From: Neolewinella litorea
GTDB taxonomy: Bacteria; Bacteroidota; Bacteroidia; Chitinophagales; Saprospiraceae
Length of the DNA: 64,000 nucleotides
Assembly (NCBI RefSeq): GCF_004803465.1
Contig: NZ_SRSF01000002.1
Location: 248,001-312,000 of the forward strand
Direction of reading: 5' to 3'
The number at the start of each line of letters is the position of its first letter. Within the stretch, counting starts at the first letter, position 1. This document shows positions 1 through 64,000 of this stretch, piece after piece. A program made the translations under genes and the position numbers. A model generated the notes under the pieces. It did not search any database. It saw nothing but the letters and a program-made list of their open reading frames with translations, and was not told the origin of the DNA.

Positions 1-58
1 TTACCTCCTGCGCATCAACGGCGAGCGGGGACTGACCCAGCGCATCCTGATCGACTAA
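1..58 (+). CDS. C-terminal end of a secreted protein with T9SS sorting domain (partial)
   Basis: Only the last 18 codons are inside the window, read in frame from base 2 and ending with TAA at 56-58. The peptide begins YLLRING and ends TQRILID, which matches the final beta-strand of T9SS type A C-terminal sorting domains: a YxLRI strand, a turn, then a short RxLI/D tail. The protein is therefore probably exported by the Sec system and then by T9SS to the cell surface or medium. Nothing can be said about the body of the protein. It is convergent with etfA, with 8 bases between the stops. Confidence 0.6.
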   Translation, partial: YLLRINGERGLTQRILID

Positions 59-66
59 GAAAGGCT

Positions 67-1026
67 TTATTGCCCCTTGTACTTCTTGACGGCCTCCGTC
101 AGGCGGGGCAACACTTCGAAGAGGTCGCCGACTACCCCGTAGTCGGCGGCCTTGAAGAAGGGCGCCTCGGGGTCCTTGTTGATTACCACGATCGTCTTGC
201 TGTTGTTGACACCCGCCAGGTGCTGGATGGCACCGCTGATACCGGCCGCGATGTACAGGTTGGGGCGAATAGCTACACCGGTCTGTCCGACGTGCTCGTG
301 GTGGGGCCGCCAGTCGCTGTCGGCTACGGGCCTGCTGCAGGCGGTGGTGGCGCCCAGGGCCTCGGCCAATTCTTCGATCACCGACCAGTTTTCGGGTCCT
401 TTCAAGCCGCGGCCGCCACTGACGACCAGCTCTGCTTCGGGTAGGGGCACCCGACCGGTGGCCACCTGGTGCTTCACGACGCGGGTTTTCGGCTCCGGCA
501 GCTCGAGGGAGAGTTCTTCGACGGGTGCTTCCGCGCCGGATTCCACAACCGGGATTGAGTTACCGGCCAGGCTGATCACCTTCACGTCGGTGAGTAGCTG
601 TACATCCGCGAAGGCCTTGCCCGAGAAGACGGGCTTCGTAACGGTGAAGTAGCCGTCTTTCATCATCGGCACGGAATTGGCTCCGGCTACCGAACCGGCC
701 TCCAGCCGCGCGGCCAGGCGGCCGGTGACGTTCTTCCCGGTGCTGTTGTGGGGCAGGACCACCACCGTGGCGCCCAATTTCTTGGCCGCTTCCGAAAGGG
801 CCACGGTGTAAACCGCCGCGTCAAACTTTTCCAGCTGCGGGCCGGTCACCCGGTGCACTTTCGATGCCCCGTACTTGCCGAGGGCTTCGGCGCCGGGGGT
901 GTTGCCCAGCACGACAGCGTGGCACTCCGTGCCCAGCACATCGGCCGTTTTCTTTCCGTAAACCGTGACCTCCTGGGCCACTTTCCTGAATTCTCCGTTG
1001 GTCGCTTCCGCGTAAACGAGTACCAT
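67..1026 (-). CDS. etfA: Electron transfer flavoprotein, alpha subunit
   Basis: FAD-binding alpha subunit of the soluble heterodimer that takes electrons from acyl-CoA and related dehydrogenases and passes them to ETF:quinone oxidoreductase. The 319-residue length is normal. The N-terminal domain (about 1-190) has the ETF alpha/beta fold. The C-terminal FAD domain holds SGGRGLKGPENW near 203-214 and the family signature from LYIAAGISG (258) through NNSKTIVVINKD (about 274-285). It lies directly downstream of etfB, 47 bases apart, so the pair is an etfBA operon. The gap contains a run of nine G. No frame damage is seen. Confidence 0.95.
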   Translation of the reverse strand: MVLVYAEATNGEFRKVAQEVTVYGKKTADVLGTECHAVVLGNTPGAEALGKYGASKVHRVTGPQLEKFDAAVYTVALSEAAKKLGATVVVLPHNSTGKNVTGRLAARLEAGSVAGANSVPMMKDGYFTVTKPVFSGKAFADVQLLTDVKVISLAGNSIPVVESGAEAPVEELSLELPEPKTRVVKHQVATGRVPLPEAELVVSGGRGLKGPENWSVIEELAEALGATTACSRPVADSDWRPHHEHVGQTGVAIRPNLYIAAGISGAIQHLAGVNNSKTIVVINKDPEAPFFKAADYGVVGDLFEVLPRLTEAVKKYKGQ

Positions 1027-1073
1027 TTCTTTTTCTTTAGTTGGTGATTGTATAAGCCGGGGGGGGGAGTGGA

Positions 1074-1817
1074 TCAGATCACCTTGGCCTCCTCGTGGAG
1101 CAGGCGGACGAGTTCGTCCATGTTCTCGGGATCGATGAGTTTTACGCTGCCTTTCTCCTCCGGCTTGTGGTAGGCGGCAATGCGGGTGGTGTCGGGGAAG
1201 TCGACGGGTTGAACCACCTCCAGGGGCTTGCGCTTCGCCATCATAATGCCCCGCATATTGGGAATGCGCTGCTCGGCCATGCCTTTGGCCGCACTCAGGG
1301 CCAGGGGGGTCTGGACTTCGATCACTTCCTCGCCGCCTTCGATGTCGCGGGTTACCGTGGCGGAGGTTCCGTCCACTTCGAGGTGGATGGCGTCGCCCAC
1401 GTAGGGCAGGTCTAGGAACTCGGCCACCATGGCACCCACTTCCGAGCCGTTGTAGCTGATGGTTTCCTTGCCGAAGAGGATCAGGTCGTAATCCTTGCCG
1501 CGGGCGAATTCGGCGATCTGCCGGGCGGTGTAGAGACTGTCCTTTTCGTCGGAAACGTCGATGCGTACGGCGTCGTCGGCACCGATGGCCAGGCCCTTAC
1601 GGATGATGGGGTCGTTGTCGGCGGGACCGACGTTGAGAATGGTGACGGTACCGCCGGCTGACTCCTTGAGTTCGAGGGCGCGTACCAGGGCGTACCATTC
1701 GTCGTAGGGGTTCATGATGTACTGTACGCCGGACCGGTCGATCTCGGTGCCGTCGGAAGTAAGCTGGATTTTGGTGGTGGTCTCGGGCGTCTTACTGACG
1801 CACACTAGCAATTTCAT
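1074..1817 (-). CDS. etfB: Electron transfer flavoprotein, beta subunit
   Basis: Beta subunit of the ETF heterodimer, which binds the AMP cofactor and docks to partner dehydrogenases. The 247 residues start MKLLVCVSKTPET, the usual EtfB opening, and include NPYDEWYALVRALELKE (about 57-73) and GKETISYNGSEVGAMVAEFLDLPYV in the middle, where family members carry the nucleotide-binding and recognition loops. It is the first gene of the etfBA operon. The ATG at 1817 is preceded by a TATATTTG element at 1840-1833, which suits a transcript starting near 1827. Confidence 0.95.
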   Translation of the reverse strand: MKLLVCVSKTPETTTKIQLTSDGTEIDRSGVQYIMNPYDEWYALVRALELKESAGGTVTILNVGPADNDPIIRKGLAIGADDAVRIDVSDEKDSLYTARQIAEFARGKDYDLILFGKETISYNGSEVGAMVAEFLDLPYVGDAIHLEVDGTSATVTRDIEGGEEVIEVQTPLALSAAKGMAEQRIPNMRGIMMAKRKPLEVVQPVDFPDTTRIAAYHKPEEKGSVKLIDPENMDELVRLLHEEAKVI

Positions 1818-1832
1818 AGAATTGGTTTAAGG

Positions 1833-1840
1833 CAAATATA
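1833..1840 (-). promoter_or_regulatory. Bacteroidota-type -7 promoter element upstream of etfB
   Basis: Reads TATATTTG on the minus strand, a full match to the TAnnTTTG consensus of the Bacteroidota primary sigma factor. It lies 15 bases from the etfB ATG. No clear -33 TTTG was found at the usual spacing. Confidence 0.45.
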
Positions 1841-1910
1841 AAGTAGGCTTTCGCCTAACAGTGCGAGCCGCGAATTTTCGCCAATGGAACGGCCCGAACG
1901 TTCGGATGGT

Positions 1911-2597
1911 TTAGGGAACGGTTGGCTCGTTAACCAGGTGGGACGGCCGGTGGAGTCTGATCACGGCACCCGCGACCGCGCCCCCCAGCAGTATGCCCGC
2001 CGTGGCGTCCGTGACCCAGTGCCGGCCCGCTTTGACGCGCAAGAAAGCCGTAAAACCCGCCACGGCCACCGCGATCAGTCTACCGTAAGTAGCCAGGGGC
2101 CGATCGTAGGCTTCCAGCAGCGCAGCGAACAGGACGCCCCCCGCCGTAGCGTTGGCGGCGTGGCCCGACAGAAAAGCAGCGCGGTCCTTGCGCGAGAGTA
2201 AGCGCTCGGGGTGCCAGTTCGCATTGTAGATGTAGGGGCGCGGGCGGTTGGCGGTATTCTTGATGAGGCTGGTGAGGGCGAAAGTGAGCAGCATGGTCTG
2301 CAGCCAGAGCACGAGGATCAGGGGATAGTGTGGCCGGGTGCGTTGGTCGAAGGAAAGCAGAATCGGCAACACCGGACCGCCGAACAGCCCTACGTCGGCC
2401 AGGTTGCCCGCACGGTCGTCGCGAACCGTATACCCCAGGCGGTCGATGGGATTGATCTCGTGCCCCTGGTATTCGCCGGAGTACGGGGAGTACACCGGCT
2501 CAACGTCCCGGTAGTCCACCCAGAGGGCGGCCGCGATCAGTACGAGACCGGTGGAAATGAGGGCGTACTCACGGGGGGGATGAAGCTGAAAGGGCAT
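1911..2597 (-). CDS. PAP2-family membrane phosphatase
   Basis: Predicted integral membrane lipid phosphatase of the PAP2 superfamily (undecaprenyl-pyrophosphate, PG-phosphate or lipid A type; the substrate cannot be told). The three PAP2 motifs are present in order: KNTANRPRP (KxxxxxxRP class), FLSGHAANA (the PSGH motif with Leu for Pro) and LRVKAGRHWVTD (SRxxxxxHxxxD class), with several hydrophobic segments around them. I start it at the ATG at 2597 (MPFQLHPPRE, 228 residues); a TTG ten codons further up is possible but less likely. It reads toward etfB and follows an acyltransferase gene on the same strand. Confidence 0.85.
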   Translation of the reverse strand: MPFQLHPPREYALISTGLVLIAAALWVDYRDVEPVYSPYSGEYQGHEINPIDRLGYTVRDDRAGNLADVGLFGGPVLPILLSFDQRTRPHYPLILVLWLQTMLLTFALTSLIKNTANRPRPYIYNANWHPERLLSRKDRAAFLSGHAANATAGGVLFAALLEAYDRPLATYGRLIAVAVAGFTAFLRVKAGRHWVTDATAGILLGGAVAGAVIRLHRPSHLVNEPTVP

Positions 2598-2672
2598 GTC
2601 TACCCATAGAGCGCGGCGGGAACCCAAAAGTTTCGCCGGGCCGCCGCGGTAGTCGAGGATTTTCGCAGCTGG

Positions 2673-3698
2673 CTAGCCCAGGAGGATCAGCCGGATGTTT
2701 TGCAGGGCCGACCGGTCGGAAAAGCGGGGCAACAGGAACCTGTTGATCACCCGTACCTGCAACCAGGTCATGGCGATAGCCAGCATCAGGGTAAGGGGGT
2801 AGGCCGTAAAAAAGGATAGGTCCGCATACACCGTGCACCGTACCGCGGGGATGTGCCACAGGTAGATCCAGATGGAATGGTTGGAGACGAAAAAAATCAT
2901 CCGCTGGAGCGATGGCCCCATGAGTGCCCACACCCGATCGCCCCATATCCACAGGGCTACCGACACCATCATGGCATACGACAGGTAGTAATAGGCCACC
3001 GGATATTTGTAAGACTGGGTGGGTACCAAAGCGCCCGTCCACAGTGCCAGTGCCATGGCCAGCAGCAGGAAGGTGCCAGCAAAAAAGTACCAGACGCGGC
3101 GCAGGGCCGGGCCGGGCAGTTGGACCAATCGCATGCCCAACAGGTACACCAGTCCGTACGGCAGCAGGTAATAGAGCGCAGACTCCGTGAATGCCGTGAA
3201 GACACCACCCCACGCGGCCTCGAACTGATTGTACCGGAGAAGATGATAACCAACGATTCCCGCCAACAGGAGCGCGAAGAACCGGGTATGCGATCGAATG
3301 CGGTGGTTGATCCGGTACAGAAAGGGGGCAATCAGGGCCACGAGCAAAAACACCCGGATAATCCAAAGATATTGGACGCGATCGGAGAGCAGGTAGCTCG
3401 CCTCGAGGTTGCCAGCGTCGAGGTAGGGGTGGCTCGGATTGACGAGGTAAAACAACAGGAACCACAGCGTAAGAAAGAGCCAGACCGGCGCCACGAGGCG
3501 TTTGATGCGTTTCCAGATGTAGTTCAGGTAAGACCCCCGGTTGCGGTGTGAAAGCTGCAAGGAGGCTCCGGAGACGAGTACCATGAGGGGGACATCGAAA
3601 TTCCTGAGTTGGTGCAGCAGGGCGGGAGGCGACAGGTGGGCCGCCACGATCATGAACAGACCGATGGCCCGCAGGAGGTCGATTTTGTGTATTCTCAT
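2673..3698 (-). CDS. Acyltransferase 3 family membrane protein
   Basis: Multi-spanning membrane O-acyltransferase of the acyltransferase 3 (OafA/YrhL/NodX-like) family, which acylates surface sugars or other envelope molecules. The start MRIHKIDLLRAIGLFMIVAAHL carries the usual N-terminal ID.LRaia..mVv..H pattern, with the conserved His at residue 21. About ten hydrophobic helices follow. I choose the ATG at 3698 (341 residues) because the longer reading from 3776 adds a non-hydrophobic stretch before this family start. The substrate is unknown. It shares strand with the PAP2 gene downstream, 75 bases away. Confidence 0.8.
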   Translation of the reverse strand: MRIHKIDLLRAIGLFMIVAAHLSPPALLHQLRNFDVPLMVLVSGASLQLSHRNRGSYLNYIWKRIKRLVAPVWLFLTLWFLLFYLVNPSHPYLDAGNLEASYLLSDRVQYLWIIRVFLLVALIAPFLYRINHRIRSHTRFFALLLAGIVGYHLLRYNQFEAAWGGVFTAFTESALYYLLPYGLVYLLGMRLVQLPGPALRRVWYFFAGTFLLLAMALALWTGALVPTQSYKYPVAYYYLSYAMMVSVALWIWGDRVWALMGPSLQRMIFFVSNHSIWIYLWHIPAVRCTVYADLSFFTAYPLTLMLAIAMTWLQVRVINRFLLPRFSDRSALQNIRLILLG

Positions 3699-3841
3699 AG
3701 TGTTCTCGTCGCCAATAGGCGGCTTAAAAGGCAAGTAGCTGGCACTAAATGTAAGCCCGCCGCACCACACTGCCAAACACTATGTACCCGTCAAATCACT
3801 GGACAACCTGCCTGATGAGAACCCGGATCGCCTTAGCCGGC

Positions 3842-5986
3842 CTACCGGACCGTCCAACCGTTGCCAAAATCGCTGGGTGGGGACACGAACTGCAGGTTCC
3901 CTTCGCCGTCCTCGGCCATCAGGATCATGGCCTCGCTGGGTACGCCGGCCATCTTTCGGGGTGCGAGGTTGGATACTACTACCACCGCCCTGCCGGGGAG
4001 GTCAGCCGGATCGAAGTGCTTGGCAATGCCACTGACTACGCTCCGGGTTTCCCCGCCGCCCAGATCGATGGTGAGGTGGAGGAGTTTGTTGGACTTCTTG
4101 ATGGCTTCGGCCGTCAGGATGGTAGCCGTCCGCAGGTCGAGTTTGCTGAAGTCGTCGAAGGTGATCTCGGGTTTTGTGGGGGGGAGGTCAGCTGTTATCT
4201 CCTTCGATTCCGGCGTTGCGGCGGCATCCCGCGTGGCGAGGGCGGCGGTGAGTTTGTCGCGCTGTCGCTGAATGATCTGCTGCAGGCTGTCGTCCTTGCG
4301 GTCGACGATCTTCGGGAACAGCACGCCGGCCTTTCCGATGACGTGTCCGGTCTCGATCAATGCCCTGCCGGCCGCCAGTTGGTCGCGCGCCAGGGCCCAG
4401 TCGCCGTTCTCAACGATCTCCTGCTTGAGGACGGTGCGCACCTTGGCACTGACCAGCGGCACAAAGGGGTGAGCGGTGAGGGCAAGCGCGGCGGCGATCT
4501 GCAGGCAGTCGAACATGACGGTGGCGATGCGGGGATCATCCGGATCGGTCTTGGCCAGCGACCAGGGTGCGGCCTCCTGCAGGTATGTGTTGCCGAAGGT
4601 GGCCAGTTCTACAAAAGTGGTGGCGGCGTCCTTGAAGCGGAAGGCTTCGATGTGGGTTGCCATCTGACCCAGCGACTCGGCGAGTTGGACTTGCACCTGC
4701 GACTCCGCCCAAATGGCTGTAGCAGGGACCTTTCCCCCGAAGAACTTGTGGGTGAGGACGGTGACGCGATTGAGGAAGTTGCCCAGCTTGTCGGCCAGGT
4801 CCTTGTCGTAGTATTCCGTGAAGCCGTCCCAGGTGAAGTCGGCATCCTGCTGTTCGGGCAGGTTGCGGATCAGGGCCCAGCGCAGGGCGTCTTCACCGTT
4901 GGGGAAGTCCTTGAACTCTTCGACGTACTCGTGGAGCTCAATGCCCCAGCCGCGCGACTTGCTGAATTTGTCGCCCTCGAAGTTAAGGAACTGGTTGGCG
5001 GGTACGTTCTTGGGCAGGACGTAATCGCCGTGCGCCCGCAGCATGGCGGGGAAGATGAGGCAATGGAAGACGATATTGTCCTTGCCGATGAAGTGGACCA
5101 GCTCCGTTTCCGGATTTTGCCAGTAGTCTTTCCAGTCGCGGCCGTGCTCCAGGCACCACTGCCGGGTACTGCTGATGTAGCCGATGGGGGCGTCGAACCA
5201 GACGTAAAGGACTTTCCCTTCGGCTTCGGGGTGCGGCACGCTGATGCCCCAGTCGAGGTCGCGGGTGATGGCGCGGGGCTGAAGACCTTCGTTGAGCCAG
5301 CTCATGCACTGGCCGATGACGTGTTTTTTCCAGCGGGAGGGGTCGTGCACCTGTTTTCCGTCGACGGTTCCTTCCTGGATCCAGGTCCGCAGGAAATCCT
5401 CGTGCTTGGCCAGGTCGAAGTACCAGTGCTTGGTTTCCCGGAGTTCGGGACGGGCACCGCTTAGGGTCGATACGGGATTGATCAACTCATTCGGGCTCAG
5501 GTCGCTGCCGCAGTTCTCGCACTGGTCGCCGTAGGCATCGGGGAAGCCGCAGCGGGGGCAGGTACCTTTTATATAGCGGTCGGCGAGGAACTGCTTGAAC
5601 TCGGGATCGTAGAACTGTTCGGTGTTTCGAATGATGAACTCCCCGCCCTTACGGTCGAGGGTGCGGAAGAACTCCTGGCTCGTCTCATGGTGCAGCGGCG
5701 TGCTGGTGCGATGATAGTAGTCGAAGCTGATACCGAGGGCCGCGAAGCTGTCCTTATTAAGGGTATGATACTTGTCGATGATGTCGCGGGGCGTGATGCC
5801 TTCCTTCTTGGCACGCAGGGTGATGGCGGCGCCGTGCTCGTCGCTTCCGCAGACCCAGAGTACATCCTTGCCCATGAGCCGGAGGTAGCGGGCGTAGATG
5901 TCGGCGGGCAGGTAGGCACCGGCGAGGTGACCGAGGTGGAGGGGGCCGTTGGCGTATGGGAGGGCGGAGGTAAGCAGGTGAGGCAT
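3842..5986 (-). CDS. metG: Methionyl-tRNA synthetase with C-terminal tRNA-binding domain
   Basis: Charges tRNA-Met, including the initiator. The 714 residues form a class I synthetase: HLGH at 17-20, a zinc knuckle with Cys143, Cys146, Cys156 and Cys159 (CPRC...CENC), and KFSKS at 340-344. A helical anticodon domain follows (about 390-560), then an EMAP/Trbp111-like OB-fold tRNA-binding domain from about 610, beginning FDDFSKLDLRTATI. This is the long bacterial form. The ATG at 5986 sits only four bases after a TTACTTTG sequence that resembles the -7 promoter element, so the message may be nearly leaderless. Confidence 0.97.
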   Translation of the reverse strand: MPHLLTSALPYANGPLHLGHLAGAYLPADIYARYLRLMGKDVLWVCGSDEHGAAITLRAKKEGITPRDIIDKYHTLNKDSFAALGISFDYYHRTSTPLHHETSQEFFRTLDRKGGEFIIRNTEQFYDPEFKQFLADRYIKGTCPRCGFPDAYGDQCENCGSDLSPNELINPVSTLSGARPELRETKHWYFDLAKHEDFLRTWIQEGTVDGKQVHDPSRWKKHVIGQCMSWLNEGLQPRAITRDLDWGISVPHPEAEGKVLYVWFDAPIGYISSTRQWCLEHGRDWKDYWQNPETELVHFIGKDNIVFHCLIFPAMLRAHGDYVLPKNVPANQFLNFEGDKFSKSRGWGIELHEYVEEFKDFPNGEDALRWALIRNLPEQQDADFTWDGFTEYYDKDLADKLGNFLNRVTVLTHKFFGGKVPATAIWAESQVQVQLAESLGQMATHIEAFRFKDAATTFVELATFGNTYLQEAAPWSLAKTDPDDPRIATVMFDCLQIAAALALTAHPFVPLVSAKVRTVLKQEIVENGDWALARDQLAAGRALIETGHVIGKAGVLFPKIVDRKDDSLQQIIQRQRDKLTAALATRDAAATPESKEITADLPPTKPEITFDDFSKLDLRTATILTAEAIKKSNKLLHLTIDLGGGETRSVVSGIAKHFDPADLPGRAVVVVSNLAPRKMAGVPSEAMILMAEDGEGNLQFVSPPSDFGNGWTVR

Positions 5987-6324
5987 GGCGCAAAGTAAAC
6001 GGACAATCGGGACTCGTGGCTCGTCCAGAAAAAAATTACCGTTTTCGGTTCGCCGTTGGCTGTTTTTTGATCACCTCCGTTAAAATGTTAACAAATAATA
6101 TTTCCAAAATGGCCTAAAAGTCGGTTTTTGTGTTCGCTGCAACCGGTTACCCTGATGTGAACTTATCTTTTTCAACAAATGATGTGCCTACAATGAATTT
6201 TGGCTGCAACCCGCAATATGCCTTGATTCTGGCCGTTTTATAAGGGAATCGGGCTTACTGCAAATGTTACACTAAGCCCAATTGATTGCCGGTATTTTCC
6301 GGAATCAGACACTTATCACATCCC
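5987..6324. other. Intergenic region between divergent metG and the first T9SS paralog
   Basis: This 338-base gap has a near-consensus metG promoter (TTACTTTG, minus strand, 5998-5991) at its left edge and an AT-richer middle (about 6080-6200). On the right it holds the leader hairpin of the first secreted paralog (6289-6302). No open frame here looks like a gene. Confidence 0.4.
6289..6302 (+). promoter_or_regulatory. Small 5' leader hairpin shared with the next paralog
   Basis: CCGG, a six-base loop, then CCGG form a short stem 22 bases before the ATG at 6325. The 31 bases around it (6282-6312) align without gaps to 7521-7551 in front of the next paralog. The second base pair of the stem changes from C-G here to T-A there, a compensatory change. 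Function is unknown; it could set mRNA stability or translation, or bind a dimeric protein as DNA. Confidence 0.4.
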
Positions 6325-7311
6325 ATGAACTTTTACTTTACCTTCCTTTTCTTCGTTTTGTCCTCCACGGCTTTTGCTCAGGGAGTGTGTACCATCAATC
6401 AGACCAATTCATCGCAGAGCCTGCAGACGGTTTGCACCCAGGGAGCCAATCCTGCCCTGGTCGACGGTGTGTTCACCGGTACGCTGGTTATCGACAACGT
6501 CACCTACGGCATTTCGGCGGCTGACCTGTCGGCGATCACCTTTGCCGGCGAAGTCATATTCCGGACAGAGTTCAAGTCTCACCTTAGCTTCGCTCAGGAT
6601 CCAACGGTCGCCGAAGGAACGACCGTAACCGCCGAGTACGGGAAGCACGTTCATTCGAGCATCACCGCTTACCTGACCACTTACGAACCCAATCAGGCTG
6701 GTCGGGACTATGTCGACTTTGCCAACCGCATGATGTCGAACGCCACCGCACGTGTTGCACCGGGTGGCGGTGAGGCCATGCTCCCCATCACCTTGCTCGA
6801 CTGGGACGCCAGGACCTTGGGCGACGAGGTGGAACTCCAATGGACCACCGGCCGGGAAATCGACAACGACTTTTTCACCGTCGAGCACAGCACGGATGGC
6901 GTACTCTTTGCTCCCCTGACCGACGTAAGCGGTGCGGGAACCAGCGACAACCAGCGCACCTATACCTACCGCCACACGGCGCCTGCTTCGGGCACCAACT
7001 TCTACCGCCTGGTGCAGCACGATATGGACGGTTCGGCCACCGTATACCCCGTAGTTACTGCCGACTACTACCAGCAGAGCGCCCGCGCCGCCGTATATCC
7101 TAACCCCGCGTCCGCCGGACAGGCCGTACGGTTCCCCGCCCCCAGCGTTCCGACCACCGCCAATCTCTATCACCTCGACGGTCGGCTGGTGGCCAGCGCT
7201 CCGGTAAGCATCGACATGAACGCCAGCCAACTCGCCCTGCCGGGCAACCTGCAGCCGGGTGTGTACATCCTGAAGGTGGGCAACCACAGCGAACGGCTGG
7301 TCGTGCGATAG
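6325..7311 (+). CDS. Secreted T9SS-sorted protein, first of four tandem paralogs
   Basis: I choose the ATG at 6325 because the product begins with a clean signal peptide (MNFYFTFLFFVLSSTAFAQ); the upstream in-frame ATG lies inside the leader hairpin. The mature protein has a short N-terminal domain with cysteines and a DGVFTGTLVI strand. A middle domain shared by all four paralogs follows: LPITLLDWDA, then DNDFFTVEHSTDG, then GTNFYRLVQHDMDG. The C-terminal type A sorting domain runs from YPNPASAGQ to RLVVR. The middle domain resembles the region found just before many T9SS sorting domains. Function is unknown; it is probably surface-attached or released. Confidence 0.85.
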   Translation: MNFYFTFLFFVLSSTAFAQGVCTINQTNSSQSLQTVCTQGANPALVDGVFTGTLVIDNVTYGISAADLSAITFAGEVIFRTEFKSHLSFAQDPTVAEGTTVTAEYGKHVHSSITAYLTTYEPNQAGRDYVDFANRMMSNATARVAPGGGEAMLPITLLDWDARTLGDEVELQWTTGREIDNDFFTVEHSTDGVLFAPLTDVSGAGTSDNQRTYTYRHTAPASGTNFYRLVQHDMDGSATVYPVVTADYYQQSARAAVYPNPASAGQAVRFPAPSVPTTANLYHLDGRLVASAPVSIDMNASQLALPGNLQPGVYILKVGNHSERLVVR

Positions 7312-7358
7312 TCTGGCACCCGCTCTCCGCAGCCAGCAGTTCCGCGCGAAAGAAATTC

Positions 7359-7390
7359 AAGCTCCCTCCTGACCGGAGGGAGCTTTTTTT
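7359..7390 (+). terminator. Intrinsic terminator after the first paralog
   Basis: A perfect 11-bp stem (AAGCTCCCTCC / GGAGGGAGCTT) with loop TGACC is followed directly by a T run, about 48 bases after the stop at 7311. Confidence 0.9.
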
Positions 7391-7527
7391 GTGCCCAAAA
7401 AGTTCCTACCCGATGGTATGAATACAGTGAAAGTATTCCCTGTACCCCTCTTAACACTGTACCTCACGACCGGATAAACCGTTATAAATACAAGGATTAG
7501 ATACTTTTTTCTTAAGCGAATTGATTG

Positions 7528-7541
7528 CTGGGATATCCCAG
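7528..7541 (+). promoter_or_regulatory. Small 5' leader hairpin/palindrome of the second paralog
   Basis: CTGGGATATCCCAG is a perfect 14-base palindrome, 22 bases before the ATG at 7564, the same spacing as the homologous hairpin at 6289-6302. It could act as an RNA hairpin or as a DNA operator. Confidence 0.4.
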
Positions 7542-7563
7542 GATCCGACACTAGAAACTATTC

Positions 7564-8544
7564 ATGAAACTCCTCTTCTCGCTTCTCCTGTCGGGGATCA
7601 GCTGCACCGTTCTGGCGCAGCCTGTCTGTCAGATTGTTTCCCAAAACATCAACCAAGATTTTTGCACCATCTGCTCATCGGGTCCGGACCCCGCGCTGGT
7701 AGATGGAGTATTTACCGGGACCCTGGAGGTTTACTCCACCTATACCATATCGGCCAGTTGCCTGAGTGGAATATACTTCGCAAGCAATTTCACCATATCT
7801 ATGGATAAGGACACCGACCTCATCTTCGGTGAGGACCCGCAGGTGGCCGACGGCACCAGTGTAAGCATCACCGTAATGCAAAGTCCCCAGGGCGGATACA
7901 TCCACGCGTTTGGCAAGAACTACGTACCCGTAAAAAATAACAATCCAGATAACTACGATGACCTGGCCGCGCTCATGTCCAGTGCCGCCAACAACCGGGC
8001 GGTCGTGCCGGAGCCCCAGGCGCTGCCCGTGACCCTGGTAAAATGGCAAGCGAGCGTAGCGGAAAACGCGGTCGCCCTTACCTGGCGCACCGCAGGGGAA
8101 AGTAGCAACGACTTCTTTATCGTTGAACACAGCGTCAATGGCCTGCACTTTTCGCCGCTGGCGGAACGATCAGGAGCAACCGACGGCGAAGCAACAATTG
8201 ACTATACCTATCGGCACGCCACTCCTAGCCCGGGCACCAATTTCTACCGACTGGTGCAGTATGATCTGGACGGGTCGGCGACACTGTTTCCGGTCGTCTC
8301 CGCATACTTCCGGAATGACAGATCAGCTACGGCCATTTACCCGAACCCGGCCACTCCAGGAAATGCGATCCATATCACCGCTGATGATCAGTCGGCTCCC
8401 GTAGCCCTCTTTACCTTGAATGGGAGGAAAATTGCTGGTTTGGTGGTTGGATCCTCCACCGAATTGAGTCTGCCCCCTGATCTCCCCCCGGGGATGTACA
8501 TATTACGGATCGGCACCCACAGTCAACGGCTGGCCGTACGCTAG
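7564..8544 (+). CDS. Secreted T9SS-sorted protein, second of four tandem paralogs
   Basis: A protein of 326 residues with signal peptide MKLLFSLLLSGISCTVLAQ. The N-terminal domain shows C-(x)n-FCTIC and DGVFTGTLEV, close to the first paralog. The shared middle domain contains LPVTLVKWQA, SNDFFIVEHSVNG and GTNFYRLVQYDLDG. The sorting domain runs from YPNPATPGN to RLAVR. Genes one and two are nearest relatives: they share upstream sequence and the leader hairpin. A strong terminator follows, so it is probably transcribed alone. No enzymatic motif is seen. Confidence 0.85.
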   Translation: MKLLFSLLLSGISCTVLAQPVCQIVSQNINQDFCTICSSGPDPALVDGVFTGTLEVYSTYTISASCLSGIYFASNFTISMDKDTDLIFGEDPQVADGTSVSITVMQSPQGGYIHAFGKNYVPVKNNNPDNYDDLAALMSSAANNRAVVPEPQALPVTLVKWQASVAENAVALTWRTAGESSNDFFIVEHSVNGLHFSPLAERSGATDGEATIDYTYRHATPSPGTNFYRLVQYDLDGSATLFPVVSAYFRNDRSATAIYPNPATPGNAIHITADDQSAPVALFTLNGRKIAGLVVGSSTELSLPPDLPPGMYILRIGTHSQRLAVR

Positions 8545-9064
8545 TACGACCCCAACAAGAAAAGCCAAAAGGGCCTTTACGCGATGCGTAAAGGCCCTTT
8601 TGCTGTCCCATCCTGCCATTAACTCCGGGCCGGCAGCGGTAACCCTCGCCCCGCTGCTGCCTGGAGGTACGCATTGAGCTACCCTGCCCTTCCTGATTTC
8701 CCATGTCCGTGTGGTACCTGTCTCCTCGTCACCGCTTACGCCTTAACAACTGGGAACGCCGTCGACAACTACCCTTCACCCGGCCTTCTACGACCGAATA
8801 AAGGGCGATGGCGGACCGGAATACGTTATAACACACAATATTTTTGCGGTTGTACCACAGGGAAGGTAATTTTTATGCGGCTGTATTTCAACCATTTGCA
8901 ATTAATGCTGGTGTGTACCCAGCCACCAGCAGCTGACCCGGGATCGGTCCTGCAAACATTTAACAAATGTGTGTATATGATGCCCCTTATTTTCGATAAT
9001 GGAAAGAACTCGTTTTGATAAACGGTACTATCCACCTTTTCCACACTTGAACAACACACTCACC
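8545..9064. other. 520-base intergenic region between the second and third paralogs
   Basis: After the terminator at 8566-8602 the region is GC-rich to about 8820 with several short inverted repeats, then AT-rich to the ATG at 9065. I see no convincing gene: a 114-codon frame starting at 8674 is Cys-rich and low-complexity-like, with no signal or family pattern. An undetected small RNA is possible. Confidence 0.3.
8566..8602 (+). terminator. Intrinsic terminator after the second paralog
   Basis: A perfect 17-bp stem (CAAAAGGGCCTTTACGC and its complement) with a GAT loop, 22 bases after the stop at 8544. Its A-rich left arm and T-rich right arm suggest it could act on both strands. Confidence 0.85.
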
Positions 9065-10057
9065 ATGAAGCAATTTCTACTGCTTAGCTTAACTATTATG
9101 TGCACCACCGTTGGCTATGGGCAAAGTTGCACGTATGTCAAAAATTCCAGCAGCAACAGTTCCAACGCCCAATACTTTTGCCTGAAATGCCCCTCCTCAT
9201 TCCCGGGAGGATCATTGACTGGCACCCTTACCGTAAACGATGGCGGCAAAAGCCAGGCAAAAGTTAACGTTCCTCAAGGCTGCGGGGAATTTGGCACTCT
9301 GACTATAGGTGCTTTAACCGTTGTTCTTGGCATCAATGATCGCCTGGAACTGGACTCGAACATTGTAGCGAATCCACAAGCTATCAATTTTAACCTCGAT
9401 TTTGTACCTAATAATGAGCCGGGGGGGGGTAATACCGAGTTTATATACCGTAAAGTGTTATACTCAACCGCTGCCGGTCTCCCCAGCCTCGCCCAGGGTG
9501 AAGCCCAAGTCCGTGCCGATGCAGCTGCCCTACCCGTCTCCCTACTCTACTGGGAAGCCAATTCCACTACTGCCGGTGTAGACCTGAGCTGGGGTACGGT
9601 CCAGGAGGAGGACAACGATTTCTTCGCCGTAGAGCACAGCACCGACGGTCGGACCTTCGATCGGATCGCCCAAATCAGCGGAGCAGGCAACAGCGAGGCT
9701 AACCAGGAATACAACTTTCACCACGGATCCCCTGCACCGGGCCTGAACTACTACCGGCTGGTGCAGCAGGATTTTGATGGAACGGCCACCACTTTCGCAG
9801 TACTGACCACGGAATACCGCGGCAACCAGGCGGCCCTGGGTGCCTACCCCAATCCGGTGCGCGCCGGAGAGGTAGTGCGCTTCCCGCAACCCGCGGTGCC
9901 CACCATAGTGAATCTTTACCAGCCAGATGGTCGGCTTCTGCTTAGTCAGCCCGTAGGACCGCAGGAAGAAGCAAGACTGATGCTTCCCGCCGACCTGAAA
10001 GCCGGCATCTACCTCCTCCGCGTAGGCAAGGTGGTGGAGCGACTGCTGGTCAACTGA
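9065..10057 (+). CDS. Secreted T9SS-sorted protein, third of four tandem paralogs
   Basis: I choose the ATG at 9065, which gives the signal peptide MKQFLLLSLTIMCTTVGYGQ and 330 residues. MKQFLLL is also the start of the fourth paralog. The N-terminal domain has C-(x)n-FCLKC and GGSLTGTLTV. The shared middle domain has LPVSLLYWEA, DNDFFAVEHSTDG and GLNYYRLVQQDFDG. The sorting domain runs from YPNPVRAGE to RLLVN. A run of nine G (9421-9429) encodes a Gly stretch near residue 120 and could be a slippage site that shifts the frame. Function is unknown. Confidence 0.85.
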   Translation: MKQFLLLSLTIMCTTVGYGQSCTYVKNSSSNSSNAQYFCLKCPSSFPGGSLTGTLTVNDGGKSQAKVNVPQGCGEFGTLTIGALTVVLGINDRLELDSNIVANPQAINFNLDFVPNNEPGGGNTEFIYRKVLYSTAAGLPSLAQGEAQVRADAAALPVSLLYWEANSTTAGVDLSWGTVQEEDNDFFAVEHSTDGRTFDRIAQISGAGNSEANQEYNFHHGSPAPGLNYYRLVQQDFDGTATTFAVLTTEYRGNQAALGAYPNPVRAGEVVRFPQPAVPTIVNLYQPDGRLLLSQPVGPQEEARLMLPADLKAGIYLLRVGKVVERLLVN

Positions 10058-10368
10058 CCCCCAAATTATACGACCGGGACCACCGCCGGCATGGCAAAAT
10101 CAAAGGACGGGGGCAAAAAATTTGCAGAAAAGCACAATAATTTTGCCCCCGTCTGTTTTCCTATGTAAACGCGCATAAACAGCTGACAAGCAGCCGTTTC
10201 AGGTGTGTATTTTTGGTACGGCTCTGGTCTTTTCCCTCCTTTCTTAAGGAAGCAGTAGGATAAAGTGTGCACAAATGCCCCCTCTATCGCGCTACATTAG
10301 TAGCACGGTAGCTACCCCATCCTGTAGGGCACTATCGCATTTGTTACAACACTAAACAACACACCCCC
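10058..10368. other. 311-base intergenic region between the third and fourth paralogs
   Basis: Contains the terminator-like hairpin at 10106-10153 and a TATTTTTG sequence at 10208-10215 that fits the -7 consensus but lies about 150 bases from the next ATG. The last 40 bases resemble the leader of the third paralog (AACAACACAC near the ATG). No gene is seen. Confidence 0.35.
10106..10153 (+). terminator. Probable terminator after the third paralog
   Basis: GACGGGGGCAAAA and its exact complement TTTTGCCCCCGTC form a 13-bp stem around a 22-base loop, followed by TGTTTTCC. The loop is long but the stem is perfect. Confidence 0.7.
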
Positions 10369-11358
10369 ATGAAGCAATTTCTACTGCTCTTCGTATGCCT
10401 ATTGGCGTCATCTTCTTACATTTTTGCTCAGTCCTGTACTTACACCAGCACCAATTCCCAAGGGTTTTGCACTCCATGTTCGGGTACGTATTCCAATACA
10501 AATGGGTCATTAACTGGCGACATTTACATTAACATTCCTGGGACCGGGAATAACGCGAATAAAAAATTCTCATTTCCGACAAATTGTGGCGAAAGAACCT
10601 TGACTATTGGTGCCCTGAACTTAAGAGTTGGGGAAAGTGAAACGGTAACCATCTCCGACTTCAGTGGTAACATGCTGGTAGGTTTAACAGTAAATGAACA
10701 AGCAAAAGCTTTCACTCTGACCGGAGATGCCAATGACTCAAGGCTAATTTTCCGAGGAATCACCTTCAAGAAAAATGCACCAACTAACAATTTCAGAGAT
10801 GCTGAGGCTGCTATCAGGGCTGAAGCCCAAGAGCTTCCGGTCAACCTCTACTATTGGGCTGCCCGCGTCGAAAGTGCCAAAGTAGCCTTGAAGTGGGCGA
10901 CCACCTCAGAAACCGACAACGACTACTACATCATCGAGCACAGTACCGATGGTCGCAGCTTCACGGAGATAGCCCAAGTGGACGGAGAAGGATTCTCAGA
11001 TGGAATCGTTGAGTACTCCTACGTGGACGCCAACCCTTCCGAAGGCTTGAACCTTTACCGCCTCAGTCAGGTGGACTTTGATGGCACGCGTACCGACTAC
11101 CCCGTCCGCAGCGCCAGCATTGGAGAAAACACCAGCGCTTCCCTCACCGCCCTCTACCCCAACCCGGCCCGTGCCGGTCAGCGGGTAACCTTCCAGGCCC
11201 CTGCCAATGTGGATGAGGTAGTGCTGCACAGCATTACCGGTCGTGAGATCAAGCGCTCCGCCGCAACCATCGGCACCCTCGATCTGCCGGCCGCGCTGCC
11301 CGCCGGTATCTACGTACTGCGTGCCGGTGCCGTGAGCACCCGCCTATTAGTCCGCTAG
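10369..11358 (+). CDS. Secreted T9SS-sorted protein, fourth of four tandem paralogs
   Basis: A protein of 329 residues. Signal peptide MKQFLLLFVCLLASSSYIFAQ, then C-(x)n-FCTPC and NGSLTGDIYI as in the third paralog. The middle domain reads LPVNLYYWAA, DNDYYIIEHSTDG and GLNLYRLSQVDFDG. The sorting domain runs from YPNPARAGQ to RLLVR. The N-terminal half (to about residue 145) is clearly less GC-rich than the C-terminal half, which suggests that the two halves have different histories. No catalytic motif is recognised. Confidence 0.85.
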   Translation: MKQFLLLFVCLLASSSYIFAQSCTYTSTNSQGFCTPCSGTYSNTNGSLTGDIYINIPGTGNNANKKFSFPTNCGERTLTIGALNLRVGESETVTISDFSGNMLVGLTVNEQAKAFTLTGDANDSRLIFRGITFKKNAPTNNFRDAEAAIRAEAQELPVNLYYWAARVESAKVALKWATTSETDNDYYIIEHSTDGRSFTEIAQVDGEGFSDGIVEYSYVDANPSEGLNLYRLSQVDFDGTRTDYPVRSASIGENTSASLTALYPNPARAGQRVTFQAPANVDEVVLHSITGREIKRSAATIGTLDLPAALPAGIYVLRAGAVSTRLLVR

Positions 11359-11667
11359 GAAAGCAACCAACCTTTACCAATAAGCTACGAGCCCGCTGCA
11401 GTGATCCTGCCGCGGGCTCGTGGTTTTCGGGCAATACACCTTCCTATTTTCAGACCGTGCAGGCCAGAGAAAAAGGACAGTTGGTTATTCGCCGAGGCTT
11501 AAAGTAATGTTAAGAGTTGTGTATCGCGCCGCTCTAAACATTCGCAAAAACTCAAGCCACGCCTTCCCTGACCAACTTATCGGCATACTGACCGTCAGGC
11601 CGGGACAGGCCGGCAGATAACTTTTGCATTCGGGCGGACGTTTTTCGCTCAACCAACCTGCCCAGGT
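11359..11667. other. Intergenic region before the M23 peptidase gene
   Basis: Holds the terminator at 11387-11426 and, close to the right side, TAACTTTTGC (about 11618-11627), one base off the -7 consensus and plausible as the promoter of the peptidase gene. A 66-codon frame at 11420 has no supporting feature. Confidence 0.35.
11387..11426 (+). terminator. Intrinsic terminator after the fourth paralog
   Basis: Stem ACGAGCCCGC / GCGGGCTCGT around a 15-base loop, then GGTTTT, 28 bases after the stop at 11358. Confidence 0.75.
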
Positions 11668-12282
11668 ATGCTCAGAACAGCCCTGCTTTCGGAAGTGGCA
11701 CTTATCGCCCTAATGGTCGGTACGACCGTCCCCCAACCACAACCCGATCCGGCGCTCTCGATGGAAGACGCCGGATTTTGTATTCAAGTGGAAGCTCCCG
11801 CGGAAGCAGTGAAGGAAACGCGCATCGTAGATACCCTGCCTCAGGCAGCCATCACTCCCCTGGCGCCCATATCAAAAGCGCCAGACCTCATCTTTCCGGT
11901 GGCTGGCCTCAGCACCGATGCCGTGATCAGCGTCTTTGGCGACAAGCGCGGAAAAGACCGGCTCCACCAGGGCATTGACGTTGAGGCACCCCGCGGAACG
12001 CCGGTAGTAGCCGTGGCCGACGGAGTGATCATCCGACTCCGCGAAGGCGGCAACGGCGGACGCCAGCTCTACCTGCGTGACAGGGCCGGCCGCGTGTACT
12101 ACTACGCCCACCTCGACGATTGGTCGGTGGCAGAAGAGCAGTCGGTCAGCGCCGGAGAGATCCTGGGCACCGTAGGTAACACCGGTAACGCACAACATAC
12201 CCTCCCCCACCTCCACTTCGAAATTATGCCGGGCAAGGGCAAGCGGGCCGTGGATCCTATGCCTTTTTGGGTTCGTCCTTAG
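11668..12282 (+). CDS. M23-family (LytM) metallopeptidase
   Basis: Predicted peptidoglycan endopeptidase of 204 residues. The hydrophobic N-terminus (MLRTALLSEVALIALMVG) suggests export, followed by a Pro-rich linker (to about residue 70). The LytM domain begins PVAGLSTDAVISVFGDKRG. It shows the HxxxD metal motif as HQGID, the GGRQLYLRDRAG strand, YYYAHLDD and the second motif HLHFEIM near the C-terminus. The zinc ligands (His and Asp of HQGID, second His of HLHFE) are all present, so it is likely active. It stands alone between intergenic repeats and the T9SS array. Confidence 0.9.
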   Translation: MLRTALLSEVALIALMVGTTVPQPQPDPALSMEDAGFCIQVEAPAEAVKETRIVDTLPQAAITPLAPISKAPDLIFPVAGLSTDAVISVFGDKRGKDRLHQGIDVEAPRGTPVVAVADGVIIRLREGGNGGRQLYLRDRAGRVYYYAHLDDWSVAEEQSVSAGEILGTVGNTGNAQHTLPHLHFEIMPGKGKRAVDPMPFWVRP

Positions 12283-12308
12283 GAGTGAATTTTCGGGTTT
12301 GCCTTTTT

Positions 12309-12460
12309 GCCTCGCTTTGCTCGGGGGGGGGTCAAGGGGCTAAGGGGTTAAGGGGCTAAGGCCGTCTTTCATCTGTCCCTTGCTTCGCTCGGGGGGGTTC
12401 AAGGGGCAATTGGGCTAAGGCCGTCTTTGCTCTGTCCCTCGCTTCGCTCGGGGGGGTGCG
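12309..12460. repeat. Intergenic repeat cluster (GAGCGAAGCGAG family), first site
   Basis: Three copies of a CTCGCTTCGCTCGGGGGG-type unit end near 12331, 12397 and 12456. They are separated by AAGGGGCTAAGGCCGTCTTT-type spacers with a period of about 59 bases for the last two. The same units occur in reverse orientation at 39231-39373. The region is non-coding, G-rich and internally repetitive. Confidence 0.75.
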
Positions 12461-12601
12461 GCTCTGCGTTCCCCGGTATTATTTGCCTTTAGGGCTTCGC
12501 ATACACCAAATGGCGACACCTACTAGCACACGAGCTCTGAGCGAAGGCAGGCATGGGGGGTAAACAATTCAATAATGCAAGGACTCACTTAATATTCTGT
12601 G

Positions 12602-12609
12602 TATATTTG
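12602..12609 (+). promoter_or_regulatory. -7 promoter element of the kdu operon
   Basis: TATATTTG, a full match to TAnnTTTG, 17 bases before the kduI ATG. No clear -33 element is seen. Confidence 0.5.
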
Positions 12610-12626
12610 ACGCACAATAGATTATC

Positions 12627-13460
12627 ATGCAGACCCGCTACGGCATCCACCCCAATCACTTTACCCGGCTGAATACTCAGGAGATACGGGATGAATTCCT
12701 GGCCGGGAATCTGATGCTGGAGGGACAAATAAACCTGCTCTACTCCCACTACGATCGCTTCATATTCGGAGGGGCCGTTCCTACCGATGCTCCCCTGGCG
12801 CTGGAGAACGACGATGACCTGCGCGCGGAGTACTTTCTGGAACGTCGCGAGCTCGGCATCCTGAATCTTGGTGGCGGCTCCGGCACGGTGACGGTGGATG
12901 GTACCGAGTACCCGATGGCTCGCTTCGACTGCCTATACGTCGGACGTGGCGCGCGCGAGGTTACCTTTGCCAGTGCCCGCTCCTCCTCCCCCGCCCGCTT
13001 CTACCTGAACAGCGCGCCGTCCCACGCCGAGCATCCGACCACCAAGTATACCCAACAGGACGCCAACCGCGTAGAACTCGGCAACGACGTCCACGCCAAC
13101 AAGCGAGTGCTGTACCAGTACATCCACGAAAACGGCATCCAAAGCTCCCAGTTGGTAATGGGCTTCACCGAACTACTCACCGGCAATATCTGGAACACCT
13201 TCCCCCCCCACACCCACGAACGGCGGATGGAGGTATACCTGTATTTTGACGTCCCGGATGACGAACTGGTAATGCACTTCATGGGCAGGCCGCAGGAAAC
13301 GCGCCACCTGGCCGTTCGCAACTTCGAGGCCGTTATCTCCCCGCCATGGTCCATCCACAGCGGTGCCGGCACGGCCAATTATCGCTTCGTCTGGGGAATG
13401 GCCGGTGAAAACCAGTCCTTCAGCGACATGGACGCCGCCGCCCTCGACGAGATCCGCTAA
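12627..13460 (+). CDS. kduI: 5-dehydro-4-deoxy-D-glucuronate isomerase
   Basis: Isomerises 5-keto-4-deoxyuronate to 3-deoxy-D-glycero-2,5-hexodiulosonate in the catabolism of pectin- and glycosaminoglycan-type unsaturated uronates. At 277 residues it has the family length, and the cupin metal site is complete: His195, His197 and Glu202 in HTHERRMEVYLYF plus His244 in PPWSIHSG, each one less than the E. coli numbers I recall. The neighbouring kduD supplies the next step. The operon begins at a TATATTTG promoter just upstream. Confidence 0.96.
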   Translation: MQTRYGIHPNHFTRLNTQEIRDEFLAGNLMLEGQINLLYSHYDRFIFGGAVPTDAPLALENDDDLRAEYFLERRELGILNLGGGSGTVTVDGTEYPMARFDCLYVGRGAREVTFASARSSSPARFYLNSAPSHAEHPTTKYTQQDANRVELGNDVHANKRVLYQYIHENGIQSSQLVMGFTELLTGNIWNTFPPHTHERRMEVYLYFDVPDDELVMHFMGRPQETRHLAVRNFEAVISPPWSIHSGAGTANYRFVWGMAGENQSFSDMDAAALDEIR

Positions 13461-13484
13461 CCAAATCCGCATCAACCCAAGACC

Positions 13485-14243
13485 ATGACTTCATTTGACC
13501 TGAGCGGCAAAACGGCGGTGGTAAGCGGCTGCAAGCGCGGCATCGGCTACGCAATGGCCCTCGGGCTGGCGGAAGCGGGAGCCGACATCATCGGCGTTTC
13601 CGCTACTCTCGGCCCGGACTCGGCCATCGAGCGGGCCGTGAGGGCCACCGGACGCCGGTTTTCCTCCTACCAGTCCGACTTCGCCAAACGCGAAAGCCTC
13701 TATGCCTTCGTCAAGGCCGTAACAGCCGACCACGGGGTGCCCGACATCCTCGTCAATAACGCGGGCACCATTCTGCGGGCCCCCGCCGCGGAGCACAGCG
13801 ATGCCTACTGGGACCGGGTAATCGAAATCAACCAGACCGCCCAGTTCATTCTCTCCCGGGAGTTCGGGCGCGGCATGGTGCAGCGCGGCAGCGGGAAGAT
13901 CATTTTCACGGCCTCCCTGCTTACCTTCCAGGGGGGCATTACGGTCCCCGGCTACGCCGCTTCCAAGGGAGCCATTGGCCAGCTCACCATGGCACTCTCA
14001 AATGAGTGGGCCGGTCACGGCGTCCAGGTCAACGCTATCGCTCCGGGCTACATCCGCACCGATAATACCCAAGCCCTGCGGGACAACACCGAACGATCCC
14101 AAACCATTCTGGACCGAATTCCCGCCGGACGCTGGGGGGAGCCGGACGATTTCAAAGGACCGGCGGTCTTTCTGGCCAGCGCGGCATCCGATTACGTAAA
14201 CGGAACCATCCTCGTGGTGGACGGCGGATGGATGGGACGTTGA
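13485..14243 (+). CDS. kduD: 2-dehydro-3-deoxy-D-gluconate 5-dehydrogenase (SDR family)
   Basis: Short-chain dehydrogenase that reduces 3-deoxy-D-glycero-2,5-hexodiulosonate to 2-keto-3-deoxygluconate. It has 252 residues with the SDR nucleotide motif GCKRGIG (15-21), NNAG (91-94), catalytic Ser144, and Tyr157/Lys161 in YAASK. The C-terminus VNGTILVVDGGWMGR matches KduD and gluconate 5-dehydrogenase relatives. It is 24 bases downstream of kduI, which favours KduD over other SDR activities. Its last 16 bases overlap the start of the next gene, which suggests translational coupling. Confidence 0.92.
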   Translation: MTSFDLSGKTAVVSGCKRGIGYAMALGLAEAGADIIGVSATLGPDSAIERAVRATGRRFSSYQSDFAKRESLYAFVKAVTADHGVPDILVNNAGTILRAPAAEHSDAYWDRVIEINQTAQFILSREFGRGMVQRGSGKIIFTASLLTFQGGITVPGYAASKGAIGQLTMALSNEWAGHGVQVNAIAPGYIRTDNTQALRDNTERSQTILDRIPAGRWGEPDDFKGPAVFLASAASDYVNGTILVVDGGWMGR

Positions 14244-14914
14244 ATATCCGGGTCACACCCCAGACCAGCGCGGCAGCCCACACGGCCGACTGTGCCGTAT
14301 TCGGCTTCTCGAAAGGCGAACTCCGGGTGCTCCTCGTGCAGCGGGCCGTGGAGCCCTTCTCCGGATATTGGGTGCTCCCCGGCGGGGCAATGGGCGACGA
14401 GGAACGACTGGAAGAAACTGCCCGCCGGGTGCTGCTCGAACTCGTGGGGGTACGCGACCTATACCTGCAACAGGTGGCCACCTACAGCGACCCCGTCCGC
14501 CACCCCGTCCGGCGGGTAGTGACTACCTCCTATTACGCCCTCGTCAAACCCGAAAACCACACCCCCATCGCGCGCGGCTACCTCAGCGAAGCGGCCTGGC
14601 ACAAACTCACCGAGGTACCCGAACTGGGCTTCGACCACAACCGGCTCCTGCAAGACGCGCACCACCGCCTGATACAGCACCTGCGGGACCGCCCCCTGGC
14701 CTTCGACCTGTTGCCGGAACGCTTCACCCTGACCGAGGCCCAGAAGCTCTACGAAGGGATACTGGGTGAGTCCCTCGATCGACGCAACTTCCGCCGCAAG
14801 ATTCTCGCCTACGATTTCCTGATCGAAACCAGTGAAAAACGGGCCGGCGTTAAAGGAGGACCTATACTTTACCGCCTGGACAGAAGCGCCCTGGAACGGG
14901 AAATGAATGGTTAG
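14228..14914 (+). CDS. Nudix-fold transcriptional regulator (NrtR/AraR-like)
   Basis: A protein of 228 residues: an N-terminal Nudix domain (about 15-140) and a C-terminal winged-helix segment (about 150-225; LTEAQKLYEGILGESLDRRNFRRKI). This is the architecture of the NrtR family, whose Bacteroidota members include sugar-responsive repressors such as AraR. The Nudix box is degenerate: GGAMGDEERLEETARRVLLELVGV-like, with Val and Leu where hydrolases have the catalytic Glu residues of REUxEE. It therefore probably binds a ligand rather than hydrolysing one. Overlap with kduD suggests it controls the kdu operon in response to a uronate intermediate; this is inference. Confidence 0.8.
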   Translation: MDGTLNIRVTPQTSAAAHTADCAVFGFSKGELRVLLVQRAVEPFSGYWVLPGGAMGDEERLEETARRVLLELVGVRDLYLQQVATYSDPVRHPVRRVVTTSYYALVKPENHTPIARGYLSEAAWHKLTEVPELGFDHNRLLQDAHHRLIQHLRDRPLAFDLLPERFTLTEAQKLYEGILGESLDRRNFRRKILAYDFLIETSEKRAGVKGGPILYRLDRSALEREMNG

Positions 14915-15034
14915 AAAATGTTATTCTTTGTGTAATGGCACCAAATTCCGTAGCCCGGAACTGTAATCCGATCTATTTTAGCATTGCTTAACGGCCCTTG
15001 ATGGGTCAACTTCACTCACCCTTTCACACACGAT

Positions 15035-15661
15035 ATGAGACTGTTCACCACTACCCTCTTACTGGCATTGCTGTGCCTTGCTTCCTGCGGCCCCAAGGTC
15101 TACGAGGCCCCGAATATGGCTTCCGTGAGCCGCAGCCACCAGCTCATCGCCATCGTACCGCCCTCGGTGGCCATCAAGGGCCGGCCAAAGGACGACCAGG
15201 CCCAGCTAGAAGCCGCCGCCCGCGAGGATACCTACACCTTTCAGCGAGAAATCTACAGTTGGATGCTGCGCCGCAAGCAACAGGGCAAGATCCGCGGACT
15301 GGAGATCATGGACCCCGAGACCACCAACACCAAACTGGAGCGCGCCGGCTAAACCCTGGATGCCCGCACCCTCACCCCCGCCGAAATGGCCGCCGCCCTC
15401 GGCGTCGACGCGGTGATCACCACCCGCTTCAATATGAGCAAACCCATGAGCCAAGGTGCCGCGATCGCCCTCGGACTGCTCGTGGGCGTATCCGGAGCCA
15501 CAAACGCCACCACCGTCAATATGGACATCCACGACGCAGAGGCGGGCATGATCTGGAACTACGACTGGGAAGCGAGCGGCGGCGTACTCAACAAGGCCGA
15601 AGACCTGGTGGAAATGCTGATGCGCAACGCCAGCAAGCGTATGCCCTACACGATCGGCTAA
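15035..15661 (+). pseudogene. Lipoprotein gene interrupted by one in-frame stop (copy 1 of a tandem pair)
   Basis: The frame opens with a lipoprotein signal (MRLFTTTLLLALLCLASC) and runs 105 codons to TAA at 15350-15352, then continues in the same frame to 15661. The whole 627 bases match the intact neighbour at 15837-16463, which has exactly the same length. At the stop the neighbour has TAC (Tyr), so a single C-to-A type change explains it. The 102 codons after the stop show no other damage, so the change looks recent. A sequencing error or stop read-through cannot be excluded. A truncated 105-residue lipoprotein might still be made. Confidence 0.8.
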
Positions 15662-15690
15662 GCCCGGGCACCCCCCATCCGCACCGCAGA

Positions 15691-15729
15691 CAAAAGAACG
15701 TTCAGCTGTAACGCTGAACGGTCTTTTTG
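15691..15729 (+). terminator. Terminator between the tandem lipoprotein genes
   Basis: Stem CAAAAGA-(A)-CGTTCAGC / GCTGAACG-(G)-TCTTTTTG with loop TGTAAC. It starts 29 bases after the downstream stop of copy 1 and ends in a T run. Confidence 0.75.
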
Positions 15730-15836
15730 TTTTCTCCTAGGGTTGGCACGTTCGGTGCGGATTTGGCTGAAAACCTGGTTGTCGCATTGGAATAGGGCGT
15801 AATTTAATCTATCCGTTACACCCAACTCACCGTCCA

Positions 15837-16463
15837 ATGAAACCACTGCTTATCCTGCTGCTATTGGGGAGCCTGCTCCTTTTATCCTGCGGTCCGAAAG
15901 TATACGAGTCACCCAATATGACCTCCGTCACGAGCCAGCACCAGCTGATCGCGATCGCCCCACCTACGGTGGCCATCAAAGGCCGGCCCAAGGACGACCA
16001 GGCCCAGCTAGAAGCCGCCGCCCGCGAGGATACCTACACGTTTCAGCGCGAGATCTACAGCTGGATGCTGCGCCGCAAGCAACAGGGCAAGATCCGCGGC
16101 CTTGAGATTATGGACCCGGGAACCACCAACGCCAAACTGGAGCGCGCTGGCTACAGCATTGACAACCGCAACCTTACACCGGCCGAGATGGCCCGGGCAC
16201 TCGGGGTCGACGCCGTCATCAATACCCGCTTCAATACCAGCAAACCGATGAGCCAGGGGGCCGCCATCGCCCTGGGCGTGCTGGCCGGGGTGTCCGGGAC
16301 CACCAACGCCACTACCGTAAATATGGACCTCCACGATGCGGAAGCGGGCATGATCTGGAATTACGATTGGGAGGCCAGTGGCGGAATTTTCAATAAGCCC
16401 GAGGACCTGATCGAAGACCTCATGCGCAACGCCAGCAAGCGCATGCCCTACGCAACTTACTGA
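15837..16463 (+). CDS. Predicted lipoprotein of unknown function (copy 2, intact)
   Basis: A 208-residue predicted lipoprotein: a hydrophobic signal ending LLLLSC, so Cys19 would be lipidated. The body has an IAIAPPTVAIKGRPKDD strand, a charged helical stretch (YTFQREIYSWMLRRKQQGK), ALGVDAVINTRFNTSKPMSQG and a small Gly/Ala-rich segment ALGVLAGVSGTTNATTVNMDLHD. The pattern of a strand, a helix with an oligopeptide-repeat feel and a GVDAVI motif resembles CsgG-like or DUF799-type lipoproteins, but I cannot assign it firmly. Its tandem twin upstream carries a nonsense codon. Confidence 0.8.
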   Translation: MKPLLILLLLGSLLLLSCGPKVYESPNMTSVTSQHQLIAIAPPTVAIKGRPKDDQAQLEAAAREDTYTFQREIYSWMLRRKQQGKIRGLEIMDPGTTNAKLERAGYSIDNRNLTPAEMARALGVDAVINTRFNTSKPMSQGAAIALGVLAGVSGTTNATTVNMDLHDAEAGMIWNYDWEASGGIFNKPEDLIEDLMRNASKRMPYATY

Positions 16464-16511
16464 GTTTCCGGCTTTTTAATTGGGTGAGGTGCAGGCAGTT
16501 GCAAAAGGCAC

Positions 16512-16519
16512 TACCTTTG
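16512..16519 (+). promoter_or_regulatory. -7 promoter element of the ExeM-type nuclease gene
   Basis: TACCTTTG, a full consensus match followed by CGCGCC, 24 bases before the GTG start at 16544. It lies downstream of the ATG at 16484 that would give the longest frame, so it argues for the GTG start. Confidence 0.5.
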
Positions 16520-16543
16520 CGCGCCAAAAGTACCCGCCGCGCC

Positions 16544-18742
16544 GTGAAGCCCTTTTATCTTGCCCTTGCGCTCCTGTTGTCGCTACCCTTCCAAGCCCAG
16601 GATCGTGGTCCGGGAGATGATCGCGTCTTTGGCCCCGCCACGGGGGAGACCGTCATTCGTATCGATCTTTCGGTGCTCGACGATGCCGTCCAGGAGGTCA
16701 GGAAAACCGGCCTTCGCCCCCGCCCGACCGACGCCGATACCGCGGTGCAGTCGCGAGCAGGGAGTGTACCCTCCCCCGACACCGTAGCCATTCACACCGT
16801 TCAGGGGAGTGGTGCAACGAGTCCGCTCACCGGCACGAAGGTCACGGTCCAGGGTATCGTCACCGGCGATTTTCAAGATGGCCTGCGCGGGTTCTACCTG
16901 CAGGAGGAGGACGAGGACGCGGATGTGGACACGCTGACTTCCGAAGGCATTTTCGTCTTTGCCGGGTCGCCAGACGTTGAGGTCGGCGACCGTGTTACGG
17001 TTACCGCCGAGGTGGAAGAATACTTCGGGCAGACCCAGCTCCGGGGCGCGGACGCGGGTGCCACGATCACCGTGGAAAGCCAGGGTTTGCGGTTGCCGCA
17101 GTCCACCCCGCTCACCCTGCCCCGTACCGGTCCGGCACTCGAAGCCCTGGAGGGCATGCGCGTCGACCTGAATAATGTGGTGATGACCCGCGTCGATAAC
17201 CTTGATCGATTCGGGGAAGTGGAAGTGACCTCGGGTGAACGGCTGGCGCAGTTCACGGAATGCAACTTGCCCGATTCCGTCGCTTACCGGGCCTACCTGG
17301 ACAGCCTCGCCAACGATGTGTTGGTGGTCGACGACGGACGGGGCGGTACGAACCTTAGCCCGGTGCGGTTACCCGACGGTTCAACCCTGACTACGGCCAC
17401 CGGACTGCGGGCGGGGCAAACGATCGAGGGGCTGACCGGTATCCTCGGGTACGGATTCGACCGCTACCGCCTGCAGCCCACCGAATACGGCACGGTGACC
17501 CTGAGCGGCAACCCACGGCCGACCGCCGCTCCGGAAGTCGGGGGCGAGATCCGAGTCGTAAGCGCCAACGTGCTCAATTACTTCACCACCCTGCAGCAGC
17601 GGGGGGCCGACACGGAAAGCGAACTGCTGCGGCAGGAGGCCAAGATTGTCGCCGCCCTCTGTACCCTCGACGCCGACATCCTTGGACTGATTGAAATTGA
17701 AAACAACGACAATGTTGCCCTGCGACGACTGGTGGACGCCCTGAATGCCTCGTGCGATCGCCAGTACGACCTCGTCCGCTCGCCCGATACCGGCGACGAC
17801 GACATTACCGTGGCCCTGGTATACCGCGGCGATCGCCTGACCGAATCCGGTACCGCTGCGGCACTCTCGACGCCCGAATCCCTCTTCCGGGGCCGCGGCT
17901 CCAATCGGGTACCCCTCGCGCAGACCTTCCGCGTCATCGACTCCGCCAGCAGCAACCTCGACCGGGAAGTGACCGTAGTGGTGAATCATTTCAAGAGCAA
18001 GGGCAGTGCCTGCGGCAGTGGCGACGATGACGCCAATGGAGCGGGCAATTGCAACGGCACCCGCACCGCCGCGGCCCGCGCGATCGTGGACTGGCTGGCT
18101 ACTTACCCTACCGGCGTGCAAGAAGACAACATCCTGGTGGTCGGCGACCTGAACAGCTACCGCCTGGAAGCGCCCATCGAAGTTTTCCGCGCGGCGGGCT
18201 ACGTAAATACCCGCACTACCGATAACGATCAATTTCCCTGCGGCGGAGGCCCGCCGTCTTACGTCTTCGGAGGTCAGTGGGGCAGCCTGGACTACGCCCT
18301 GGCCAGTCCGTCACTGGCGGCACACGTTACCGGTGCCACCGCCTGGACCGTCAATGCGCCAGAGCCCGACGTGCTGGACTATAACCAGGAAGGTGCCGGT
18401 AACGCCCTCTACGCACCCGACTTTTACCGCTTCAGCGACCACGACCCCATCGTGGTGGGCCTCGACCTGAGCGCGGAGGCGAATGGCATAGCCCCTTCCG
18501 GCACCGCATCGGCTTCCGTGACCCTGCAAAGGATCGACGTTGCGACCTATGTCCTCGAAGGCATTACCCGCCCCGGGAGCTACCTGCTCACCAATTCCGC
18601 CGGTCAGTTGATGGCGTCGGGGAGCGCACCGGCCGGGGGAACCGCGCGGGTTAGCGTGGCCGGCTTCCCCACCGGGGTGTACTTCCTGGTGCTGCGCCAG
18701 GAGGGCAGCGAGGCGCTCACTTTCAAGGTGATTGTGCCTTAA
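16544..18742 (+). CDS. ExeM/NucH-family extracellular endonuclease with T9SS sorting domain
   Basis: Secreted nuclease likely to degrade extracellular DNA. I start it at GTG 16544, giving the signal peptide VKPFYLALALLLSLPFQAQ and 732 residues. After a linker comes an OB-fold-like domain (TGTKVTVQGIVTGDFQDG...GFYLQEED), then an endonuclease/exonuclease/phosphatase fold. That fold shows VVSANVLNYF, GLIEIENND, VNHFKSKGSACG, VVGDLNSYR and a terminal SDHDPIVVGL with the catalytic Asp/His pair. A T9SS-type C-terminal domain follows (ending GVYFLVLRQEGSEALTFKVIVP). The domain order matches ExeM-type nucleases. A decayed fragment of a similar gene lies directly downstream. Confidence 0.9.
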   Translation: MKPFYLALALLLSLPFQAQDRGPGDDRVFGPATGETVIRIDLSVLDDAVQEVRKTGLRPRPTDADTAVQSRAGSVPSPDTVAIHTVQGSGATSPLTGTKVTVQGIVTGDFQDGLRGFYLQEEDEDADVDTLTSEGIFVFAGSPDVEVGDRVTVTAEVEEYFGQTQLRGADAGATITVESQGLRLPQSTPLTLPRTGPALEALEGMRVDLNNVVMTRVDNLDRFGEVEVTSGERLAQFTECNLPDSVAYRAYLDSLANDVLVVDDGRGGTNLSPVRLPDGSTLTTATGLRAGQTIEGLTGILGYGFDRYRLQPTEYGTVTLSGNPRPTAAPEVGGEIRVVSANVLNYFTTLQQRGADTESELLRQEAKIVAALCTLDADILGLIEIENNDNVALRRLVDALNASCDRQYDLVRSPDTGDDDITVALVYRGDRLTESGTAAALSTPESLFRGRGSNRVPLAQTFRVIDSASSNLDREVTVVVNHFKSKGSACGSGDDDANGAGNCNGTRTAAARAIVDWLATYPTGVQEDNILVVGDLNSYRLEAPIEVFRAAGYVNTRTTDNDQFPCGGGPPSYVFGGQWGSLDYALASPSLAAHVTGATAWTVNAPEPDVLDYNQEGAGNALYAPDFYRFSDHDPIVVGLDLSAEANGIAPSGTASASVTLQRIDVATYVLEGITRPGSYLLTNSAGQLMASGSAPAGGTARVSVAGFPTGVYFLVLRQEGSEALTFKVIVP

Positions 18743-18801
18743 AGGTAGAATTCACACTGGCGTAACCTCCATCCGTTCCCGTCCGCTTACCTTCGTTTAG
18801 C

Positions 18802-18954
18802 GCCGAGAACTTCAGTGCCATACGCGATGCAGCGGCCAGTACGATCACCGAATGGCCGACCACTAATCCTACCGGCGTGAACGCAGAGGACATGCTCATC
18901 GGCGACCTCAAGGCCTGCCGAATACGCAAGCATTTAGCCTTTACAGCCAACTAG
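18802..18954 (+). pseudogene. Decayed fragment of an ExeM-type nuclease gene
   Basis: Read in frame to TAG at 18952-18954, this stretch encodes TEWPTTNPTGVNAEDMLIGD followed by LKACRI. It matches the intact upstream nuclease at VDWLATYPTGVQEDNILVVGD followed by LNSYRL. The DNA shares CCTACCGGCGTG and CGGCGACCT at nearly the same spacing. No start codon, flanking domains or sorting domain remain. I read it as the relic of a tandem duplication or of a second nuclease gene. The match is short, so confidence is moderate. Confidence 0.5.
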
Positions 18955-18999
18955 ATAACCATGCCTTCCAAACAGCAAGAGGGAGGCGCCCCTTTGGTT

Positions 19000-20136
19000 T
19001 CACCCATCTACCGAGCTGCCCAACCGAACGTCGACCTTCCCTTCACGATCGCCGCGGACAATGGTCAGCTTGACCACCTGACCCGGCTCGTACTTTTCCA
19101 GTTCGAGGTACAAGTCTGAGGTAGTGCGAATCGGACTACCATTGATGGCTACGAGCACATCGCCCAGAATCAGGCTCCCACGTGCATCGCGACTCAGGCC
19201 CTGAATGCCGGCCGCCTGCGCCCCGCCGCCCGGATCCACGGTGACGACAATGAGGCCATTGATGCGGCCGTACTGCCGCAAATCTGCGCCGAGGACCGGA
19301 CGGCGCACTTCCCCGTAGCGGATGACGTCATCGACCACGTAGCGGACAATGTCTACGGGGATGGAGAAGCCGATGCCCGCCGAGGCCCCCGAAGGACTGT
19401 AGATGCTGGTGTTTACGCCGATCAACTCGCCGGAACTGTTGAGGAGCGGTCCGCCGGAATTGCCCGGATTGATGGCGGCGTCGGTCTGGATGGCCCCCTT
19501 GATGGGCACTCCGGCCTGGCTGCGGATTTCGCGGTCGAGGGCGGAGACGACTCCCGTGGTGAGGGTCTGATCGAGGCCGAAGGGGTTACCGATGGCGTAG
19601 ACCGACTGTCCGACACGAATATTTTGGCTGCTGCCGACGCGGATGGGTTGCAGTTCTGCGGCCGGCGCATCGATCTTCAGGACGGCGAGGTCCTTCTCGC
19701 GTTCGAAGCCCACAACGCGGGCATTGTAGGTCTTTCCGTTACTGAGGGTGACGGCGATGGAGCTGGTATTGGCCCCGTTGATCACGTGGAAGTTGGTGAT
19801 GACGTGTCCCTCACGGTCCCACAGGAAACCCGATCCGGAGCCGCTCTCCACCTCGCCGTAGCTCCAGAACGAGCGACGCATGGCCTTGGTGGTGATAAAG
19901 CAAACGGCCGGGGATGCCTCCTCAAAAAGGCGAATGGTGCGTTCTTCTTCCGGAGTGGAAGCCAGGGTAACGTCGGCCGGTGTTACCCGCTCTCCGGCAC
20001 TGGCCCTATCGGGTGCCGGCCGGTGGGCGACCACGTTCAGCAGGGCCGGCGGGGCCGCCGTTTCCGCGGGAAAGAAGTAGCGCCCGGCGGCAAAGGCGGC
20101 CACTACGATAAGGAAGGAGAGCAGAAAATTTTTCAC
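19000..20136 (-). CDS. HtrA/DegP-like periplasmic serine protease
   Basis: Trypsin-fold protease and chaperone of the envelope with one C-terminal PDZ domain. With the GTG start at 20136 (378 residues) it opens with VKNFLLSFLIVVAAFAAGRYFF, a membrane anchor or uncleaved signal. The catalytic triad is His117 (TNFHV), Asp149 (EKDLAVLKID) and Ser227 (NPGNSGGP). The PDZ region covers about 270-375. A single PDZ and a membrane anchor make it more DegS-like than DegP-like. An upstream TTG at 20157 is also in frame, only eight bases from the promoter element, so the start is uncertain. Confidence 0.92.
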   Translation of the reverse strand: MKNFLLSFLIVVAAFAAGRYFFPAETAAPPALLNVVAHRPAPDRASAGERVTPADVTLASTPEEERTIRLFEEASPAVCFITTKAMRRSFWSYGEVESGSGSGFLWDREGHVITNFHVINGANTSSIAVTLSNGKTYNARVVGFEREKDLAVLKIDAPAAELQPIRVGSSQNIRVGQSVYAIGNPFGLDQTLTTGVVSALDREIRSQAGVPIKGAIQTDAAINPGNSGGPLLNSSGELIGVNTSIYSPSGASAGIGFSIPVDIVRYVVDDVIRYGEVRRPVLGADLRQYGRINGLIVVTVDPGGGAQAAGIQGLSRDARGSLILGDVLVAINGSPIRTTSDLYLELEKYEPGQVVKLTIVRGDREGKVDVRLGSSVDG

Positions 20137-20165
20137 GTGTCGTCCGGTTATTCGCAACTACAACG

Positions 20166-20173
20166 CAAAAATA
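20166..20173 (-). promoter_or_regulatory. -7 promoter element of the HtrA-like gene
   Basis: Reads TATTTTTG on the minus strand, a full TAnnTTTG match, 29 bases before the GTG start and 8 before the alternative TTG. Confidence 0.45.
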
Positions 20174-20211
20174 TAAGGTGGTATGCTTAACAAACCGTTA
20201 GAATAGACACC

Positions 20212-20247
20212 AAAAAAGCGCCCCTTCCACGGCGGGAAGGGGCGCTT
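20212..20247 (-). terminator. Intrinsic terminator of the TonB-dependent receptor gene
   Basis: A perfect 13-bp stem (AAGCGCCCCTTCC / GGAAGGGGCGCTT) with a six-base loop. On the minus strand the stem is followed by a T run, which fits the receptor transcript ending at 20416. Confidence 0.85.
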
Positions 20248-20415
20248 GGTGAAGGTTGCCGGGCCATAACAATGGTGCGAGTGCAGTCTATGACCCTCAT
20301 GTCGGCGCGACTTAAGCTGATGGCCTCCGTATCGGTGATGTAACCAAAAAGATGCACGCGAGAACGTCAATAGCAGAAAGTTTTCACCGTGTTTCCTTCG
20401 TGTAGTTCGCACAAC

Positions 20416-22587
20416 CTACAGGTCCACGCCCAGGCTCAGCATGAAATTCCTTCCCGCCTGGGGGTACATTCCCTGCAGGGTGGTCGCTTGTCCGTCGAAC
20501 CGGTAGCGGTAGCCCCAGCCGTTGCTGCTGTAGAGTTGGTCGGTGAGGTTGCGCAGCATCAAGGTCAGGCGGTACCGTTCTCGGAGGGTGTACCCCAGGC
20601 GGAGGTCGGTGTAGTAAAAGCCGTCGAGTTTGCTCTCTTCGGCGCCGCTGTTATCCACGTAGCGGGCTCCGACGTACTTCGTTTGCAGGGCGGCCGAGAA
20701 GCCGTGTTGCCGCACGGTGCGATCGTAGCCCAGCTCCAGTGCGCCGGTGAGATCCGGACTGAAGGCCAGGGGAGTATTTTCACGTACTGCTTCGAACTGT
20801 CCGAGGTACGCAAAGTCACCGTCGTAGTCGTCCAGCACCTCCGTGAAGCGTCCCACCCGGTTGCGGCTTACGGTCAGGTTGCCGCCGAGGGTGAAGTGCC
20901 GGGCGAGTTGCAAGCCGCCCTGTAACTCGAGGCCCAGCCGATAGCTCTCCGGTACGTTGGTGCGGATGTACTCCCCCACGTCGTTCAGTGCGCCCGTCAG
21001 CACCAGCTGATCGCGGTACGCCATATGGTAAAGGTTGATGCCGTAATTGCTGTTTGGGGTACCGCGGCTGTACCCGATCTCAGTATTGAACAACTTTTCG
21101 GGTACCGGCCGGGTGGCGGCGGGGTTGTCCACGAAGTCGTTGCGGTTGGGCTCCCGCTGGGCCACGCCGAAGCTGCCGTAAAGCCGGGTGCCGCGGGCGG
21201 GCTGGTAGACGAGCCCGGCTTTCGGGTTGAAGAAGGTGTGGCCCGCCCGTTGTTCCAGTTCGCTGAAGTTTTCGTCCGGACCGAGAAATTCGTAGTTCAC
21301 GTGCCGTACCTGTCCGTCGAGGTAGGCGCTCAGGGCGTCGGTCAGGCCGTAGTTGGCGCGCAGGTAATTGCTGAAGTCCCGCTTGGTGGCATCGTTGGCG
21401 TAGTAGCGGTCACGGATCTCGGAGTCACCGGCGAAGCGCGCCCAGATTACCTCCCCGTAGTGGTCGCCGAGGTACTCGTTGGCCGATCCGCCAAAAGTGA
21501 GGTCCCAGCGATCCTGCCGGTAGCGCAGGCTGTAGACCGTACCGTAGAAGTGATTGTCGAGCCAGCGCCGGCGGATAAGGTCGCTTTCGTCCACCGCCGC
21601 GGAGATACCGTAATCGGCCAGGCTTTCGTCCGCCTTATACTGCTCGAAATACCCCAGTCCCCGGGTGTAGTGGCCGCTCACACTCAGGTCGTAGCGGTCG
21701 CTGAGGCGGTTGTTGTAGTGCAGTTGGTAGTGGTTCTGGCGGTAGTTATCGACCTCGTTGTCGTAGGGCTCACCCTCCTTTTCGGTGCCCACGGAATTAT
21801 AGGTACGGCCGTAGGTATCGATCTCGTCCTGCGTCACGCCGTTCCAGCTCTGGTAGGTCACCTCGTGTCCGCCGAAGGCCACGAAACTGATGAGGGCCGT
21901 GCCGGCCTCCTTGCTCACCGCGGCGTAGTAGCCGTCGAGGTCGGCGCGGGCACGGTCGACGTAGCCGTCGGAGTGGATCTTGCTGTAGCGGGCCGCCACC
22001 CGGAAGCCATTCTCGGTCTGGCCCCGGTAGTTCACCACTCCGCGGCGGGTGCCGAAGCTGCCCACTCCGCCGTCGAGTTGCAGGCCCGGTTCGGCGTCAT
22101 CGCCCAGGGTACTGAAGTTGATGGTGGCCCCGAAGGCCCCGGCGCCGTTGGTACTGGTACCCACGCCCCGTTGGATCTGGATCAGGTCGGCCGAGGAACT
22201 GAAATCGGGCAGGTTGACCCAGTACACGCCCTGGCTTTCGGAGTCGTTGTAGGGTATACCGTTGATGGTCACATTGGTGCGGGTGGGGTCGCTGCCGCGG
22301 ATCCAGATGCCCGTGTAGCCGATGCCCGTTCCGGCGTCGGAATTGACGACCACCGAGGGGGTCCACTTGAGCAGGTAGGGCGCGTCCTGACCGAGGTTGC
22401 GCACGGCGATGTCCTTTCGGGTCAGGTTAACGAAGGTGACCGGCGTTTCGGCGCGCGCGGCCGTGGCCGTTACCGTGATCGGGTAATCGAATTCGTAGAC
22501 ACTCGCTATGGTGTCGACGGCTCGCTGGGCGGTAAGCAATGGGAGAAAGAAGAGGCCCGACAGGGCGCTCAGCAACAGACGCTTCAT
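20416..22587 (-). CDS. TonB-dependent outer-membrane receptor under TPP riboswitch control, probable thiamine transporter
   Basis: Outer-membrane beta-barrel importer of 723 residues. The ATG at 22587 gives signal peptide MKRLLLSALSGLFFLPLLTAQ; an earlier in-frame start would lie inside the riboswitch. The plug domain (about 35-160) contains GYTGIWIRGSDPTRTNVTING and GVYWVNLPDFSSSADLIQIQRG. The barrel follows and ends GRNFMLSLGVDL with a terminal hydrophobic strand. No carboxypeptidase-like N-terminal domain is present. The leader folds as a THI element, so the substrate is probably thiamine, a phosphate ester or a precursor. THI-regulated outer-membrane receptors are known in Bacteroidota. 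No thiamine biosynthesis gene lies beside it. Confidence 0.9.
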   Translation of the reverse strand: MKRLLLSALSGLFFLPLLTAQRAVDTIASVYEFDYPITVTATAARAETPVTFVNLTRKDIAVRNLGQDAPYLLKWTPSVVVNSDAGTGIGYTGIWIRGSDPTRTNVTINGIPYNDSESQGVYWVNLPDFSSSADLIQIQRGVGTSTNGAGAFGATINFSTLGDDAEPGLQLDGGVGSFGTRRGVVNYRGQTENGFRVAARYSKIHSDGYVDRARADLDGYYAAVSKEAGTALISFVAFGGHEVTYQSWNGVTQDEIDTYGRTYNSVGTEKEGEPYDNEVDNYRQNHYQLHYNNRLSDRYDLSVSGHYTRGLGYFEQYKADESLADYGISAAVDESDLIRRRWLDNHFYGTVYSLRYRQDRWDLTFGGSANEYLGDHYGEVIWARFAGDSEIRDRYYANDATKRDFSNYLRANYGLTDALSAYLDGQVRHVNYEFLGPDENFSELEQRAGHTFFNPKAGLVYQPARGTRLYGSFGVAQREPNRNDFVDNPAATRPVPEKLFNTEIGYSRGTPNSNYGINLYHMAYRDQLVLTGALNDVGEYIRTNVPESYRLGLELQGGLQLARHFTLGGNLTVSRNRVGRFTEVLDDYDGDFAYLGQFEAVRENTPLAFSPDLTGALELGYDRTVRQHGFSAALQTKYVGARYVDNSGAEESKLDGFYYTDLRLGYTLRERYRLTLMLRNLTDQLYSSNGWGYRYRFDGQATTLQGMYPQAGRNFMLSLGVDL

Positions 22588-22599
22588 GCGTAATGGTTT

Positions 22600-22700
22600 T
22601 TCCCTTCCCGGCATTACCCGGGCAGGTTCCTTGAATAAATATCAAAGGGTATGATCTCAGCCGCCCCGGAGGGGGGACAGCACCCCGTTATCGCCGCAAA
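22600..22700 (-). promoter_or_regulatory. TPP riboswitch (THI element)
   Basis: On the minus strand the order of conserved blocks is GGGGTGC (22686-22680), CTGAGA, ACCCTTTGA, GGAACCTG and CGGGTAATGCCGG, ending near 22603. These are the thi-box blocks that form the pyrimidine and pyrophosphate sensor helices. The element lies 13 to 100 bases before the receptor ATG, and a TACCTTTG promoter sits at 22704-22697. It probably lowers receptor expression when TPP is plentiful; the expression platform cannot be told by eye. Confidence 0.9.
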
Positions 22701-22704
22701 GGTA
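22697..22704 (-). promoter_or_regulatory. -7 promoter element upstream of the TPP riboswitch
   Basis: TACCTTTG on the minus strand, placing the transcript start near 22690, just before the first conserved riboswitch block. Confidence 0.5.
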
Positions 22705-22753
22705 ATCCACGCCGGACTTCCTGCCGCCACGCCCGACCACCGGGAGCCCTTTT

Positions 22754-22781
22754 TTTGCTTCCCGATTTTGAATTACCTTTC
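22754..22781 (+). promoter_or_regulatory. Promoter of the GH20 hexosaminidase gene
   Basis: TTTG at 22754-22757 and TACCTTTC at 22774-22781, 16 bases apart, form a near-consensus -33/-7 pair. The start point would be near 22787, which supports a GTG start for the gene. Confidence 0.5.
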
Positions 22782-22809
22782 GCTTCTACCAAATCTCAGT
22801 TACTACGTG

Positions 22810-24360
22810 GTGCGTTTATTCCCCCTGCTCTTCCTCCTGCTTCTGACCGCCTGCGGCAACGAGCCCCCGCCCAAGCCCGCCAACGTGCCCGCGCTTTCCG
22901 AACTGCCGCTCATTCCCCTGCCGGCTTCGATCGTGGACGGAGAAGGAGATGCGTATTACGAAACCTACTCCGGCAACGTGATGCCGAGTTCGGACGCCAT
23001 TATCGGCGACGCCCAGCGCTACCTCTATTCCCGCCTGCCCGATCTGGTACTGCCCCTGCAGTTCGACGTGCGCAGTGACCTGACCGAAGGTGCCTACCGC
23101 ATCAACTTCCGCGACGGTAATATCGAGGTCAGCGCCGGAACGCGCGACGGCATGCTCAACGCCGTCAAGACCCTGGAACAGGTGCTTCATTTTTCGGGCG
23201 CGGACGCGGGTGCCGTATACATCTCCGAAGGTACCATCAACGATGAGGCCCGCTTCCCCTATCGCGGTTTCATGCTCGACGTGGCCCGGCATTTCTTTGA
23301 GGTCGAAGAAGTGAAGGCCGTCATCGACCGCATTGCCCCCTACAAGATCAACCACCTTCACCTGCACCTGAGCGACGACCAGGGCTGGCGTATCGAGATC
23401 AAATCGTGGCCCAAGCTGACCGAGATCGGCGGCAAGTCGGAAGTCGGCGGCACCCCCGGCGGCTTCTACACGCAGGAGGATTACAGCGAGATCGTAGCCT
23501 ACGCCGCCTCGCGCGGCATCACCATCGTGCCGGAAATCGATATGCCCGGCCATACCAACGCCGCCCTGTCGGCCTACCCCATCCTCAATGAAGACGGCAA
23601 GGCCACCGAGCCCTATACCGGTACCCGGGTAGGTTTCAGCACGCTGGACACCGACCAGGACTCCGTGTACGTATTCATCGACGACGTAGTGCGGGAGATC
23701 GGGGCCCTGACACCCGGCCCCTACTTCCACCTGGGCGGCGACGAAAGCGACGCCACCGACCACGAAGACTACGTCAAGTTCGTCAACGAGGTGCAAAAGA
23801 TCATTAAGCGCAACGGCAAGCAACCCATGGGTTGGGACGAGGTAGCCACCTCCGCCCTGGAGCCGGGTACGGTCGTACAGTTGTGGGCCCACCCCGACTA
23901 CGCCCTCAAGGCCCAGGCCGCGGGCAACCCGGTACTGATGAGTCCCGCCACCCGCGCCTACCTGGATATGCAGTACGACAGCACCTCGCGCATCGGACTG
24001 CACTGGGCGGCCTACATCGAAGTGGACTCCGCCTACCTCTGGGACCCCGCCACCATGGCCGAGGGACTTACCGATTCCGACATCATGGGCGTTGAAGCCC
24101 CGTTGTGGGGTGAGACCATCCAGAACCTCGAAGACATCGACTACCTCACCTTCCCCCGCCTGCTGGCCCTCGCCGAAGTGGGCTGGACGCCACAGGCGCG
24201 CCGCGACTGGGACGACTTCCGCCGCCGCCTCCGGGCGCACCAGGAATGGTTGCAAGAGCAGGGCATCGGCACCTACGATACCCGCGTACTGAAGGACGGT
24301 GGTGAGGAGGCGGAAGCGCCCGCAGAGACGGAAGCGGAGGCCGACGACCCTTCTAACTGA
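22810..24360 (+). CDS. Beta-N-acetylhexosaminidase, GH20 family lipoprotein
   Basis: Removes terminal beta-linked GlcNAc or GalNAc from glycans. I start it at GTG 22810 (or the GTG just before), giving VRLFPLLFLLLLTAC with a lipobox, so it is probably anchored in the outer membrane. An N-terminal GH20b-type domain (about 35-140) precedes the TIM barrel, which starts YRGFMLDVARHFF and contains HLHLSDDQGWR, EIDMPGHTNA and the catalytic Asp-Glu pair in HLGGDESDAT. The WAHPDYAL and GVEAPLWGE segments are also typical. A short acidic tail (EEAEAPAETEAEA) ends the protein. It may feed amino sugars from chitin or peptidoglycan. Confidence 0.93.
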   Translation: MRLFPLLFLLLLTACGNEPPPKPANVPALSELPLIPLPASIVDGEGDAYYETYSGNVMPSSDAIIGDAQRYLYSRLPDLVLPLQFDVRSDLTEGAYRINFRDGNIEVSAGTRDGMLNAVKTLEQVLHFSGADAGAVYISEGTINDEARFPYRGFMLDVARHFFEVEEVKAVIDRIAPYKINHLHLHLSDDQGWRIEIKSWPKLTEIGGKSEVGGTPGGFYTQEDYSEIVAYAASRGITIVPEIDMPGHTNAALSAYPILNEDGKATEPYTGTRVGFSTLDTDQDSVYVFIDDVVREIGALTPGPYFHLGGDESDATDHEDYVKFVNEVQKIIKRNGKQPMGWDEVATSALEPGTVVQLWAHPDYALKAQAAGNPVLMSPATRAYLDMQYDSTSRIGLHWAAYIEVDSAYLWDPATMAEGLTDSDIMGVEAPLWGETIQNLEDIDYLTFPRLLALAEVGWTPQARRDWDDFRRRLRAHQEWLQEQGIGTYDTRVLKDGGEEAEAPAETEAEADDPSN

Positions 24361-24394
24361 TCCACGGCCCCCGGTTGCCGTTACTCCACCGCCT

Positions 24395-25519
24395 ATGATC
24401 CGCTCCTGGTTACTTGCCGCCTTCCTTTCCCTCGCGGCAATGGGGGCCGGCAGGGCCTGTGCGACTATCTACGGTCCTCAAATCACCCCTGACACCTTAC
24501 GACCGCAGGAACCGGTGGATTTTCCCTACTTCCGCGAATCGGTGCGCTTCCCCGGCGGTGCCGATACCGTAGAGCTGGCCGGTGAACTGACCCTGCCCAC
24601 CGACGCCCCTGCCCGCGCATTGGCCGTTCTCATCAGTGGTTCAGGTCCCCAGGACCGCAACCAGGATTTGGGTCCCGTTATCAACCACCGTCCCTTTTTG
24701 GTGCTTAGCGACTATCTAACCCGGCGTGGCTACGGGGTGCTGCGCTACGACGAGCGCGGCGTGGGTGGGAGTACGGGTGACTTTTTCGGCGCCACTACAA
24801 CCGACTTTGCGGAGGACGCGGCGGCGGCAGTAGCGTACCTCCGGGGGCGAAAAGCGTTCCGGGACGTACCCGTAGGCCTCATCGGCCACAGCGAAGGCGC
24901 GCTGGTGGCCCCCATGGTTGCCGCCGCTCAGACCCCTTCGGTAGACTTTCTAATTCTGCTGGCGGCACCGGGCCTGCCGCTGGACAGCCTGATGCTGGAC
25001 CAGCGCCAAATGATTGCCGGACAGACGCCGCCGGACCAACCTGTCATCCGGGGGGCCTTCACGTACGTGAAGCAACATCCGAACCTGGATTCTGCCGCCT
25101 TTGTCCGGGAGCTGAAGGATACCATCCTTACGCTCCTGCCGCGGCTGGATTCCACGATCAGAAAGAGCATCTACGATCCGGCCACCTTTGCCGCTACCTA
25201 CGCCCGAAGCCTGAGCAGCCCGTGGATCCGCCAATTCCTTTCCCTGGACCCGACGGTGTTCCTGGAGCGGGTGCGCGTGCCGGTGCTGGCCCTGAACGGA
25301 GAAAAAGACACCCAGGTGGGCATCAACAACCTGGAGGCGGTGGCCGCGGCCCTGGACCGCGGCGGTAATCCCGACTTTACCACCGTAGCCCTCCCCGATC
25401 TGAACCACCTGCTCCAGCCCGCCCTTACCGGCCACCCGAACGAATACGGGTCGATAATGACCACCCTCGACCCCCGCGTGCTGCAGCAACTTACGGACTG
25501 GCTGGACGCCCGCTACTGA
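24395..25519 (+). CDS. Secreted alpha/beta hydrolase
   Basis: A 374-residue hydrolase with signal peptide MIRSWLLAAFLSLAAMGAGRACA, chosen by starting at the ATG at 24395. The fold shows the oxyanion strand VLISGSGPQDRNQD, RYDERGVGGSTGDF, the nucleophile elbow GHSEGA (Ser in GxSxG) and a late Asp and His (LNGEKDTQVG and LPDLNHLLQ), so the catalytic triad looks complete. This group is annotated as serine aminopeptidase or dienelactone-hydrolase-like; the substrate is unknown. It lies 34 bases after the hexosaminidase gene on the same strand and may be co-transcribed. Confidence 0.85.
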   Translation: MIRSWLLAAFLSLAAMGAGRACATIYGPQITPDTLRPQEPVDFPYFRESVRFPGGADTVELAGELTLPTDAPARALAVLISGSGPQDRNQDLGPVINHRPFLVLSDYLTRRGYGVLRYDERGVGGSTGDFFGATTTDFAEDAAAAVAYLRGRKAFRDVPVGLIGHSEGALVAPMVAAAQTPSVDFLILLAAPGLPLDSLMLDQRQMIAGQTPPDQPVIRGAFTYVKQHPNLDSAAFVRELKDTILTLLPRLDSTIRKSIYDPATFAATYARSLSSPWIRQFLSLDPTVFLERVRVPVLALNGEKDTQVGINNLEAVAAALDRGGNPDFTTVALPDLNHLLQPALTGHPNEYGSIMTTLDPRVLQQLTDWLDARY

Positions 25520-25565
25520 TGCCGGCCGCCCGACGAGTATATTAGCCATCACACAAGCACCAGCC

Positions 25566-26894
25566 ATGAAACGACGCACCTTCCTTCAGACCGCCCCGGT
25601 ACTTTTTGCGGGCCTGCCCCTCGGGCCGCTTCCCCACCCTTCCCGGCACCCGCGCGCCGCCGCCCCGCGGAAAGTAGCGTTGATCGGTTGCGGTTGGTAC
25701 GGTAAGAGCGACCTCATGCGGCTAATCCAGGTGGCCGAGGTGGAAGTGGTGGCCCTGTGCGACGTAGACGAGCACATGCTGGCCGGTGCCGCGGCCCTGG
25801 TACGCCAGCGGATCCCCGGCGCGGAACCTAAACTGTACCTCGACTACGAGCGGCTCCTGCGGGAGGAAAGTCCGGAAATCGTGCTGGTCTGCACCCCCGA
25901 CCATTGGCACGCCCTGCAGGCCGTGGCGGCCATTGAAGCCGGTGCCCACGTGTACCTGCAAAAGCCCGTCGGCGTAGACGTGCGTGAATGTGAGGCGGTG
26001 CTGGACGCGGCGCGCCGTCACGATCGCGTAGTGCAGGTGGGGCTACAGCGGCGCAGCACCCCCCACCTGGTGGAGGCCAAGCGCTACATCGTGGACGCCG
26101 GCAAACTAGGCACCGTAGCCCACGTGGAGGTGTGCTGCTACTACCACATGCGCGACCGTGCGGTACGACAGGAGGAGCCCGTTCCCGACTTCTTTAATTA
26201 CGACATGTGGACGGGTCCGGCCCCCCTGCTGCCCTACAAGGGCCTGCCGCACCGCCGGTGGCGTTCGTTCTGGGCCTACGGCAACGGAATTGTCGGCGAC
26301 ATGTGTGTCCATATGTTCGACATGACTCGCTGGATGCTTGACCTCGGCTGGCCGCTGGAGGTGAGCAGCACGGGGGGCATCTACGTACAGACGGAGGCCG
26401 ACGCCACCATCACCGATACCCAGCATGTGGTCTTTGAGTACGACGGGCTGAGCTGCGTATGGCAGCACCGCACCTGGGGTAAGGCCCCGGACCCGGAGTT
26501 TCCCTGGGCAATGAAGATTTACGGTGACCAGGGCACGCTGGAGGCCGATCCGCACAAATACGATTTTACGCCGGCCGGCGGCGAGACCGTGCGGGTGGAG
26601 GCCCGCTACGAGCGCGAAGAGTTCCCCGAGGACCTCGAAGAAAAGGACATCGAACTGCACGCCGCGCCGGCCACCCGCGCGCATTTTATTGACTTTCTGC
26701 GGGCCATTGATTCGGGGACGCGCCCGGTGGCGGACATTGAGGAGGGGGTGATTTCTTCGGCGGCCTGCATCCTGGGCAACCTGGCCATGCTCGACGGTGG
26801 CACCCTGAGCTACGACCCCGAGACGCGGACCCTCTCCGGCGGGGACGCGACCTTACTGGCCCGCCGCTACCGGGCACCCTACGAACGGCCCTAG
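25566..26894 (+). CDS. Gfo/Idh/MocA-family oxidoreductase with Tat-like signal
   Basis: NAD(P)-dependent sugar oxidoreductase family, 442 residues. The start MKRRTFLQTAPVLFAG is a twin-arginine-type signal, common in exported Bacteroidota members of this family. The Rossmann motif reads LIGCGWYGKSDLMRL (about 38-52), the dinucleotide region CTPDHWHALQAV, and the usual EKP motif is QKP (YLQKPVGVD). The substrate domain contains MWTGPAPLLPY and GDMCVHMFDMTRWML. A TATATTAG sequence near 25538 may be its promoter. Whether it is a catalyst or a glycosidase-like family member cannot be told. Confidence 0.88.
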   Translation: MKRRTFLQTAPVLFAGLPLGPLPHPSRHPRAAAPRKVALIGCGWYGKSDLMRLIQVAEVEVVALCDVDEHMLAGAAALVRQRIPGAEPKLYLDYERLLREESPEIVLVCTPDHWHALQAVAAIEAGAHVYLQKPVGVDVRECEAVLDAARRHDRVVQVGLQRRSTPHLVEAKRYIVDAGKLGTVAHVEVCCYYHMRDRAVRQEEPVPDFFNYDMWTGPAPLLPYKGLPHRRWRSFWAYGNGIVGDMCVHMFDMTRWMLDLGWPLEVSSTGGIYVQTEADATITDTQHVVFEYDGLSCVWQHRTWGKAPDPEFPWAMKIYGDQGTLEADPHKYDFTPAGGETVRVEARYEREEFPEDLEEKDIELHAAPATRAHFIDFLRAIDSGTRPVADIEEGVISSAACILGNLAMLDGGTLSYDPETRTLSGGDATLLARRYRAPYERP

Positions 26895-26900
26895 TGGGGC

Positions 26901-26908
26901 TATCTTCG
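26901..26908 (+). promoter_or_regulatory. -7 promoter element, near-leaderless start
   Basis: TATCTTCG followed by CGCCC lies only five bases before the ATG at 26914. Transcription would begin at or next to the start codon. Confidence 0.4.
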
Positions 26909-26913
26909 CGCCC

Positions 26914-27966
26914 ATGTCGCAATCGCTTACGAATGCGCTGAAGTTCATTGTCTTCGTCGGACTGGGCTTTGGCATCCTTTACCTTGTATACCGCAACCAG
27001 CAGGAAGCCTACGCCGCCGACTGCGCCCTGCGGGGCCTCGCCGAAGGGGAATGCAGTTTGCTCGACAAGGTCCTGCGCGACTTTGCGGGAGCCAACTTCG
27101 CCTGGCTGGGTATGACGGTGGTGGCCTTCTGCGTCAGTAACCTCAGCCGCGCGCTGCGCTGGAACATGCTGCTGCGCACCCTGGGCAAGCGCCCCCGTCT
27201 GGTGAATGCCTTTCTGACCATCAACCTGGGCTACCTGGCCAACCTGGGCTTCCCGCGCCTCGGTGAGATCGCCCGGCCGGCGGCCATGGCGCGCTACGAG
27301 AAAATGAAGCTGGAGAAGGTGATTGGCACCGTGGTGGTCGACCGGATGGTCGACGTGATCTGTCTGCTTACCCTTTCGGGCCTGACGCTCCTGCTGGCCG
27401 GCGACCGCATTATGGCCTGGCTGACGGACAACGCCTCCGTGACCGGACGATTTGCGGGACTGGAGTGGCTGCTGCTGAGCGTGGTGGTGCTGGGAACGGC
27501 CGGACTGGCCCTGGCGTGGTTCCAGCGCCGGCGCATCGCCGCCACCCGGGTGGGCGACAAACTGATCAGCGTGATCCGCGGCTTCGTGGAGGGGCTGCGC
27601 ACCATTGCTACCGTTGAGCGGCCCTGGCTGTTTGTCCTGCACAGCCTCAACATCTGGCTGATGTACTTCCTTATGACGCTCTTCGTCTTCCTTTCCTACG
27701 CGCCCACGGCGGACCTGGGACCGGAGGCCGCGCTGACCACCTTCGTGAGCGGGGGCTGGGGCATCGTCATTCCGAGTCCGGGCGGCATGGGCAGCTACCA
27801 CTACCTGGCCCAGAGCGCCCTAGGCTTGTACGGGGTGGCCGGCGAGGACGGCTTCGCCTGGGCGAATATTTCCTTCTTTTCCATCAATATCGGCTGTAAC
27901 GTGTTGATCGGCTTGATAGCCCTGTTGTTCCTGCCCCGGATCAACCGGAACTACGTGCCAACCTAA
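26914..27966 (+). CDS. Flippase-like integral membrane protein (lysylphosphatidylglycerol synthase TM family, UPF0104)
   Basis: A 350-residue polytopic membrane protein. It shows the family pattern: an early amphipathic start, SNLSRALRWNMLLRTLG, NLGYLANLGFPRLGEIARP, VVVDRMVDV, and near the end GGWGIVIPSPGGMGSYHY. This matches the lysylphosphatidylglycerol synthase transmembrane/flippase-like family, which includes lipid and glycolipid flippases but in Bacteroidota is mostly uncharacterised. It lacks the soluble catalytic domain of MprF. The next gene starts 9 bases downstream, so the two are an operon. Confidence 0.85.
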   Translation: MSQSLTNALKFIVFVGLGFGILYLVYRNQQEAYAADCALRGLAEGECSLLDKVLRDFAGANFAWLGMTVVAFCVSNLSRALRWNMLLRTLGKRPRLVNAFLTINLGYLANLGFPRLGEIARPAAMARYEKMKLEKVIGTVVVDRMVDVICLLTLSGLTLLLAGDRIMAWLTDNASVTGRFAGLEWLLLSVVVLGTAGLALAWFQRRRIAATRVGDKLISVIRGFVEGLRTIATVERPWLFVLHSLNIWLMYFLMTLFVFLSYAPTADLGPEAALTTFVSGGWGIVIPSPGGMGSYHYLAQSALGLYGVAGEDGFAWANISFFSINIGCNVLIGLIALLFLPRINRNYVPT

Positions 27967-27975
27967 ACCGTACCC

Positions 27976-29118
27976 TTGTTTCGCACCTGGCGCATCGGCC
28001 GCATCTTTGGTGTTCCCACCGAGTTGCACTGGTCCTTCCTGCTGGTCCCGGCCGCCATCCTGGTGTATGCCTACCAACCGGGGATCGGTTTGCGCTGGAC
28101 GCAGGTGCAATGGTGGACGGGCATCACCGTCCTGCTGTTCCTCTTCGTGCTGATCCACGAGTTGGGTCACGCCCTCACTGCCCGGGCGCGGGGGGTAAGG
28201 GCCGAAAAGATCATCCTGTTTCCCCTCGGGGGCGGCGCCCTGATCCCGGACGAGCCGGAGCGCACCTTCGACCAGGTGCTGATCTATTTCGCGGGCCCGC
28301 TGGCCAATATTCTGCTGGCGCTGCTCACCCTGCCCGTGCTGCTCTGGCAACCCAACGGCATTTACCTGCTCCGCTTCTACCTGAACCCCTTCGGCAATCT
28401 CGTCGTGGTGCCAACCCTTACGGAACAGTTGCTCGGGATCACCTTGGCCGTCAACGCCATCCTGGCCCTCGGCAATCTCCTGCCGGCCTATCCCCTCGAC
28501 GGGGGGCGCATCCTGCGGGCGCTGCTGAAAAAACCACTCGGTGAGCGGGTGGCTACCGTCATCACTACCCTGCTGGGCATAACGATCGGTGCCGGACTGG
28601 TGGGCTTGTCCTTTTCCATCGAAGACCCGCTGCTGGGACTGAGCGCGCTGTTCATCGTGTCCTTTTCCGCCATTGAGCTCAACCGGGGCTGGCAGCGCCG
28701 GCGCCTTTCCCGGGCCACCCTCGCGGATGTCCTTCGCACCCCCCTCAGGGAACGGATCTACGCCACCGACCGCGTGTACCGGGCCCGGGCCGTCTTCGCC
28801 GGTACCGACGCCAAGGTGCTCCCCGTCTATGACAACTGGAACCAGCTGAGCGGATTCGTGGAGCGGGAAGTACTGCTGCGGGAAGCCGACCGGGAGCACC
28901 CCGTAGAATACTATTACGAGGCGGAGTTCATCACGGCCACCGAGGAGGACAACCTGCTGGACCTGACCGAGCGGATCGTGGATGCCGACGTGTACGGTGC
29001 GGCCGTGTACGCCGGGGGGCAGGTGGTGGGCTTTGTGCTGACGGAGGACGTTATCCTGCACCTGGACCAGTCGCGGCGCAGGTTCTACAAGCGGTTTACA
29101 AGCCGAGCTGCGCCTTGA
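27976..29118 (+). CDS. Site-2-type (M50) intramembrane metalloprotease
   Basis: A 380-residue membrane protease with a TTG start 9 bases after the previous stop. The zinc motif HELGH is at 61-65 in a membrane helix, and the second ligand motif NLLPAYPLDGGRIL falls near residues 167-180. A C-terminal soluble part (about 255-375) looks like a CBS-type region (VLPVYDNWNQLSGFV, GQVVGFVLTEDVI). This is the SpoIVFB-like S2P group, where CBS domains can sense ATP. Its 3' end overlaps the convergent OmpH gene by 23 bases. The substrate is unknown. Confidence 0.88.
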   Translation: MFRTWRIGRIFGVPTELHWSFLLVPAAILVYAYQPGIGLRWTQVQWWTGITVLLFLFVLIHELGHALTARARGVRAEKIILFPLGGGALIPDEPERTFDQVLIYFAGPLANILLALLTLPVLLWQPNGIYLLRFYLNPFGNLVVVPTLTEQLLGITLAVNAILALGNLLPAYPLDGGRILRALLKKPLGERVATVITTLLGITIGAGLVGLSFSIEDPLLGLSALFIVSFSAIELNRGWQRRRLSRATLADVLRTPLRERIYATDRVYRARAVFAGTDAKVLPVYDNWNQLSGFVEREVLLREADREHPVEYYYEAEFITATEEDNLLDLTERIVDADVYGAAVYAGGQVVGFVLTEDVILHLDQSRRRFYKRFTSRAAP

Positions 29119-29596
29119 CCAGGGCCATCAGATCGTCCGAGTCCCGGGCGAACAGAACGGTATTGAACTGGGAGGTATCGAACACCAGGACGTAGCCGTT
29201 TTCCTCGGCGACCTTTATGATCGCCGCCCGTGCTTCTTCAATGAGGGGCCCGAGCAATTCCCGGCGCCGCCTTTCCACGTCCTGGACCATCTGTTGTTCG
29301 TAGCGGACGATCTCTTCCCGGTCCTTGTTCAGCTCGGCGCGGAATTCTGCCACCTTCACCGGTGGGAGTTCGTCAATCTGCCCTTCCAGTTCGGTGACGC
29401 GGGCCCGCAATTGGGCGACCATCTCCTCCCCCTTTTTCATTAATTCAGCGTTGTACGCCGCCAACTGCTCGTCGGCGGCTTTCGTGCCCGGCACCTGCGC
29501 GATCAGGTTACCGAAGTTGAGATGGCCGTACTTCTGGGCGGTGAGCGAACCCACGGCGAGGAAACAGCCGAATACTATCACAATGAGACGGTGCAT
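29096..29596 (-). CDS. OmpH/Skp-like periplasmic chaperone
   Basis: Small periplasmic protein (166 residues) of the OmpH/Skp family, which holds outer-membrane proteins in transit. The ATG at 29596 gives signal peptide MHRLIVIVFGCFLAVGSLTAQ. The mature part opens KYGHLNFGNLIAQVPGTKAAD, the family start, and continues with a long charged coiled-coil (about 45-120; VTELEGQIDEL, ELNKDREEIVRYEQQMVQD) and a final VLVFDTSQ strand. TATATTG at 29631-29625 is a likely -7 element. The last 23 bases overlap the convergent protease gene. Confidence 0.9.
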   Translation of the reverse strand: MHRLIVIVFGCFLAVGSLTAQKYGHLNFGNLIAQVPGTKAADEQLAAYNAELMKKGEEMVAQLRARVTELEGQIDELPPVKVAEFRAELNKDREEIVRYEQQMVQDVERRRRELLGPLIEEARAAIIKVAEENGYVLVFDTSQFNTVLFARDSDDLMALVKAQLGL

Positions 29597-29670
29597 GAAA
29601 GGGAATTGGACGGTAAGGGTGCCACAATATACGGGAGATCGAGAGCGCGAGCGCACGGGGTATCATCACC

Positions 29671-29694
29671 TATCCTGGACAAAGAGTCAGGATA
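29671..29694. repeat. Inverted repeat between divergent ompH-like and glucosaminidase genes
   Basis: TATCCTG and CAGGATA are separated by ten bases in the divergent intergenic region. It could be an operator or a chance hairpin; no T run follows. Confidence 0.3.
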
Positions 29695-29778
29695 GCGATC
29701 GGGATAAATATTTTGTTTGAAATGTGGGATTTTTAAAACATTTAGCCCTACCTTGCAGCCCTAAGCAACCCACCCGTT

Positions 29779-30486
29779 ATGAACCTTCCCATACCTACCG
29801 GCTGGCGTCTCTACCTCGAGGATCTGTACCGGCGACTGCACCGGCAGTTCACCAGTCCCTGGACCAAGGCCGCCGTTCTGCTCGTACTGGCGATCGTGGT
29901 TACCCGCAAGGAGTTGAGTTTTTCCCTTAGCATCGACGGCGGGCGCTGGTTGGGCGTGCAGCAATCCTCGGTATTCGACGGCGTGGGTGACGGCAACAGT
30001 TTCGTGGCCTTCCGGGGCGGTGACCGGCAGTGGACGGCGCGTGAGTTGGAGCAACTGGCTTACATTCGGCAGTACAAGAACATTGCCCTGCGGCAAATGG
30101 AAGAGCAGGGCATCCCGGCAAGCATCACCCTGGCCCAGGGCCTGCTCGAAAGCGGAGTCGGGCAAAGTACCCTGGCCGTAGAGAACAACAACCACTTCGG
30201 GTTGAAATGCTTCAGCAAGAGCTGCAGCAAGGGCCACTGCAGCAATCACAGCGACGACCATCACAAGGATTTCTTCCGCATTTTCTCCAGTCCGGAAGAG
30301 AGCTACCGGGCCCACGGGGAATTGCTGCAGAAGGACCGATACCAGGACCTGTTTCAGCTTGATCGGACGGACTTCCGGAGCTGGGCGCGCGGACTGAGCG
30401 CGGCAGGCTACGCGACGGATCCGAAGTACGCCGACAAGCTTATCCGGATGATCGAATCACTCGAGCTGCACCGGCTCGATTCGTAA
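29779..30486 (+). CDS. Glucosaminidase-domain protein (GH73-like peptidoglycan hydrolase)
   Basis: Predicted N-acetylglucosaminidase of 235 residues acting on peptidoglycan. A single membrane helix (about 31-44; AAVLLVLAIVVT) follows a cytoplasmic N-terminal stretch. The GH73/FlgJ-like domain begins IRQYKNIALRQMEEQGIPAS and contains the catalytic Glu in TLAQGLLESGVGQSTLA, then NNHFGLKC, a Cys/His-rich insertion (CFSKSCSKGHCSNHSDDHH), YRAHGELLQ and GLSAAGYATDPKYADKLI. The insertion might bind metal or form disulfides. An imperfect promoter (TACCTTGC near 29749) precedes it. Confidence 0.9.
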   Translation: MNLPIPTGWRLYLEDLYRRLHRQFTSPWTKAAVLLVLAIVVTRKELSFSLSIDGGRWLGVQQSSVFDGVGDGNSFVAFRGGDRQWTARELEQLAYIRQYKNIALRQMEEQGIPASITLAQGLLESGVGQSTLAVENNNHFGLKCFSKSCSKGHCSNHSDDHHKDFFRIFSSPEESYRAHGELLQKDRYQDLFQLDRTDFRSWARGLSAAGYATDPKYADKLIRMIESLELHRLDS

Positions 30487-30521
30487 AGAATATAAAGTTT
30501 GACGTTTTGAGTGTATATCAG

Positions 30522-30548
30522 GCCCGCCCCTCCCGGCGGGCTTTTTTT
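30522..30548 (+). terminator. Intrinsic terminator after the glucosaminidase gene
   Basis: Stem GCCCGCC / GGCGGGC with loop CCTCCC, then seven T, about 36 bases after the stop. Confidence 0.85.
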
Positions 30549-30561
30549 GGTCCCTAGCGGG

Positions 30562-31962
30562 CTACTTACCGATACAGAAATTGGAGAAGATGTTGCTGAG
30601 CAGATCGTCGGTGGAAATCTCCCCGGTGATCTCTGCAAGGTCCCGCAGGCTTTGGCGGATGTCCATGGCGATGAAGTCCTGGGAGAGGCCGGTTTCCAAC
30701 CCTTTGGCCACGCGCTCGAGGGAAAGGTCGGCCCGCCGCAGGGCGTCGTAGTGTCGGGCATTGCTCAGGATGACTTCCTGGGCGTCTATTCCGCCCCGGC
30801 CTTCGGTTACCGTATCGAGCAGGGTATCGCGCAGATACTGCAGGTTGCTGCGTTCGCTGGCGATCATGGGGATGAACCTTTCGGGGGGTACCGTCCATTT
30901 GCCGGCGTAGTCCTGGCCGAAGTAGTGGTCGTACTTCGTGTAGGGGTTCAGGTCCATTTTGTTGGCTACCACCACCAGTTCGAGGTCTTCGCGGTAGAGG
31001 CGGTCCAGGTCCGCGGCAAGCGTGGCCGGGTCGGTCTCTACCACGTCGAAGACATAGACCAACAGGTGACCGACGGCAACCTGCTGTAGCGTTCGAGCCA
31101 CGCCCATGGCCTCGATGGCGTCGGAGGCATCGCGGATACCGGCCGTGTCGACAAGTCGAAAGTGGATACCACCTATGTTGACGGCTTCCTCGATCGTATC
31201 GCGGGTGGTACCCGGAATGTCGGACACAATGGCGCGGTCTTCGTTCAGGAGGGCGTTCAGGAGGGTCGATTTTCCGGCATTGGGCCGGCCGGCGATAACG
31301 GTCGAGACCCCTTCCTTGATGGCGTTCCCGAGCCGGAAGGAGGTCGTCAGGTCCTCAATGCGTTTGCGTATCCGCGCCACCAGATCCGAAAGTTGCCGGC
31401 GGTCGGCAAATTCCACGTCCTCTTCCCCAAAATCCAGCTCCAGCTCGATGAGGCTGGCAAAGTCAATCAATTTTGTGCGCAGCTCCGTGATTTCGTTGCT
31501 TACGCCGCCGCGGAGTTGTCCCAGGGCGATGCGGTGCGCGGCAGCCGAACGGGAGGCAATCAGGTCGGCGACCGCTTCGGCCTGGCTCAGGTCGAGTTTG
31601 CCGTTCAGGAAGGCCCGCTGGCTGAACTCTCCGGGACCAGCGGGCCTGGCACCCGCGTCCCCGCCCAATTGAAGGATGCGCTGCAGGATGAAGGGGCTGC
31701 CGTGACAACTGATTTCCACGGCGTCCTCACCCGTATAGGAGGCCGGGGCCCGGTAGGTGGTCACCACTACCTCGTCGATGGCCTCGCCCGTGGGGTCCAA
31801 CAGGGCGCCGAAGTAAGCCCGGCGGGGCGTGGCTTTCAGCAGTTCGCGGGAAGGGAAGAAGGGGTCAATCAGCCGGATCGCGTCGGGTCCGCTGAGGCGT
31901 ACGATGCCGATCGCGCCTTCGCCCGGGGGTGTGGCGACGGCGATGATGGTGTCCTGGATCAT
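30562..31962 (-). CDS. mnmE: tRNA modification GTPase MnmE
   Basis: With MnmG it makes the 5-carboxymethylaminomethyl modification of wobble uridine in tRNA. The 466 residues show the N-terminal tetrahydrofolate-binding domain (IAAVATPPGEGAIGIVR-type start and CHGSPFILQRIL), helical domain, and a G domain with P-loop GRPNAGKS at 225-232, GTTRDT at 251-256, DTAG at 272-275 and NKMD further on. The C-terminus ends CIGK, the required MnmE motif. Its ATG overlaps the stop of the upstream histidine kinase gene by four bases, so the two are translationally coupled. Confidence 0.97.
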   Translation of the reverse strand: MIQDTIIAVATPPGEGAIGIVRLSGPDAIRLIDPFFPSRELLKATPRRAYFGALLDPTGEAIDEVVVTTYRAPASYTGEDAVEISCHGSPFILQRILQLGGDAGARPAGPGEFSQRAFLNGKLDLSQAEAVADLIASRSAAAHRIALGQLRGGVSNEITELRTKLIDFASLIELELDFGEEDVEFADRRQLSDLVARIRKRIEDLTTSFRLGNAIKEGVSTVIAGRPNAGKSTLLNALLNEDRAIVSDIPGTTRDTIEEAVNIGGIHFRLVDTAGIRDASDAIEAMGVARTLQQVAVGHLLVYVFDVVETDPATLAADLDRLYREDLELVVVANKMDLNPYTKYDHYFGQDYAGKWTVPPERFIPMIASERSNLQYLRDTLLDTVTEGRGGIDAQEVILSNARHYDALRRADLSLERVAKGLETGLSQDFIAMDIRQSLRDLAEITGEISTDDLLSNIFSNFCIGK

Positions 31963-33131
31963 GGTTTCGGGGGGGTAGCGCGGGGTAATACGATGCGAAA
32001 GGTAGTGCCCTTGCCGGGTTCGGAAGAGAGTACCGAAATCCGTCCCTGGTGGTATTCCTCAATAATGCGCTGCACCAGGCTAAGGCCGAGGCCCCAGCCC
32101 CGTTGTTTGGTGGTGAATCCGGGTTTGAATACGCGGCGGACGTTGCGGGGTGAGATACCCTTTCCGGTATCGCTGATGTCAATGATCACTTTGTTGTCCT
32201 TTTCGTGGACCACGCTGCTGATCTTTCCCTTGCCATCCATGGCGTCCAGGGCGTTGCGAAGGAGGTTCTCGATCACCCAGTCGAAAAGCAGCGGATTGAT
32301 CGCCACGGGAAGGTCACCGGTGCTCGCGTCCGGGAAATTAAAGGTGACGCGGCGGGGGGCCCGCTTTTCCATGTACTCGCGGCAGCGGGCGAGCTCGGCG
32401 TAAATATTGGTGGGGTACAATTCCGGGGTGGCCCCGATCTTGCTGAAGCGGTTGGCGACCATCTCCAGGCGCTGCACGTCCTTTTGCAATTCCGCGGAGA
32501 CGTCCATCAGGTCGGCGTTGTCGGCGTAGGAGAGGTTGAGGTGCTCGATCCATCCCATGATGGCACTGATGGGGGTGCCGAGCTGGTGGGCGGTTTCCTT
32601 GGCCATGCCGACCCAGACGCGGTTCTGCTCCGCCCGCCGTGCCTGGTTGATGCCGAATACGCCGATGACCAGGAAGGTGCCGATAAGCGCCAGTTGGATG
32701 TAGGGAAAGAGGCGCAGTTTCTGGATGAGCGTACTGGTGCCGAAATACATGAGTCCGCCGTACGGCATCTCGACGGGTGGTTTGCCGTATTCCTTCAGGT
32801 AATCCAGTTGCTCGAGGATGTAGGCGGTGTCGGACTCGCGGCCGCCCCAGTTGATGGCTTCCACGTAGCCGCCGCTCTGGAGGGCCCAGATGGCGGGGAT
32901 GGTGGTGTTGTTCTCGATGATCGCCTGTTGGGTGGAGACGTCCTCCGCCGCGTCGCTGCCATCAAAGTTATTGATGTCGCGCATGGAGGCTTCGTAGAAG
33001 CGGACGTAGTTCTCCTCGATGACGGAAAGCTGGTTGGCCAATCGGTTGGTATACCACACCGAGGCTACGACGATGCCCAGGCCGATGAGGGCGAGGTAGA
33101 GGGGCCAGCGGGAGGTAGTAGGAAGGGGCAT
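31959..33131 (-). CDS. Membrane sensor histidine kinase
   Basis: A 390-residue two-component sensor with two membrane helices (about 10-27 and 143-160) enclosing a periplasmic sensor segment of roughly 115 residues. The H-box is KETAHQLGTPIS with His182. The ATPase domain shows the N-box ENLLRNALDAM, G1 DISDTGKGIS, and G2 GWGLGLSLVQRI. The HQLGTP variant is common in Bacteroidota kinases. No response regulator gene is adjacent, so its partner is unknown. It precedes mnmE with an ATGA overlap, an unusual pairing. Confidence 0.92.
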   Translation of the reverse strand: MPLPTTSRWPLYLALIGLGIVVASVWYTNRLANQLSVIEENYVRFYEASMRDINNFDGSDAAEDVSTQQAIIENNTTIPAIWALQSGGYVEAINWGGRESDTAYILEQLDYLKEYGKPPVEMPYGGLMYFGTSTLIQKLRLFPYIQLALIGTFLVIGVFGINQARRAEQNRVWVGMAKETAHQLGTPISAIMGWIEHLNLSYADNADLMDVSAELQKDVQRLEMVANRFSKIGATPELYPTNIYAELARCREYMEKRAPRRVTFNFPDASTGDLPVAINPLLFDWVIENLLRNALDAMDGKGKISSVVHEKDNKVIIDISDTGKGISPRNVRRVFKPGFTTKQRGWGLGLSLVQRIIEEYHQGRISVLSSEPGKGTTFRIVLPRATPPKP

Positions 33132-33307
33132 GATGGGGGGCTTTACCGGGCGGGGCCGTGGCCGGCCGGTGCCGCGTTCCGCTCGGTGAACGACGGCGGG
33201 AATGTAAGCCCAATAACGCGATTTCCGGTTTGTGCCCGCCCGATCGACGCGGCACAGAGGACGAACGCGGGTGCCGGCGATTTATTTTCGTTGGCCCGGA
33301 TACTGAC

Positions 33308-34048
33308 TCAGCCCCCGGCGGTAACGCCAAGATCCTTAAGGGCGCGGCGGCTGGCCAGCTGTTCGGCGCTCTTTTTATTGAAATCCTCGCCTACGGCCAT
33401 GCGCTGCCCGTTGATGGTCACGGCCACGCGGAAGCGGTCGCGCTTGTCCTGCTTGAACCGCTTGAGGATCTCGTAGTCGACTTTCTGCCCGTTTTTCTGA
33501 CAGTGCTCGAGCAATTGGCTCTTGTAGTTGTCGTCGTAGGTTTCCAGCGTGTCGATGTCTACGTAATCGCGTAGCATCCGCTGTACAACGAAGTGGGTGG
33601 TCCCAACGTATCCCTGCTCGACGTAGACGGCCCCGACAAGTGCTTCCACGGCGTTGCCCAGCATGGACCGGGCGATACGGGTGTTGTTGTAGGTGCTGAG
33701 CAATTCGTCAAGTCCCATATCGTAGCCGATGGTATTGAGCGATTTGCGCTTGACGATCTTGGAGCGCATTTTGGTCAGGAAGCCCTCATCCGCGGTGGGG
33801 TACTTTTTGTAGAGGTACTCGGCTACGATAGTACCAAGGACGGCGTCCCCGAGGAATTCCAGCCGTTCGTTGTTCTGCCCCCCGTAGGGCTGGTGGCGGT
33901 TATTGTCGTTGCTGCTTTTGTGAGAGAAAGCGAGTTTGAAGATATTCAGGTATGCCGGGGTGAAGCCCAGTAATCGGCGCAATCGCCGCACCAGTTCCTT
34001 CTCCGGAGAGAAGTAGCGATTATAGATCCTTCGTACTGCTTTTATCAC
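33308..34048 (-). CDS. rnc: Ribonuclease III
   Basis: Cleaves double-stranded RNA in rRNA and mRNA maturation. It has 246 residues and starts at GTG 34048. The signature NERLEFLGD gives catalytic Glu61, Glu64 and Asp68; the second motif reads MLGNAVEALVGAVY with Glu135. The residue that is Asp114 in E. coli appears as Asn132 here, which I believe is frequent in this phylum. The C-terminal dsRNA-binding domain covers about 170-242 (NYKSQLLEHCQ, KKSAEQLASRRALKDLG). It lies downstream of fabF and acpP, a typical Bacteroidota order. Confidence 0.96.
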   Translation of the reverse strand: MIKAVRRIYNRYFSPEKELVRRLRRLLGFTPAYLNIFKLAFSHKSSNDNNRHQPYGGQNNERLEFLGDAVLGTIVAEYLYKKYPTADEGFLTKMRSKIVKRKSLNTIGYDMGLDELLSTYNNTRIARSMLGNAVEALVGAVYVEQGYVGTTHFVVQRMLRDYVDIDTLETYDDNYKSQLLEHCQKNGQKVDYEILKRFKQDKRDRFRVAVTINGQRMAVGEDFNKKSAEQLASRRALKDLGVTAGG

Positions 34049-34101
34049 TAGGTGGCGATATTGGGGCTAAAGGCTGATAGACATATTGCGACTATAACAA
34101 A

Positions 34102-35367
34102 TTAGTCCGCAAAACGCTTAAAAATGGTGGCGGAGTTGTGTCCGCCGAAGCCAAAGGTGTTGCTCAGGGCCACGCGCACCGGCTTCTCTACTGCCTTATT
34201 GAAGGTCAGGTTGAGCCGCGGATCGATCTCGGGATCGTCGGTGAAGTGGTTGATGGTCGGGGGGATAAAGTTGTGCTGGATAGCCAGGACGCAGGCGATG
34301 GACTCGATGGCGGCTGCCGCGCCGAGGAGGTGGCCGGTCATGGACTTGGTAGAGCTGATGTTAAGGTCGTAAACCGCCTCGCCGAAGGCCAGTTGGATTG
34401 CCTTGAGCTCGGCGGTATCGCCGAGGGGGGTCGAAGTGCCGTGAGTATTGATGTAATCGACCTGTTCCGGCGACAGTCCGGCGTCCTTCATAGCGTTCAG
34501 CATGGCCATCTTGGCGCCGGTCCCGTCGGGATGCGGGGCGGAGATGTGGTAGGCGTCGGAGCTGGCGGCGTAACCGCCAATTTCGGCGAGGATGGTGGCA
34601 CCACGGGCCTGGGCGTGTTCGAGGCTTTCCAGCACCAGCGCGCCGGCGCCCTCTCCGAGTACAAATCCGTCGCGGTCGGCGTCGTAGGGGCGGGATGCCT
34701 CGGCGGGGTTATCGTTGCGCGTGCTGAGGGCCTTCATGGAGTTGAAGCCCCCGATGGCGACCTTGGTGATGACGGCTTCCGAACCACCGGTCACCATCAC
34801 ATCGGCGCGCCCAAGGCGAATATCGTCGGCGGCGGAGGCCAGGGCGTGTCCGCCGGAAGCGCAGGCGCTGACCGTGGCGTAGCTGGGGCCACGCAAGTTG
34901 TAGCGCATGCTGATGTGCCCGGCACCCATATTGGCGATCATCCGTGGGATCATGAAGGGATTGTAGCGCGGCGTGCCGTCGCCTCCGTCGAAGATCTCGA
35001 TTTGCTCCTCAAGTGAACGCAGGCCACCGATGCCGCTAGCCCAGATGCATCCGGCGCGGTCAGGATCTACGGAAGCGAGTGTTTGTCTGTCCTCACCCAA
35101 AAGTCCGGCCATTTCCAGGGCCTCGTCGGCCGTGTAGAGGGCCATGAGGGTGTAGCGATCCTGCCGGCGGGCTTCCCGCTTGTCTACCCGCTGGGTGGGA
35201 TCCCAGTCCTGCACTTCGCAGGCAAACTGCGTCTTGAACTTGTCGGCGTCGAACTGGGTGATGGGGGTAGCCCCGCTGCGGCCGTTGCGCAGGCCTTCGA
35301 GGTATTCGGGGACGGAATTACCGATGGCGGTGAGGGCGCCGATGCCGGTGATGACTACTCGCTTCAT
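34102..35367 (-). CDS. fabF: Beta-ketoacyl-ACP synthase II
   Basis: Condensing enzyme of fatty acid elongation. It has 421 residues with the thiolase-fold triad: Cys169 in SACASGGHA, His309 in YINTHGTSTP and His346 in TGHLLGAA, plus Lys341. The start MKRVVITGIGALTAIGNSV is the usual FabF opening. It sits 79 bases downstream of acpP with a strong hairpin and T run between them, so its expression may be partly uncoupled from acpP. rnc follows 53 bases later. Confidence 0.97.
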   Translation of the reverse strand: MKRVVITGIGALTAIGNSVPEYLEGLRNGRSGATPITQFDADKFKTQFACEVQDWDPTQRVDKREARRQDRYTLMALYTADEALEMAGLLGEDRQTLASVDPDRAGCIWASGIGGLRSLEEQIEIFDGGDGTPRYNPFMIPRMIANMGAGHISMRYNLRGPSYATVSACASGGHALASAADDIRLGRADVMVTGGSEAVITKVAIGGFNSMKALSTRNDNPAEASRPYDADRDGFVLGEGAGALVLESLEHAQARGATILAEIGGYAASSDAYHISAPHPDGTGAKMAMLNAMKDAGLSPEQVDYINTHGTSTPLGDTAELKAIQLAFGEAVYDLNISSTKSMTGHLLGAAAAIESIACVLAIQHNFIPPTINHFTDDPEIDPRLNLTFNKAVEKPVRVALSNTFGFGGHNSATIFKRFAD

Positions 35368-35382
35368 GTTGCTGCTGTTTCT

Positions 35383-35424
35383 AAAAACCGCCGCCCGCTA
35401 CCTGGTGGGGTAATCGGGCGGCGG
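35383..35424 (-). terminator. Terminator or attenuator between acpP and fabF
   Basis: A perfect 10-bp stem (CCGCCGCCCG / CGGGCGGCGG) with a 17-base loop, followed on the minus strand by five T. It begins 22 bases after the acpP stop, so part of the acpP transcripts should end here while read-through reaches fabF. Confidence 0.75.
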
Positions 35425-35446
35425 AATAAAAGCGTTGGTGGTAAAA

Positions 35447-35686
35447 TTACTTTTCCACGCTGCTTTCCAGGTAAGTAACGGCCTGGCCGACGGTCTGGAT
35501 ATTCTCCGCCTGCTCGTCCGGGATGCTGATGTCGAATTCTTTTTCGAACTCCATGATGAGTTCTACGGTGTCGAGGGAATCCGCGCCCAGGTCGTTCTGG
35601 AAACTGGCGTCCCGCGTTACCTCAGACTCGTCAACGCCTAGTTTGTCAACGATGATCTGCTTTACTTTTTCTTCAATACTGGCCAT
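35447..35686 (-). CDS. acpP: Acyl carrier protein
   Basis: Carries growing acyl chains in fatty acid synthesis. The ATG at 35686 gives the normal 79-residue protein ([18 protein letters not shown]); the longer upstream reading lacks family support. Ser37 in [11 protein letters not shown] receives the 4'-phosphopantetheine. The protein is acidic and helical as expected. A TTTCTTTG sequence at 35728-35721 may be a variant -7 element. fabF follows. Confidence 0.97.
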
Positions 35687-35829
35687 AATCAGGGGTGGCT
35701 TTTGTGATTTAATGCGGCCGCAAAGAAAGCCCGAAAGGTTTACTTGCGCAAGTTCAGCGGCAAATCGAGGCTGGCCGGGCGGCAAGGTAACACTCCTGAC
35801 GACAACCCGCCGCCCGACGATCATATTAG

Positions 35830-36393
35830 TTAAAAGCGGGCGCCGAGGGTAAGGACCACTCCGGCGGGATCTTCCTTGCCCTCCGGATAGTGGTCCGTAA
35901 GGCTCAGCAGATAATGTACCCCTACCGTGACCGTGTCCAGATAAAGGCGCGCGCCGGCCCGGAGGCTCCAGTCCAGTTCGCGCATAAAATCCGGAGCGGC
36001 GTCACTTCCCAGGGTCAGTCCGGGGGCCAAAGCGAGTGAGGGCACCAGGTTCAGGTCGAAATCGGGCGCCAGCAGGCGGTAGGCCACCCCAAGGGGAAGG
36101 TGCACCCGGCCGTAGGAGAAGTCGCCCGACGCCCCACCCTCGTACCGCTGCTGCACGTAAAACAGTCCCCCCAAAGGGGCCAACTGCCCGGCCCCAAGCA
36201 GCGCGTCGATTCCCAGAAGGTAGCGGCTGCCTTTAAGGTCCCCGCCTGTCGTTGAAAGACGGTCTTTGCCCGGCACGAAGCCGACGTACGGATTGACTTC
36301 TACCTGTCCGCTAATCGGGATAAGAAAAAACAGTCCGGCAATAAAAAAGAGGCAGCGCAGAAACATGGGCGAAAGGGTTGTGGGGCTATTCAT
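35830..36393 (-). CDS. Predicted outer-membrane beta-barrel protein of unknown function
   Basis: About 187 residues from the ATG at 36393; an ATG at 36366 ([21 protein letters not shown]) gives a tighter signal peptide and is nearly as likely. The mature part alternates Gly/aromatic strands ([31 protein letters not shown]-type [28 protein letters not shown]) and ends [10 protein letters not shown] with a terminal Phe, as in outer-membrane barrels. An opa-like or OmpW-like small barrel is likely. It reads toward acpP and is divergent from porV. Confidence 0.65.
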
Positions 36394-36561
36394 GAACCGA
36401 TTAAACGTAATTTTGTCCCAAAGTGTCCCCGCCCACGACCAAATCCGCGGTCGGGGCGGAAAATAAGGACCCACTACCGCACGTTGGGGTAGTCTCTAAC
36501 CCCAGGCGGTTTTCTCAGGGTGGCGCTTGTGCCCGTGCTCCGTCGGAATCTTAATCAACCT

Positions 36562-37770
36562 ATGCGACAACTCCTGTTTACCCTGCTTGCCCTCACCGCC
36601 CTCTGCGTTCCGGGAACGTCCCTTTACGGCCAGATCGGCGCCTGCGTCGTCGGCCCCGACGGCAACAAGACCATGCCCGGCACCGGTGGCCCCTGCGTGA
36701 ACACCGTCGTTTCGGCCGTGCCCTTCCTCCGAATTGCCCCCGACGCCCGCGGTGCCGCCATGGGCGACGTCGGCGTGGCCCTCAGCCCCGACGCCAACGC
36801 CCTGCACTACAACGCCAGCCGCCTGGCCTTCTCCGAGGAAGACCTCGCCCTCAGTGCAACCTACACCCCCTGGCTGCAGGCGCTGGGCCTGAACGACGTT
36901 TACCTGGCCTACCTCGGTGGGTTCAAGAAACTGGACGAGAACCAGGCCGTGGGCGCCAGCTTGCGCTACTTCAGCCTGGGTGATATCCAGTACACCGACG
37001 AAAACAACACCTCGCTGGGTACCGGCAAGCCGAACGAATTTGAAGTGGCCCTGGCCTACAGCCGCCGGCTCACGCAGAACCTGGGCCTGTCGATCACGGC
37101 CAAATACATCAACTCCAACCTGGCCTCCGGGCAGCAGGTGCAGGGACAGATCATCCAGGCCGGACAGGCTTTCGCGGCCGACCTCGGGGTTAATTTCCGC
37201 AGCGAACCCCTGGGGGTAAACGGTAATATCCTCTCCATCGGGGGTGCCGTGACCAACATCGGCAACAAGATCTCATACACCCTGGACACCATCCGCGACT
37301 TCCTGCCCGCCAACCTGGCCCTCGGCGCGGCCTACACAATGAATCTTGACGAGTACAACCAGATCACCTTCACGGCCGAAACCAACAAATTGCTGGTACC
37401 TACGCCCTGTGACGGAACACCCACCTGCAAGCGTACCCAGAACGAGATCGACGACCTCTCCCCCATTGCCGGTATTCTGACCAGCTTCAGCGACGCGCCG
37501 GACGGGTTCAACGAAGAACTGCGGGAGTTCACCATCGGCGTGGGTGCAGAATACTGGTACGCCCAGCAGTTTGCCGTGCGGGCCGGCTACTTCCACGAGA
37601 ACCAGACCAAGGGTGGCCGCAGGTACCTCACCGCCGGCCTGGGGCTTAAGTACAACATCTTTGGTATCAACCTGAGCTACTTGGTCCCCACCAGCAACCA
37701 GCGCAACCCTCTCGACAACACCCTCCGCTTCAGCCTGCTGTTTGATTTCGGTGCCACCGCCCAGCCCTAG
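36562..37770 (+). CDS. porV: PorV (LptO)-type T9SS outer-membrane protein
   Basis: Outer-membrane barrel of the FadL-like fold that shuttles cargo from the T9SS translocon to the attachment complex. The ATG at 36562 gives signal MRQLLFTLLALTALCVPGTSLYGQ and 402 residues. Family features are the FLRIAPDARGAAMGDVGVA segment followed by SPDANALHYNASRLAF, then barrel strands, and a final LRFSLLFDFG strand. It is the only T9SS machinery component here, alongside at least nine predicted cargo proteins. A TGGGGT/ACCCCA hairpin in the leader (36485-36504) may affect expression. Confidence 0.9.
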   Translation: MRQLLFTLLALTALCVPGTSLYGQIGACVVGPDGNKTMPGTGGPCVNTVVSAVPFLRIAPDARGAAMGDVGVALSPDANALHYNASRLAFSEEDLALSATYTPWLQALGLNDVYLAYLGGFKKLDENQAVGASLRYFSLGDIQYTDENNTSLGTGKPNEFEVALAYSRRLTQNLGLSITAKYINSNLASGQQVQGQIIQAGQAFAADLGVNFRSEPLGVNGNILSIGGAVTNIGNKISYTLDTIRDFLPANLALGAAYTMNLDEYNQITFTAETNKLLVPTPCDGTPTCKRTQNEIDDLSPIAGILTSFSDAPDGFNEELREFTIGVGAEYWYAQQFAVRAGYFHENQTKGGRRYLTAGLGLKYNIFGINLSYLVPTSNQRNPLDNTLRFSLLFDFGATAQP

Positions 37771-37863
37771 CCCATCCACCCGGGTATGGGGTGCGAAAGT
37801 AAAATCATGGGGTTGCCGGAGTAAATTTTCTGGCATTTCGCAATAATTTCTCATCGCTGCCCG

Positions 37864-37968
37864 TATATTGCAGCAGACTACCGGCGGCACGCGCCGCCTT
37901 AAAGACTTTTTATAACTGGGGTTTAGTTCAGGAAAGGTGTGGCACTTGTGCCGCACCTTTCTCTTTTT
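37864..37968 (+). ncRNA. Candidate small RNA with own promoter and terminator
   Basis: A CCCGTATATTG sequence (37860-37870) resembles the -7 element before the OmpH gene. It is followed by a perfect hairpin GGCGGC-ACGC-GCCGCC (37883-37898), an AT-rich linker, then a long terminator stem GAAAGGTG..GGCAC / GTGCC..CACCTTTC (37932-37961) and CTCTTTTT. The whole would give a transcript of about 90 nt. It could instead be the 3' UTR and terminator of porV. No known RNA family is recognised. Confidence 0.4.
37932..37968 (+). terminator. Intrinsic terminator downstream of porV
   Basis: A 13-14-bp stem with one G-T pair around a CTTG loop, followed by CTCTTTTT. It lies about 160 bases after the porV stop and 40 before the next gene. 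Confidence 0.7.
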
Positions 37969-38001
37969 CCCCTGATTGGTGGTATTTTTCTGCCCCCTCT
38001 C

Positions 38002-39045
38002 ATGACGTCTGCCCTCTACCCCTTCCCCCGCTTTTACCATCCCGCTCCGGGCATTCACGAGACGCTGCCCGTTACGCGCGACGGTATCCGGCAATTGTCG
38101 CCCTTTCCCTTTACCGTCACGGAAGGGCCTTCCTTTCCCCGGTTGAGCATCCGAAACGGGGAAAACGGCCGTACCGCGCACGGCATCTGCGGGTTGCTGC
38201 CCGCCAGCACGTTCTCCGACGGAACCGTACGCCCACACGAACGCACCCTCACCGCCCGCCTCAACCGTCAACAGCGGCTGGTATCCTCTGATCGTGGCGC
38301 CCTCGGGAAGCCCGTCCTGCTGACGACGCCATCCCTTGACTCCTGCCTGTCCGCCCTGTCGCCCGGCTCGGAGGAAGACCAGGTGATCTTCTACGGCAAT
38401 GACCACATTTACCGCCTGCACCACGGGGGGGCGAACGGCAACCATCCGCTCGAGGTCCCCGGCACGCTGGTAATTGCTGACGGACACCACCGTGCCTATA
38501 CCCACGCCCAGTTGGCGGATGAGGGGGATGCTTCCTGCTCCTTCATTCCCGTCGTGATCGTGGGCGCCGACGAACTCCACATCGGTACTTTCCTGCGCCT
38601 GATCGATGGGGAAGGCCGATCGGTTGAGGAACTGCAACAACAACTGACCCCCTACTTCAACATCCGCCCCCTGGACCGCCCGGTAGCCCCCGCTGCTCCC
38701 GGTCACTGGCTGCTCAGTTTTCGCAATGCGCATTTCGAACTCACCAAGCGCGAGAACACCCTCGTAGACACCGATCCGGGCTGGCTGAATTTGCAGGTCC
38801 TGCCCCACGTCTTCGGCATCCATGACACCCGCACCGACGCCCGCATCACTTCGGTCGACCCCCCACCTTTAGTCGACGGCGCCGTAGTCTTCTCCCCCGA
38901 CGATGACGACAAGATCAAGCTCCTCGGCTTTCCCCTCAGTCGCCAAAGCTTCTTTTCCGAAGTGGAAGCCGGTCGTACCCTGCCGCCCAAGAGTACGCGC
39001 TTTGAGCCACGGGTGCCTAGTGGGTTGTTGGTTTGGATGCCTTAG
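38002..39045 (+). CDS. DUF1015 family protein
   Basis: I start at the ATG at 38002 (347 residues), because the longer frame begins inside the terminator hairpin. The family motifs are VIADGHHRAYTHAQLAD near the middle and PPKSTRFEPRVPSGLLVW at the C-terminus. DUF1015 proteins are widespread cytosolic proteins of unknown biochemical role, often next to serine biosynthesis genes in Bacteroidota; no such gene is adjacent here. At 347 residues it is shorter than the 400-450 I recall as typical, mainly in the N-terminal half. Confidence 0.85.
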   Translation: MTSALYPFPRFYHPAPGIHETLPVTRDGIRQLSPFPFTVTEGPSFPRLSIRNGENGRTAHGICGLLPASTFSDGTVRPHERTLTARLNRQQRLVSSDRGALGKPVLLTTPSLDSCLSALSPGSEEDQVIFYGNDHIYRLHHGGANGNHPLEVPGTLVIADGHHRAYTHAQLADEGDASCSFIPVVIVGADELHIGTFLRLIDGEGRSVEELQQQLTPYFNIRPLDRPVAPAAPGHWLLSFRNAHFELTKRENTLVDTDPGWLNLQVLPHVFGIHDTRTDARITSVDPPPLVDGAVVFSPDDDDKIKLLGFPLSRQSFFSEVEAGRTLPPKSTRFEPRVPSGLLVWMP

Positions 39046-39376
39046 TTGTTGGTTGGTGAGTTGCGTGCCATTCTTGCCTCGCTATGTTTGGCATCCGTGA
39101 TTGCGCCTATGGGTTGTTTGAGTCCGCGGCCACCGTTTACTGGCCGACTCAGCGTCCGAGTGCGTCCGCAACCCGCCACTTGCATTATGCCAAGCCCAAG
39201 GACGAACTATGGGTGGACAAGGCAGAACCGCCCTCCCCCGAGCGAAGCGAGGGAAAAATGTAAGACCGCCTTCACCCCTTCACCCCTTGAACTCGCCCCC
39301 GAGCGAAGCGAGGGACAAATGTGAGACGGCCTTCACCCCTTCACCCCTTGGCACCTTCACCCCTTGAACTCCCCCC
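39046..39376. other. 331-base intergenic region with inverted repeat units
   Basis: The left 180 bases hold only a 59-codon frame (39084-39263) that runs into the repeat and looks spurious. The right part is the repeat cluster described separately. Both flanking genes end here, so no promoter is expected. Confidence 0.4.
39231..39373. repeat. Intergenic repeat cluster (GAGCGAAGCGAG family), second site
   Basis: Two CCCCCGAGCGAAGCGAGGGA units begin near 39236 and 39296 with a period of about 61 bases, separated by AGACGGCCTTCACCCCTT-type spacers and several TTCACCCCTT repeats. This is the reverse complement of the cluster at 12309-12460. Confidence 0.75.
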
Positions 39377-40699
39377 TTACTTAAACCGAATAGCCTTTAC
39401 CGGATCGATCTTAGTAACCAGGTAAGAAGGCAGCACCAGAAACAGCAGCGTAACGCAGAAGGTGCCGAGGTTGAGGCCGAGGATGGTCATCCATTCGAGT
39501 TTGATGGGGGCTACGGCCAGGTAGTAGCTTTCTTCGTCCAGCTGGACAACGCCGTAGGTTTTCTGGATCCAGGCCAGTCCGAGGCCGAGGAGGTTGCCGA
39601 GTAGCAAGCCCACCACCACGATGAAGCCGGCGTAGTAGAGGAATATCTTCCGGATGCCCCAGTTGTCTTGCCCCAGGGCCTTGAGGGTGCCGATCATGTT
39701 GGTGCGCTCGAGGATGAGGATCAGGAGGGCCGTCATCATGTTGATAATGGCCACCAATACGACGAGGATGAGGATGATGATGCCGTTGTAATCCTGGATG
39801 TCCAGCCAGTTGAACAGTTCACGCAGCTTGTTGCGGATGCTGTCGGCGTAGAGGTCCTGCGGCAGGACGTCGTAGTGGATGTAATCGGAAAAGGCGTCGA
39901 GGTCATCTATATTATCCAGCACGACTTCAAAGCCGCCCACCTGGTCGTTGCGCCAGTTGAGCAGTCGGCGCAACTGCTTGATGTCGACAATAGCAAATTT
40001 GCTGTCGTACTCCTCCAGACCGGTCTTGTAGATGCCGCGTACCGTGAAGGCGCGCGTCTTTTCTTCCCGCAGACCACTAAAGTAGACGAAATCTACCCGA
40101 TCGCCCACACCGATCTTGAGGCGGCGCGCCGTGCTGTTGGAGATCAAGATTTCACGGGAGGTGGAGTCCGGCACCACGGTGAGCCGCTCCCCCTCCACGA
40201 GGTACTGGCCGAAATCGTCCCAGGCGAAGTCTTCCGCAATCCCCTTCAGGATTAGGGGCTCGGTATCGGCCAGGCGTTCCCCTTCCTGGAAGGAGGAGAT
40301 GATACCGGGCAGGAGGATGAACTGCTGGATGTGCTTCACCCCGGCCCTGGTGGTACGCACTTCCGCCCGATTGTCACCGAAGGGATCGGTAAAGTCACGG
40401 TACTCGATCGGCCCCAGGTCTTCCAGGCCGGGATAAAAGTCCTGCTGCGTACTGATCGGAAACTCCGAGGTGAGCATGATGTCGCTGGCGGCCTGCTCCT
40501 CAGTGATGTGGATGTGGCCCCAAAATCCAAAGATCTTGACGGAAATTTCCGACTTGAAGCCCGAGATCAGGGCACTGGCCAGCACCATCACGGCCATGGA
40601 AATGGCCACGGCGGCTACGGCAATACCGATGATGGTACGGCTGATCGACTGGCTGCCGCCCTTGGCGACGCCCCGGGCCAGGAAGAGGGGAAGGTTCAT
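39377..40699 (-). CDS. ABC transporter permease, LolC/LolE-like (lipoprotein release)
   Basis: Inner-membrane permease of the FtsX/MacB fold, 440 residues from the ATG at 40699. One membrane helix (about 18-40; RTIIGIAVAAVAISMAVMVLASALISGF) is followed by a large periplasmic domain and three C-terminal helices (starting ILILVVLVAIINMMTALLILI), then LVTKIDPVKAIRFK, the usual end of this family. Start and layout match LolC/E subunits that extract lipoproteins for transport to the outer membrane. No LolD ATPase is adjacent. TATCTTTG at 40714-40707 lies seven bases before the ATG. Confidence 0.87.
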   Translation of the reverse strand: MNLPLFLARGVAKGGSQSISRTIIGIAVAAVAISMAVMVLASALISGFKSEISVKIFGFWGHIHITEEQAASDIMLTSEFPISTQQDFYPGLEDLGPIEYRDFTDPFGDNRAEVRTTRAGVKHIQQFILLPGIISSFQEGERLADTEPLILKGIAEDFAWDDFGQYLVEGERLTVVPDSTSREILISNSTARRLKIGVGDRVDFVYFSGLREEKTRAFTVRGIYKTGLEEYDSKFAIVDIKQLRRLLNWRNDQVGGFEVVLDNIDDLDAFSDYIHYDVLPQDLYADSIRNKLRELFNWLDIQDYNGIIILILVVLVAIINMMTALLILILERTNMIGTLKALGQDNWGIRKIFLYYAGFIVVVGLLLGNLLGLGLAWIQKTYGVVQLDEESYYLAVAPIKLEWMTILGLNLGTFCVTLLFLVLPSYLVTKIDPVKAIRFK

Positions 40700-40706
40700 G
40701 GACGGA

Positions 40707-40714
40707 CAAAGATA
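40707..40714 (-). promoter_or_regulatory. -7 promoter element of the LolC/E-like gene, near-leaderless
   Basis: TATCTTTG, full consensus on the minus strand, seven bases from the ATG at 40699, so the transcript should begin within a few bases of the start codon. Confidence 0.5.
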
Positions 40715-40803
40715 GCACGCTACGGCCCCGTCCGGAACCGAAAAGCCCGGCATCCTCCCACGGGATGCGGCACCCGCGCCCGCGCCATCGGAAGCGTCCA
40801 TGC

Positions 40804-40811
40804 TATATTTG
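40804..40811 (+). promoter_or_regulatory. -7 promoter element of tyrS
   Basis: TATATTTG followed by CGGCC, 31 bases before the tyrS ATG and divergent from the LolC/E-like promoter. Confidence 0.5.
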
Positions 40812-40842
40812 CGGCCTTGTACGCATAACCCCTGATCGCTTT

Positions 40843-42180
40843 ATGGATTTTATCGCCGAACTCGAGTGGCGTGGCATGCTCCACCAGCTTACCCCGGGCA
40901 TCCGGGAACACCTTGCCGAAGCGCCCCGCCGGGCCTACATCGGCTTTGACCCTACCGCGCCCTCGCTGACCATCGGCAACTACGTACAGGTGATGCTGCT
41001 GCTGCACTGGATGCGCGCGGGCCACGAAGCAGTGGTGCTTTTCGGCGGTGCTACGGGCCGCATCGGTGACCCGAGCTTCAAAGAGCAGGAACGCGACCTG
41101 AAGACCTACGACGAGCTCGACCACAACCTCGCCCACCAGCAACGGCAGATGGAACGGCTGCTGGATCTGGGCGCCCCGATAGCTACTGGGGCAGGTGCCG
41201 GGGAATCCACCCGAGGGCGGGCCACCGTGGTCAACAACCTCGACTTCTACCGGGAGATGAACGTGCTGGACTTCCTGCGCGACGTGGGCAAGACCCTGAC
41301 CGTCAGCTACATGATGAGCAAGGATAGCGTCAAGAACCGCCTGGAGACCGGTATGTCATTCACCGAATTCAGCTACCAGTTGCTGCAGGGCTACGACTTC
41401 CAGAAATTGTACGCCGAAAAGGGAGTGACGGTGCAGATGGGTGGCTCCGACCAGTGGGGCAACATCACCAGCGGCACGGAGTTCGTGCGCCGCAACCTCG
41501 AGGCGAAGGCTTACGCCGTCACCACCCCCCTGCTCACCAAAGCAGACGGCAGCAAGTTCGGAAAGAGCGCGGAAGGCAACATCTGGTTGGACGCCGACCT
41601 CACCAGTCCGTACGATTTCTACCAGTTCTGGGTGCGGGCCGACGACGCCGACGTGCCGACCTACCTGAAGTACTTCTCACTGCGCGACAAGGAGAGCATA
41701 TTGTCCGACTGCGCGGTCCTGGAAGCCCACCTGGGCGGCGAAGACCGCTACCGTGAAGTCAGCGCCATCAAATCGGCCCTGGCCGCCGAGCTGACCCGCC
41801 GCATCCACGGTGCCGAAGGGCTGCTTACCGCCGAGCGCGTCACCAACCTCCTCTGGGGGCGGGGTGCCACGCCGGAAGACCTGCGGGCACTAGACGCCAA
41901 GGCCTTCCGGGCCCTGAGCGGCAACATCCCGACCTTCGAAATTGCCGCGGACACCCTGCCCACCCTGCTCCTCGACCTGCTGTCGGAACACAGCACCGTC
42001 ACGGGCAGCAAAAGCGAAGCGAAACGCGCCGTACAGGGGAACGCCATTTCCGTAAACAAGGAAAAGGTAACGGACGTAGACGCTTCCGTCGGCCCCGAAG
42101 ACCTGCTGCACGGCCGCTACCTCATGGTCGAGAACGGGAAGAAAAACCGCTACCTGTTTGCCGTGGAGCGGGCCGGTTAA
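40843..42180 (+). CDS. tyrS: Tyrosyl-tRNA synthetase
   Basis: Charges tRNA-Tyr. The ATG at 40843 gives 445 residues (MDFIAELEWRGMLHQLTPG). Tyrosine-specific features are YQLLQGYDF and GSDQWGN; KFGKS at 238-242 is the KMSKS motif, and a C-terminal S4-like domain covers about 375-435. Oddly, the class I HIGH motif reads TIGN (residues 43-46, in PTAPSLTIGNY) where TyrRS usually has HIGH or HLGH. TIGNY is the form I recall from tryptophanyl enzymes. The family assignment is firm; the effect of this substitution is unknown. Confidence 0.95.
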   Translation: MDFIAELEWRGMLHQLTPGIREHLAEAPRRAYIGFDPTAPSLTIGNYVQVMLLLHWMRAGHEAVVLFGGATGRIGDPSFKEQERDLKTYDELDHNLAHQQRQMERLLDLGAPIATGAGAGESTRGRATVVNNLDFYREMNVLDFLRDVGKTLTVSYMMSKDSVKNRLETGMSFTEFSYQLLQGYDFQKLYAEKGVTVQMGGSDQWGNITSGTEFVRRNLEAKAYAVTTPLLTKADGSKFGKSAEGNIWLDADLTSPYDFYQFWVRADDADVPTYLKYFSLRDKESILSDCAVLEAHLGGEDRYREVSAIKSALAAELTRRIHGAEGLLTAERVTNLLWGRGATPEDLRALDAKAFRALSGNIPTFEIAADTLPTLLLDLLSEHSTVTGSKSEAKRAVQGNAISVNKEKVTDVDASVGPEDLLHGRYLMVENGKKNRYLFAVERAG

Positions 42181-42382
42181 AGGCGCCTGGGCTGACAGGA
42201 GGCTGATCCAGGGGGGCTAGGCGCGGCGGCAGTTGACGGGGGTTTTTGAACCCACTCTTCCCTTTTTAGCCTAACGAATGACCCGGGGGGATGGGGCAAC
42301 CGATGGTAGCATTCTTCGAAACGTGGATTTATACCCTATTTTGACGGATCAAAGCGGACTGAGCCCCCCAACACGCTTGTAA

Positions 42383-45148
42383 ATGCACTGGAATTTTACT
42401 GTTTCTCCCTTCCCGCGGGGCCGCATGCCCCTGCACGGGATGGTCGGGTTTTTCCTTCTACTCTGTGGAATGCTCAGCGCCGCCCCCCCCTCTCCTACCG
42501 CCGGCGGTGCCATCGCCAGGATCGAAAACCTCACCAAACTGCCCGGCACCAACCGCGCCTTTCCCGCTGAGGATTTCTTCACCTTTCACCGCAGCCAGCG
42601 CGAAACGAATGGCCAGGGGACAACCTTGTGGTTCTCGGATGCAGCAACCATGCGCATCCACAACGATGGAACCAATCCGCTGGTCATTACCCGGCTTACG
42701 ACCACGAACACCGCCAACTTCACGATCAGCGGCGTCAGTATCCCCTCCGGCGGGCTGGAAATCGCGCCCGGTAGTTACCGCGATGTAGTGGTCAATTTCG
42801 TCACCGATGGCGGCGAGGCAAAGCGCCTGCTTACCGAACGCCTGGTGATGGACAGCAACGCGGACAATGCGGCCAGTGTAAGTGCCACCTTCCGCGGGGC
42901 TTACATGACCTACGTCGAGGGTGGCAGTGAGATCAATGTTCAGCAGGTATTTGAATCTTTCGGATTCGGAACCAGGATGGGCGTTGACAACAACGGTAAC
43001 CTGCAGGTGCGCCCCAGCTCCGATTACCCCAACGCCAACCGGGTCAATTCCGGCCAGGAAGGTGACCTGATCATTCCCGGCCTGTTCGTGCAGGCCAACA
43101 CCGGAAAGCCCGTCAGCATGATCCAGATGGCGGCCTTCCACGGTCCCGGGTACGCCCCGACCGAACTGCGCAACGCCGCCGCCTCCAACATCGTTGGTGG
43201 CATGAAATACCTCCACGGGGAAAAGTCGCACCAGACCCTCCTGCCCCGCCTCTCGGACACAAGCAACGAGCCCGCGGGCGACCATACCGCCTCCATCGGA
43301 GAGCCCTTCCAGATCCTGGTAGCTGGTTTCAAGAGCACTGGTGGTGGTTACGACGGATCGCGGGAGAATGAACTCCTCGGCGTGCGCATCTACCGGGCGA
43401 TCGACCGCAACGGCAGGGTGCTGCCCAACGAATACATTATCATTCAGGACTACATCGGCAACGGATGTGGTGCCGGGTCGAGCAATTGCGACTGGAACGA
43501 CAACGTATCCTATATTACCAACGTGCGCCCCCAGGCCGTTCCCAGCAGCCGGGACATTGCCGACGTTTCGGTAGCCGATGGCGTCACCAAGGTATACCCC
43601 GTTGACATTTACTTCGACCGCGGTTACCCGGGCAACCAGCTGACCTACGCGGCCCGCCAAAGCGGTGGTACCAGTCTGCCCTCCTGGATCACCCTGGACC
43701 GCGCCACCGGTACCTTCACCGTCACCGCCCCGGCATCCGCAACAGGGCGAACCTTTTCGATTGAGGTTACAGCAACGGATTTCAACAACCTGAAGACTAC
43801 CTCCACCTTTTCCGTCACGGTGGATGGATCGCCCGAAGAGCCGGCCCCGCCCCCGCCGCCGCCCGCCGCCGCCAGTGATTTCTGGCTCGAGGCCGAGTGT
43901 GCCCAAGTGGGCAGCGGGTGGACTAAGGAATCGTCGGGCAACGCTTCCAACGGCAGTTACGTGGTGTTCAAGAACGGTGATTCCTACAATACCCCGCCCG
44001 CCGATGATGCCGCCAACCGCGTACGCTTCGTGGTGGCCGGTGCCTCCGCTGGCAACTACCGCCTGTTCGCCCGTATTGACGCCCGCACGGGGCTGGACGA
44101 TTCATTCTGGGTACGCCTAAACAACGGAGCGTGGTACAAATGGTCCGGCGGAATCGACCAGGGCGTGGGCTTCGCGTGGAACGAACTTCCGGGTACGCCT
44201 CTGGCCCTCAAGGAAGGGACCAATACGGTCGATTTCGCCTTCCGGGAAGATGGCACGCGCCTGGACAAAATCTACCTGACCGCCGGTGGATCCCGACCAA
44301 ACGGAACCGGCTCAACGGCTACCAATTGCGGTGCCGCGGAAGGCAGCACCACCTTCTGGTTCGAAGCGGAATGCGGCAGCCTCGGCAGTGGCTGGGAAAC
44401 CTTCGCCGCTACCGCAGCCTCCAATGCCAAATACGTGATGTTCACCGGTGATCGCCGCACGAGCGAGCCCACCACCAATGAACCCGCGCAGCAGGTTACT
44501 TACCAGGCCGACGTCAGTACGGCCGGAACCTACCACCTCTTCCTGCGGCTCGACGCCCCCGATCCCGGCCGCAACTCCGTTTGGGTACGCATCGACGAAG
44601 GCAACTGGGTGAAAATGTGGGAAGAGATTGGCGGTGCGCAGCTGCTGACAACCGGCTTCGAATGGCGAAAGGTCAACCATGACGGGGTGGACGTTTCCTT
44701 CCCCCTTTCGGCCGGAAAACACACCATTCGGATAGCCAACCGGGAGCCCGGCACCCGCCTGGACAAGATATACCTCTCCCAAAACGGCAGTACCCCAAGT
44801 GGAACCGGCTCACCTGCCACCAATTGCACCTCCGCTGCGTCGGCTACCGTCGCGCGCACGGAATTGGCCTCCCCTGCCCCGGCCGTTGAGGTCCAATCGC
44901 AATTCGCCCTTTATCCCAACCCGACGCGGGGCGAGTTGAATATGGAATGGGAAAGCGACTTCACCGGCCCGGTGGAAGTGAGAATTTTTGACCTGACCGG
45001 CGCTACGGTGCGTCAACTACGCGTGGAGAAACCGGACGGCTGGATGAAAACCGGCCTGGAGATTTCCGATCTGCCCCCCGGCACCTACCGTCTGCTTCTG
45101 ATCGAGGACGGGCGGCAAACCGTACGACCGTTTGTGAAACTTCGGTAG
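42383..45148 (+). CDS. Large secreted T9SS protein with two CBM6/35-like modules (921 residues)
   Basis: Signal sequence near the N-terminus (MPLHGMVGFFLLLCGMLSA, from the ATG at 42425; the ATG at 42383 is also in frame). Residues about 43-400 form a region shared with the next protein (IENLTKLPGTNRAFP..., HNDGTNPLVITRLTT..., FHGPGYAPTELRNA). An Ig-like domain follows (about 411-482), then a Pro-rich linker, then two CBM6/35-like modules (500-651, 658-816), each starting EAEC and ending ATNC. A T9SS type A domain ends it (841-921). It probably binds glycans at the cell surface; no enzyme motif is seen. Confidence 0.85.
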   Translation: MHWNFTVSPFPRGRMPLHGMVGFFLLLCGMLSAAPPSPTAGGAIARIENLTKLPGTNRAFPAEDFFTFHRSQRETNGQGTTLWFSDAATMRIHNDGTNPLVITRLTTTNTANFTISGVSIPSGGLEIAPGSYRDVVVNFVTDGGEAKRLLTERLVMDSNADNAASVSATFRGAYMTYVEGGSEINVQQVFESFGFGTRMGVDNNGNLQVRPSSDYPNANRVNSGQEGDLIIPGLFVQANTGKPVSMIQMAAFHGPGYAPTELRNAAASNIVGGMKYLHGEKSHQTLLPRLSDTSNEPAGDHTASIGEPFQILVAGFKSTGGGYDGSRENELLGVRIYRAIDRNGRVLPNEYIIIQDYIGNGCGAGSSNCDWNDNVSYITNVRPQAVPSSRDIADVSVADGVTKVYPVDIYFDRGYPGNQLTYAARQSGGTSLPSWITLDRATGTFTVTAPASATGRTFSIEVTATDFNNLKTTSTFSVTVDGSPEEPAPPPPPPAAASDFWLEAECAQVGSGWTKESSGNASNGSYVVFKNGDSYNTPPADDAANRVRFVVAGASAGNYRLFARIDARTGLDDSFWVRLNNGAWYKWSGGIDQGVGFAWNELPGTPLALKEGTNTVDFAFREDGTRLDKIYLTAGGSRPNGTGSTATNCGAAEGSTTFWFEAECGSLGSGWETFAATAASNAKYVMFTGDRRTSEPTTNEPAQQVTYQADVSTAGTYHLFLRLDAPDPGRNSVWVRIDEGNWVKMWEEIGGAQLLTTGFEWRKVNHDGVDVSFPLSAGKHTIRIANREPGTRLDKIYLSQNGSTPSGTGSPATNCTSAASATVARTELASPAPAVEVQSQFALYPNPTRGELNMEWESDFTGPVEVRIFDLTGATVRQLRVEKPDGWMKTGLEISDLPPGTYRLLLIEDGRQTVRPFVKLR

Positions 45149-45524
45149 TTCATTCCGATAGATTGAAACCCCGGGGGCCGCGTCGATGACGCGGCCCCCT
45201 CTTATTTGGCCAAACTGTACATAATAGTATCCGTCCTTATACAATGGTGATTTTAAATTACACAAATTGGTATATATAGCATACTATATATTTTATATAA
45301 TTTATATGCCGGAATAAATGGAATTTTCATTGTCAGTTGTGCAAATTTTTCTAATATTCCAGTAACTTAAAAATGATATAGGTATAGACAGGGGGGGGGA
45401 AGGGACTTTGCCTTTCCGCGTTGCGCAGGCGCCACGCGTAGTTTTCTCCGCTTCTCTACCAATCCGGCTTGATTTCTTTCGGGTTGCATATCGGGCCCGC
45501 TCACTTCGACACTAGCACAACACC
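45149..45524. other. AT-rich regulatory region before the giant secreted protein
   Basis: After the terminator at 45173-45207, bases 45215-45385 are unusually AT-rich for this genome. They include an 8-bp inverted repeat ATATATAG / CTATATAT (45272-45291). A run of nine G (45391-45399) and a GC-rich leader follow. It probably holds the promoter of the 2789-residue protein; no consensus -7 element was found. Confidence 0.4.
45173..45207 (+). terminator. Intrinsic terminator after the 921-residue protein
   Basis: A perfect 12-bp stem (GGGGGCCGCGTC / GACGCGGCCCCC) with a GAT loop, followed by TCTTATTT, 24 bases after the stop. Confidence 0.85.
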
Positions 45525-48500
45525 ATGAAATTCCCACAACCGGTAGCGCTCGCCTGCCTACTTTCTATCCTCTGCTCCTCCGCTTTCGCACATCCCTTCG
45601 GCACGCTTTTCCCACATGATCCATCCGGGACGCTACTATTAGAAAAGGTGCACCCCCGGGACCATTCCGAACTTTCCACTACCACGGAATATCGATCGCT
45701 GCTCCAGGCGGGAAAGCCTTTCCTCTCCCACCCCAGTCCGGAAAATGGAGCTACCGACGTGCCTACCCACGGGTTCCAGATCAGTGCCGCGGTCAACGTT
45801 CCAGATGGTTATGAGCTTTACGTTCCCTCGCTTATGGATCACGTCCATCTGTACGAGCAGACCGACACCGCCCTGATCGAAGTGCCCGCCAACTACAACG
45901 ACACGGGGGGCGGGGACGCCATCACGCTGACCCCGACGACGACCCTAAAACCGGCGACCACCTACGTTTTCAGCGCGGTAGGCCTGGAAGCCAACCGTAT
46001 CGGCGACGTAAACGACCGGATTACCTTCAAAAGGTTCAGTTCGCAGTTCACCACCTCGGCGGAAGCCGATACCAACCCCCCGGTAGCCCTCGACGGCGTG
46101 GCGTTCACCCAGGTCTTTGGCAACCAACTGGGAGCAGGCACTCAGGATCGCTTCACCTCCCTCGTTTTTGGCCCTGATGGCAAGCTCTACGCCTCCACCC
46201 TCGGCAACGTGATCAAGCGGTGGACGGTACTGTCCGACGGCACTTTGACCGACCTCGAAGAACTGACCATTAACCTTCAGCCCAGTCCGCATCCGATTAC
46301 CGGAGTCACCTCGGCGGATCCCCGGCTTATCATCGGGCTGGCCTTCGCCCCGGAATCCAGAGCCGACAGCCTCGTCGCCTACGTATCCCACAGTGCCCAC
46401 ACCCTGTCGAATGGTCCGGAATGGGACGGCAAGATCACCCGGCTCAGCGGCCCCAATCTCCAGATCGTTCAGGACATTATCATTCACCTGCCGCGCTCGA
46501 AAAAAGATCACCTGACCAACAGCATTGCTTTCGGACCCGGTAACGACCTGTTCTTCCTGCAGGGCAGCAATTCCGCCGGTGGTGAACCCGACGCGCAGTG
46601 GGACCACCGGCCCGAACGACTTTTGTCGGCGGCCGCCCTGCGCTTACGGTTGAGCAAGCTCCCGGCCAGCCTCCCGCTCAGCGTATACACCTCCAGCAAT
46701 ATCAACGTAATCAATCAGGCCCCCGCAACCGGCCTCACCCTGTCCGACGGCAGCTACAACCCCTATTCGGAAGATTCCCCATTGATCCTTTATGCTACCG
46801 GCGTCCGCAACGCCTACGACCTGGTCTTTCACAGCAACGGATGGCTGTACATTCCCACTAATGGTACGGCCGGCAACAACACGTATTCCCCCAACATGCC
46901 GGCTTCGGCGGGTTACCTCAGCCAGGACACTTCCGGTATCGGCATCCGCCGTCCGAACGGTACTTTCTTCAACGATGCCACGGTACCGGGCGTCCAGGGC
47001 GGGGAAACCCAGAAAGACTGGCTTTTCAAGACCCGCGGCGGCAGCTACCATGGCCACCCAAATCCGTTCCGCGGAGAGTTCGTCCTCAACCACGGCGGGG
47101 TACCCTACTCCGGACTGCCGGGACAACTGATCCCCAACTACCGCGATGTGGAGAAATACCCCGTCGACCTGCCAGCCGACCCCAACTTCCGGGAAGTCGC
47201 CTACGACTTCGACATGAACAAGTCGCCCAACGGCGTCATCGAGTACCGGTCCAATGCCTTCGAGGGGAAACTGCAGGGCATGCTCCTGGTGGCCCGCTTC
47301 AGCGGCCAGGACGACATCATCGTGCTCCAACCCGGCAATAATTCCGGCGACATCATCCAGGCCTTCGAAGATATCCCCGGCCTGCAAAGCCTTGATGACC
47401 CTCTGGACATCACCGAGCACGTCCCTACCGGCAACCTGTACGTAGCCCAATACGACCGCGGCGGCAGTGGAAACGAGCGGCTGGTACTCATGCGCGTTGA
47501 CGACCCCACCCTGCCTTCTCCCGTCATCGCCGCTTCACCGGAGGAAGAAGTTTTTCAGGCTACCGTTGGCGTAGCATCCGCGCAGTCAAGCAGTGCACCC
47601 ATCACCATCACCAATGACGGCCAGGTCGACCTGCACATTACGTACGTGGTGGTCGACGGGGTTTACGCCACCCGCTTCAGTTTCACCGGGCCCAAAAACA
47701 TTACTCTTGCTCCGGGGGCAAGTCAGCAATACGTGGTCACTTACCGGCCGACACTCGACGACAACGACCTGGGTTATCAGCAGGCCGAACTTGTTTTCCA
47801 GAGTGACGGCAATCAGGGAGCCCCCTACCACGTCGGCTTGCACGCCCTCAAGGTCAAGGACTATGGCGGCAGCAACGAGCCCGTACTGCAGGACGTAGTG
47901 AACGTACTCGGGGTGAGTACCGACATTGGCTGGAACACACTGACCACCACCACGGGTCCCGGCACCCAGGGCGACGAAGTGGTCGCTCCCCTGTTTGAGG
48001 CAGCCGGCCCCGGTACGGTGAGCATGACGCCCATTGCCCGCTATTCCACGGCCGAAACCCTTCCTTTCGGCTACTATACGCACAGCGGCGGCGTGGTGCA
48101 AGGCACCGAGATTGCCGCCGCGGCCGGTACCCTGGGTGAATCCCAGACGCTCTACCCCGAACTGTCCGGCGGTTCAACTTCCTTCACTCCCCCCGCCGAA
48201 CCCTTCGGCCTGTATGTGTACTCCGGCAATTCCGGTCAGCATACCTACACAGAGGACGGTCTCAACGAAGCAAATGCACACCGCGCACGGTCCTACCCGG
48301 TCCTTAATCGCGACGGCATTCCGGTCCCGAACCAGTACGTCGTATGCATCGACGAGGACGGCGACGGCGATTACCAGGACTACGTGTTCATGCTGAGCAA
48401 CGTGCAACCTGTTTTGGCGGGGCCGCAGGTGCTGGCGTTCGCTCCCGAAAGCCTTACTTATTCGGTTTATGAGGGGGGTGCATCGCAGACCCAGAGCAGC

Positions 48501-51500
48501 ACCGTTTCCGCCACGAATGGCAGTTCGGGAGATCCCCTAACGCTGCAGGCCAGTGAACCCTGGGTTATCCTTCCCACCGCGGCAAACGTAGGTGAATCGG
48601 TCTCCATTACCGTAGACCCGACGGGGCTGGCGCAGGGCACCTACCTGGCGACCGTGACCGCCGCCGCTTCGAATTATACCCCGGCCGAGCTGCAATTATC
48701 CGCCACGGTAAATTCGAATGCCGGCTTTTCCGCCAAGATCAACTTCCAGGATAATTCCTTCAGTCCGCCCACCGGCTACCTAGCCGACGTTGGACTGCCC
48801 TACGGCGACCGGGGCGCACTCGACTACGGGTGGATCAACCCCTACACCAAATCGCCGCAGGACAATACCGCCGCCGCTCGCGGCGCGGAGCGGCAGGTGA
48901 CGGACAGCAGTTCCGACCAGGACAAACTCAATCGGTCCTTCAACATGCTCGACTGGGGCAAGCAGGTCCCACCCGTCCCCCGGGACTGGGAAATCGCGGT
49001 ACCCAACGGCGTTTACCTCGTGCAACTTTCGGCGGGTGATCCCAACTACACCGACAGCCGGCACACCATCCGCGCCGAGGGCGTCGTCATCATTGATGAC
49101 TTCGTACCCACCCAATCCAACTACCGCAAGACAGGTTCCGCCTACGTAGAAGTGAAGGACGGACGGCTCACCATTGACGACAATGGCGCCCAGGGCATCG
49201 GTAACTCAAAGATTAACTACGTTTCCATCGAGCAGATCGACCTCGGCCCCGCTTCGGGCGCCCTGGTGCGTATCGAGAACCTCACCAAAACGCCCTTCAA
49301 CAACCGCTCGTTCCCCAGCGACGAATTCTTCACTTTCCACCGGATGGACCATTCCTTCAGCTACCATGGGAATGCGCTGAAGACCCATGAGAAAAACAAC
49401 TTCCGCATCCACAATGACGGTACTGCTCCGCTGGTTATCACGAACCTGACGACCACCTCCACGAAGGATTTCACCGTAACCGGGATCACTATCCCCCCCG
49501 GAGGGCTGACCATCAATCCCGGCGGTTTCGTGGATGCGACCCTGACCTTCGTCTCCACCGGTTTGCCCGGTCCGATGCTGGTCACCGACAAGTTGGTGCT
49601 GGAGTCCAACGCGGACAACAACCTGACCACCCACATCACCCTGCGCGGGGCCTTCATGCGGCTGCCGGAAGGGGGTAACGAAATTACCACCCAGCAAACG
49701 CTGGATGCCCTGGGTTTCATTACCGAGATGGGGCGCGACGCCAACGGCAGGGTGATCGACCGGCCCGGTTCGGACTACCCGACCGACGAGGACGTCAACG
49801 CCGGTAAGCTGGGTGATATGATCCTGTCCCGCTTCTGGTTGCAGGACGACCCGAACGAGCCGATACGGCTCTACCAACTCGCTGCCCTCCACGGCCCCGG
49901 CTATGCGCCTACGGAAATCAGAAACGCCAACCGTTCCCCCATCGATGGCTTTGTATTCCGTCACGGGGAAGCCTACCACCAGGCGCTTCTGCCCCGCCTC
50001 ACGGACACTTCGCCGATGATCGCCGGTCGGGATATCGCCCGCATAACCGTTCCCTTCCAGGTGATGATCGCGGGATACAGCACGGCCGGCGGTTCCTTTG
50101 ACGGTTCCCTGAGTAATGAGATCCTCGGGTGCCGGGCGTACAAGGCCATCGACCGCGACGGCAACGTGATCCCAAATGAATTCATCCTGATCCAGGACTA
50201 CATCGAGAGCGGTTGCGGACCGGGAACGGCCAACTGCGACTTTCAGGACAATATCGTCTATATGACGAACGTCCGGCCGGTCGACCTGCCTAGCGCGGGT
50301 ACCATTCCCAACTTCACGGTCGCCTCGCTGACCCCTAGTGATTACCGGATAGACGGTTACTTCGACCGCGGTTACGCTGGCAACCGCCTTTTGTACCGTG
50401 CTTCCCTGGTGAATGGCGCTTCCCTGCCTTCCTGGATTTCCCTGGAGGGGGAGTCGGGTACGTTCACCTTCAACGCCCCCGCTTCGGCGGTGGGAAAGTT
50501 CTTCGACATCACCGTGACGGCGACCGACGACAACCTCCGGATGGTAACCAGTGATTTTCGCCTAACGGTAAATCAAGGCACCGGCGAACCCGCCAACCAA
50601 CCTCCGCAAGCGGTAGCCGTAGTCAGTCCATCGTCGGGAATCGCCCCCCTGCAAGTGACGCTGAATGGAAGTGGCTCTTCGGATAGTGACGGCACGATAG
50701 TCAGCTATGTCTGGACGTGGACGGGGGGCTCCGCCAGCGGGGCCAGTCCCCAGGTAACCTTCGCCGCCGGCACCTACACCATTACCCTAACAGTGACCGA
50801 CGACGACGGTGCCCAAGACACCGACGTGGTGGTTGTCCAGGCGAGTCCGCCCTCCAACGGCGACCGCGCCTCCTCCTTCTGGCTCGAGGCCGAGTGCGCC
50901 GAGACCGGTAGCCTGTGGCGTACGGAGACCGACGCTTCGGCAAGCAATGGCAGCTACGTAGTATTCCCCAGCGGCAATTCCCATGATGTTCCTCCGCCCG
51001 ACGTACCTGACAACCGCATCCGTTTCGCGCTGGTGGATGTCGAGGCCGGCAACTACCACCTGTTTGCCCGCGTCCTTGCTTCCGACGGAGGCAACGACTC
51101 CTACTGGGTACGCATAAACAATGGAACGTGGATAAAATGGAACAGCGGAATCGCGCAGGGCCAGTCGTTCAACTGGAACGAGTTGACGGGCACCCAGCCC
51201 TTCCTGATCGATGGCTACAACACGATAGATTTTGCCTACCGCGAGGACGGCACGAAACTGGATAAAATACATCTGGACAAAGACCCCACCCTCCCCGCGG
51301 ATACGGGCGAAGCAGCGACCAACTGCGGCGGAGTTCCCGGCAATGCGCCCCCCGTGGCCGTCGCCGCCGCCAGCCCGACCAGCGGAACGGCACCCCTCAG
51401 CGTGCAGTTGGACGGTTCCGGATCCACTGACAATGACGGCAGCATCACCCAGTACGCCTGGAGCTGGTCGGGCGGCAGTGCCTCCGGCAGCTTGGCCTCC

Positions 51501-53894
51501 GCCACCTTCGCCGCCGGTACCCACGCCGTGACCCTGACCGTGACCGACGACGGCGGCGCCCAGGCCACCGACGTAGTGACCATTACCGCCAGCGGACCGC
51601 CGCCCCCGCCGGGCGCCAAGACCTCCGCCTGGCTGGAAGCCGAATGCGCCGCGGTGGGCAGCAACTGGGCAACCCAGACTTCCGCCCAGGCCTCCAACGG
51701 CTCGTTCACGGTGCCCACCACGGGCTCCGCCAGCACTACGCCGCCGGCCGACCTGCCGGAAAACCTGGTGCGCTTTGTCATCAGCGACTTGCAAGCTGGG
51801 AATTACCACCTTTTCGCACGCATTGATGCTCCTTCCGGCACCCAGGACTCTTACTGGGTAAGGGTGAACGACGGCGCGTGGTTCAAGTGGAACAGCGGCA
51901 TGATCCGTGGCTCCGGGTTCGCCTGGAACCGCTACCCCGGTGGCCAGTTGGCCCTTATCAATGGCTCGAACACCGTGGACTTCGCCTTGCGCGAAGCGGG
52001 CACCGCCCTGGACAAGATCCACCTCGATCTGGAATCCACCCTGCCCTCGGGCGCCGGTGACCCAGCCACCAATTGCGATGGTACCCCCAGCAACGTACCG
52101 CCGATCGCCGTGGCCGCCGCAACCCCGACCAGCGGATCGGCGCCTCTGAGCGTGCAGCTGGACGGTTCCGGCTCTTCCGATAGCGACGGCAGCATCACCC
52201 AGTACGCCTGGAGCTGGTCCGGGGGCAGTGCCACCGGCAGCCTGGCCTCGGCTACCTTTGCGGCCGGCACCCACGCCGTGACCCTGACGGTGACCGACGA
52301 CGATGGCGCCCAAGCGACCGACGTAGTTACCATCACCGCCAGCGAACCGCCACCCCCAGGCGCCAAAACCTCTACCTGGCTCGAAGCCGAATGCGCCGCG
52401 GTGGGCAGCAACTGGGCCACCCAGACTTCCGCCCAGGCCTCCAACGGCTCGTTCACGGTACCTAACACGGGCTCCGCCAGCAATACCCCGCCGGCCGACC
52501 TGCCGAAAAGTATGGTGCGCTTCGTCGTGAGCGATCTGCAGGCTGGCAACTACCACTTGTTTGTGCGCATTGACGCTCCCTCCGGCTCACAGGATTCCTA
52601 TTGGGTGCGGGTGAACGAGGGCGCGTGGTTCAAATGGAACAGCGGCATGATCCGCGGCACCGGGTTCGCCTGGAACCGCTATCCCGGTGGCCAGCTGGCC
52701 CTCACTAACGGCACGAACACTGTGGACTTCGCTTTGCGCGAGGCGGGCACCGCCCTGGATAAGATCCATCTGGACCTGGATGCCACCCTGCCTACGGGAA
52801 CGGGCGATCTGGCCACCAACTGTAGTCCGAACGGCGACGCCGACGGGGACGGAGTGGCCGACACAGAAGACAACTGCCCGAATTACTACAATCCGGACCA
52901 AACCCTGCCCACCTTTTACGCCGACTTGGACGGCGATGGTTACGGTGACCCGAACGATTCCTTTACCGGTTGTCCGAAGCCGGCGGATTACGTCGACAAC
53001 AACCTGGACAATTGTCCGTCGGTTTACTCCACCAACCTGACGGACTCCGACAACGACGGTCTCGGCGATGCCTGCGACCCCGATACTCCGCCAGCAGAGG
53101 TATTGGTCATGGAAGCCGAATGCGGTGCCCTGGGCAGCGGCTGGCAAACGCGCGGTTCCGGCCAGGCTACCGGCGGCCAGTATATCGTGTACTTCGGATC
53201 ATCCCATACGGCGGAGCCGACTACCCCCGATCCGACACAAGAAGTAACCTACAACGTATCGCTGGCATCCGGCGGAACTTACCACCTGTTCCTGCGATTG
53301 AACGCACCCGACGGGGGACGGAACTCCTTCTGGATCCGGATAGACGGGGGTTCCTGGATCAAGATGTGGGAAGAAATCGGTGGAGCACCGTTACTGACCA
53401 ACGGTTTCGAATGGAGGAAAGTCAACCACGACGGCACCGACGTTTCGTTAACCCTCACAGCCGGTAACCACACGATAACCGTAGCTAACCGCGAGGCCGG
53501 TACCGAACTGGACAAACTGGTGCTGTCGCCCGATGCTACCCTGCCCATTGGGGAGGGCCCGGCCGCCACCAATTGCGGCCCCGCAGCTGCGGCGGAACCT
53601 TTAGCCGTTACGGCGGTCCCACCAATGAACTTGACTCACACGACCGATCTCGTGTTGTTCCCGAACCCGGCCTACAACGAACTGAACGTCAGATGGCTTG
53701 ACGCGTCACGTGGCGCTACGACTATCATGGTAACCGACGTCGCCGGCCGACGCCTGATGGAGCAACAGCTGCAGAAGGAAACGGACGAGCTGCAGATAAC
53801 GATAAACACAGCCGATTTACCGCAGGGAACCTATCGGGTAATTGCCATAACCGCCGGCACCCAACCAAGGACGGCCGTATTCGTCCGGATGTAA
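45525..53894 (+). CDS. Giant multidomain secreted T9SS protein (2789 residues)
   Basis: Signal MKFPQPVALACLLSILCSSAFA. Domains in order: SbsA-like Ig (about 65-180); glucose/sorbosone dehydrogenase-like beta-propeller (190-662); choice-of-anchor D-like (680-965); BACON-like (969-1065); malectin-like (1069-1237); the region shared with the 921-residue protein (1246-1690); then three PKD plus CBM6/35-like pairs (1696-1936, 1943-2186, 2193-2434); thrombospondin type 3-like calcium repeats (2436-2524; DADGDGVADTEDNCPN); a fourth CBM-like module (2526-2685); and a T9SS sorting domain (2706-2789). It may be an adhesin or a surface sugar-oxidising complex. The frame is open throughout. Confidence 0.88.
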   Translation: MKFPQPVALACLLSILCSSAFAHPFGTLFPHDPSGTLLLEKVHPRDHSELSTTTEYRSLLQAGKPFLSHPSPENGATDVPTHGFQISAAVNVPDGYELYVPSLMDHVHLYEQTDTALIEVPANYNDTGGGDAITLTPTTTLKPATTYVFSAVGLEANRIGDVNDRITFKRFSSQFTTSAEADTNPPVALDGVAFTQVFGNQLGAGTQDRFTSLVFGPDGKLYASTLGNVIKRWTVLSDGTLTDLEELTINLQPSPHPITGVTSADPRLIIGLAFAPESRADSLVAYVSHSAHTLSNGPEWDGKITRLSGPNLQIVQDIIIHLPRSKKDHLTNSIAFGPGNDLFFLQGSNSAGGEPDAQWDHRPERLLSAAALRLRLSKLPASLPLSVYTSSNINVINQAPATGLTLSDGSYNPYSEDSPLILYATGVRNAYDLVFHSNGWLYIPTNGTAGNNTYSPNMPASAGYLSQDTSGIGIRRPNGTFFNDATVPGVQGGETQKDWLFKTRGGSYHGHPNPFRGEFVLNHGGVPYSGLPGQLIPNYRDVEKYPVDLPADPNFREVAYDFDMNKSPNGVIEYRSNAFEGKLQGMLLVARFSGQDDIIVLQPGNNSGDIIQAFEDIPGLQSLDDPLDITEHVPTGNLYVAQYDRGGSGNERLVLMRVDDPTLPSPVIAASPEEEVFQATVGVASAQSSSAPITITNDGQVDLHITYVVVDGVYATRFSFTGPKNITLAPGASQQYVVTYRPTLDDNDLGYQQAELVFQSDGNQGAPYHVGLHALKVKDYGGSNEPVLQDVVNVLGVSTDIGWNTLTTTTGPGTQGDEVVAPLFEAAGPGTVSMTPIARYSTAETLPFGYYTHSGGVVQGTEIAAAAGTLGESQTLYPELSGGSTSFTPPAEPFGLYVYSGNSGQHTYTEDGLNEANAHRARSYPVLNRDGIPVPNQYVVCIDEDGDGDYQDYVFMLSNVQPVLAGPQVLAFAPESLTYSVYEGGASQTQSSTVSATNGSSGDPLTLQASEPWVILPTAANVGESVSITVDPTGLAQGTYLATVTAAASNYTPAELQLSATVNSNAGFSAKINFQDNSFSPPTGYLADVGLPYGDRGALDYGWINPYTKSPQDNTAAARGAERQVTDSSSDQDKLNRSFNMLDWGKQVPPVPRDWEIAVPNGVYLVQLSAGDPNYTDSRHTIRAEGVVIIDDFVPTQSNYRKTGSAYVEVKDGRLTIDDNGAQGIGNSKINYVSIEQIDLGPASGALVRIENLTKTPFNNRSFPSDEFFTFHRMDHSFSYHGNALKTHEKNNFRIHNDGTAPLVITNLTTTSTKDFTVTGITIPPGGLTINPGGFVDATLTFVSTGLPGPMLVTDKLVLESNADNNLTTHITLRGAFMRLPEGGNEITTQQTLDALGFITEMGRDANGRVIDRPGSDYPTDEDVNAGKLGDMILSRFWLQDDPNEPIRLYQLAALHGPGYAPTEIRNANRSPIDGFVFRHGEAYHQALLPRLTDTSPMIAGRDIARITVPFQVMIAGYSTAGGSFDGSLSNEILGCRAYKAIDRDGNVIPNEFILIQDYIESGCGPGTANCDFQDNIVYMTNVRPVDLPSAGTIPNFTVASLTPSDYRIDGYFDRGYAGNRLLYRASLVNGASLPSWISLEGESGTFTFNAPASAVGKFFDITVTATDDNLRMVTSDFRLTVNQGTGEPANQPPQAVAVVSPSSGIAPLQVTLNGSGSSDSDGTIVSYVWTWTGGSASGASPQVTFAAGTYTITLTVTDDDGAQDTDVVVVQASPPSNGDRASSFWLEAECAETGSLWRTETDASASNGSYVVFPSGNSHDVPPPDVPDNRIRFALVDVEAGNYHLFARVLASDGGNDSYWVRINNGTWIKWNSGIAQGQSFNWNELTGTQPFLIDGYNTIDFAYREDGTKLDKIHLDKDPTLPADTGEAATNCGGVPGNAPPVAVAAASPTSGTAPLSVQLDGSGSTDNDGSITQYAWSWSGGSASGSLASATFAAGTHAVTLTVTDDGGAQATDVVTITASGPPPPPGAKTSAWLEAECAAVGSNWATQTSAQASNGSFTVPTTGSASTTPPADLPENLVRFVISDLQAGNYHLFARIDAPSGTQDSYWVRVNDGAWFKWNSGMIRGSGFAWNRYPGGQLALINGSNTVDFALREAGTALDKIHLDLESTLPSGAGDPATNCDGTPSNVPPIAVAAATPTSGSAPLSVQLDGSGSSDSDGSITQYAWSWSGGSATGSLASATFAAGTHAVTLTVTDDDGAQATDVVTITASEPPPPGAKTSTWLEAECAAVGSNWATQTSAQASNGSFTVPNTGSASNTPPADLPKSMVRFVVSDLQAGNYHLFVRIDAPSGSQDSYWVRVNEGAWFKWNSGMIRGTGFAWNRYPGGQLALTNGTNTVDFALREAGTALDKIHLDLDATLPTGTGDLATNCSPNGDADGDGVADTEDNCPNYYNPDQTLPTFYADLDGDGYGDPNDSFTGCPKPADYVDNNLDNCPSVYSTNLTDSDNDGLGDACDPDTPPAEVLVMEAECGALGSGWQTRGSGQATGGQYIVYFGSSHTAEPTTPDPTQEVTYNVSLASGGTYHLFLRLNAPDGGRNSFWIRIDGGSWIKMWEEIGGAPLLTNGFEWRKVNHDGTDVSLTLTAGNHTITVANREAGTELDKLVLSPDATLPIGEGPAATNCGPAAAAEPLAVTAVPPMNLTHTTDLVLFPNPAYNELNVRWLDASRGATTIMVTDVAGRRLMEQQLQKETDELQITINTADLPQGTYRVIAITAGTQPRTAVFVRM
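51351..52820 (+). repeat. Tandem internal duplication of a PKD plus CBM-like unit
   Basis: Two copies of a unit of about 250 codons lie head to tail (near 51351-52085 and 52101-52820). Matching landmarks are 750 bases apart at the start and 747 after a one-codon Pro loss in the linker. Long stretches are almost identical in DNA, more alike than the first PKD-CBM unit, so this is the youngest duplication. Confidence 0.8.
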
Positions 53895-53975
53895 GGTCAC
53901 TGAAATGTCATTGCTGTGTCATTTAAATGTGCCGGAATTAAATGTCCTTACCGCTATTAAATCCCGCTGCCGGTC

Positions 53976-54018
53976 GCCCGTATATCAAGCATCTTGGTAG
54001 TGCCGCGCGCCGGCAGCG
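53976..54018 (+). other. Hairpin-forming region after the giant protein gene
   Basis: CGCTGCCGG and CCGGCAGCG pair around a loop of roughly 25 bases. A TACTG/CAGTA stem and a GCCGG/CCGGC pair follow by 54080. There is no T run. It may be the 3' end of the giant transcript or a structured RNA; no family is recognised. Confidence 0.3.
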
Positions 54019-54098
54019 GCTATGATAAGGTACTGAGGAGCAGTATTTCAGCCGGCCATCCCCGGCCTTAAATTCGCGGTAGTTATATATGTCTGCGC

Positions 54099-54125
54099 TT
54101 GGTTTATGCAAGCCTCTTATCTTCG
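54099..54125 (+). promoter_or_regulatory. Promoter of the 990-residue secreted protein gene
   Basis: TTG at 54099-54101 and TATCTTCG at 54118-54125, 16 bases apart, about 43 bases before the ATG. AGAGG directly before the ATG at 54168 is one of the few Shine-Dalgarno-like sites here, though it is very close. Confidence 0.4.
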
Positions 54126-54167
54126 TGTTGTTTTTACTACCGGAATAACTAAAAAGGAATTTAGAGG

Positions 54168-57140
54168 ATGGCTTTAGCTTGCAAACTCCGGACCGGACAG
54201 GTTCGACCTATACTCCTACGTGGGAGTTTCATCATTTTTCTCACCTTGCTGGCTACCCTGAGTAGCATTTCCGCCGCTCCAGCCTTTGGGCTGACCGCCA
54301 GCAGTATCCCCGCCCTCACCGTTACCACTGAAGTCCAGCGCGACTACATCGTAAACGGTGCATTTGCCACCGATCAGGAAAACTCGGCACTGACCTTCAC
54401 CGCCACCCTGGCGAACGGCAGCGCCCTTCCTTCCTGGATCAACCTGAACTCCGATACCGGAATATTTTCCGTTCGGGCCCCCACTTCCGCCCGCGGCCAG
54501 GTCCATCAGGTCCGGGTCACGGCAACCGATGCCGGCGGCGCAAAAACGTCGGTCAACTTCTACATTGCCGTTGACGACGAGAGTCTGGGTTGCACCCTGG
54601 ACGCTAACACCGACCGGCTGGCTCGCATGCTGAACTGCACTACCGGCAAAGCGAGACTCCGCGGCTACAGTTCCACCAATTCTTACCGGTGGACCGGTCC
54701 CAACGGTTTCACTTCCAGCTCACAGGAACCGGACGTCACCGTACCTGGCTTGTACACCCTCACGACCGGCGAAGGCAGCTGCGCCCGCAAGCAAGTGGTT
54801 GAGGTCAAGCCGGCACCCGCCGGTTGCAAGGAAACCGACAAGAACGTTATCCCCGTGGCCAAGATCGATGCTGACCGCTTCAGTGGTCAGGCACCGCTCA
54901 CCCTTACGCTGGATGGCCTGCTGTCTTACGACTCCGACGGTTCGGTCATTGAATACGAGTGGTCCTGGGAAGGAACTACCGCCGCCGGGCCAACGCCCAC
55001 GGCGACCTTCGAAGCAGGTACCCACAAGGTGATTCTTACGGTTACCGACAATACCGGCGCCAAATCCACCGACTACGTAACCATTGAAGTGACCAACTCC
55101 GACCACGTACGCTACCGCTCCTACTGGCTGGAAGCCGAGTGCGCGACGGTTGGCAGCAAGTGGTCGGTCGGCAGCAGCGGATCGGCATCCGAGGGCAAGT
55201 ACGTCTACTCCAAGAACGCCTCTACCTCCTCGGCCCCGAGCGATGTTCCCGAGAACCAGATCCGCTTCACCCTGACGAACGCGGAGGCCGGCAATTACTA
55301 CCTCTTCGCCCGCATCGACGCCGCCACCAACGCCGACGATTCCTACTGGGTACGCGTCAACGGAAAATCCTGGTACGAGTGGAACACCGGTATCATCTCT
55401 GGCCAAGGCTTCCAGTGGAATGAAATGATGGACTTCCAGGCCTACCTCACGGAAGGCACGAACACCATCGACTTCGCCTTCCGCGAAGCGGACGCCCGCC
55501 TCGACAAGGTCCACCTGAACAAGCAGAATGCCAAGCCCTCCGGCAACGGTGATGCGGCTACCAACTGCTACGCACCGGCCAACGTGCCACCCGTAGCCGT
55601 AGCCAGCGCTTCAACGTACTCCGGCACGGCTCCCCTAACCCTTACCCTTGATGGCAGTGGTTCCACGGACAAGGACGGAAAGATCGTGAGCTACGACTGG
55701 TCGTGGAACGGCGGATCAGCCAGCGGAATAAACAAGGAAACTACCTTCCCGACCGGCACCTACAAGGTGACCCTCACCGTAAAGGATGACGACGGCGCTA
55801 CCGGCACCAACGTCATCACGGTACAGGTAGCCGACGACGTAGCAGCCAAGGGTGGCAACTCCATCTGGCTTGAGGCGGAATGCGGCACTGTCGGTTCGAT
55901 CTGGGCCGTAAAGAAATCCACCGCCGCTTCGGGAGGCACCTACGTGGTACCCACTGGGTCGAACGCCTACAACGAAGCTCCATCTGACGTGCCGAACAAC
56001 CGCGTCCGGTTCACCTTCAACAGTCCCGCCACGAGCAAATACAAGCTGTTTGCCCGCATTAATGCCCCGACCAATGGCGACGATTCCTACTGGGTACGTA
56101 TAAATGGTGGATCGTGGATCAAGTGGTACAGCGGTATAACCCAGGGCGGAGGTTTTACCTGGAACCGCCTGCCCGGTGACGCCTTCCAACTGACGGCCGG
56201 ATCGAATACCATCGATTTTGCCTACCGTGAGAACGGAGCGATGCTCGACAAGCTTTACCTGACCGACACCAACAGCACTCCTTCCGGTGAGGGCGGCTCG
56301 GTCTCGAACTGCCAAGCCACGGAAACGGTGTACACCCAATACCTGGAGGCCGAGTGTGCCAAAGTGGGCAGCGGCTGGAACCAGAATCAGAGCTCCGGCG
56401 CCTCGAATGGTAAATACGTGGTGTTCTCGGGTAATAACATTACCAGTGAACCCTCCGCTACGGACCTGAGCCAGCAGGTTCAGTTCACCGTGGATGCCGC
56501 GGGCAGTGGAACCTTCTACCTTTTCCTGCGTCTTGATGCACCCGACCTGGGCAGCAACTCCCTCTGGGTCAAGTTTGACGACGGCAAGTGGATGCGTTAC
56601 TGGACCGAAGTCGGAGGTGATAACCTCCTGACCAACGGCTTTGAGTGGCGCCGATTCAACAACGACGGAAAGGAGATTTCCTTCAACGTCAATGCCGGCA
56701 ACCACACGGTTACCATCGCCAACCGCGAAACTGGAACGAAACTGGACAAAATCGCCTTCTCGAGGGGCACTGCCCTTCCTCCCGGGATGGGTGGCCAGGC
56801 CGCTAACTGCGGCACCACCTCGCAGTCGATGACCAACACCAGCATGTCGGTTACCCAATCGACCGTACAGTCCGAGTCGGTTGAAACGGCGGAAGGCGTG
56901 ACCGTTTACCCGAACCCCGCCGTCGAAGACCTCAACGTTTCGCTGAACAGCACCTACGAAGGTGCCGTACAGGTAACCATAATTGACGTCAACGGCCGTG
57001 AGCTGAGCACCTCCACCCACGACAAGGTGGGCGAGAACCTGAGCATCGACCTGAACGTACGTAACCTGCCCAGTGGCATGTACCGCCTGCGGATCATTGA
57101 AGGTGAGAACCAGCGAGTGCAACCCTTCGTACGCCTCTAG
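54168..57140 (+). CDS. Large secreted T9SS protein with PKD domains and three CBM6/35-like modules (990 residues)
   Basis: The N-terminus carries a late hydrophobic signal (ILLRGSFIIFLTLLATLSSISAAPA, about 15-40). Domains: an Ig-like domain (48-135) homologous to those in the two previous proteins, a Cys-containing Ig-like segment (141-215), PKD (228-310), CBM-like (318-468), PKD (473-556), CBM-like (565-716), CBM-like (725-882), and a T9SS type A domain (913-990, from YPNPAVED). The last CBM-like module is the variant that also ends the other two proteins (EVGGDNLLTNGFEWRRFN). Likely a surface glycan-binding protein or adhesin; no catalytic motif. Confidence 0.87.
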   Translation: MALACKLRTGQVRPILLRGSFIIFLTLLATLSSISAAPAFGLTASSIPALTVTTEVQRDYIVNGAFATDQENSALTFTATLANGSALPSWINLNSDTGIFSVRAPTSARGQVHQVRVTATDAGGAKTSVNFYIAVDDESLGCTLDANTDRLARMLNCTTGKARLRGYSSTNSYRWTGPNGFTSSSQEPDVTVPGLYTLTTGEGSCARKQVVEVKPAPAGCKETDKNVIPVAKIDADRFSGQAPLTLTLDGLLSYDSDGSVIEYEWSWEGTTAAGPTPTATFEAGTHKVILTVTDNTGAKSTDYVTIEVTNSDHVRYRSYWLEAECATVGSKWSVGSSGSASEGKYVYSKNASTSSAPSDVPENQIRFTLTNAEAGNYYLFARIDAATNADDSYWVRVNGKSWYEWNTGIISGQGFQWNEMMDFQAYLTEGTNTIDFAFREADARLDKVHLNKQNAKPSGNGDAATNCYAPANVPPVAVASASTYSGTAPLTLTLDGSGSTDKDGKIVSYDWSWNGGSASGINKETTFPTGTYKVTLTVKDDDGATGTNVITVQVADDVAAKGGNSIWLEAECGTVGSIWAVKKSTAASGGTYVVPTGSNAYNEAPSDVPNNRVRFTFNSPATSKYKLFARINAPTNGDDSYWVRINGGSWIKWYSGITQGGGFTWNRLPGDAFQLTAGSNTIDFAYRENGAMLDKLYLTDTNSTPSGEGGSVSNCQATETVYTQYLEAECAKVGSGWNQNQSSGASNGKYVVFSGNNITSEPSATDLSQQVQFTVDAAGSGTFYLFLRLDAPDLGSNSLWVKFDDGKWMRYWTEVGGDNLLTNGFEWRRFNNDGKEISFNVNAGNHTVTIANRETGTKLDKIAFSRGTALPPGMGGQAANCGTTSQSMTNTSMSVTQSTVQSESVETAEGVTVYPNPAVEDLNVSLNSTYEGAVQVTIIDVNGRELSTSTHDKVGENLSIDLNVRNLPSGMYRLRIIEGENQRVQPFVRL

Positions 57141-57156
57141 TTGCGCACAACCGTTG

Positions 57157-57164
57157 TAGCTTTG
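57157..57164 (+). promoter_or_regulatory. -7 promoter element upstream of gmhA
   Basis: TAGCTTTG, full consensus, 57 bases before the gmhA ATG and just after the stop of the 990-residue protein gene. Confidence 0.45.
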
Positions 57165-57170
57165 TGAATC

Positions 57171-57200
57171 GTAGGGCCAGGTGCATACACCTGGCCCTAC
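57171..57200 (+). terminator. Perfect hairpin between the 990-residue protein gene and gmhA
   Basis: A 13-bp perfect stem (GTAGGGCCAGGTG / CACCTGGCCCTAC) with a CATA tetraloop. It lacks a T run (TCACTTTACC follows), so it is either a weak terminator for the upstream gene or a 5' leader structure of gmhA, since the TAGCTTTG element lies before it. Confidence 0.5.
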
Positions 57201-57221
57201 TCACTTTACCAGCTACCCATT

Positions 57222-57803
57222 ATGACCAGGCAACGCATCGAAGCGGCCATCGCCGTAAAGCAGGCCATACTGGCCGACCGGGGCCTACTGGACCGTCTGC
57301 AGGCGGCTACGCAGGCCTGCGTAGCTACCTTCCGGGCGGGCGGGAAGGTTCTTTTCTGCGGCAATGGAGGCTCGGCGGCCGACGCCCAGCACCTGGCGGC
57401 CGAACTTAGCGGACGGTTCTACATGGATCGCCCGCCCCTGTTTGCCGAGGCCATGCACGTCAATACCAGTTTTCTCACCGCGGTAGCCAACGATTACGGC
57501 TACGATCACGCCTTCTCCCGCCTGACCACCGCCATGGGGCGGCCCGGCGACGTGCTGTTCCTGCTGAGCACCAGTGGCAACAGCCGCAACGTACTGGCCG
57601 CGGCGGTCGCGGGTAAAAAAGCGGGCTGTACCCTGATTGCCATGACGGGCTCGAGCGGCGGCGAACTCGGTCAGTTGGTAGACATCCTGGTCAATATACC
57701 CAGCGACGATACCCCGCGCATTCAGGAGGCCCACATTCTGCTCGGCCATATTCTCTGCGAGGACGTGGAACAACAATTATTCGGACCAAGCACCGACGCA
57801 TGA
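57222..57803 (+). CDS. gmhA: Sedoheptulose 7-phosphate isomerase
   Basis: First step of ADP- or GDP-heptose synthesis for lipopolysaccharide core or other glycans. It has 193 residues with the SIS fold: FCGNGGSAADAQHLAAELSGRF (about 45-66) is the substrate-binding signature, and LLSTSGNSRNVL (113-124) binds the phosphate. The C-terminal HILLGHILCEDVEQQLF helix matches GmhA. It overlaps maf by four bases (ATGA). Other heptose genes are not in the window. Confidence 0.92.
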   Translation: MTRQRIEAAIAVKQAILADRGLLDRLQAATQACVATFRAGGKVLFCGNGGSAADAQHLAAELSGRFYMDRPPLFAEAMHVNTSFLTAVANDYGYDHAFSRLTTAMGRPGDVLFLLSTSGNSRNVLAAAVAGKKAGCTLIAMTGSSGGELGQLVDILVNIPSDDTPRIQEAHILLGHILCEDVEQQLFGPSTDA

Positions 57804-58378
57804 TACTCCCCCCTGACCTGACGCTGGTGTTGGCCAGCAAATCACCCCGCCGGAGCTACCTGCTCGAACAGGCTGGTATTCCCTTCACCATACGTACCGC
57901 GGAGGTAGAGGAAGTGTACCCCCCGGATACCCCCGTACTCGACGTAGCCCCCTATCTGGCCCGCCTCAAGGCCGATGGGGCCAGGCACCTGCTGCAGTCG
58001 GACCAGGAGGTGTTGCTTACGGCCGACAGTGTCGTCATCCTGAACGAGGAAATCTTCGGCAAGCCGCGCGACCGGCAGCACGCCATCGAAACCATCGGAC
58101 GCCTATCCGGACAGCGGCACACCGTCGTGACCGGTTGCTGCCTGCTTTCGCGACACAAACAGATCGTCTTCAGCGGCACGGCCCAGGTGTATATGCATAC
58201 CATTACGCCCCGAGAAATCGAGACCTACGTGGACCGGTACCAACCCTTCGACAAGGCCGGTGCCTACGCGATTCAGGAGTGGATCGGGCTGGCCAAGATC
58301 CGGCGTATCGAGGGTACCTATCCTACCATTATGGGGCTGCCCGTCGACCTAGTTTACGAGCGATTGCTGACATTTTAA
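57800..58378 (+). CDS. maf: Maf-family nucleoside triphosphate pyrophosphatase
   Basis: House-cleaning pyrophosphatase of the Maf family, which hydrolyses dTTP/UTP or modified nucleotides. It has 192 residues. The family start is LVLASKSPRRSYLLEQAG (about 9-26), with EEVYPP, the catalytic-loop TADSVVILN (near 75-83), GKPRDR, and the late DKAGAYAIQEWIG followed by EGTYPTIMGLPV. The SPRR and DxxV motifs are intact. The start codon overlaps the gmhA stop by four bases, so the genes are translationally coupled. Confidence 0.95.
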   Translation: MILPPDLTLVLASKSPRRSYLLEQAGIPFTIRTAEVEEVYPPDTPVLDVAPYLARLKADGARHLLQSDQEVLLTADSVVILNEEIFGKPRDRQHAIETIGRLSGQRHTVVTGCCLLSRHKQIVFSGTAQVYMHTITPREIETYVDRYQPFDKAGAYAIQEWIGLAKIRRIEGTYPTIMGLPVDLVYERLLTF

Positions 58379-58467
58379 TGCCAGAATATGTAGGCTGAAG
58401 GGCAACCGGGGCACACGGATCGCCCGTCGTTTGCTTTGCACCCGCGGCCGCGGCAAACGATCGACGC

Positions 58468-58497
58468 TTTTTGACCGGACAAATTATAGTATCTTCG
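58468..58497 (+). promoter_or_regulatory. Promoter of the PpiD-like foldase gene
   Basis: TTTTTG (58468-58473) and TATCTTCG (58490-58497), 16 bases apart, about 45 bases before the ATG. A GC-rich imperfect inverted repeat (CGTTTGC / GCAAACG) ending just before the T run may end the maf transcript. Confidence 0.45.
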
Positions 58498-58541
58498 CGG
58501 CCCATCCGTAAAGGGTGTGGACAAACGTATAAGCTGACTTT

Positions 58542-60695
58542 ATGGCACTGATTGGTAAGATTCGAAACAATCCCATCCTGGTACTCCTCTTTATCGGGGG
58601 AGGCATCCTTCTGTTCGTGTTATCCGACATCATGAACAGCGGCAGCAGCGGCCCTATCGGGCCGGCGGAAGCCATGATGGCCCGCGTGGGTGAGATCGAG
58701 ATCGAACGCAATGATTTTGAGCGTACCCTTTCCGTAGCCGGAAGCTCCGCCGACGCCTACCAGAGCCGCGACAACCTCTGGCGCTACTACCTCACCGAAA
58801 GCCTGATCCGCAATGAAACGGAACTCCTTGGCCTGGAAGTGAGCCGCCCGGAACTGGAAGAACTCACCTACGGGCCGCGTTACAGCCCGGTGATTCGTCA
58901 ATCCTACGGTGACCCGCAGACCGGCCAGGTCAACGCCCAACTGCTCAACAGCGTGCGTACCCGGATCCAGGAAAACAGCATCACGGAGGCCATCGAGGCC
59001 GGTGAACTGCCCCCGAACTTCGTCGACATCTGGAAGTACCAGAACCGCCAGGTGAGCACCCAGCGACTGCAGGAAAAACTCAGCGCCCTGGTATCAAAGG
59101 CCATGTACGCCCCCAGCTGGCTGGCCCAGGACTACGCCGATGAAATGACCGGCAATCGCCGCGTGGCTTTGCTGCGCGTACCCTTTGACGAACTGGACAA
59201 CGACGAAGTAGAAGTCACCGACGCCGACGTGCAGCGCTACATCGACGAGAACCAGAGCCTGTTCACCAATCTGGAAGAAACCCGTCAGCTGGCCTACGTC
59301 AGTTTCGACGTTGAAGCTACCCCCAGCGATTCCGCCGCCGTACGCTCCCTGCTGCAGGAAGTTGCCGAGGACTGGCGCAATACCTCCACGCGGGACGACA
59401 GTCTTTTCGCCCTGACGGCCAACGGCTCCTTTACCGGAACCTACCTGACGGAAGACGAACTGGCCCCCTCCGTAGCCGACGTGGTCATGAACGAAATGGA
59501 GATCGGCGAGGTGTACGGCCCCTTCACCGAGGGTTCCATTATGGCACTGGTTAAACTGATCGACCGCCGCGAGATGGCCGACAGCGTGACGATTCGCCGG
59601 ATTGTTCGCAATGCCACTATTCCTGCTCAATTTACGGAAGCCAACCGGCTGCTGGACAGTCTGCAAACCGTACTGGCCGCCGAGCCCGGCAAGTTTTCCG
59701 CCCTCGCCAGCGAATTCAACCGTGATCCCCGCAGCATCGCTACGGACGGCGTGTTGGAAAACGTTACCCCAGGCCAACTCGAGCCCCCCGTCAATCGTCT
59801 TGCCTTCGTAAGCGGGCAGACGGGCCGCTTCTACAAGGTACGGACACAGGCCGGCGTACAACTTGTCGAGATCGTACGCCGCAGCAAGACCACCTCCACC
59901 CGCGCCAAAGTGGGCTACGCTACCGAATCGATGATACCGAGCAAGGATACCGAGGACGCTGCCCGGGCCCGCGCCGAGGAATTCCTCTCCGGCAAATCCA
60001 ACCTGGAGGAACTCAAGGCCGCTGCCCAGCAGGAAGGCTACACCTTAGGAACCACTGCCCCCCTGGGCATTGGCACCTACAATATTCCCGCACTCGGATC
60101 CGGACAGGACGTTCGCGAAATGATCTGCTGGGCCTTCGGAGCGGATCAGGGTGACGTGAGTGGGTTCGTGTACACCTTTACCGACCCGAACTTCTTCTAC
60201 GAGAACAAGTACGTGGTCGTCGGCTTGGATAACATTCTCCCGCAAGGCGTCCCCCCCGTCGCCGCCGTGCGGGAATCGGTCACCCCCGCCGTCCTCAATG
60301 AGCTGAAAGGTGAAAAACTGGCCACTGCCCTTCAGGGTATGGACCTTGCCGCCGCGGCCAGTCAGTACGCCGTCAACATCGACACCCTGAACGCGGTGAA
60401 CTTCACCCAGACGGCCCTCGGCCAGGGCATCGGTACCGAACCCAAGGTCATTGCCGCCGCCAGCAAGCTGGCTACCGGCACCGTGAGTGCGCCCATCGTG
60501 GGCCGCAACGGCGTTTACCTGGTGCAGCCGCTTTCCGATGCCCCCACCGGTGCCAGCGGCAGTCTGCCCACGGCCCGTCAGGTCATCAATACCAACAGCC
60601 GGAACCGCGTGCCCCAGCAGCTCCTTACCGCCCTCCGCAACGAGATCGAGGTGGAGGACCAGCGTATGAGCACGGAGTGCAGCGGACTGCGTTAA
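58542..60695 (+). CDS. PpiD/SurA-like peptidyl-prolyl isomerase, membrane anchored
   Basis: Periplasmic folding factor of 717 residues. A single N-terminal helix (about 10-30; NPILVLLFIGGGILLFVLSDIM) anchors it in the inner membrane. The SurA N-terminal-like chaperone region follows (ARVGEIEIERNDFERTL). The central part contains parvulin-like segments, for example FSALASEFNRDPRSIATDGVLENVTPGQLEPPVNRLAF and GRFYKVRTQAGVQLVEIV, and another repeat follows. This is the layout of Bacteroidota PpiD proteins. It probably helps outer-membrane and secreted proteins fold. Confidence 0.9.
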   Translation: MALIGKIRNNPILVLLFIGGGILLFVLSDIMNSGSSGPIGPAEAMMARVGEIEIERNDFERTLSVAGSSADAYQSRDNLWRYYLTESLIRNETELLGLEVSRPELEELTYGPRYSPVIRQSYGDPQTGQVNAQLLNSVRTRIQENSITEAIEAGELPPNFVDIWKYQNRQVSTQRLQEKLSALVSKAMYAPSWLAQDYADEMTGNRRVALLRVPFDELDNDEVEVTDADVQRYIDENQSLFTNLEETRQLAYVSFDVEATPSDSAAVRSLLQEVAEDWRNTSTRDDSLFALTANGSFTGTYLTEDELAPSVADVVMNEMEIGEVYGPFTEGSIMALVKLIDRREMADSVTIRRIVRNATIPAQFTEANRLLDSLQTVLAAEPGKFSALASEFNRDPRSIATDGVLENVTPGQLEPPVNRLAFVSGQTGRFYKVRTQAGVQLVEIVRRSKTTSTRAKVGYATESMIPSKDTEDAARARAEEFLSGKSNLEELKAAAQQEGYTLGTTAPLGIGTYNIPALGSGQDVREMICWAFGADQGDVSGFVYTFTDPNFFYENKYVVVGLDNILPQGVPPVAAVRESVTPAVLNELKGEKLATALQGMDLAAAASQYAVNIDTLNAVNFTQTALGQGIGTEPKVIAAASKLATGTVSAPIVGRNGVYLVQPLSDAPTGASGSLPTARQVINTNSRNRVPQQLLTALRNEIEVEDQRMSTECSGLR

Positions 60696-60721
60696 TTCAC
60701 CCCTGCCGCCGGTATAATTTC

Positions 60722-60729
60722 TAGCTTTG
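60722..60729 (+). promoter_or_regulatory. -7 promoter element of the small membrane protein-lptC unit
   Basis: TAGCTTTG, full consensus, 20 bases before the ATG at 60750. Confidence 0.5.
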
Positions 60730-60749
60730 GCGGTACAAAATGAAAAGAC

Positions 60750-60926
60750 ATGTCTGAAATCAAGCATGCGGGTATCAAGGGCTACATCCTGCTCGGCGGC
60801 TTTATTGCCTTTCTGTTGTTCGTGATCCTGGTGGTTTACCTCTACAAGGCCAACCAGGCGTTCGTGCCCGAGCAGCCCGACCTGTACGGTCAGCTGCAGG
60901 CCGCGTTCACCTCGTGGTGGGCCTGA
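60750..60926 (+). CDS. Small single-span membrane protein (58 residues), overlapping lptC
   Basis: ATG 60750 to TGA 60926 encodes 58 residues. A charged start (MSEIKHAGIKG) leads into one membrane helix (about 12-32; YILLGGFIAFLLFVILVVYLY), then a short tail with FVPEQPDLYGQLQAAF. It has its own promoter element, and its last 13 bases overlap the GTG start of lptC, a sign of translational coupling. I do not recognise the family. Position suggests a role in lipopolysaccharide export or envelope assembly, but this is inference. Confidence 0.65.
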   Translation: MSEIKHAGIKGYILLGGFIAFLLFVILVVYLYKANQAFVPEQPDLYGQLQAAFTSWWA

Positions 60927-61459
60927 TCAGGTTATTGGTACTCTGCCTGCTGATTGCGGGCTGCGTGAACGACCCCGCCGAAGTGGCCCGGTTGGAGGAG
61001 ACCCTGGACGATCAGGTTGAACTAGCCGAAGGCGTCCAGATTCTGTACAGTGATTCCGCCCGGGTACGCCTCATCCTGGAGGCCCCGACGATGTACAACT
61101 ACCTGACTCCCTCCGACCCCCGGCAGGAGTTTCCTGATGGCGTGACCGCCTATTTTCTTGACGAGAATCAGGACACCAGCAGTACGCTGGTAGCGCAGCA
61201 CGGGGTGTACCGGCGGCGGAATAACCTGATCACCGTCCGCGACAGCGTGGTTTGGCAATCGGTAGACCAGCAACGACTGGAAACGGAGGAACTTAACTGG
61301 GACGAACAGCGCGAACTTATCTACACCAACAAATTCGTCGTCCTTACGCAGCCCGACTACATCATCACGGGATACGGCCTGGAAAGTGACCCCGGTTTCG
61401 CCAATGCCAGGGTACTGCAGGTTGACGGGCGCATACCTGTAAGCCGGCCGGCAAACTGA
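60914..61459 (+). CDS. lptC: LptC-like LPS export lipoprotein
   Basis: Periplasmic bridge component of lipopolysaccharide export. It has 181 residues with a GTG start at 60914 (GTG 60917 is also possible). Signal MVGLIRLLVLCLLIAGC gives a lipobox with Cys17, as in many Bacteroidota LptC proteins. The LptC fold shows VQILYSDSARVRLILEAPTM near the start, then LVAQHGVYRRRNNLITVRDSVV, beta-strand repeats of the OstA type, and IYTNKFVVLTQPDYIITGYGLESDPGF near the end. It follows the small membrane protein gene with overlap and precedes a LytTR regulator. Confidence 0.85.
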   Translation: MVGLIRLLVLCLLIAGCVNDPAEVARLEETLDDQVELAEGVQILYSDSARVRLILEAPTMYNYLTPSDPRQEFPDGVTAYFLDENQDTSSTLVAQHGVYRRRNNLITVRDSVVWQSVDQQRLETEELNWDEQRELIYTNKFVVLTQPDYIITGYGLESDPGFANARVLQVDGRIPVSRPAN

Positions 61460-61468
61460 GATTTTCCG

Positions 61469-61476
61469 TAGATTTG
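61469..61476 (+). promoter_or_regulatory. -7 promoter element of the LytTR regulator gene
   Basis: TAGATTTG, full consensus, 19 bases before the ATG at 61496. Confidence 0.5.
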
Positions 61477-61495
61477 GAGGTATTACCACTCCTGC

Positions 61496-62257
61496 ATGCT
61501 ACTTAACGCCGTAATCATTGAAGACGAACGTAAGGGACTCGTCAACCTCAAGCAAATGCTCAACCTCCACTGCCCTGACGTGGAGGTCATTGGCGACGCC
61601 GACGGCGTGAATACGGGCTGCGCTCTCTTCCAGCGCCCGGACATCAAGCCCGACGTGGCCTTTCTCGACATCAACCTCGGCGACGGGAAGGTCTTTCAGA
61701 TGATCGAGCGGATCCAGCCCATCGATTTTGACATCATCTTCGTAACGGCCTACGATCATTTCGCGATGAAGGCCTGCGAGTATTCCAGTATTGGTTACAT
61801 CCTCAAACCTATTGACCCCGACCGCCTCATCGAGGCCGTCTCGCGGGTGCGACCCCGGCAACTGGCCCGGACGGACGAGCGGCTGGAGGTGCTGCGCCAG
61901 TACCAGAACCAGCCCAATTCCTTCGAAAAGATGAGCATCGGGGGCGTCGACGGGATCCACTTCGTCAAGATCCGCGACATCATTCGCTTCGAGGCGGAGG
62001 ACAACTACACCCACATCTTCCTGAAAAACGGGCAGCGCATCACGGCTTCCAAGACCATCAAGCTGTACGAGGATATGCTGGCTCCCTTCAACTTCTACCG
62101 CGTCCACAAGCGGCACGTCATCAATATGAACTACATGAAGAAATTCGTGAAAGGAGAGGGCGGTTACCTGGTCATGGACGACGATATGCGTATCGAGGTA
62201 AGTCGCCGGCGGCGGGCGGCTTTTATGACGCAACTGCGAATGCTGCAAGAATTATAG
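61496..62257 (+). CDS. LytTR-family response regulator
   Basis: DNA-binding response regulator of 253 residues. The receiver domain (1-120) has the acidic pair IIEDER (9-12), phosphoacceptor Asp58 in VAFLDINL, conserved Thr in FVTAYD and Lys in YILKPID. The C-terminal LytTR domain (about 145-250) shows IRFEAEDNYTHIFLKNG, KLYEDMLAPFNFYRVHKRHVINMNYM and RIEVSRRRR. This layout is the usual partner of His_kinase-type sensors with an NPHFLYN motif, and such a kinase gene begins 300 bases downstream. The short peptide gene lies between them. Confidence 0.95.
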   Translation: MLLNAVIIEDERKGLVNLKQMLNLHCPDVEVIGDADGVNTGCALFQRPDIKPDVAFLDINLGDGKVFQMIERIQPIDFDIIFVTAYDHFAMKACEYSSIGYILKPIDPDRLIEAVSRVRPRQLARTDERLEVLRQYQNQPNSFEKMSIGGVDGIHFVKIRDIIRFEAEDNYTHIFLKNGQRITASKTIKLYEDMLAPFNFYRVHKRHVINMNYMKKFVKGEGGYLVMDDDMRIEVSRRRRAAFMTQLRMLQEL

Positions 62258-62276
62258 TTAACTTACACATATTGTA

Positions 62277-62284
62277 TACATTTG
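62277..62284 (+). promoter_or_regulatory. -7 promoter element of the peptide gene
   Basis: TACATTTG, full consensus, 90 bases before the ATG at 62375. The peptide and the kinase gene may be transcribed from here, separately from the regulator. Confidence 0.45.
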
Positions 62285-62374
62285 GAGCGTTCACTCCATA
62301 GGCCCACTTAAGCGGTTGTTCCGTCACGCGGATCGCCGCCCGTACATTAACCACGCACAAAGACACTCTTCCCC

Positions 62375-62524
62375 ATGGCGCAAAACGGGAAAAAAACAAT
62401 TGAGGAACTACGCAACGACCAGCAGGTGAAGGTGCTGGACCGCAACGCGATGGACCAGGTAACCGGCGGCAAGCGTCGCGGGCACTGGTTTCGGCGGGTT
62501 TGCGGCGGCATCATGCCCCAGTAA
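62375..62524 (+). CDS. Candidate double-glycine leader peptide (49 residues)
   Basis: ATG 62375 to TAA 62524. The leader (1-32) is hydrophilic, with EELRNDQQ, then a VLDRNAMDQVTGG stretch with Gly31-Gly32. This resembles the LxxxELxxVxGG end of bacteriocin and pheromone leaders cut by C39-peptidase ABC transporters. The core would be KRRGHWFRRVCGGIMPQ, 17 residues, strongly basic with one Cys. It has its own promoter and sits between a LytTR regulator and a TPR histidine kinase gene. No C39 transporter or modification enzyme is visible in the window. It is short, so a chance frame cannot be excluded. Confidence 0.6.
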   Translation: MAQNGKKTIEELRNDQQVKVLDRNAMDQVTGGKRRGHWFRRVCGGIMPQ

Positions 62525-62556
62525 GTCCAGTTCCCCCTACCGCAGTCAATCCTTCC

Positions 62557-64000
62557 ATGCCAAATCCGCAGGGCAATGTCCCGGAGCGGGACGAGGATCT
62601 CGAGCAGATTGAAGTCGTACGTGATCTGCTCACCGACTATGTCTATACCAAACCAAGGCTGGCCCGTGAACTACTAGAGCGGCAGCGCCGGCTGCTCGAC
62701 CTGCACGCACCCGACCTCGCCCGGCTGGAGCACCGCACCGGCCACGATTACCGCCTTGCCTACCACCTTCACCTCGCCAACCTCGAAAGCCAGGAATACC
62801 GGCACGAGGCGGCGGTTGCCCCCTTCCGCGCCGCCCTGGAGATCGCCGAACAGCGGGGCGACATCGCCGATCGCCTGGAAGTCTACCTGTCCTACACCGG
62901 CCACCTCAGCAACCTCGGCGAGATCGAAGCCGCCGGCGATTACCTGGAGCGCTGTCAGCGGTTACTCGAATCCTACCCCAGCGACCGCTTGAGCGCCCAC
63001 GCCGCCTGCCGCCACGGCTATCTCTACTTGCTTTTCTTCAGCTATCCGAAGGCCACGATGAAGTTCCTGGAAGCGGAAACCCTGCTGGAGGGCGGCACTT
63101 TCGAACTCACGCCCCAGGATCACTATTTCTACTCCCTGACGCAGTCGGGCATGGGCTCAATCTACCAGAACAGTGGAGAGAGCGAACTGGCGGTAGCGGC
63201 CTTCGTGAAGGCCATCCAACGCTGTGAGACCATCGGACTGCGCGCGCGCTTGCCCTGGCACCAGCTCAATCTTGGTAAGGAACTCATCAGCGGGGGCGAA
63301 TACCAGGAAGCTCTCTCCTACTTCCAGGCCGTTGTCGACAGTGCAGCCAACGGCTCCTCCCGCGCGCTGGCGGCCGCCTACGCCAATATGGGCTTCTGCT
63401 ACCACCACCTGGAGCAGCCCGAGCGAGCGAGCGGATACCTGGACCGCGCCGAGGAACTATACCGTAGCGAAGCGGAACCCGACCGGGTGGAACTGGCCAG
63501 CATCGGGTTTATGCGGGCTACCCTGCTGATGGATGCCGCGCGCTGGGAGAAGGCCATCGCTCAGCTGAACCAATCGCTGCCCGTGGCCCAAGTGGATGAG
63601 GAAACCAGCGACCCCCGCCTGCTCAGCATGGTGGCCGATGCCTACCTGTACCTTTCCGTTGCGTACTCCACCACCGGGGATTATGAGGCCGCCTACCACC
63701 ATCATTGCACCTACGACCATTACAACTTGCGCTTCCACAAGCAGATCGACATCCTGCGCCAACAGCAGTTTGCCGCGCAGTTCCGGGCCGAGGAGCGCGA
63801 ACAGGAAAACCGGCAACTGAAGTTGCGGGCCAGCCAGCTCAAGCTTAAGGCCCTGCGGGCGCAGATGAACCCCCACTTCCTCTACAATGCGCTTAACAGC
63901 ATCCAGTCGTTCATCTCAACCAACAACGCCGCGACGGCCAGCAAGCACCTGGCGAAGTTTGCCATGCTGATGCGCCAGAGCCTGGAATACGCCAACCGGG
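62557..64000 (+). CDS. TPR-containing sensor histidine kinase (partial, continues past window)
   Basis: ATG 62557, 33 bases after the peptide gene; 481 codons are visible and the frame is open at the window end. No signal or membrane helix is seen, so it should be cytoplasmic. Residues about 30-400 are helical tetratricopeptide-like repeats (for example AYANMGFCYHHLEQPERASGYLDRAEELY and VADAYLYLSVAYSTTGDYEAAYHHH). A coiled coil (about 400-433) leads to the His_kinase motif ALRAQMNPHFLYNALNSIQSF with His440. The ATPase domain lies beyond the edge. It is the probable partner of the LytTR regulator. Confidence 0.9.
   Translation, partial: MPNPQGNVPERDEDLEQIEVVRDLLTDYVYTKPRLARELLERQRRLLDLHAPDLARLEHRTGHDYRLAYHLHLANLESQEYRHEAAVAPFRAALEIAEQRGDIADRLEVYLSYTGHLSNLGEIEAAGDYLERCQRLLESYPSDRLSAHAACRHGYLYLLFFSYPKATMKFLEAETLLEGGTFELTPQDHYFYSLTQSGMGSIYQNSGESELAVAAFVKAIQRCETIGLRARLPWHQLNLGKELISGGEYQEALSYFQAVVDSAANGSSRALAAAYANMGFCYHHLEQPERASGYLDRAEELYRSEAEPDRVELASIGFMRATLLMDAARWEKAIAQLNQSLPVAQVDEETSDPRLLSMVADAYLYLSVAYSTTGDYEAAYHHHCTYDHYNLRFHKQIDILRQQQFAAQFRAEEREQENRQLKLRASQLKLKALRAQMNPHFLYNALNSIQSFISTNNAATASKHLAKFAMLMRQSLEYANR

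Follow-up and report, generated by a model that had tools for sequence, protein, structure and literature searches.

A double-glycine peptide gene flanked by genes for a LytTR regulator and a soluble TPR histidine kinase: a candidate peptide-sensing module in Saprospiraceae

The window, a 64,000-nucleotide stretch of the Neolewinella litorea genome, contains three plus-strand genes in the order LytTR regulator, 49-codon peptide gene and soluble TPR histidine kinase. Their features, in window coordinates, are as follows.

61496..62257, + strand: LytTR-family response regulator, 253 aa; Pfam Response_reg and LytTR above cut-off, receiver residues conserved
62277..62284, + strand: TACATTTG, candidate promoter element for the peptide and kinase genes, from its match to the Bacteroidota -7 element TAnnTTTG
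62375..62524, + strand: 49-codon GG-leader peptide gene, stop TAA included; homologues, dN/dS
62375..62470, + strand: leader of 32 codons, ending VTGG; GG invariant in 43 aligned family members
62471..62521, + strand: core of 17 codons, KRRGHWFRRVCGGIMPQ, with the C-terminal motif CGG[IMLV]xPQ; C-terminal conservation, purifying selection
62557..64000, and 503 bases further beyond the window end, + strand: soluble TPR histidine kinase, 648 aa; Pfam TPR_12 and His_kinase, alignment, AlphaFold2 model

The peptide consists of a 32-residue leader (MAQNGKK...DQVTGG) followed by the 17-residue core, which contains a single Cys. Its homologues share a GG leader and a usually basic core ending CGG[IMLV]xPQ; across the alignment of 43 family members, C43, G44, P48 and Q49 are each at least 90% conserved. 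Homologues were detected in 17 of 21 genus genomes versus 4 of 39 other relatives, and the family profile matched in 67 of 150 family genomes (E <= 0.1); order- and class-level matches outside the family cover mainly the leader and were left out of membership. Against 12 of the 16 remaining copies in the genus, the window copy gave dN/dS values of 0.034-0.145 in the 8 computable pairs, the remaining 4 being saturated in dS, which indicates purifying selection. Most of the nucleotide differences in these comparisons are at third positions; for the core, dN is 0 in both pairings with the two closest relatives, with dS values of 0.45 and 1.21. Given the homologues in genus genomes, the dN/dS values and the profile matches, the 49-codon ORF is a real gene, beyond chance; a spurious ORF is ruled out by the 17 of 21 genus genomes, by 77 of 80 loci chosen through the regulator and by the low dN/dS. 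The earlier note's proposal of such a gene between a LytTR regulator and a TPR kinase is thereby confirmed in coordinates, domains and conservation in relatives. Three of the checks it had proposed, namely conservation in related genomes, dN/dS and the search for a C39 transporter at another place, gave favourable outcomes, so that the parts and their linkage stand on much firmer ground than a single genome could provide.

Selection of loci by the regulator alone recovered the peptide in 77 of 80. All 77 regulator-linked peptides carry GG and 71 end in PQ; three of them (L167, L177 and L198) score weakly (E 0.003-0.03) but show GG and the end. One of the three peptide-less loci, L149, comes from a genome (G065) with peptide and kinase together on another contig. 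For the regulator, a threshold of 1e-90 (73 genomes) was adopted once the matches had been viewed, with 1e-70 giving 85 genomes; the kinase search, in which up to 8 candidates were scored per genome, gave 77 matches, four of them partial (G030, G123, G152 and G162). A strict peptide set of 61 genomes was obtained from the 67 profile-matched ones by removing six whose match stops before profile position 43 (G034, G111, G113, G120, G143 and G169), of which G034 and G120 proved to have diverged peptides. Kinase, regulator and a C39 gene, linked or not, are present in 61 of these 61 genomes, a raw count that ignores kinship; without the exclusion they occur in 63, 64 and 65 of the 67, respectively. 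Linkage within 5 kb unites all three genes in 46 of the 61 strict genomes, peptide and regulator only in 8, and peptide and kinase only in 4 (one at a contig edge), giving peptide-kinase linkage in 50; in the remaining 3 (G082, G182 and G152) the peptide is linked to neither gene, with an N-terminal piece of the kinase adjoining it in G152. Because co-occurrence is 61 of 61 although only 46 genomes have all three genes linked, the peptide-kinase-regulator association outlasts physical linkage. One strict member, G139, ends PMPR instead of PQ, and some genomes have extra unlinked motif peptides. A second weak match in G008 (L024), inside a long ORF that is amidohydrolase-like by eye, was dropped as chance.

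Regulator and kinase together display the features of a LytTR two-component pair, namely receiver and LytTR domains, the acceptor Asp, the His box and the ATP-binding residues. The regulator matches Response_reg at 2.5e-11 and LytTR at 4e-18, and its receiver residues E9, D10, D58, T84 and K104 are invariant in 17 aligned homologues. The complete kinase gene (L025:2557-4503 in the genome, start ATG at 62557 of the window) encodes 648 aa matching TPR_12 at 9.9e-17 and His_kinase at 6.6e-21, while its HATPase_c match of 0.001 does not reach the Pfam cut-off; residues H440, N537, D569, G571 and G573 are invariant in the homologue alignment, and the solved kinase 6swj is matched at 1e-20. A search of the kinase for an HTH domain gave no match; its C-terminus is the histidine kinase. 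Usual Bacteroidota TPR-His_kinase members carry a transmembrane helix after the TPRs, and the usual hydropathy cut-off for such a segment is about 1.6. No transmembrane segment was predicted in the window kinase, whose best 19-residue hydropathy is 1.04, or in any of 28 homologues, none of which has a 19-residue window above 1.58. This rules out a membrane-receptor kinase and agrees with the soluble protein described in the earlier note. The subfamily thus shares its kinase and regulator families with the Bacteroidota TPR-His_kinase/LytTR pairs but, unlike the usual ones, has no transmembrane helix and comes with a peptide.

Firmicutes GG pheromones with LytTR two-component systems include ComC-ComD-ComE, BlpC and PlnA, with which the earlier note had drawn a parallel. 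Part of it stands: as in ComCDE, a GG-leader peptide, a histidine kinase and a LytTR regulator share one locus (GG peptide beside LytTR two-component genes in 77 of 80 loci), and export by a C39 ABC transporter would be expected. The parallel is only partial, however, because the kinase is no membrane receptor (28 of 28); it is cytoplasmic with TPR repeats, whereas the ComCDE receptor is a polytopic membrane kinase. The Saprospiraceae system further differs in its unlinked C39 exporter, its Gram-negative host and a peptide that is not a ComC homologue, as judged by the absence of any match of the window peptide to the ComC family (PF03047 / NF033214) and by merely weak matches in 2 of 43 members (best 0.0085 in Pfam, 0.0062 in NCBIfam).

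RRNPP systems (Rap, NprR, PlcR, PrgX, Rgg), which the available sections of PMC10075063 and PMC9765709 describe in Firmicutes, likewise combine a cytoplasmic TPR receptor with a neighbouring gene for a small peptide, the ligand being expected in the concave groove. There, however, the receptor doubles as the effector, through DNA binding or phosphatase activity, and the peptides use Sec or PptAB export, whereas the Saprospiraceae receptor is a histidine kinase signalling to a separate LytTR regulator and its peptide has a GG leader. The AlphaFold2 model of the kinase (pLDDT 87) has Foldseek matches that include peptide-bound Rap and NprR; since LGN ranks above both and designed TPRs are the leading matches of the TPR part by sequence, this resemblance is generic. 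Up to residue 345, conserved polar positions are more frequent in the TPR A helices (14 of 117 versus 4 of 113, p = 0.025), but over all repeats this groove test gives p = 0.074. The module resembles both ComCDE and RRNPP, yet misses a defining feature of each.

The C39 transporter that the earlier note had suggested looking for elsewhere was found twice in the N. litorea genome, both copies away from the peptide locus, and all 61 strict-peptide genomes have a C39 match; a search for the C39 N-terminal part found none in the flanks of 80 loci. This bears on the earlier note's alternative of a bacteriocin-like or modified product controlled by the pair. It is quite improbable that the peptide is a bacteriocin-like or toxic effector under the control of the adjoining two-component pair, with the kinase sensing something else: the GG leader and basic core would fit, as would weak matches (E <= 0.1) to Bacteriocin_IIc in 4 and TIGR01847 in 9 of 43 members and the RiPP and bacteriocin settings of Bacteroidales GG peptides in the available sections of PMC10352776, but the 80 loci have no flanking C39 gene, no recurrent immunity-like gene was noticed on an incidental look at the displayed neighbourhoods, the C-terminus is largely uniform with dN/dS of 0.03-0.15, and the 61 of 61 co-occurrence is with one particular kinase, unlinked cases included. 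Those sections describe Bacteroidales RiPP clusters with GG precursors, some including HK/RR or TPR genes; nine such clusters all have modification enzymes, with PCAT in seven of nine, and the sections mention no GG peptide encoded between genes of a LytTR regulator and a soluble TPR kinase. A TIGR04149-type precursor of a radical-SAM-modified natural product, with its maturation enzyme detached, is very hard to credit. Weak TIGR04149 matches occur in 16 of 43 members (best 5.7e-5), but the window peptide has no NCBIfam match at E <= 5, and a scan confined to the loci found the CX3CX2C motif in an ORF above 250 aa in 1 of 80, RimO-like by eye. The lack of an adjoining C39 gene, the one radical-SAM-like ORF, the largely uniform C-terminus and the strong purifying selection thus make both forms of the alternative less likely.

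Of the 16 genomes that have the kinase but fall outside the strict set, 10 have a diverged GG peptide beside the regulator or kinase, and only 4 of these 10 end PQ (the rest KQ, KQ, PL, PS, PH and QP); the peptide C-terminus, though conserved, does vary. In G121 the motif end occurs without GG despite the presence of C39, the peptide search found none in G162 (80% complete genome), G105 has a tentative unlinked peptide only, and G029 retains regulator and kinase with no peptide found. The two genomes of genus g48, G068 and G172, have no C39 match and an ORF without GG beside the kinase, ending YCGVSTPQ and YCGTTTPQ, respectively; gaps of 3 and 18 bases leave its reading frame intact. The G172 ORF scored 0.0022 (later 2.1e-6, a circular value, its own sequence being in the query); that of G068 scored just 0.13, was missed by the genome search and was recognised by its place and its likeness to G172.

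These two genomes bear on a further explanation, an export monitor working like an exported regulator, in which unexported peptide binds the TPR kinase in the producer while C39 drains it, so that synthesis is read against export with neither import nor a receiving neighbour required. The kinase without a predicted transmembrane segment, the loci without a C39 gene and the motif ORF still adjoining the kinase in C39-less g48 would agree with it. Its basis, however, is a single genus of two genomes, one with a TAA inside the kinase frame (G068) and a weakly scored ORF; both encode an Opp-type binding protein, making import possible, and additional motif peptides lie unlinked in some genomes. 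We consider this explanation unlikely.

Three co-conserved genes, catalytic residues preserved in both the kinase and the regulator, the lack of any predicted transmembrane segment in the kinase and two unlinked C39 exporters are features of the sequence itself, and on balance the three genes probably constitute a peptide-sensing two-component module. In such a module, a promoter in the regulator-peptide gap would drive joint transcription of peptide and kinase, and a C39 ABC exporter would cut after GG and export the 17-residue core. The C-terminal CGGIxPQ end would be the ligand, binding in the cytoplasm to the concave side of the TPR superhelix, with the leader presumably serving C39 export. 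The ligand might reach the TPR either before export or by re-uptake; one SBP_bac_5 (Opp-type binding) protein, of a kind common generally, is present in each of 10 genomes searched. Binding would alter how the kinase autophosphorylates on His440 and passes the phosphate to Asp58 of the LytTR regulator, which would control the peptide-kinase operon and further targets. Judged from sequence, the module would be compatible both with cell-to-cell signalling and with reporting of the producer's own state. More tentatively, Saprospiraceae might possess a family-wide peptide language, with an RRNPP-like TPR receptor in a cytoplasmic kinase and the conserved carboxyl end as the key; because the C39-less genus without a GG leader keeps this key beside the kinase, the ligand may work intracellularly whether or not it is exported.

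The tendency of the three genes, present in marine Saprospiraceae, to persist together across the family suggests that Gram-negative bacteria have a mode of peptide sensing not described before. The open-licence PMC literature, a scope outside which preprints fall, yielded no description of this system or of any Bacteroidota two-component system responding to a defined peptide signal, and the available sections of the RRNPP and quorum-sensing literature place peptide signalling in Gram-positive bacteria (PMC10075063, PMC9765709). If the proposal is true, two Firmicute designs, the GG pheromone with LytTR and the intracellular TPR receptor, are united in one pathway. The module offers a short, synthesizable candidate ligand, a purifiable soluble receptor and a regulator with a nearby candidate promoter, through which peptide sensing in Gram-negative bacteria becomes directly testable.

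The consensus of the Bacteroidota -7 promoter element is TAnnTTTG, of which we take TACATTTG at 62277..62284 to be a match and hence the likely promoter of peptide and kinase. Among 77 loci, 54 have TANNTTTG in the regulator-peptide gap, against a mean of 10.4 and a maximum of 19 in 200 mononucleotide shuffles; counted by eye, it is present in 12 of 17 genus gaps. A CGGY-N17-YGGY direct repeat is not relied on here, since 7 of the 11 loci with it belong to one Neolewinella subclade and its position in the genus gaps is downstream of the -7 element; it is found in 11 of 77 loci versus 0.4 by shuffling and may be a LytTR site.

The module comprises a LytTR response regulator, a 49-codon peptide with a double-glycine (GG) leader of 32 residues and a core of 17, and a TPR histidine kinase, and the placement of these genes in the earlier note was borne out.

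61496-62257: LytTR response regulator (Pfam Response_reg 2.5e-11, LytTR 4e-18)
62375-62524: 49-codon peptide ORF (sub-threshold Pfam Bacteriocin_IIc match, E 0.084)
62557 to 503 bases beyond the window end: TPR/His_kinase gene (Pfam TPR_12 9.9e-17, His_kinase 6.6e-21)

The peptide is separated from the regulator by 117 bp and from the kinase by 32 bp; read from the genome past the window, the full kinase has 648 aa. An NCBIfam search of the window peptide gave no match at E <= 5, and the nearest named relative picked up with the regulator is Neolewinella marina (96% identity, in a search that may omit the record of the window itself), so that the source is probably a Neolewinella or something close to it. 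The module is flanked by an LptC-like gene (60914-61459) and, on the own-genome stretch L025 that carries the complete kinase gene, an ion-channel gene (L025:4567-5379, Ion_trans 1.5e-34), neither with an evident tie to it. Outside the window, L025:13546-14092 contains clustered direct repeats of 29-170 nt, an 84-nt tandem unit with 91% matches, and inverted arms.

The comparison with related genomes proposed in the earlier note found the small frame conserved: among 60 relatives searched, the peptide was matched in 17/21 genomes of the genus and 4/39 others. The proposed dN/dS analysis (NG86) set the window copy against 12 of the genus's 16 further copies; dS was computable for 8 pairs, with ratios from 0.034 to 0.145, and synonymous sites were saturated in the remaining 4. 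Substitutions among genus copies fall mainly at third codon positions, and the core shows dN of 0 and dS of 0.45 and 1.21 against the two closest relatives. An alignment of 43 peptides from the family (A2) shows an invariant GG and conservation of 90% or more at M1, Cys43, Gly44, Pro48 and Gln49. Judged by its sequence conservation, the 49-codon ORF is a real gene. Four genus genomes lack the peptide (G013, G010, G018 and G019; G010 is 55% complete); G013 (100% complete), the one checked for the kinase, lacks that as well.

Profile matches indicate that the module spans the family: the peptide was matched at E <= 0.1 in 67/150 family genomes and 54/112 genera, six weak genomes counted in. Outside the family, searches of 248 genomes of the order and 295 of the class gave weak matches only, mostly to the leader, and the 20/198 order genomes in which the full-length kinase was found all belong to the same family. 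Among 80 loci selected by the regulator, the top-ranked of 187 stretches that were confirmed and in part drawn from nearly identical genomes, 77 carry a GG peptide downstream. These end in PQ in 71/77 and have a Cys within the last 12 residues in 67/77, figures that depend on the peptide profile because the peptides were recognised with it. One of the three peptide-less loci, L149, belongs to genome G065, whose peptide sits with the kinase on a different contig.

In a strict set of 61 genomes, in which the profile match extends to position 43, the kinase, the regulator (E <= 1e-90) and a match to C39, the peptidase ABC exporter expected to cut after GG, each occur in 61/61 (uncorrected for shared ancestry), against 77, 73 and 92, respectively, of 150 family genomes. 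With all 67 matched genomes the counts are 63, 64 and 65. By coordinates, all three genes of the module lie within 5 kb in 46/61 strict genomes; the kinase lies apart from a linked peptide and regulator in 8/61, the regulator apart from a linked peptide and kinase in 4/61 (among them G110, at a contig edge), and the peptide is linked to neither in 3/61 (G082, G182 and G152, the last with an N-terminal piece of the kinase adjoining the peptide). In eight genomes with the kinase away from the peptide, the 1.5 kb around that kinase contained no peptide. Ten genomes each had one kinase at E < 1e-200, the runner-up reaching 2.6e-75.

Sixteen kinase-positive genomes lack a strict peptide match. Flank inspection disclosed diverged GG peptides adjoining the regulator or kinase in ten of them (G034, G070, G091, G101, G103, G114, G120, G153, G163 and G173), four ending in PQ and the rest in KQ, KQ, PL, PS, PH and QP; the C-terminal end is therefore conserved, not invariant. 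G105 has a tentative, unlinked peptide, and G121, where C39 is present, has an ORF between regulator and kinase (L227:1114-1312) that ends in RCGDLLPH and lacks GG. The inspection found no peptide in G029, where regulator and kinase are adjacent, and none in G162 (80% complete). A divergent subtype with a hydrophobic stretch, ending for example in CLGDLPQ, CQGELPQ or CDGDLPL, lies between regulator and kinase at L153, L160, L167, L170, L175, L177, L179, L180, L188 and L198 and is possibly a second specificity type. Extra motif peptides occur at L068:3952-4117, L073:2817-2997, L078:3961-4132 and L081:3979-4114 (match orientation), ending in CGGIIPQ, CGNIVPQ, CGGMIPQ and CGGIMPS; none of their retrieved stretches has a regulator or kinase match, and the same genomes own a regulator-linked copy, so that a single kinase may have several ligands.

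The kinase is predicted to be soluble, since no 19-residue Kyte-Doolittle window exceeds 1.58 in 28/28 full-length homologues. H440 (NPHF box), N537, D569, G571 and G573 are invariant among the homologues, as are the receiver residues E9, D10, D58, T84 and K104 in 17 regulators. An AlphaFold2 model (pLDDT 87, pTM 0.67) places a TPR superhelix before a long helix and the kinase core. Foldseek with this model ranked LGN TPR domains top, followed by the peptide receptors Rap and NprR, and sequence comparison placed designed TPRs first, with Rap3T at 3.7e-11; from a predicted model and sequence, these matches establish the fold, not the ligand. With helix labels assigned by hand, conserved polar residues are more frequent in A than B helices up to residue 345 (14/117 vs 4/113, p = 0.025) and over all repeats (15/137 vs 7/148, p = 0.074), which hints weakly that a groove is conserved.

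The C39 transporter sought elsewhere in the genome was present as two genes, both on contig C1 next to HlyD-family genes; none was found in the flanks of the 80 loci (to 4 kb, frequently shorter). One of the two follows its HlyD-family gene at L026:5548-8888, on another own-genome stretch, with small ORFs 3' of it, one carrying MSKQELRSTFGGFTP; this may be a separate GG-peptide cluster. At E <= 1e-8, C39 went unmatched in three genomes that have the kinase, G029 (87% complete), G068 (100%) and G172 (97%), and the search of these three for a GG peptide was likewise negative. In G068 and G172, of the same genus, an ORF adjoining the kinase ends in YCGVSTPQ and YCGTTTPQ, respectively, its frame from a common ATG maintained across gaps of 3 and 18 bases. 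These ORFs were recognised from position, C-terminal end and mutual resemblance, their peptide scores being weak (0.13 and 0.0022); the G068 ORF was not recovered in a later genome search for the peptide, and the G068 kinase frame contains one TAA. We read this as joint absence of leader and exporter in one genus, where the C-terminal key (here YCGxxTPQ, in the family usually CGG[IMLV]xPQ) and the position by the kinase would persist.

We lean towards the peptide being a ligand or regulator of the kinase, because of its conserved end, its pairing with one soluble TPR kinase, and an association that lasts without linkage. The bacteriocin-like or modified product entertained earlier is less likely. 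The peptide may signal between cells or report export within one cell: its GG leader and its correlation with C39 favour export, and the predicted solubility of the kinase and the genus that lacks C39 favour a meeting of ligand and kinase inside the cell. An Opp-type SBP_bac_5 oligopeptide-binding protein occurs once per genome in 10/10 searched, G068 and G172 included, so peptide uptake is possible. The module would work like a hybrid of the ComCDE and RRNPP designs and is a member of neither, because ComCDE requires a membrane receptor, whereas this kinase is predicted to be soluble, and RRNPP requires the receptor to be the effector itself, which here it is not. Full-text searches of open-licence PMC papers returned no description of the module; the nearest papers among those found are PMC10352776, PMC8895600, PMC10075063 and PMC9765709.

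Between regulator and peptide, TANNTTTG occurs at 54/77 loci vs 10.4 expected from shuffling. We take this to be the Bacteroidota -7 promoter element. A direct repeat, CGGY-N17-YGGY (21-bp period), is missing from the closest relative, L124, and is present in 11/77 gaps vs 0.4 by shuffling (L129-L132, L134-L136, L144, L150, L156 and L183, homologous to window 62258-62374), where it is a possible LytTR binding site.
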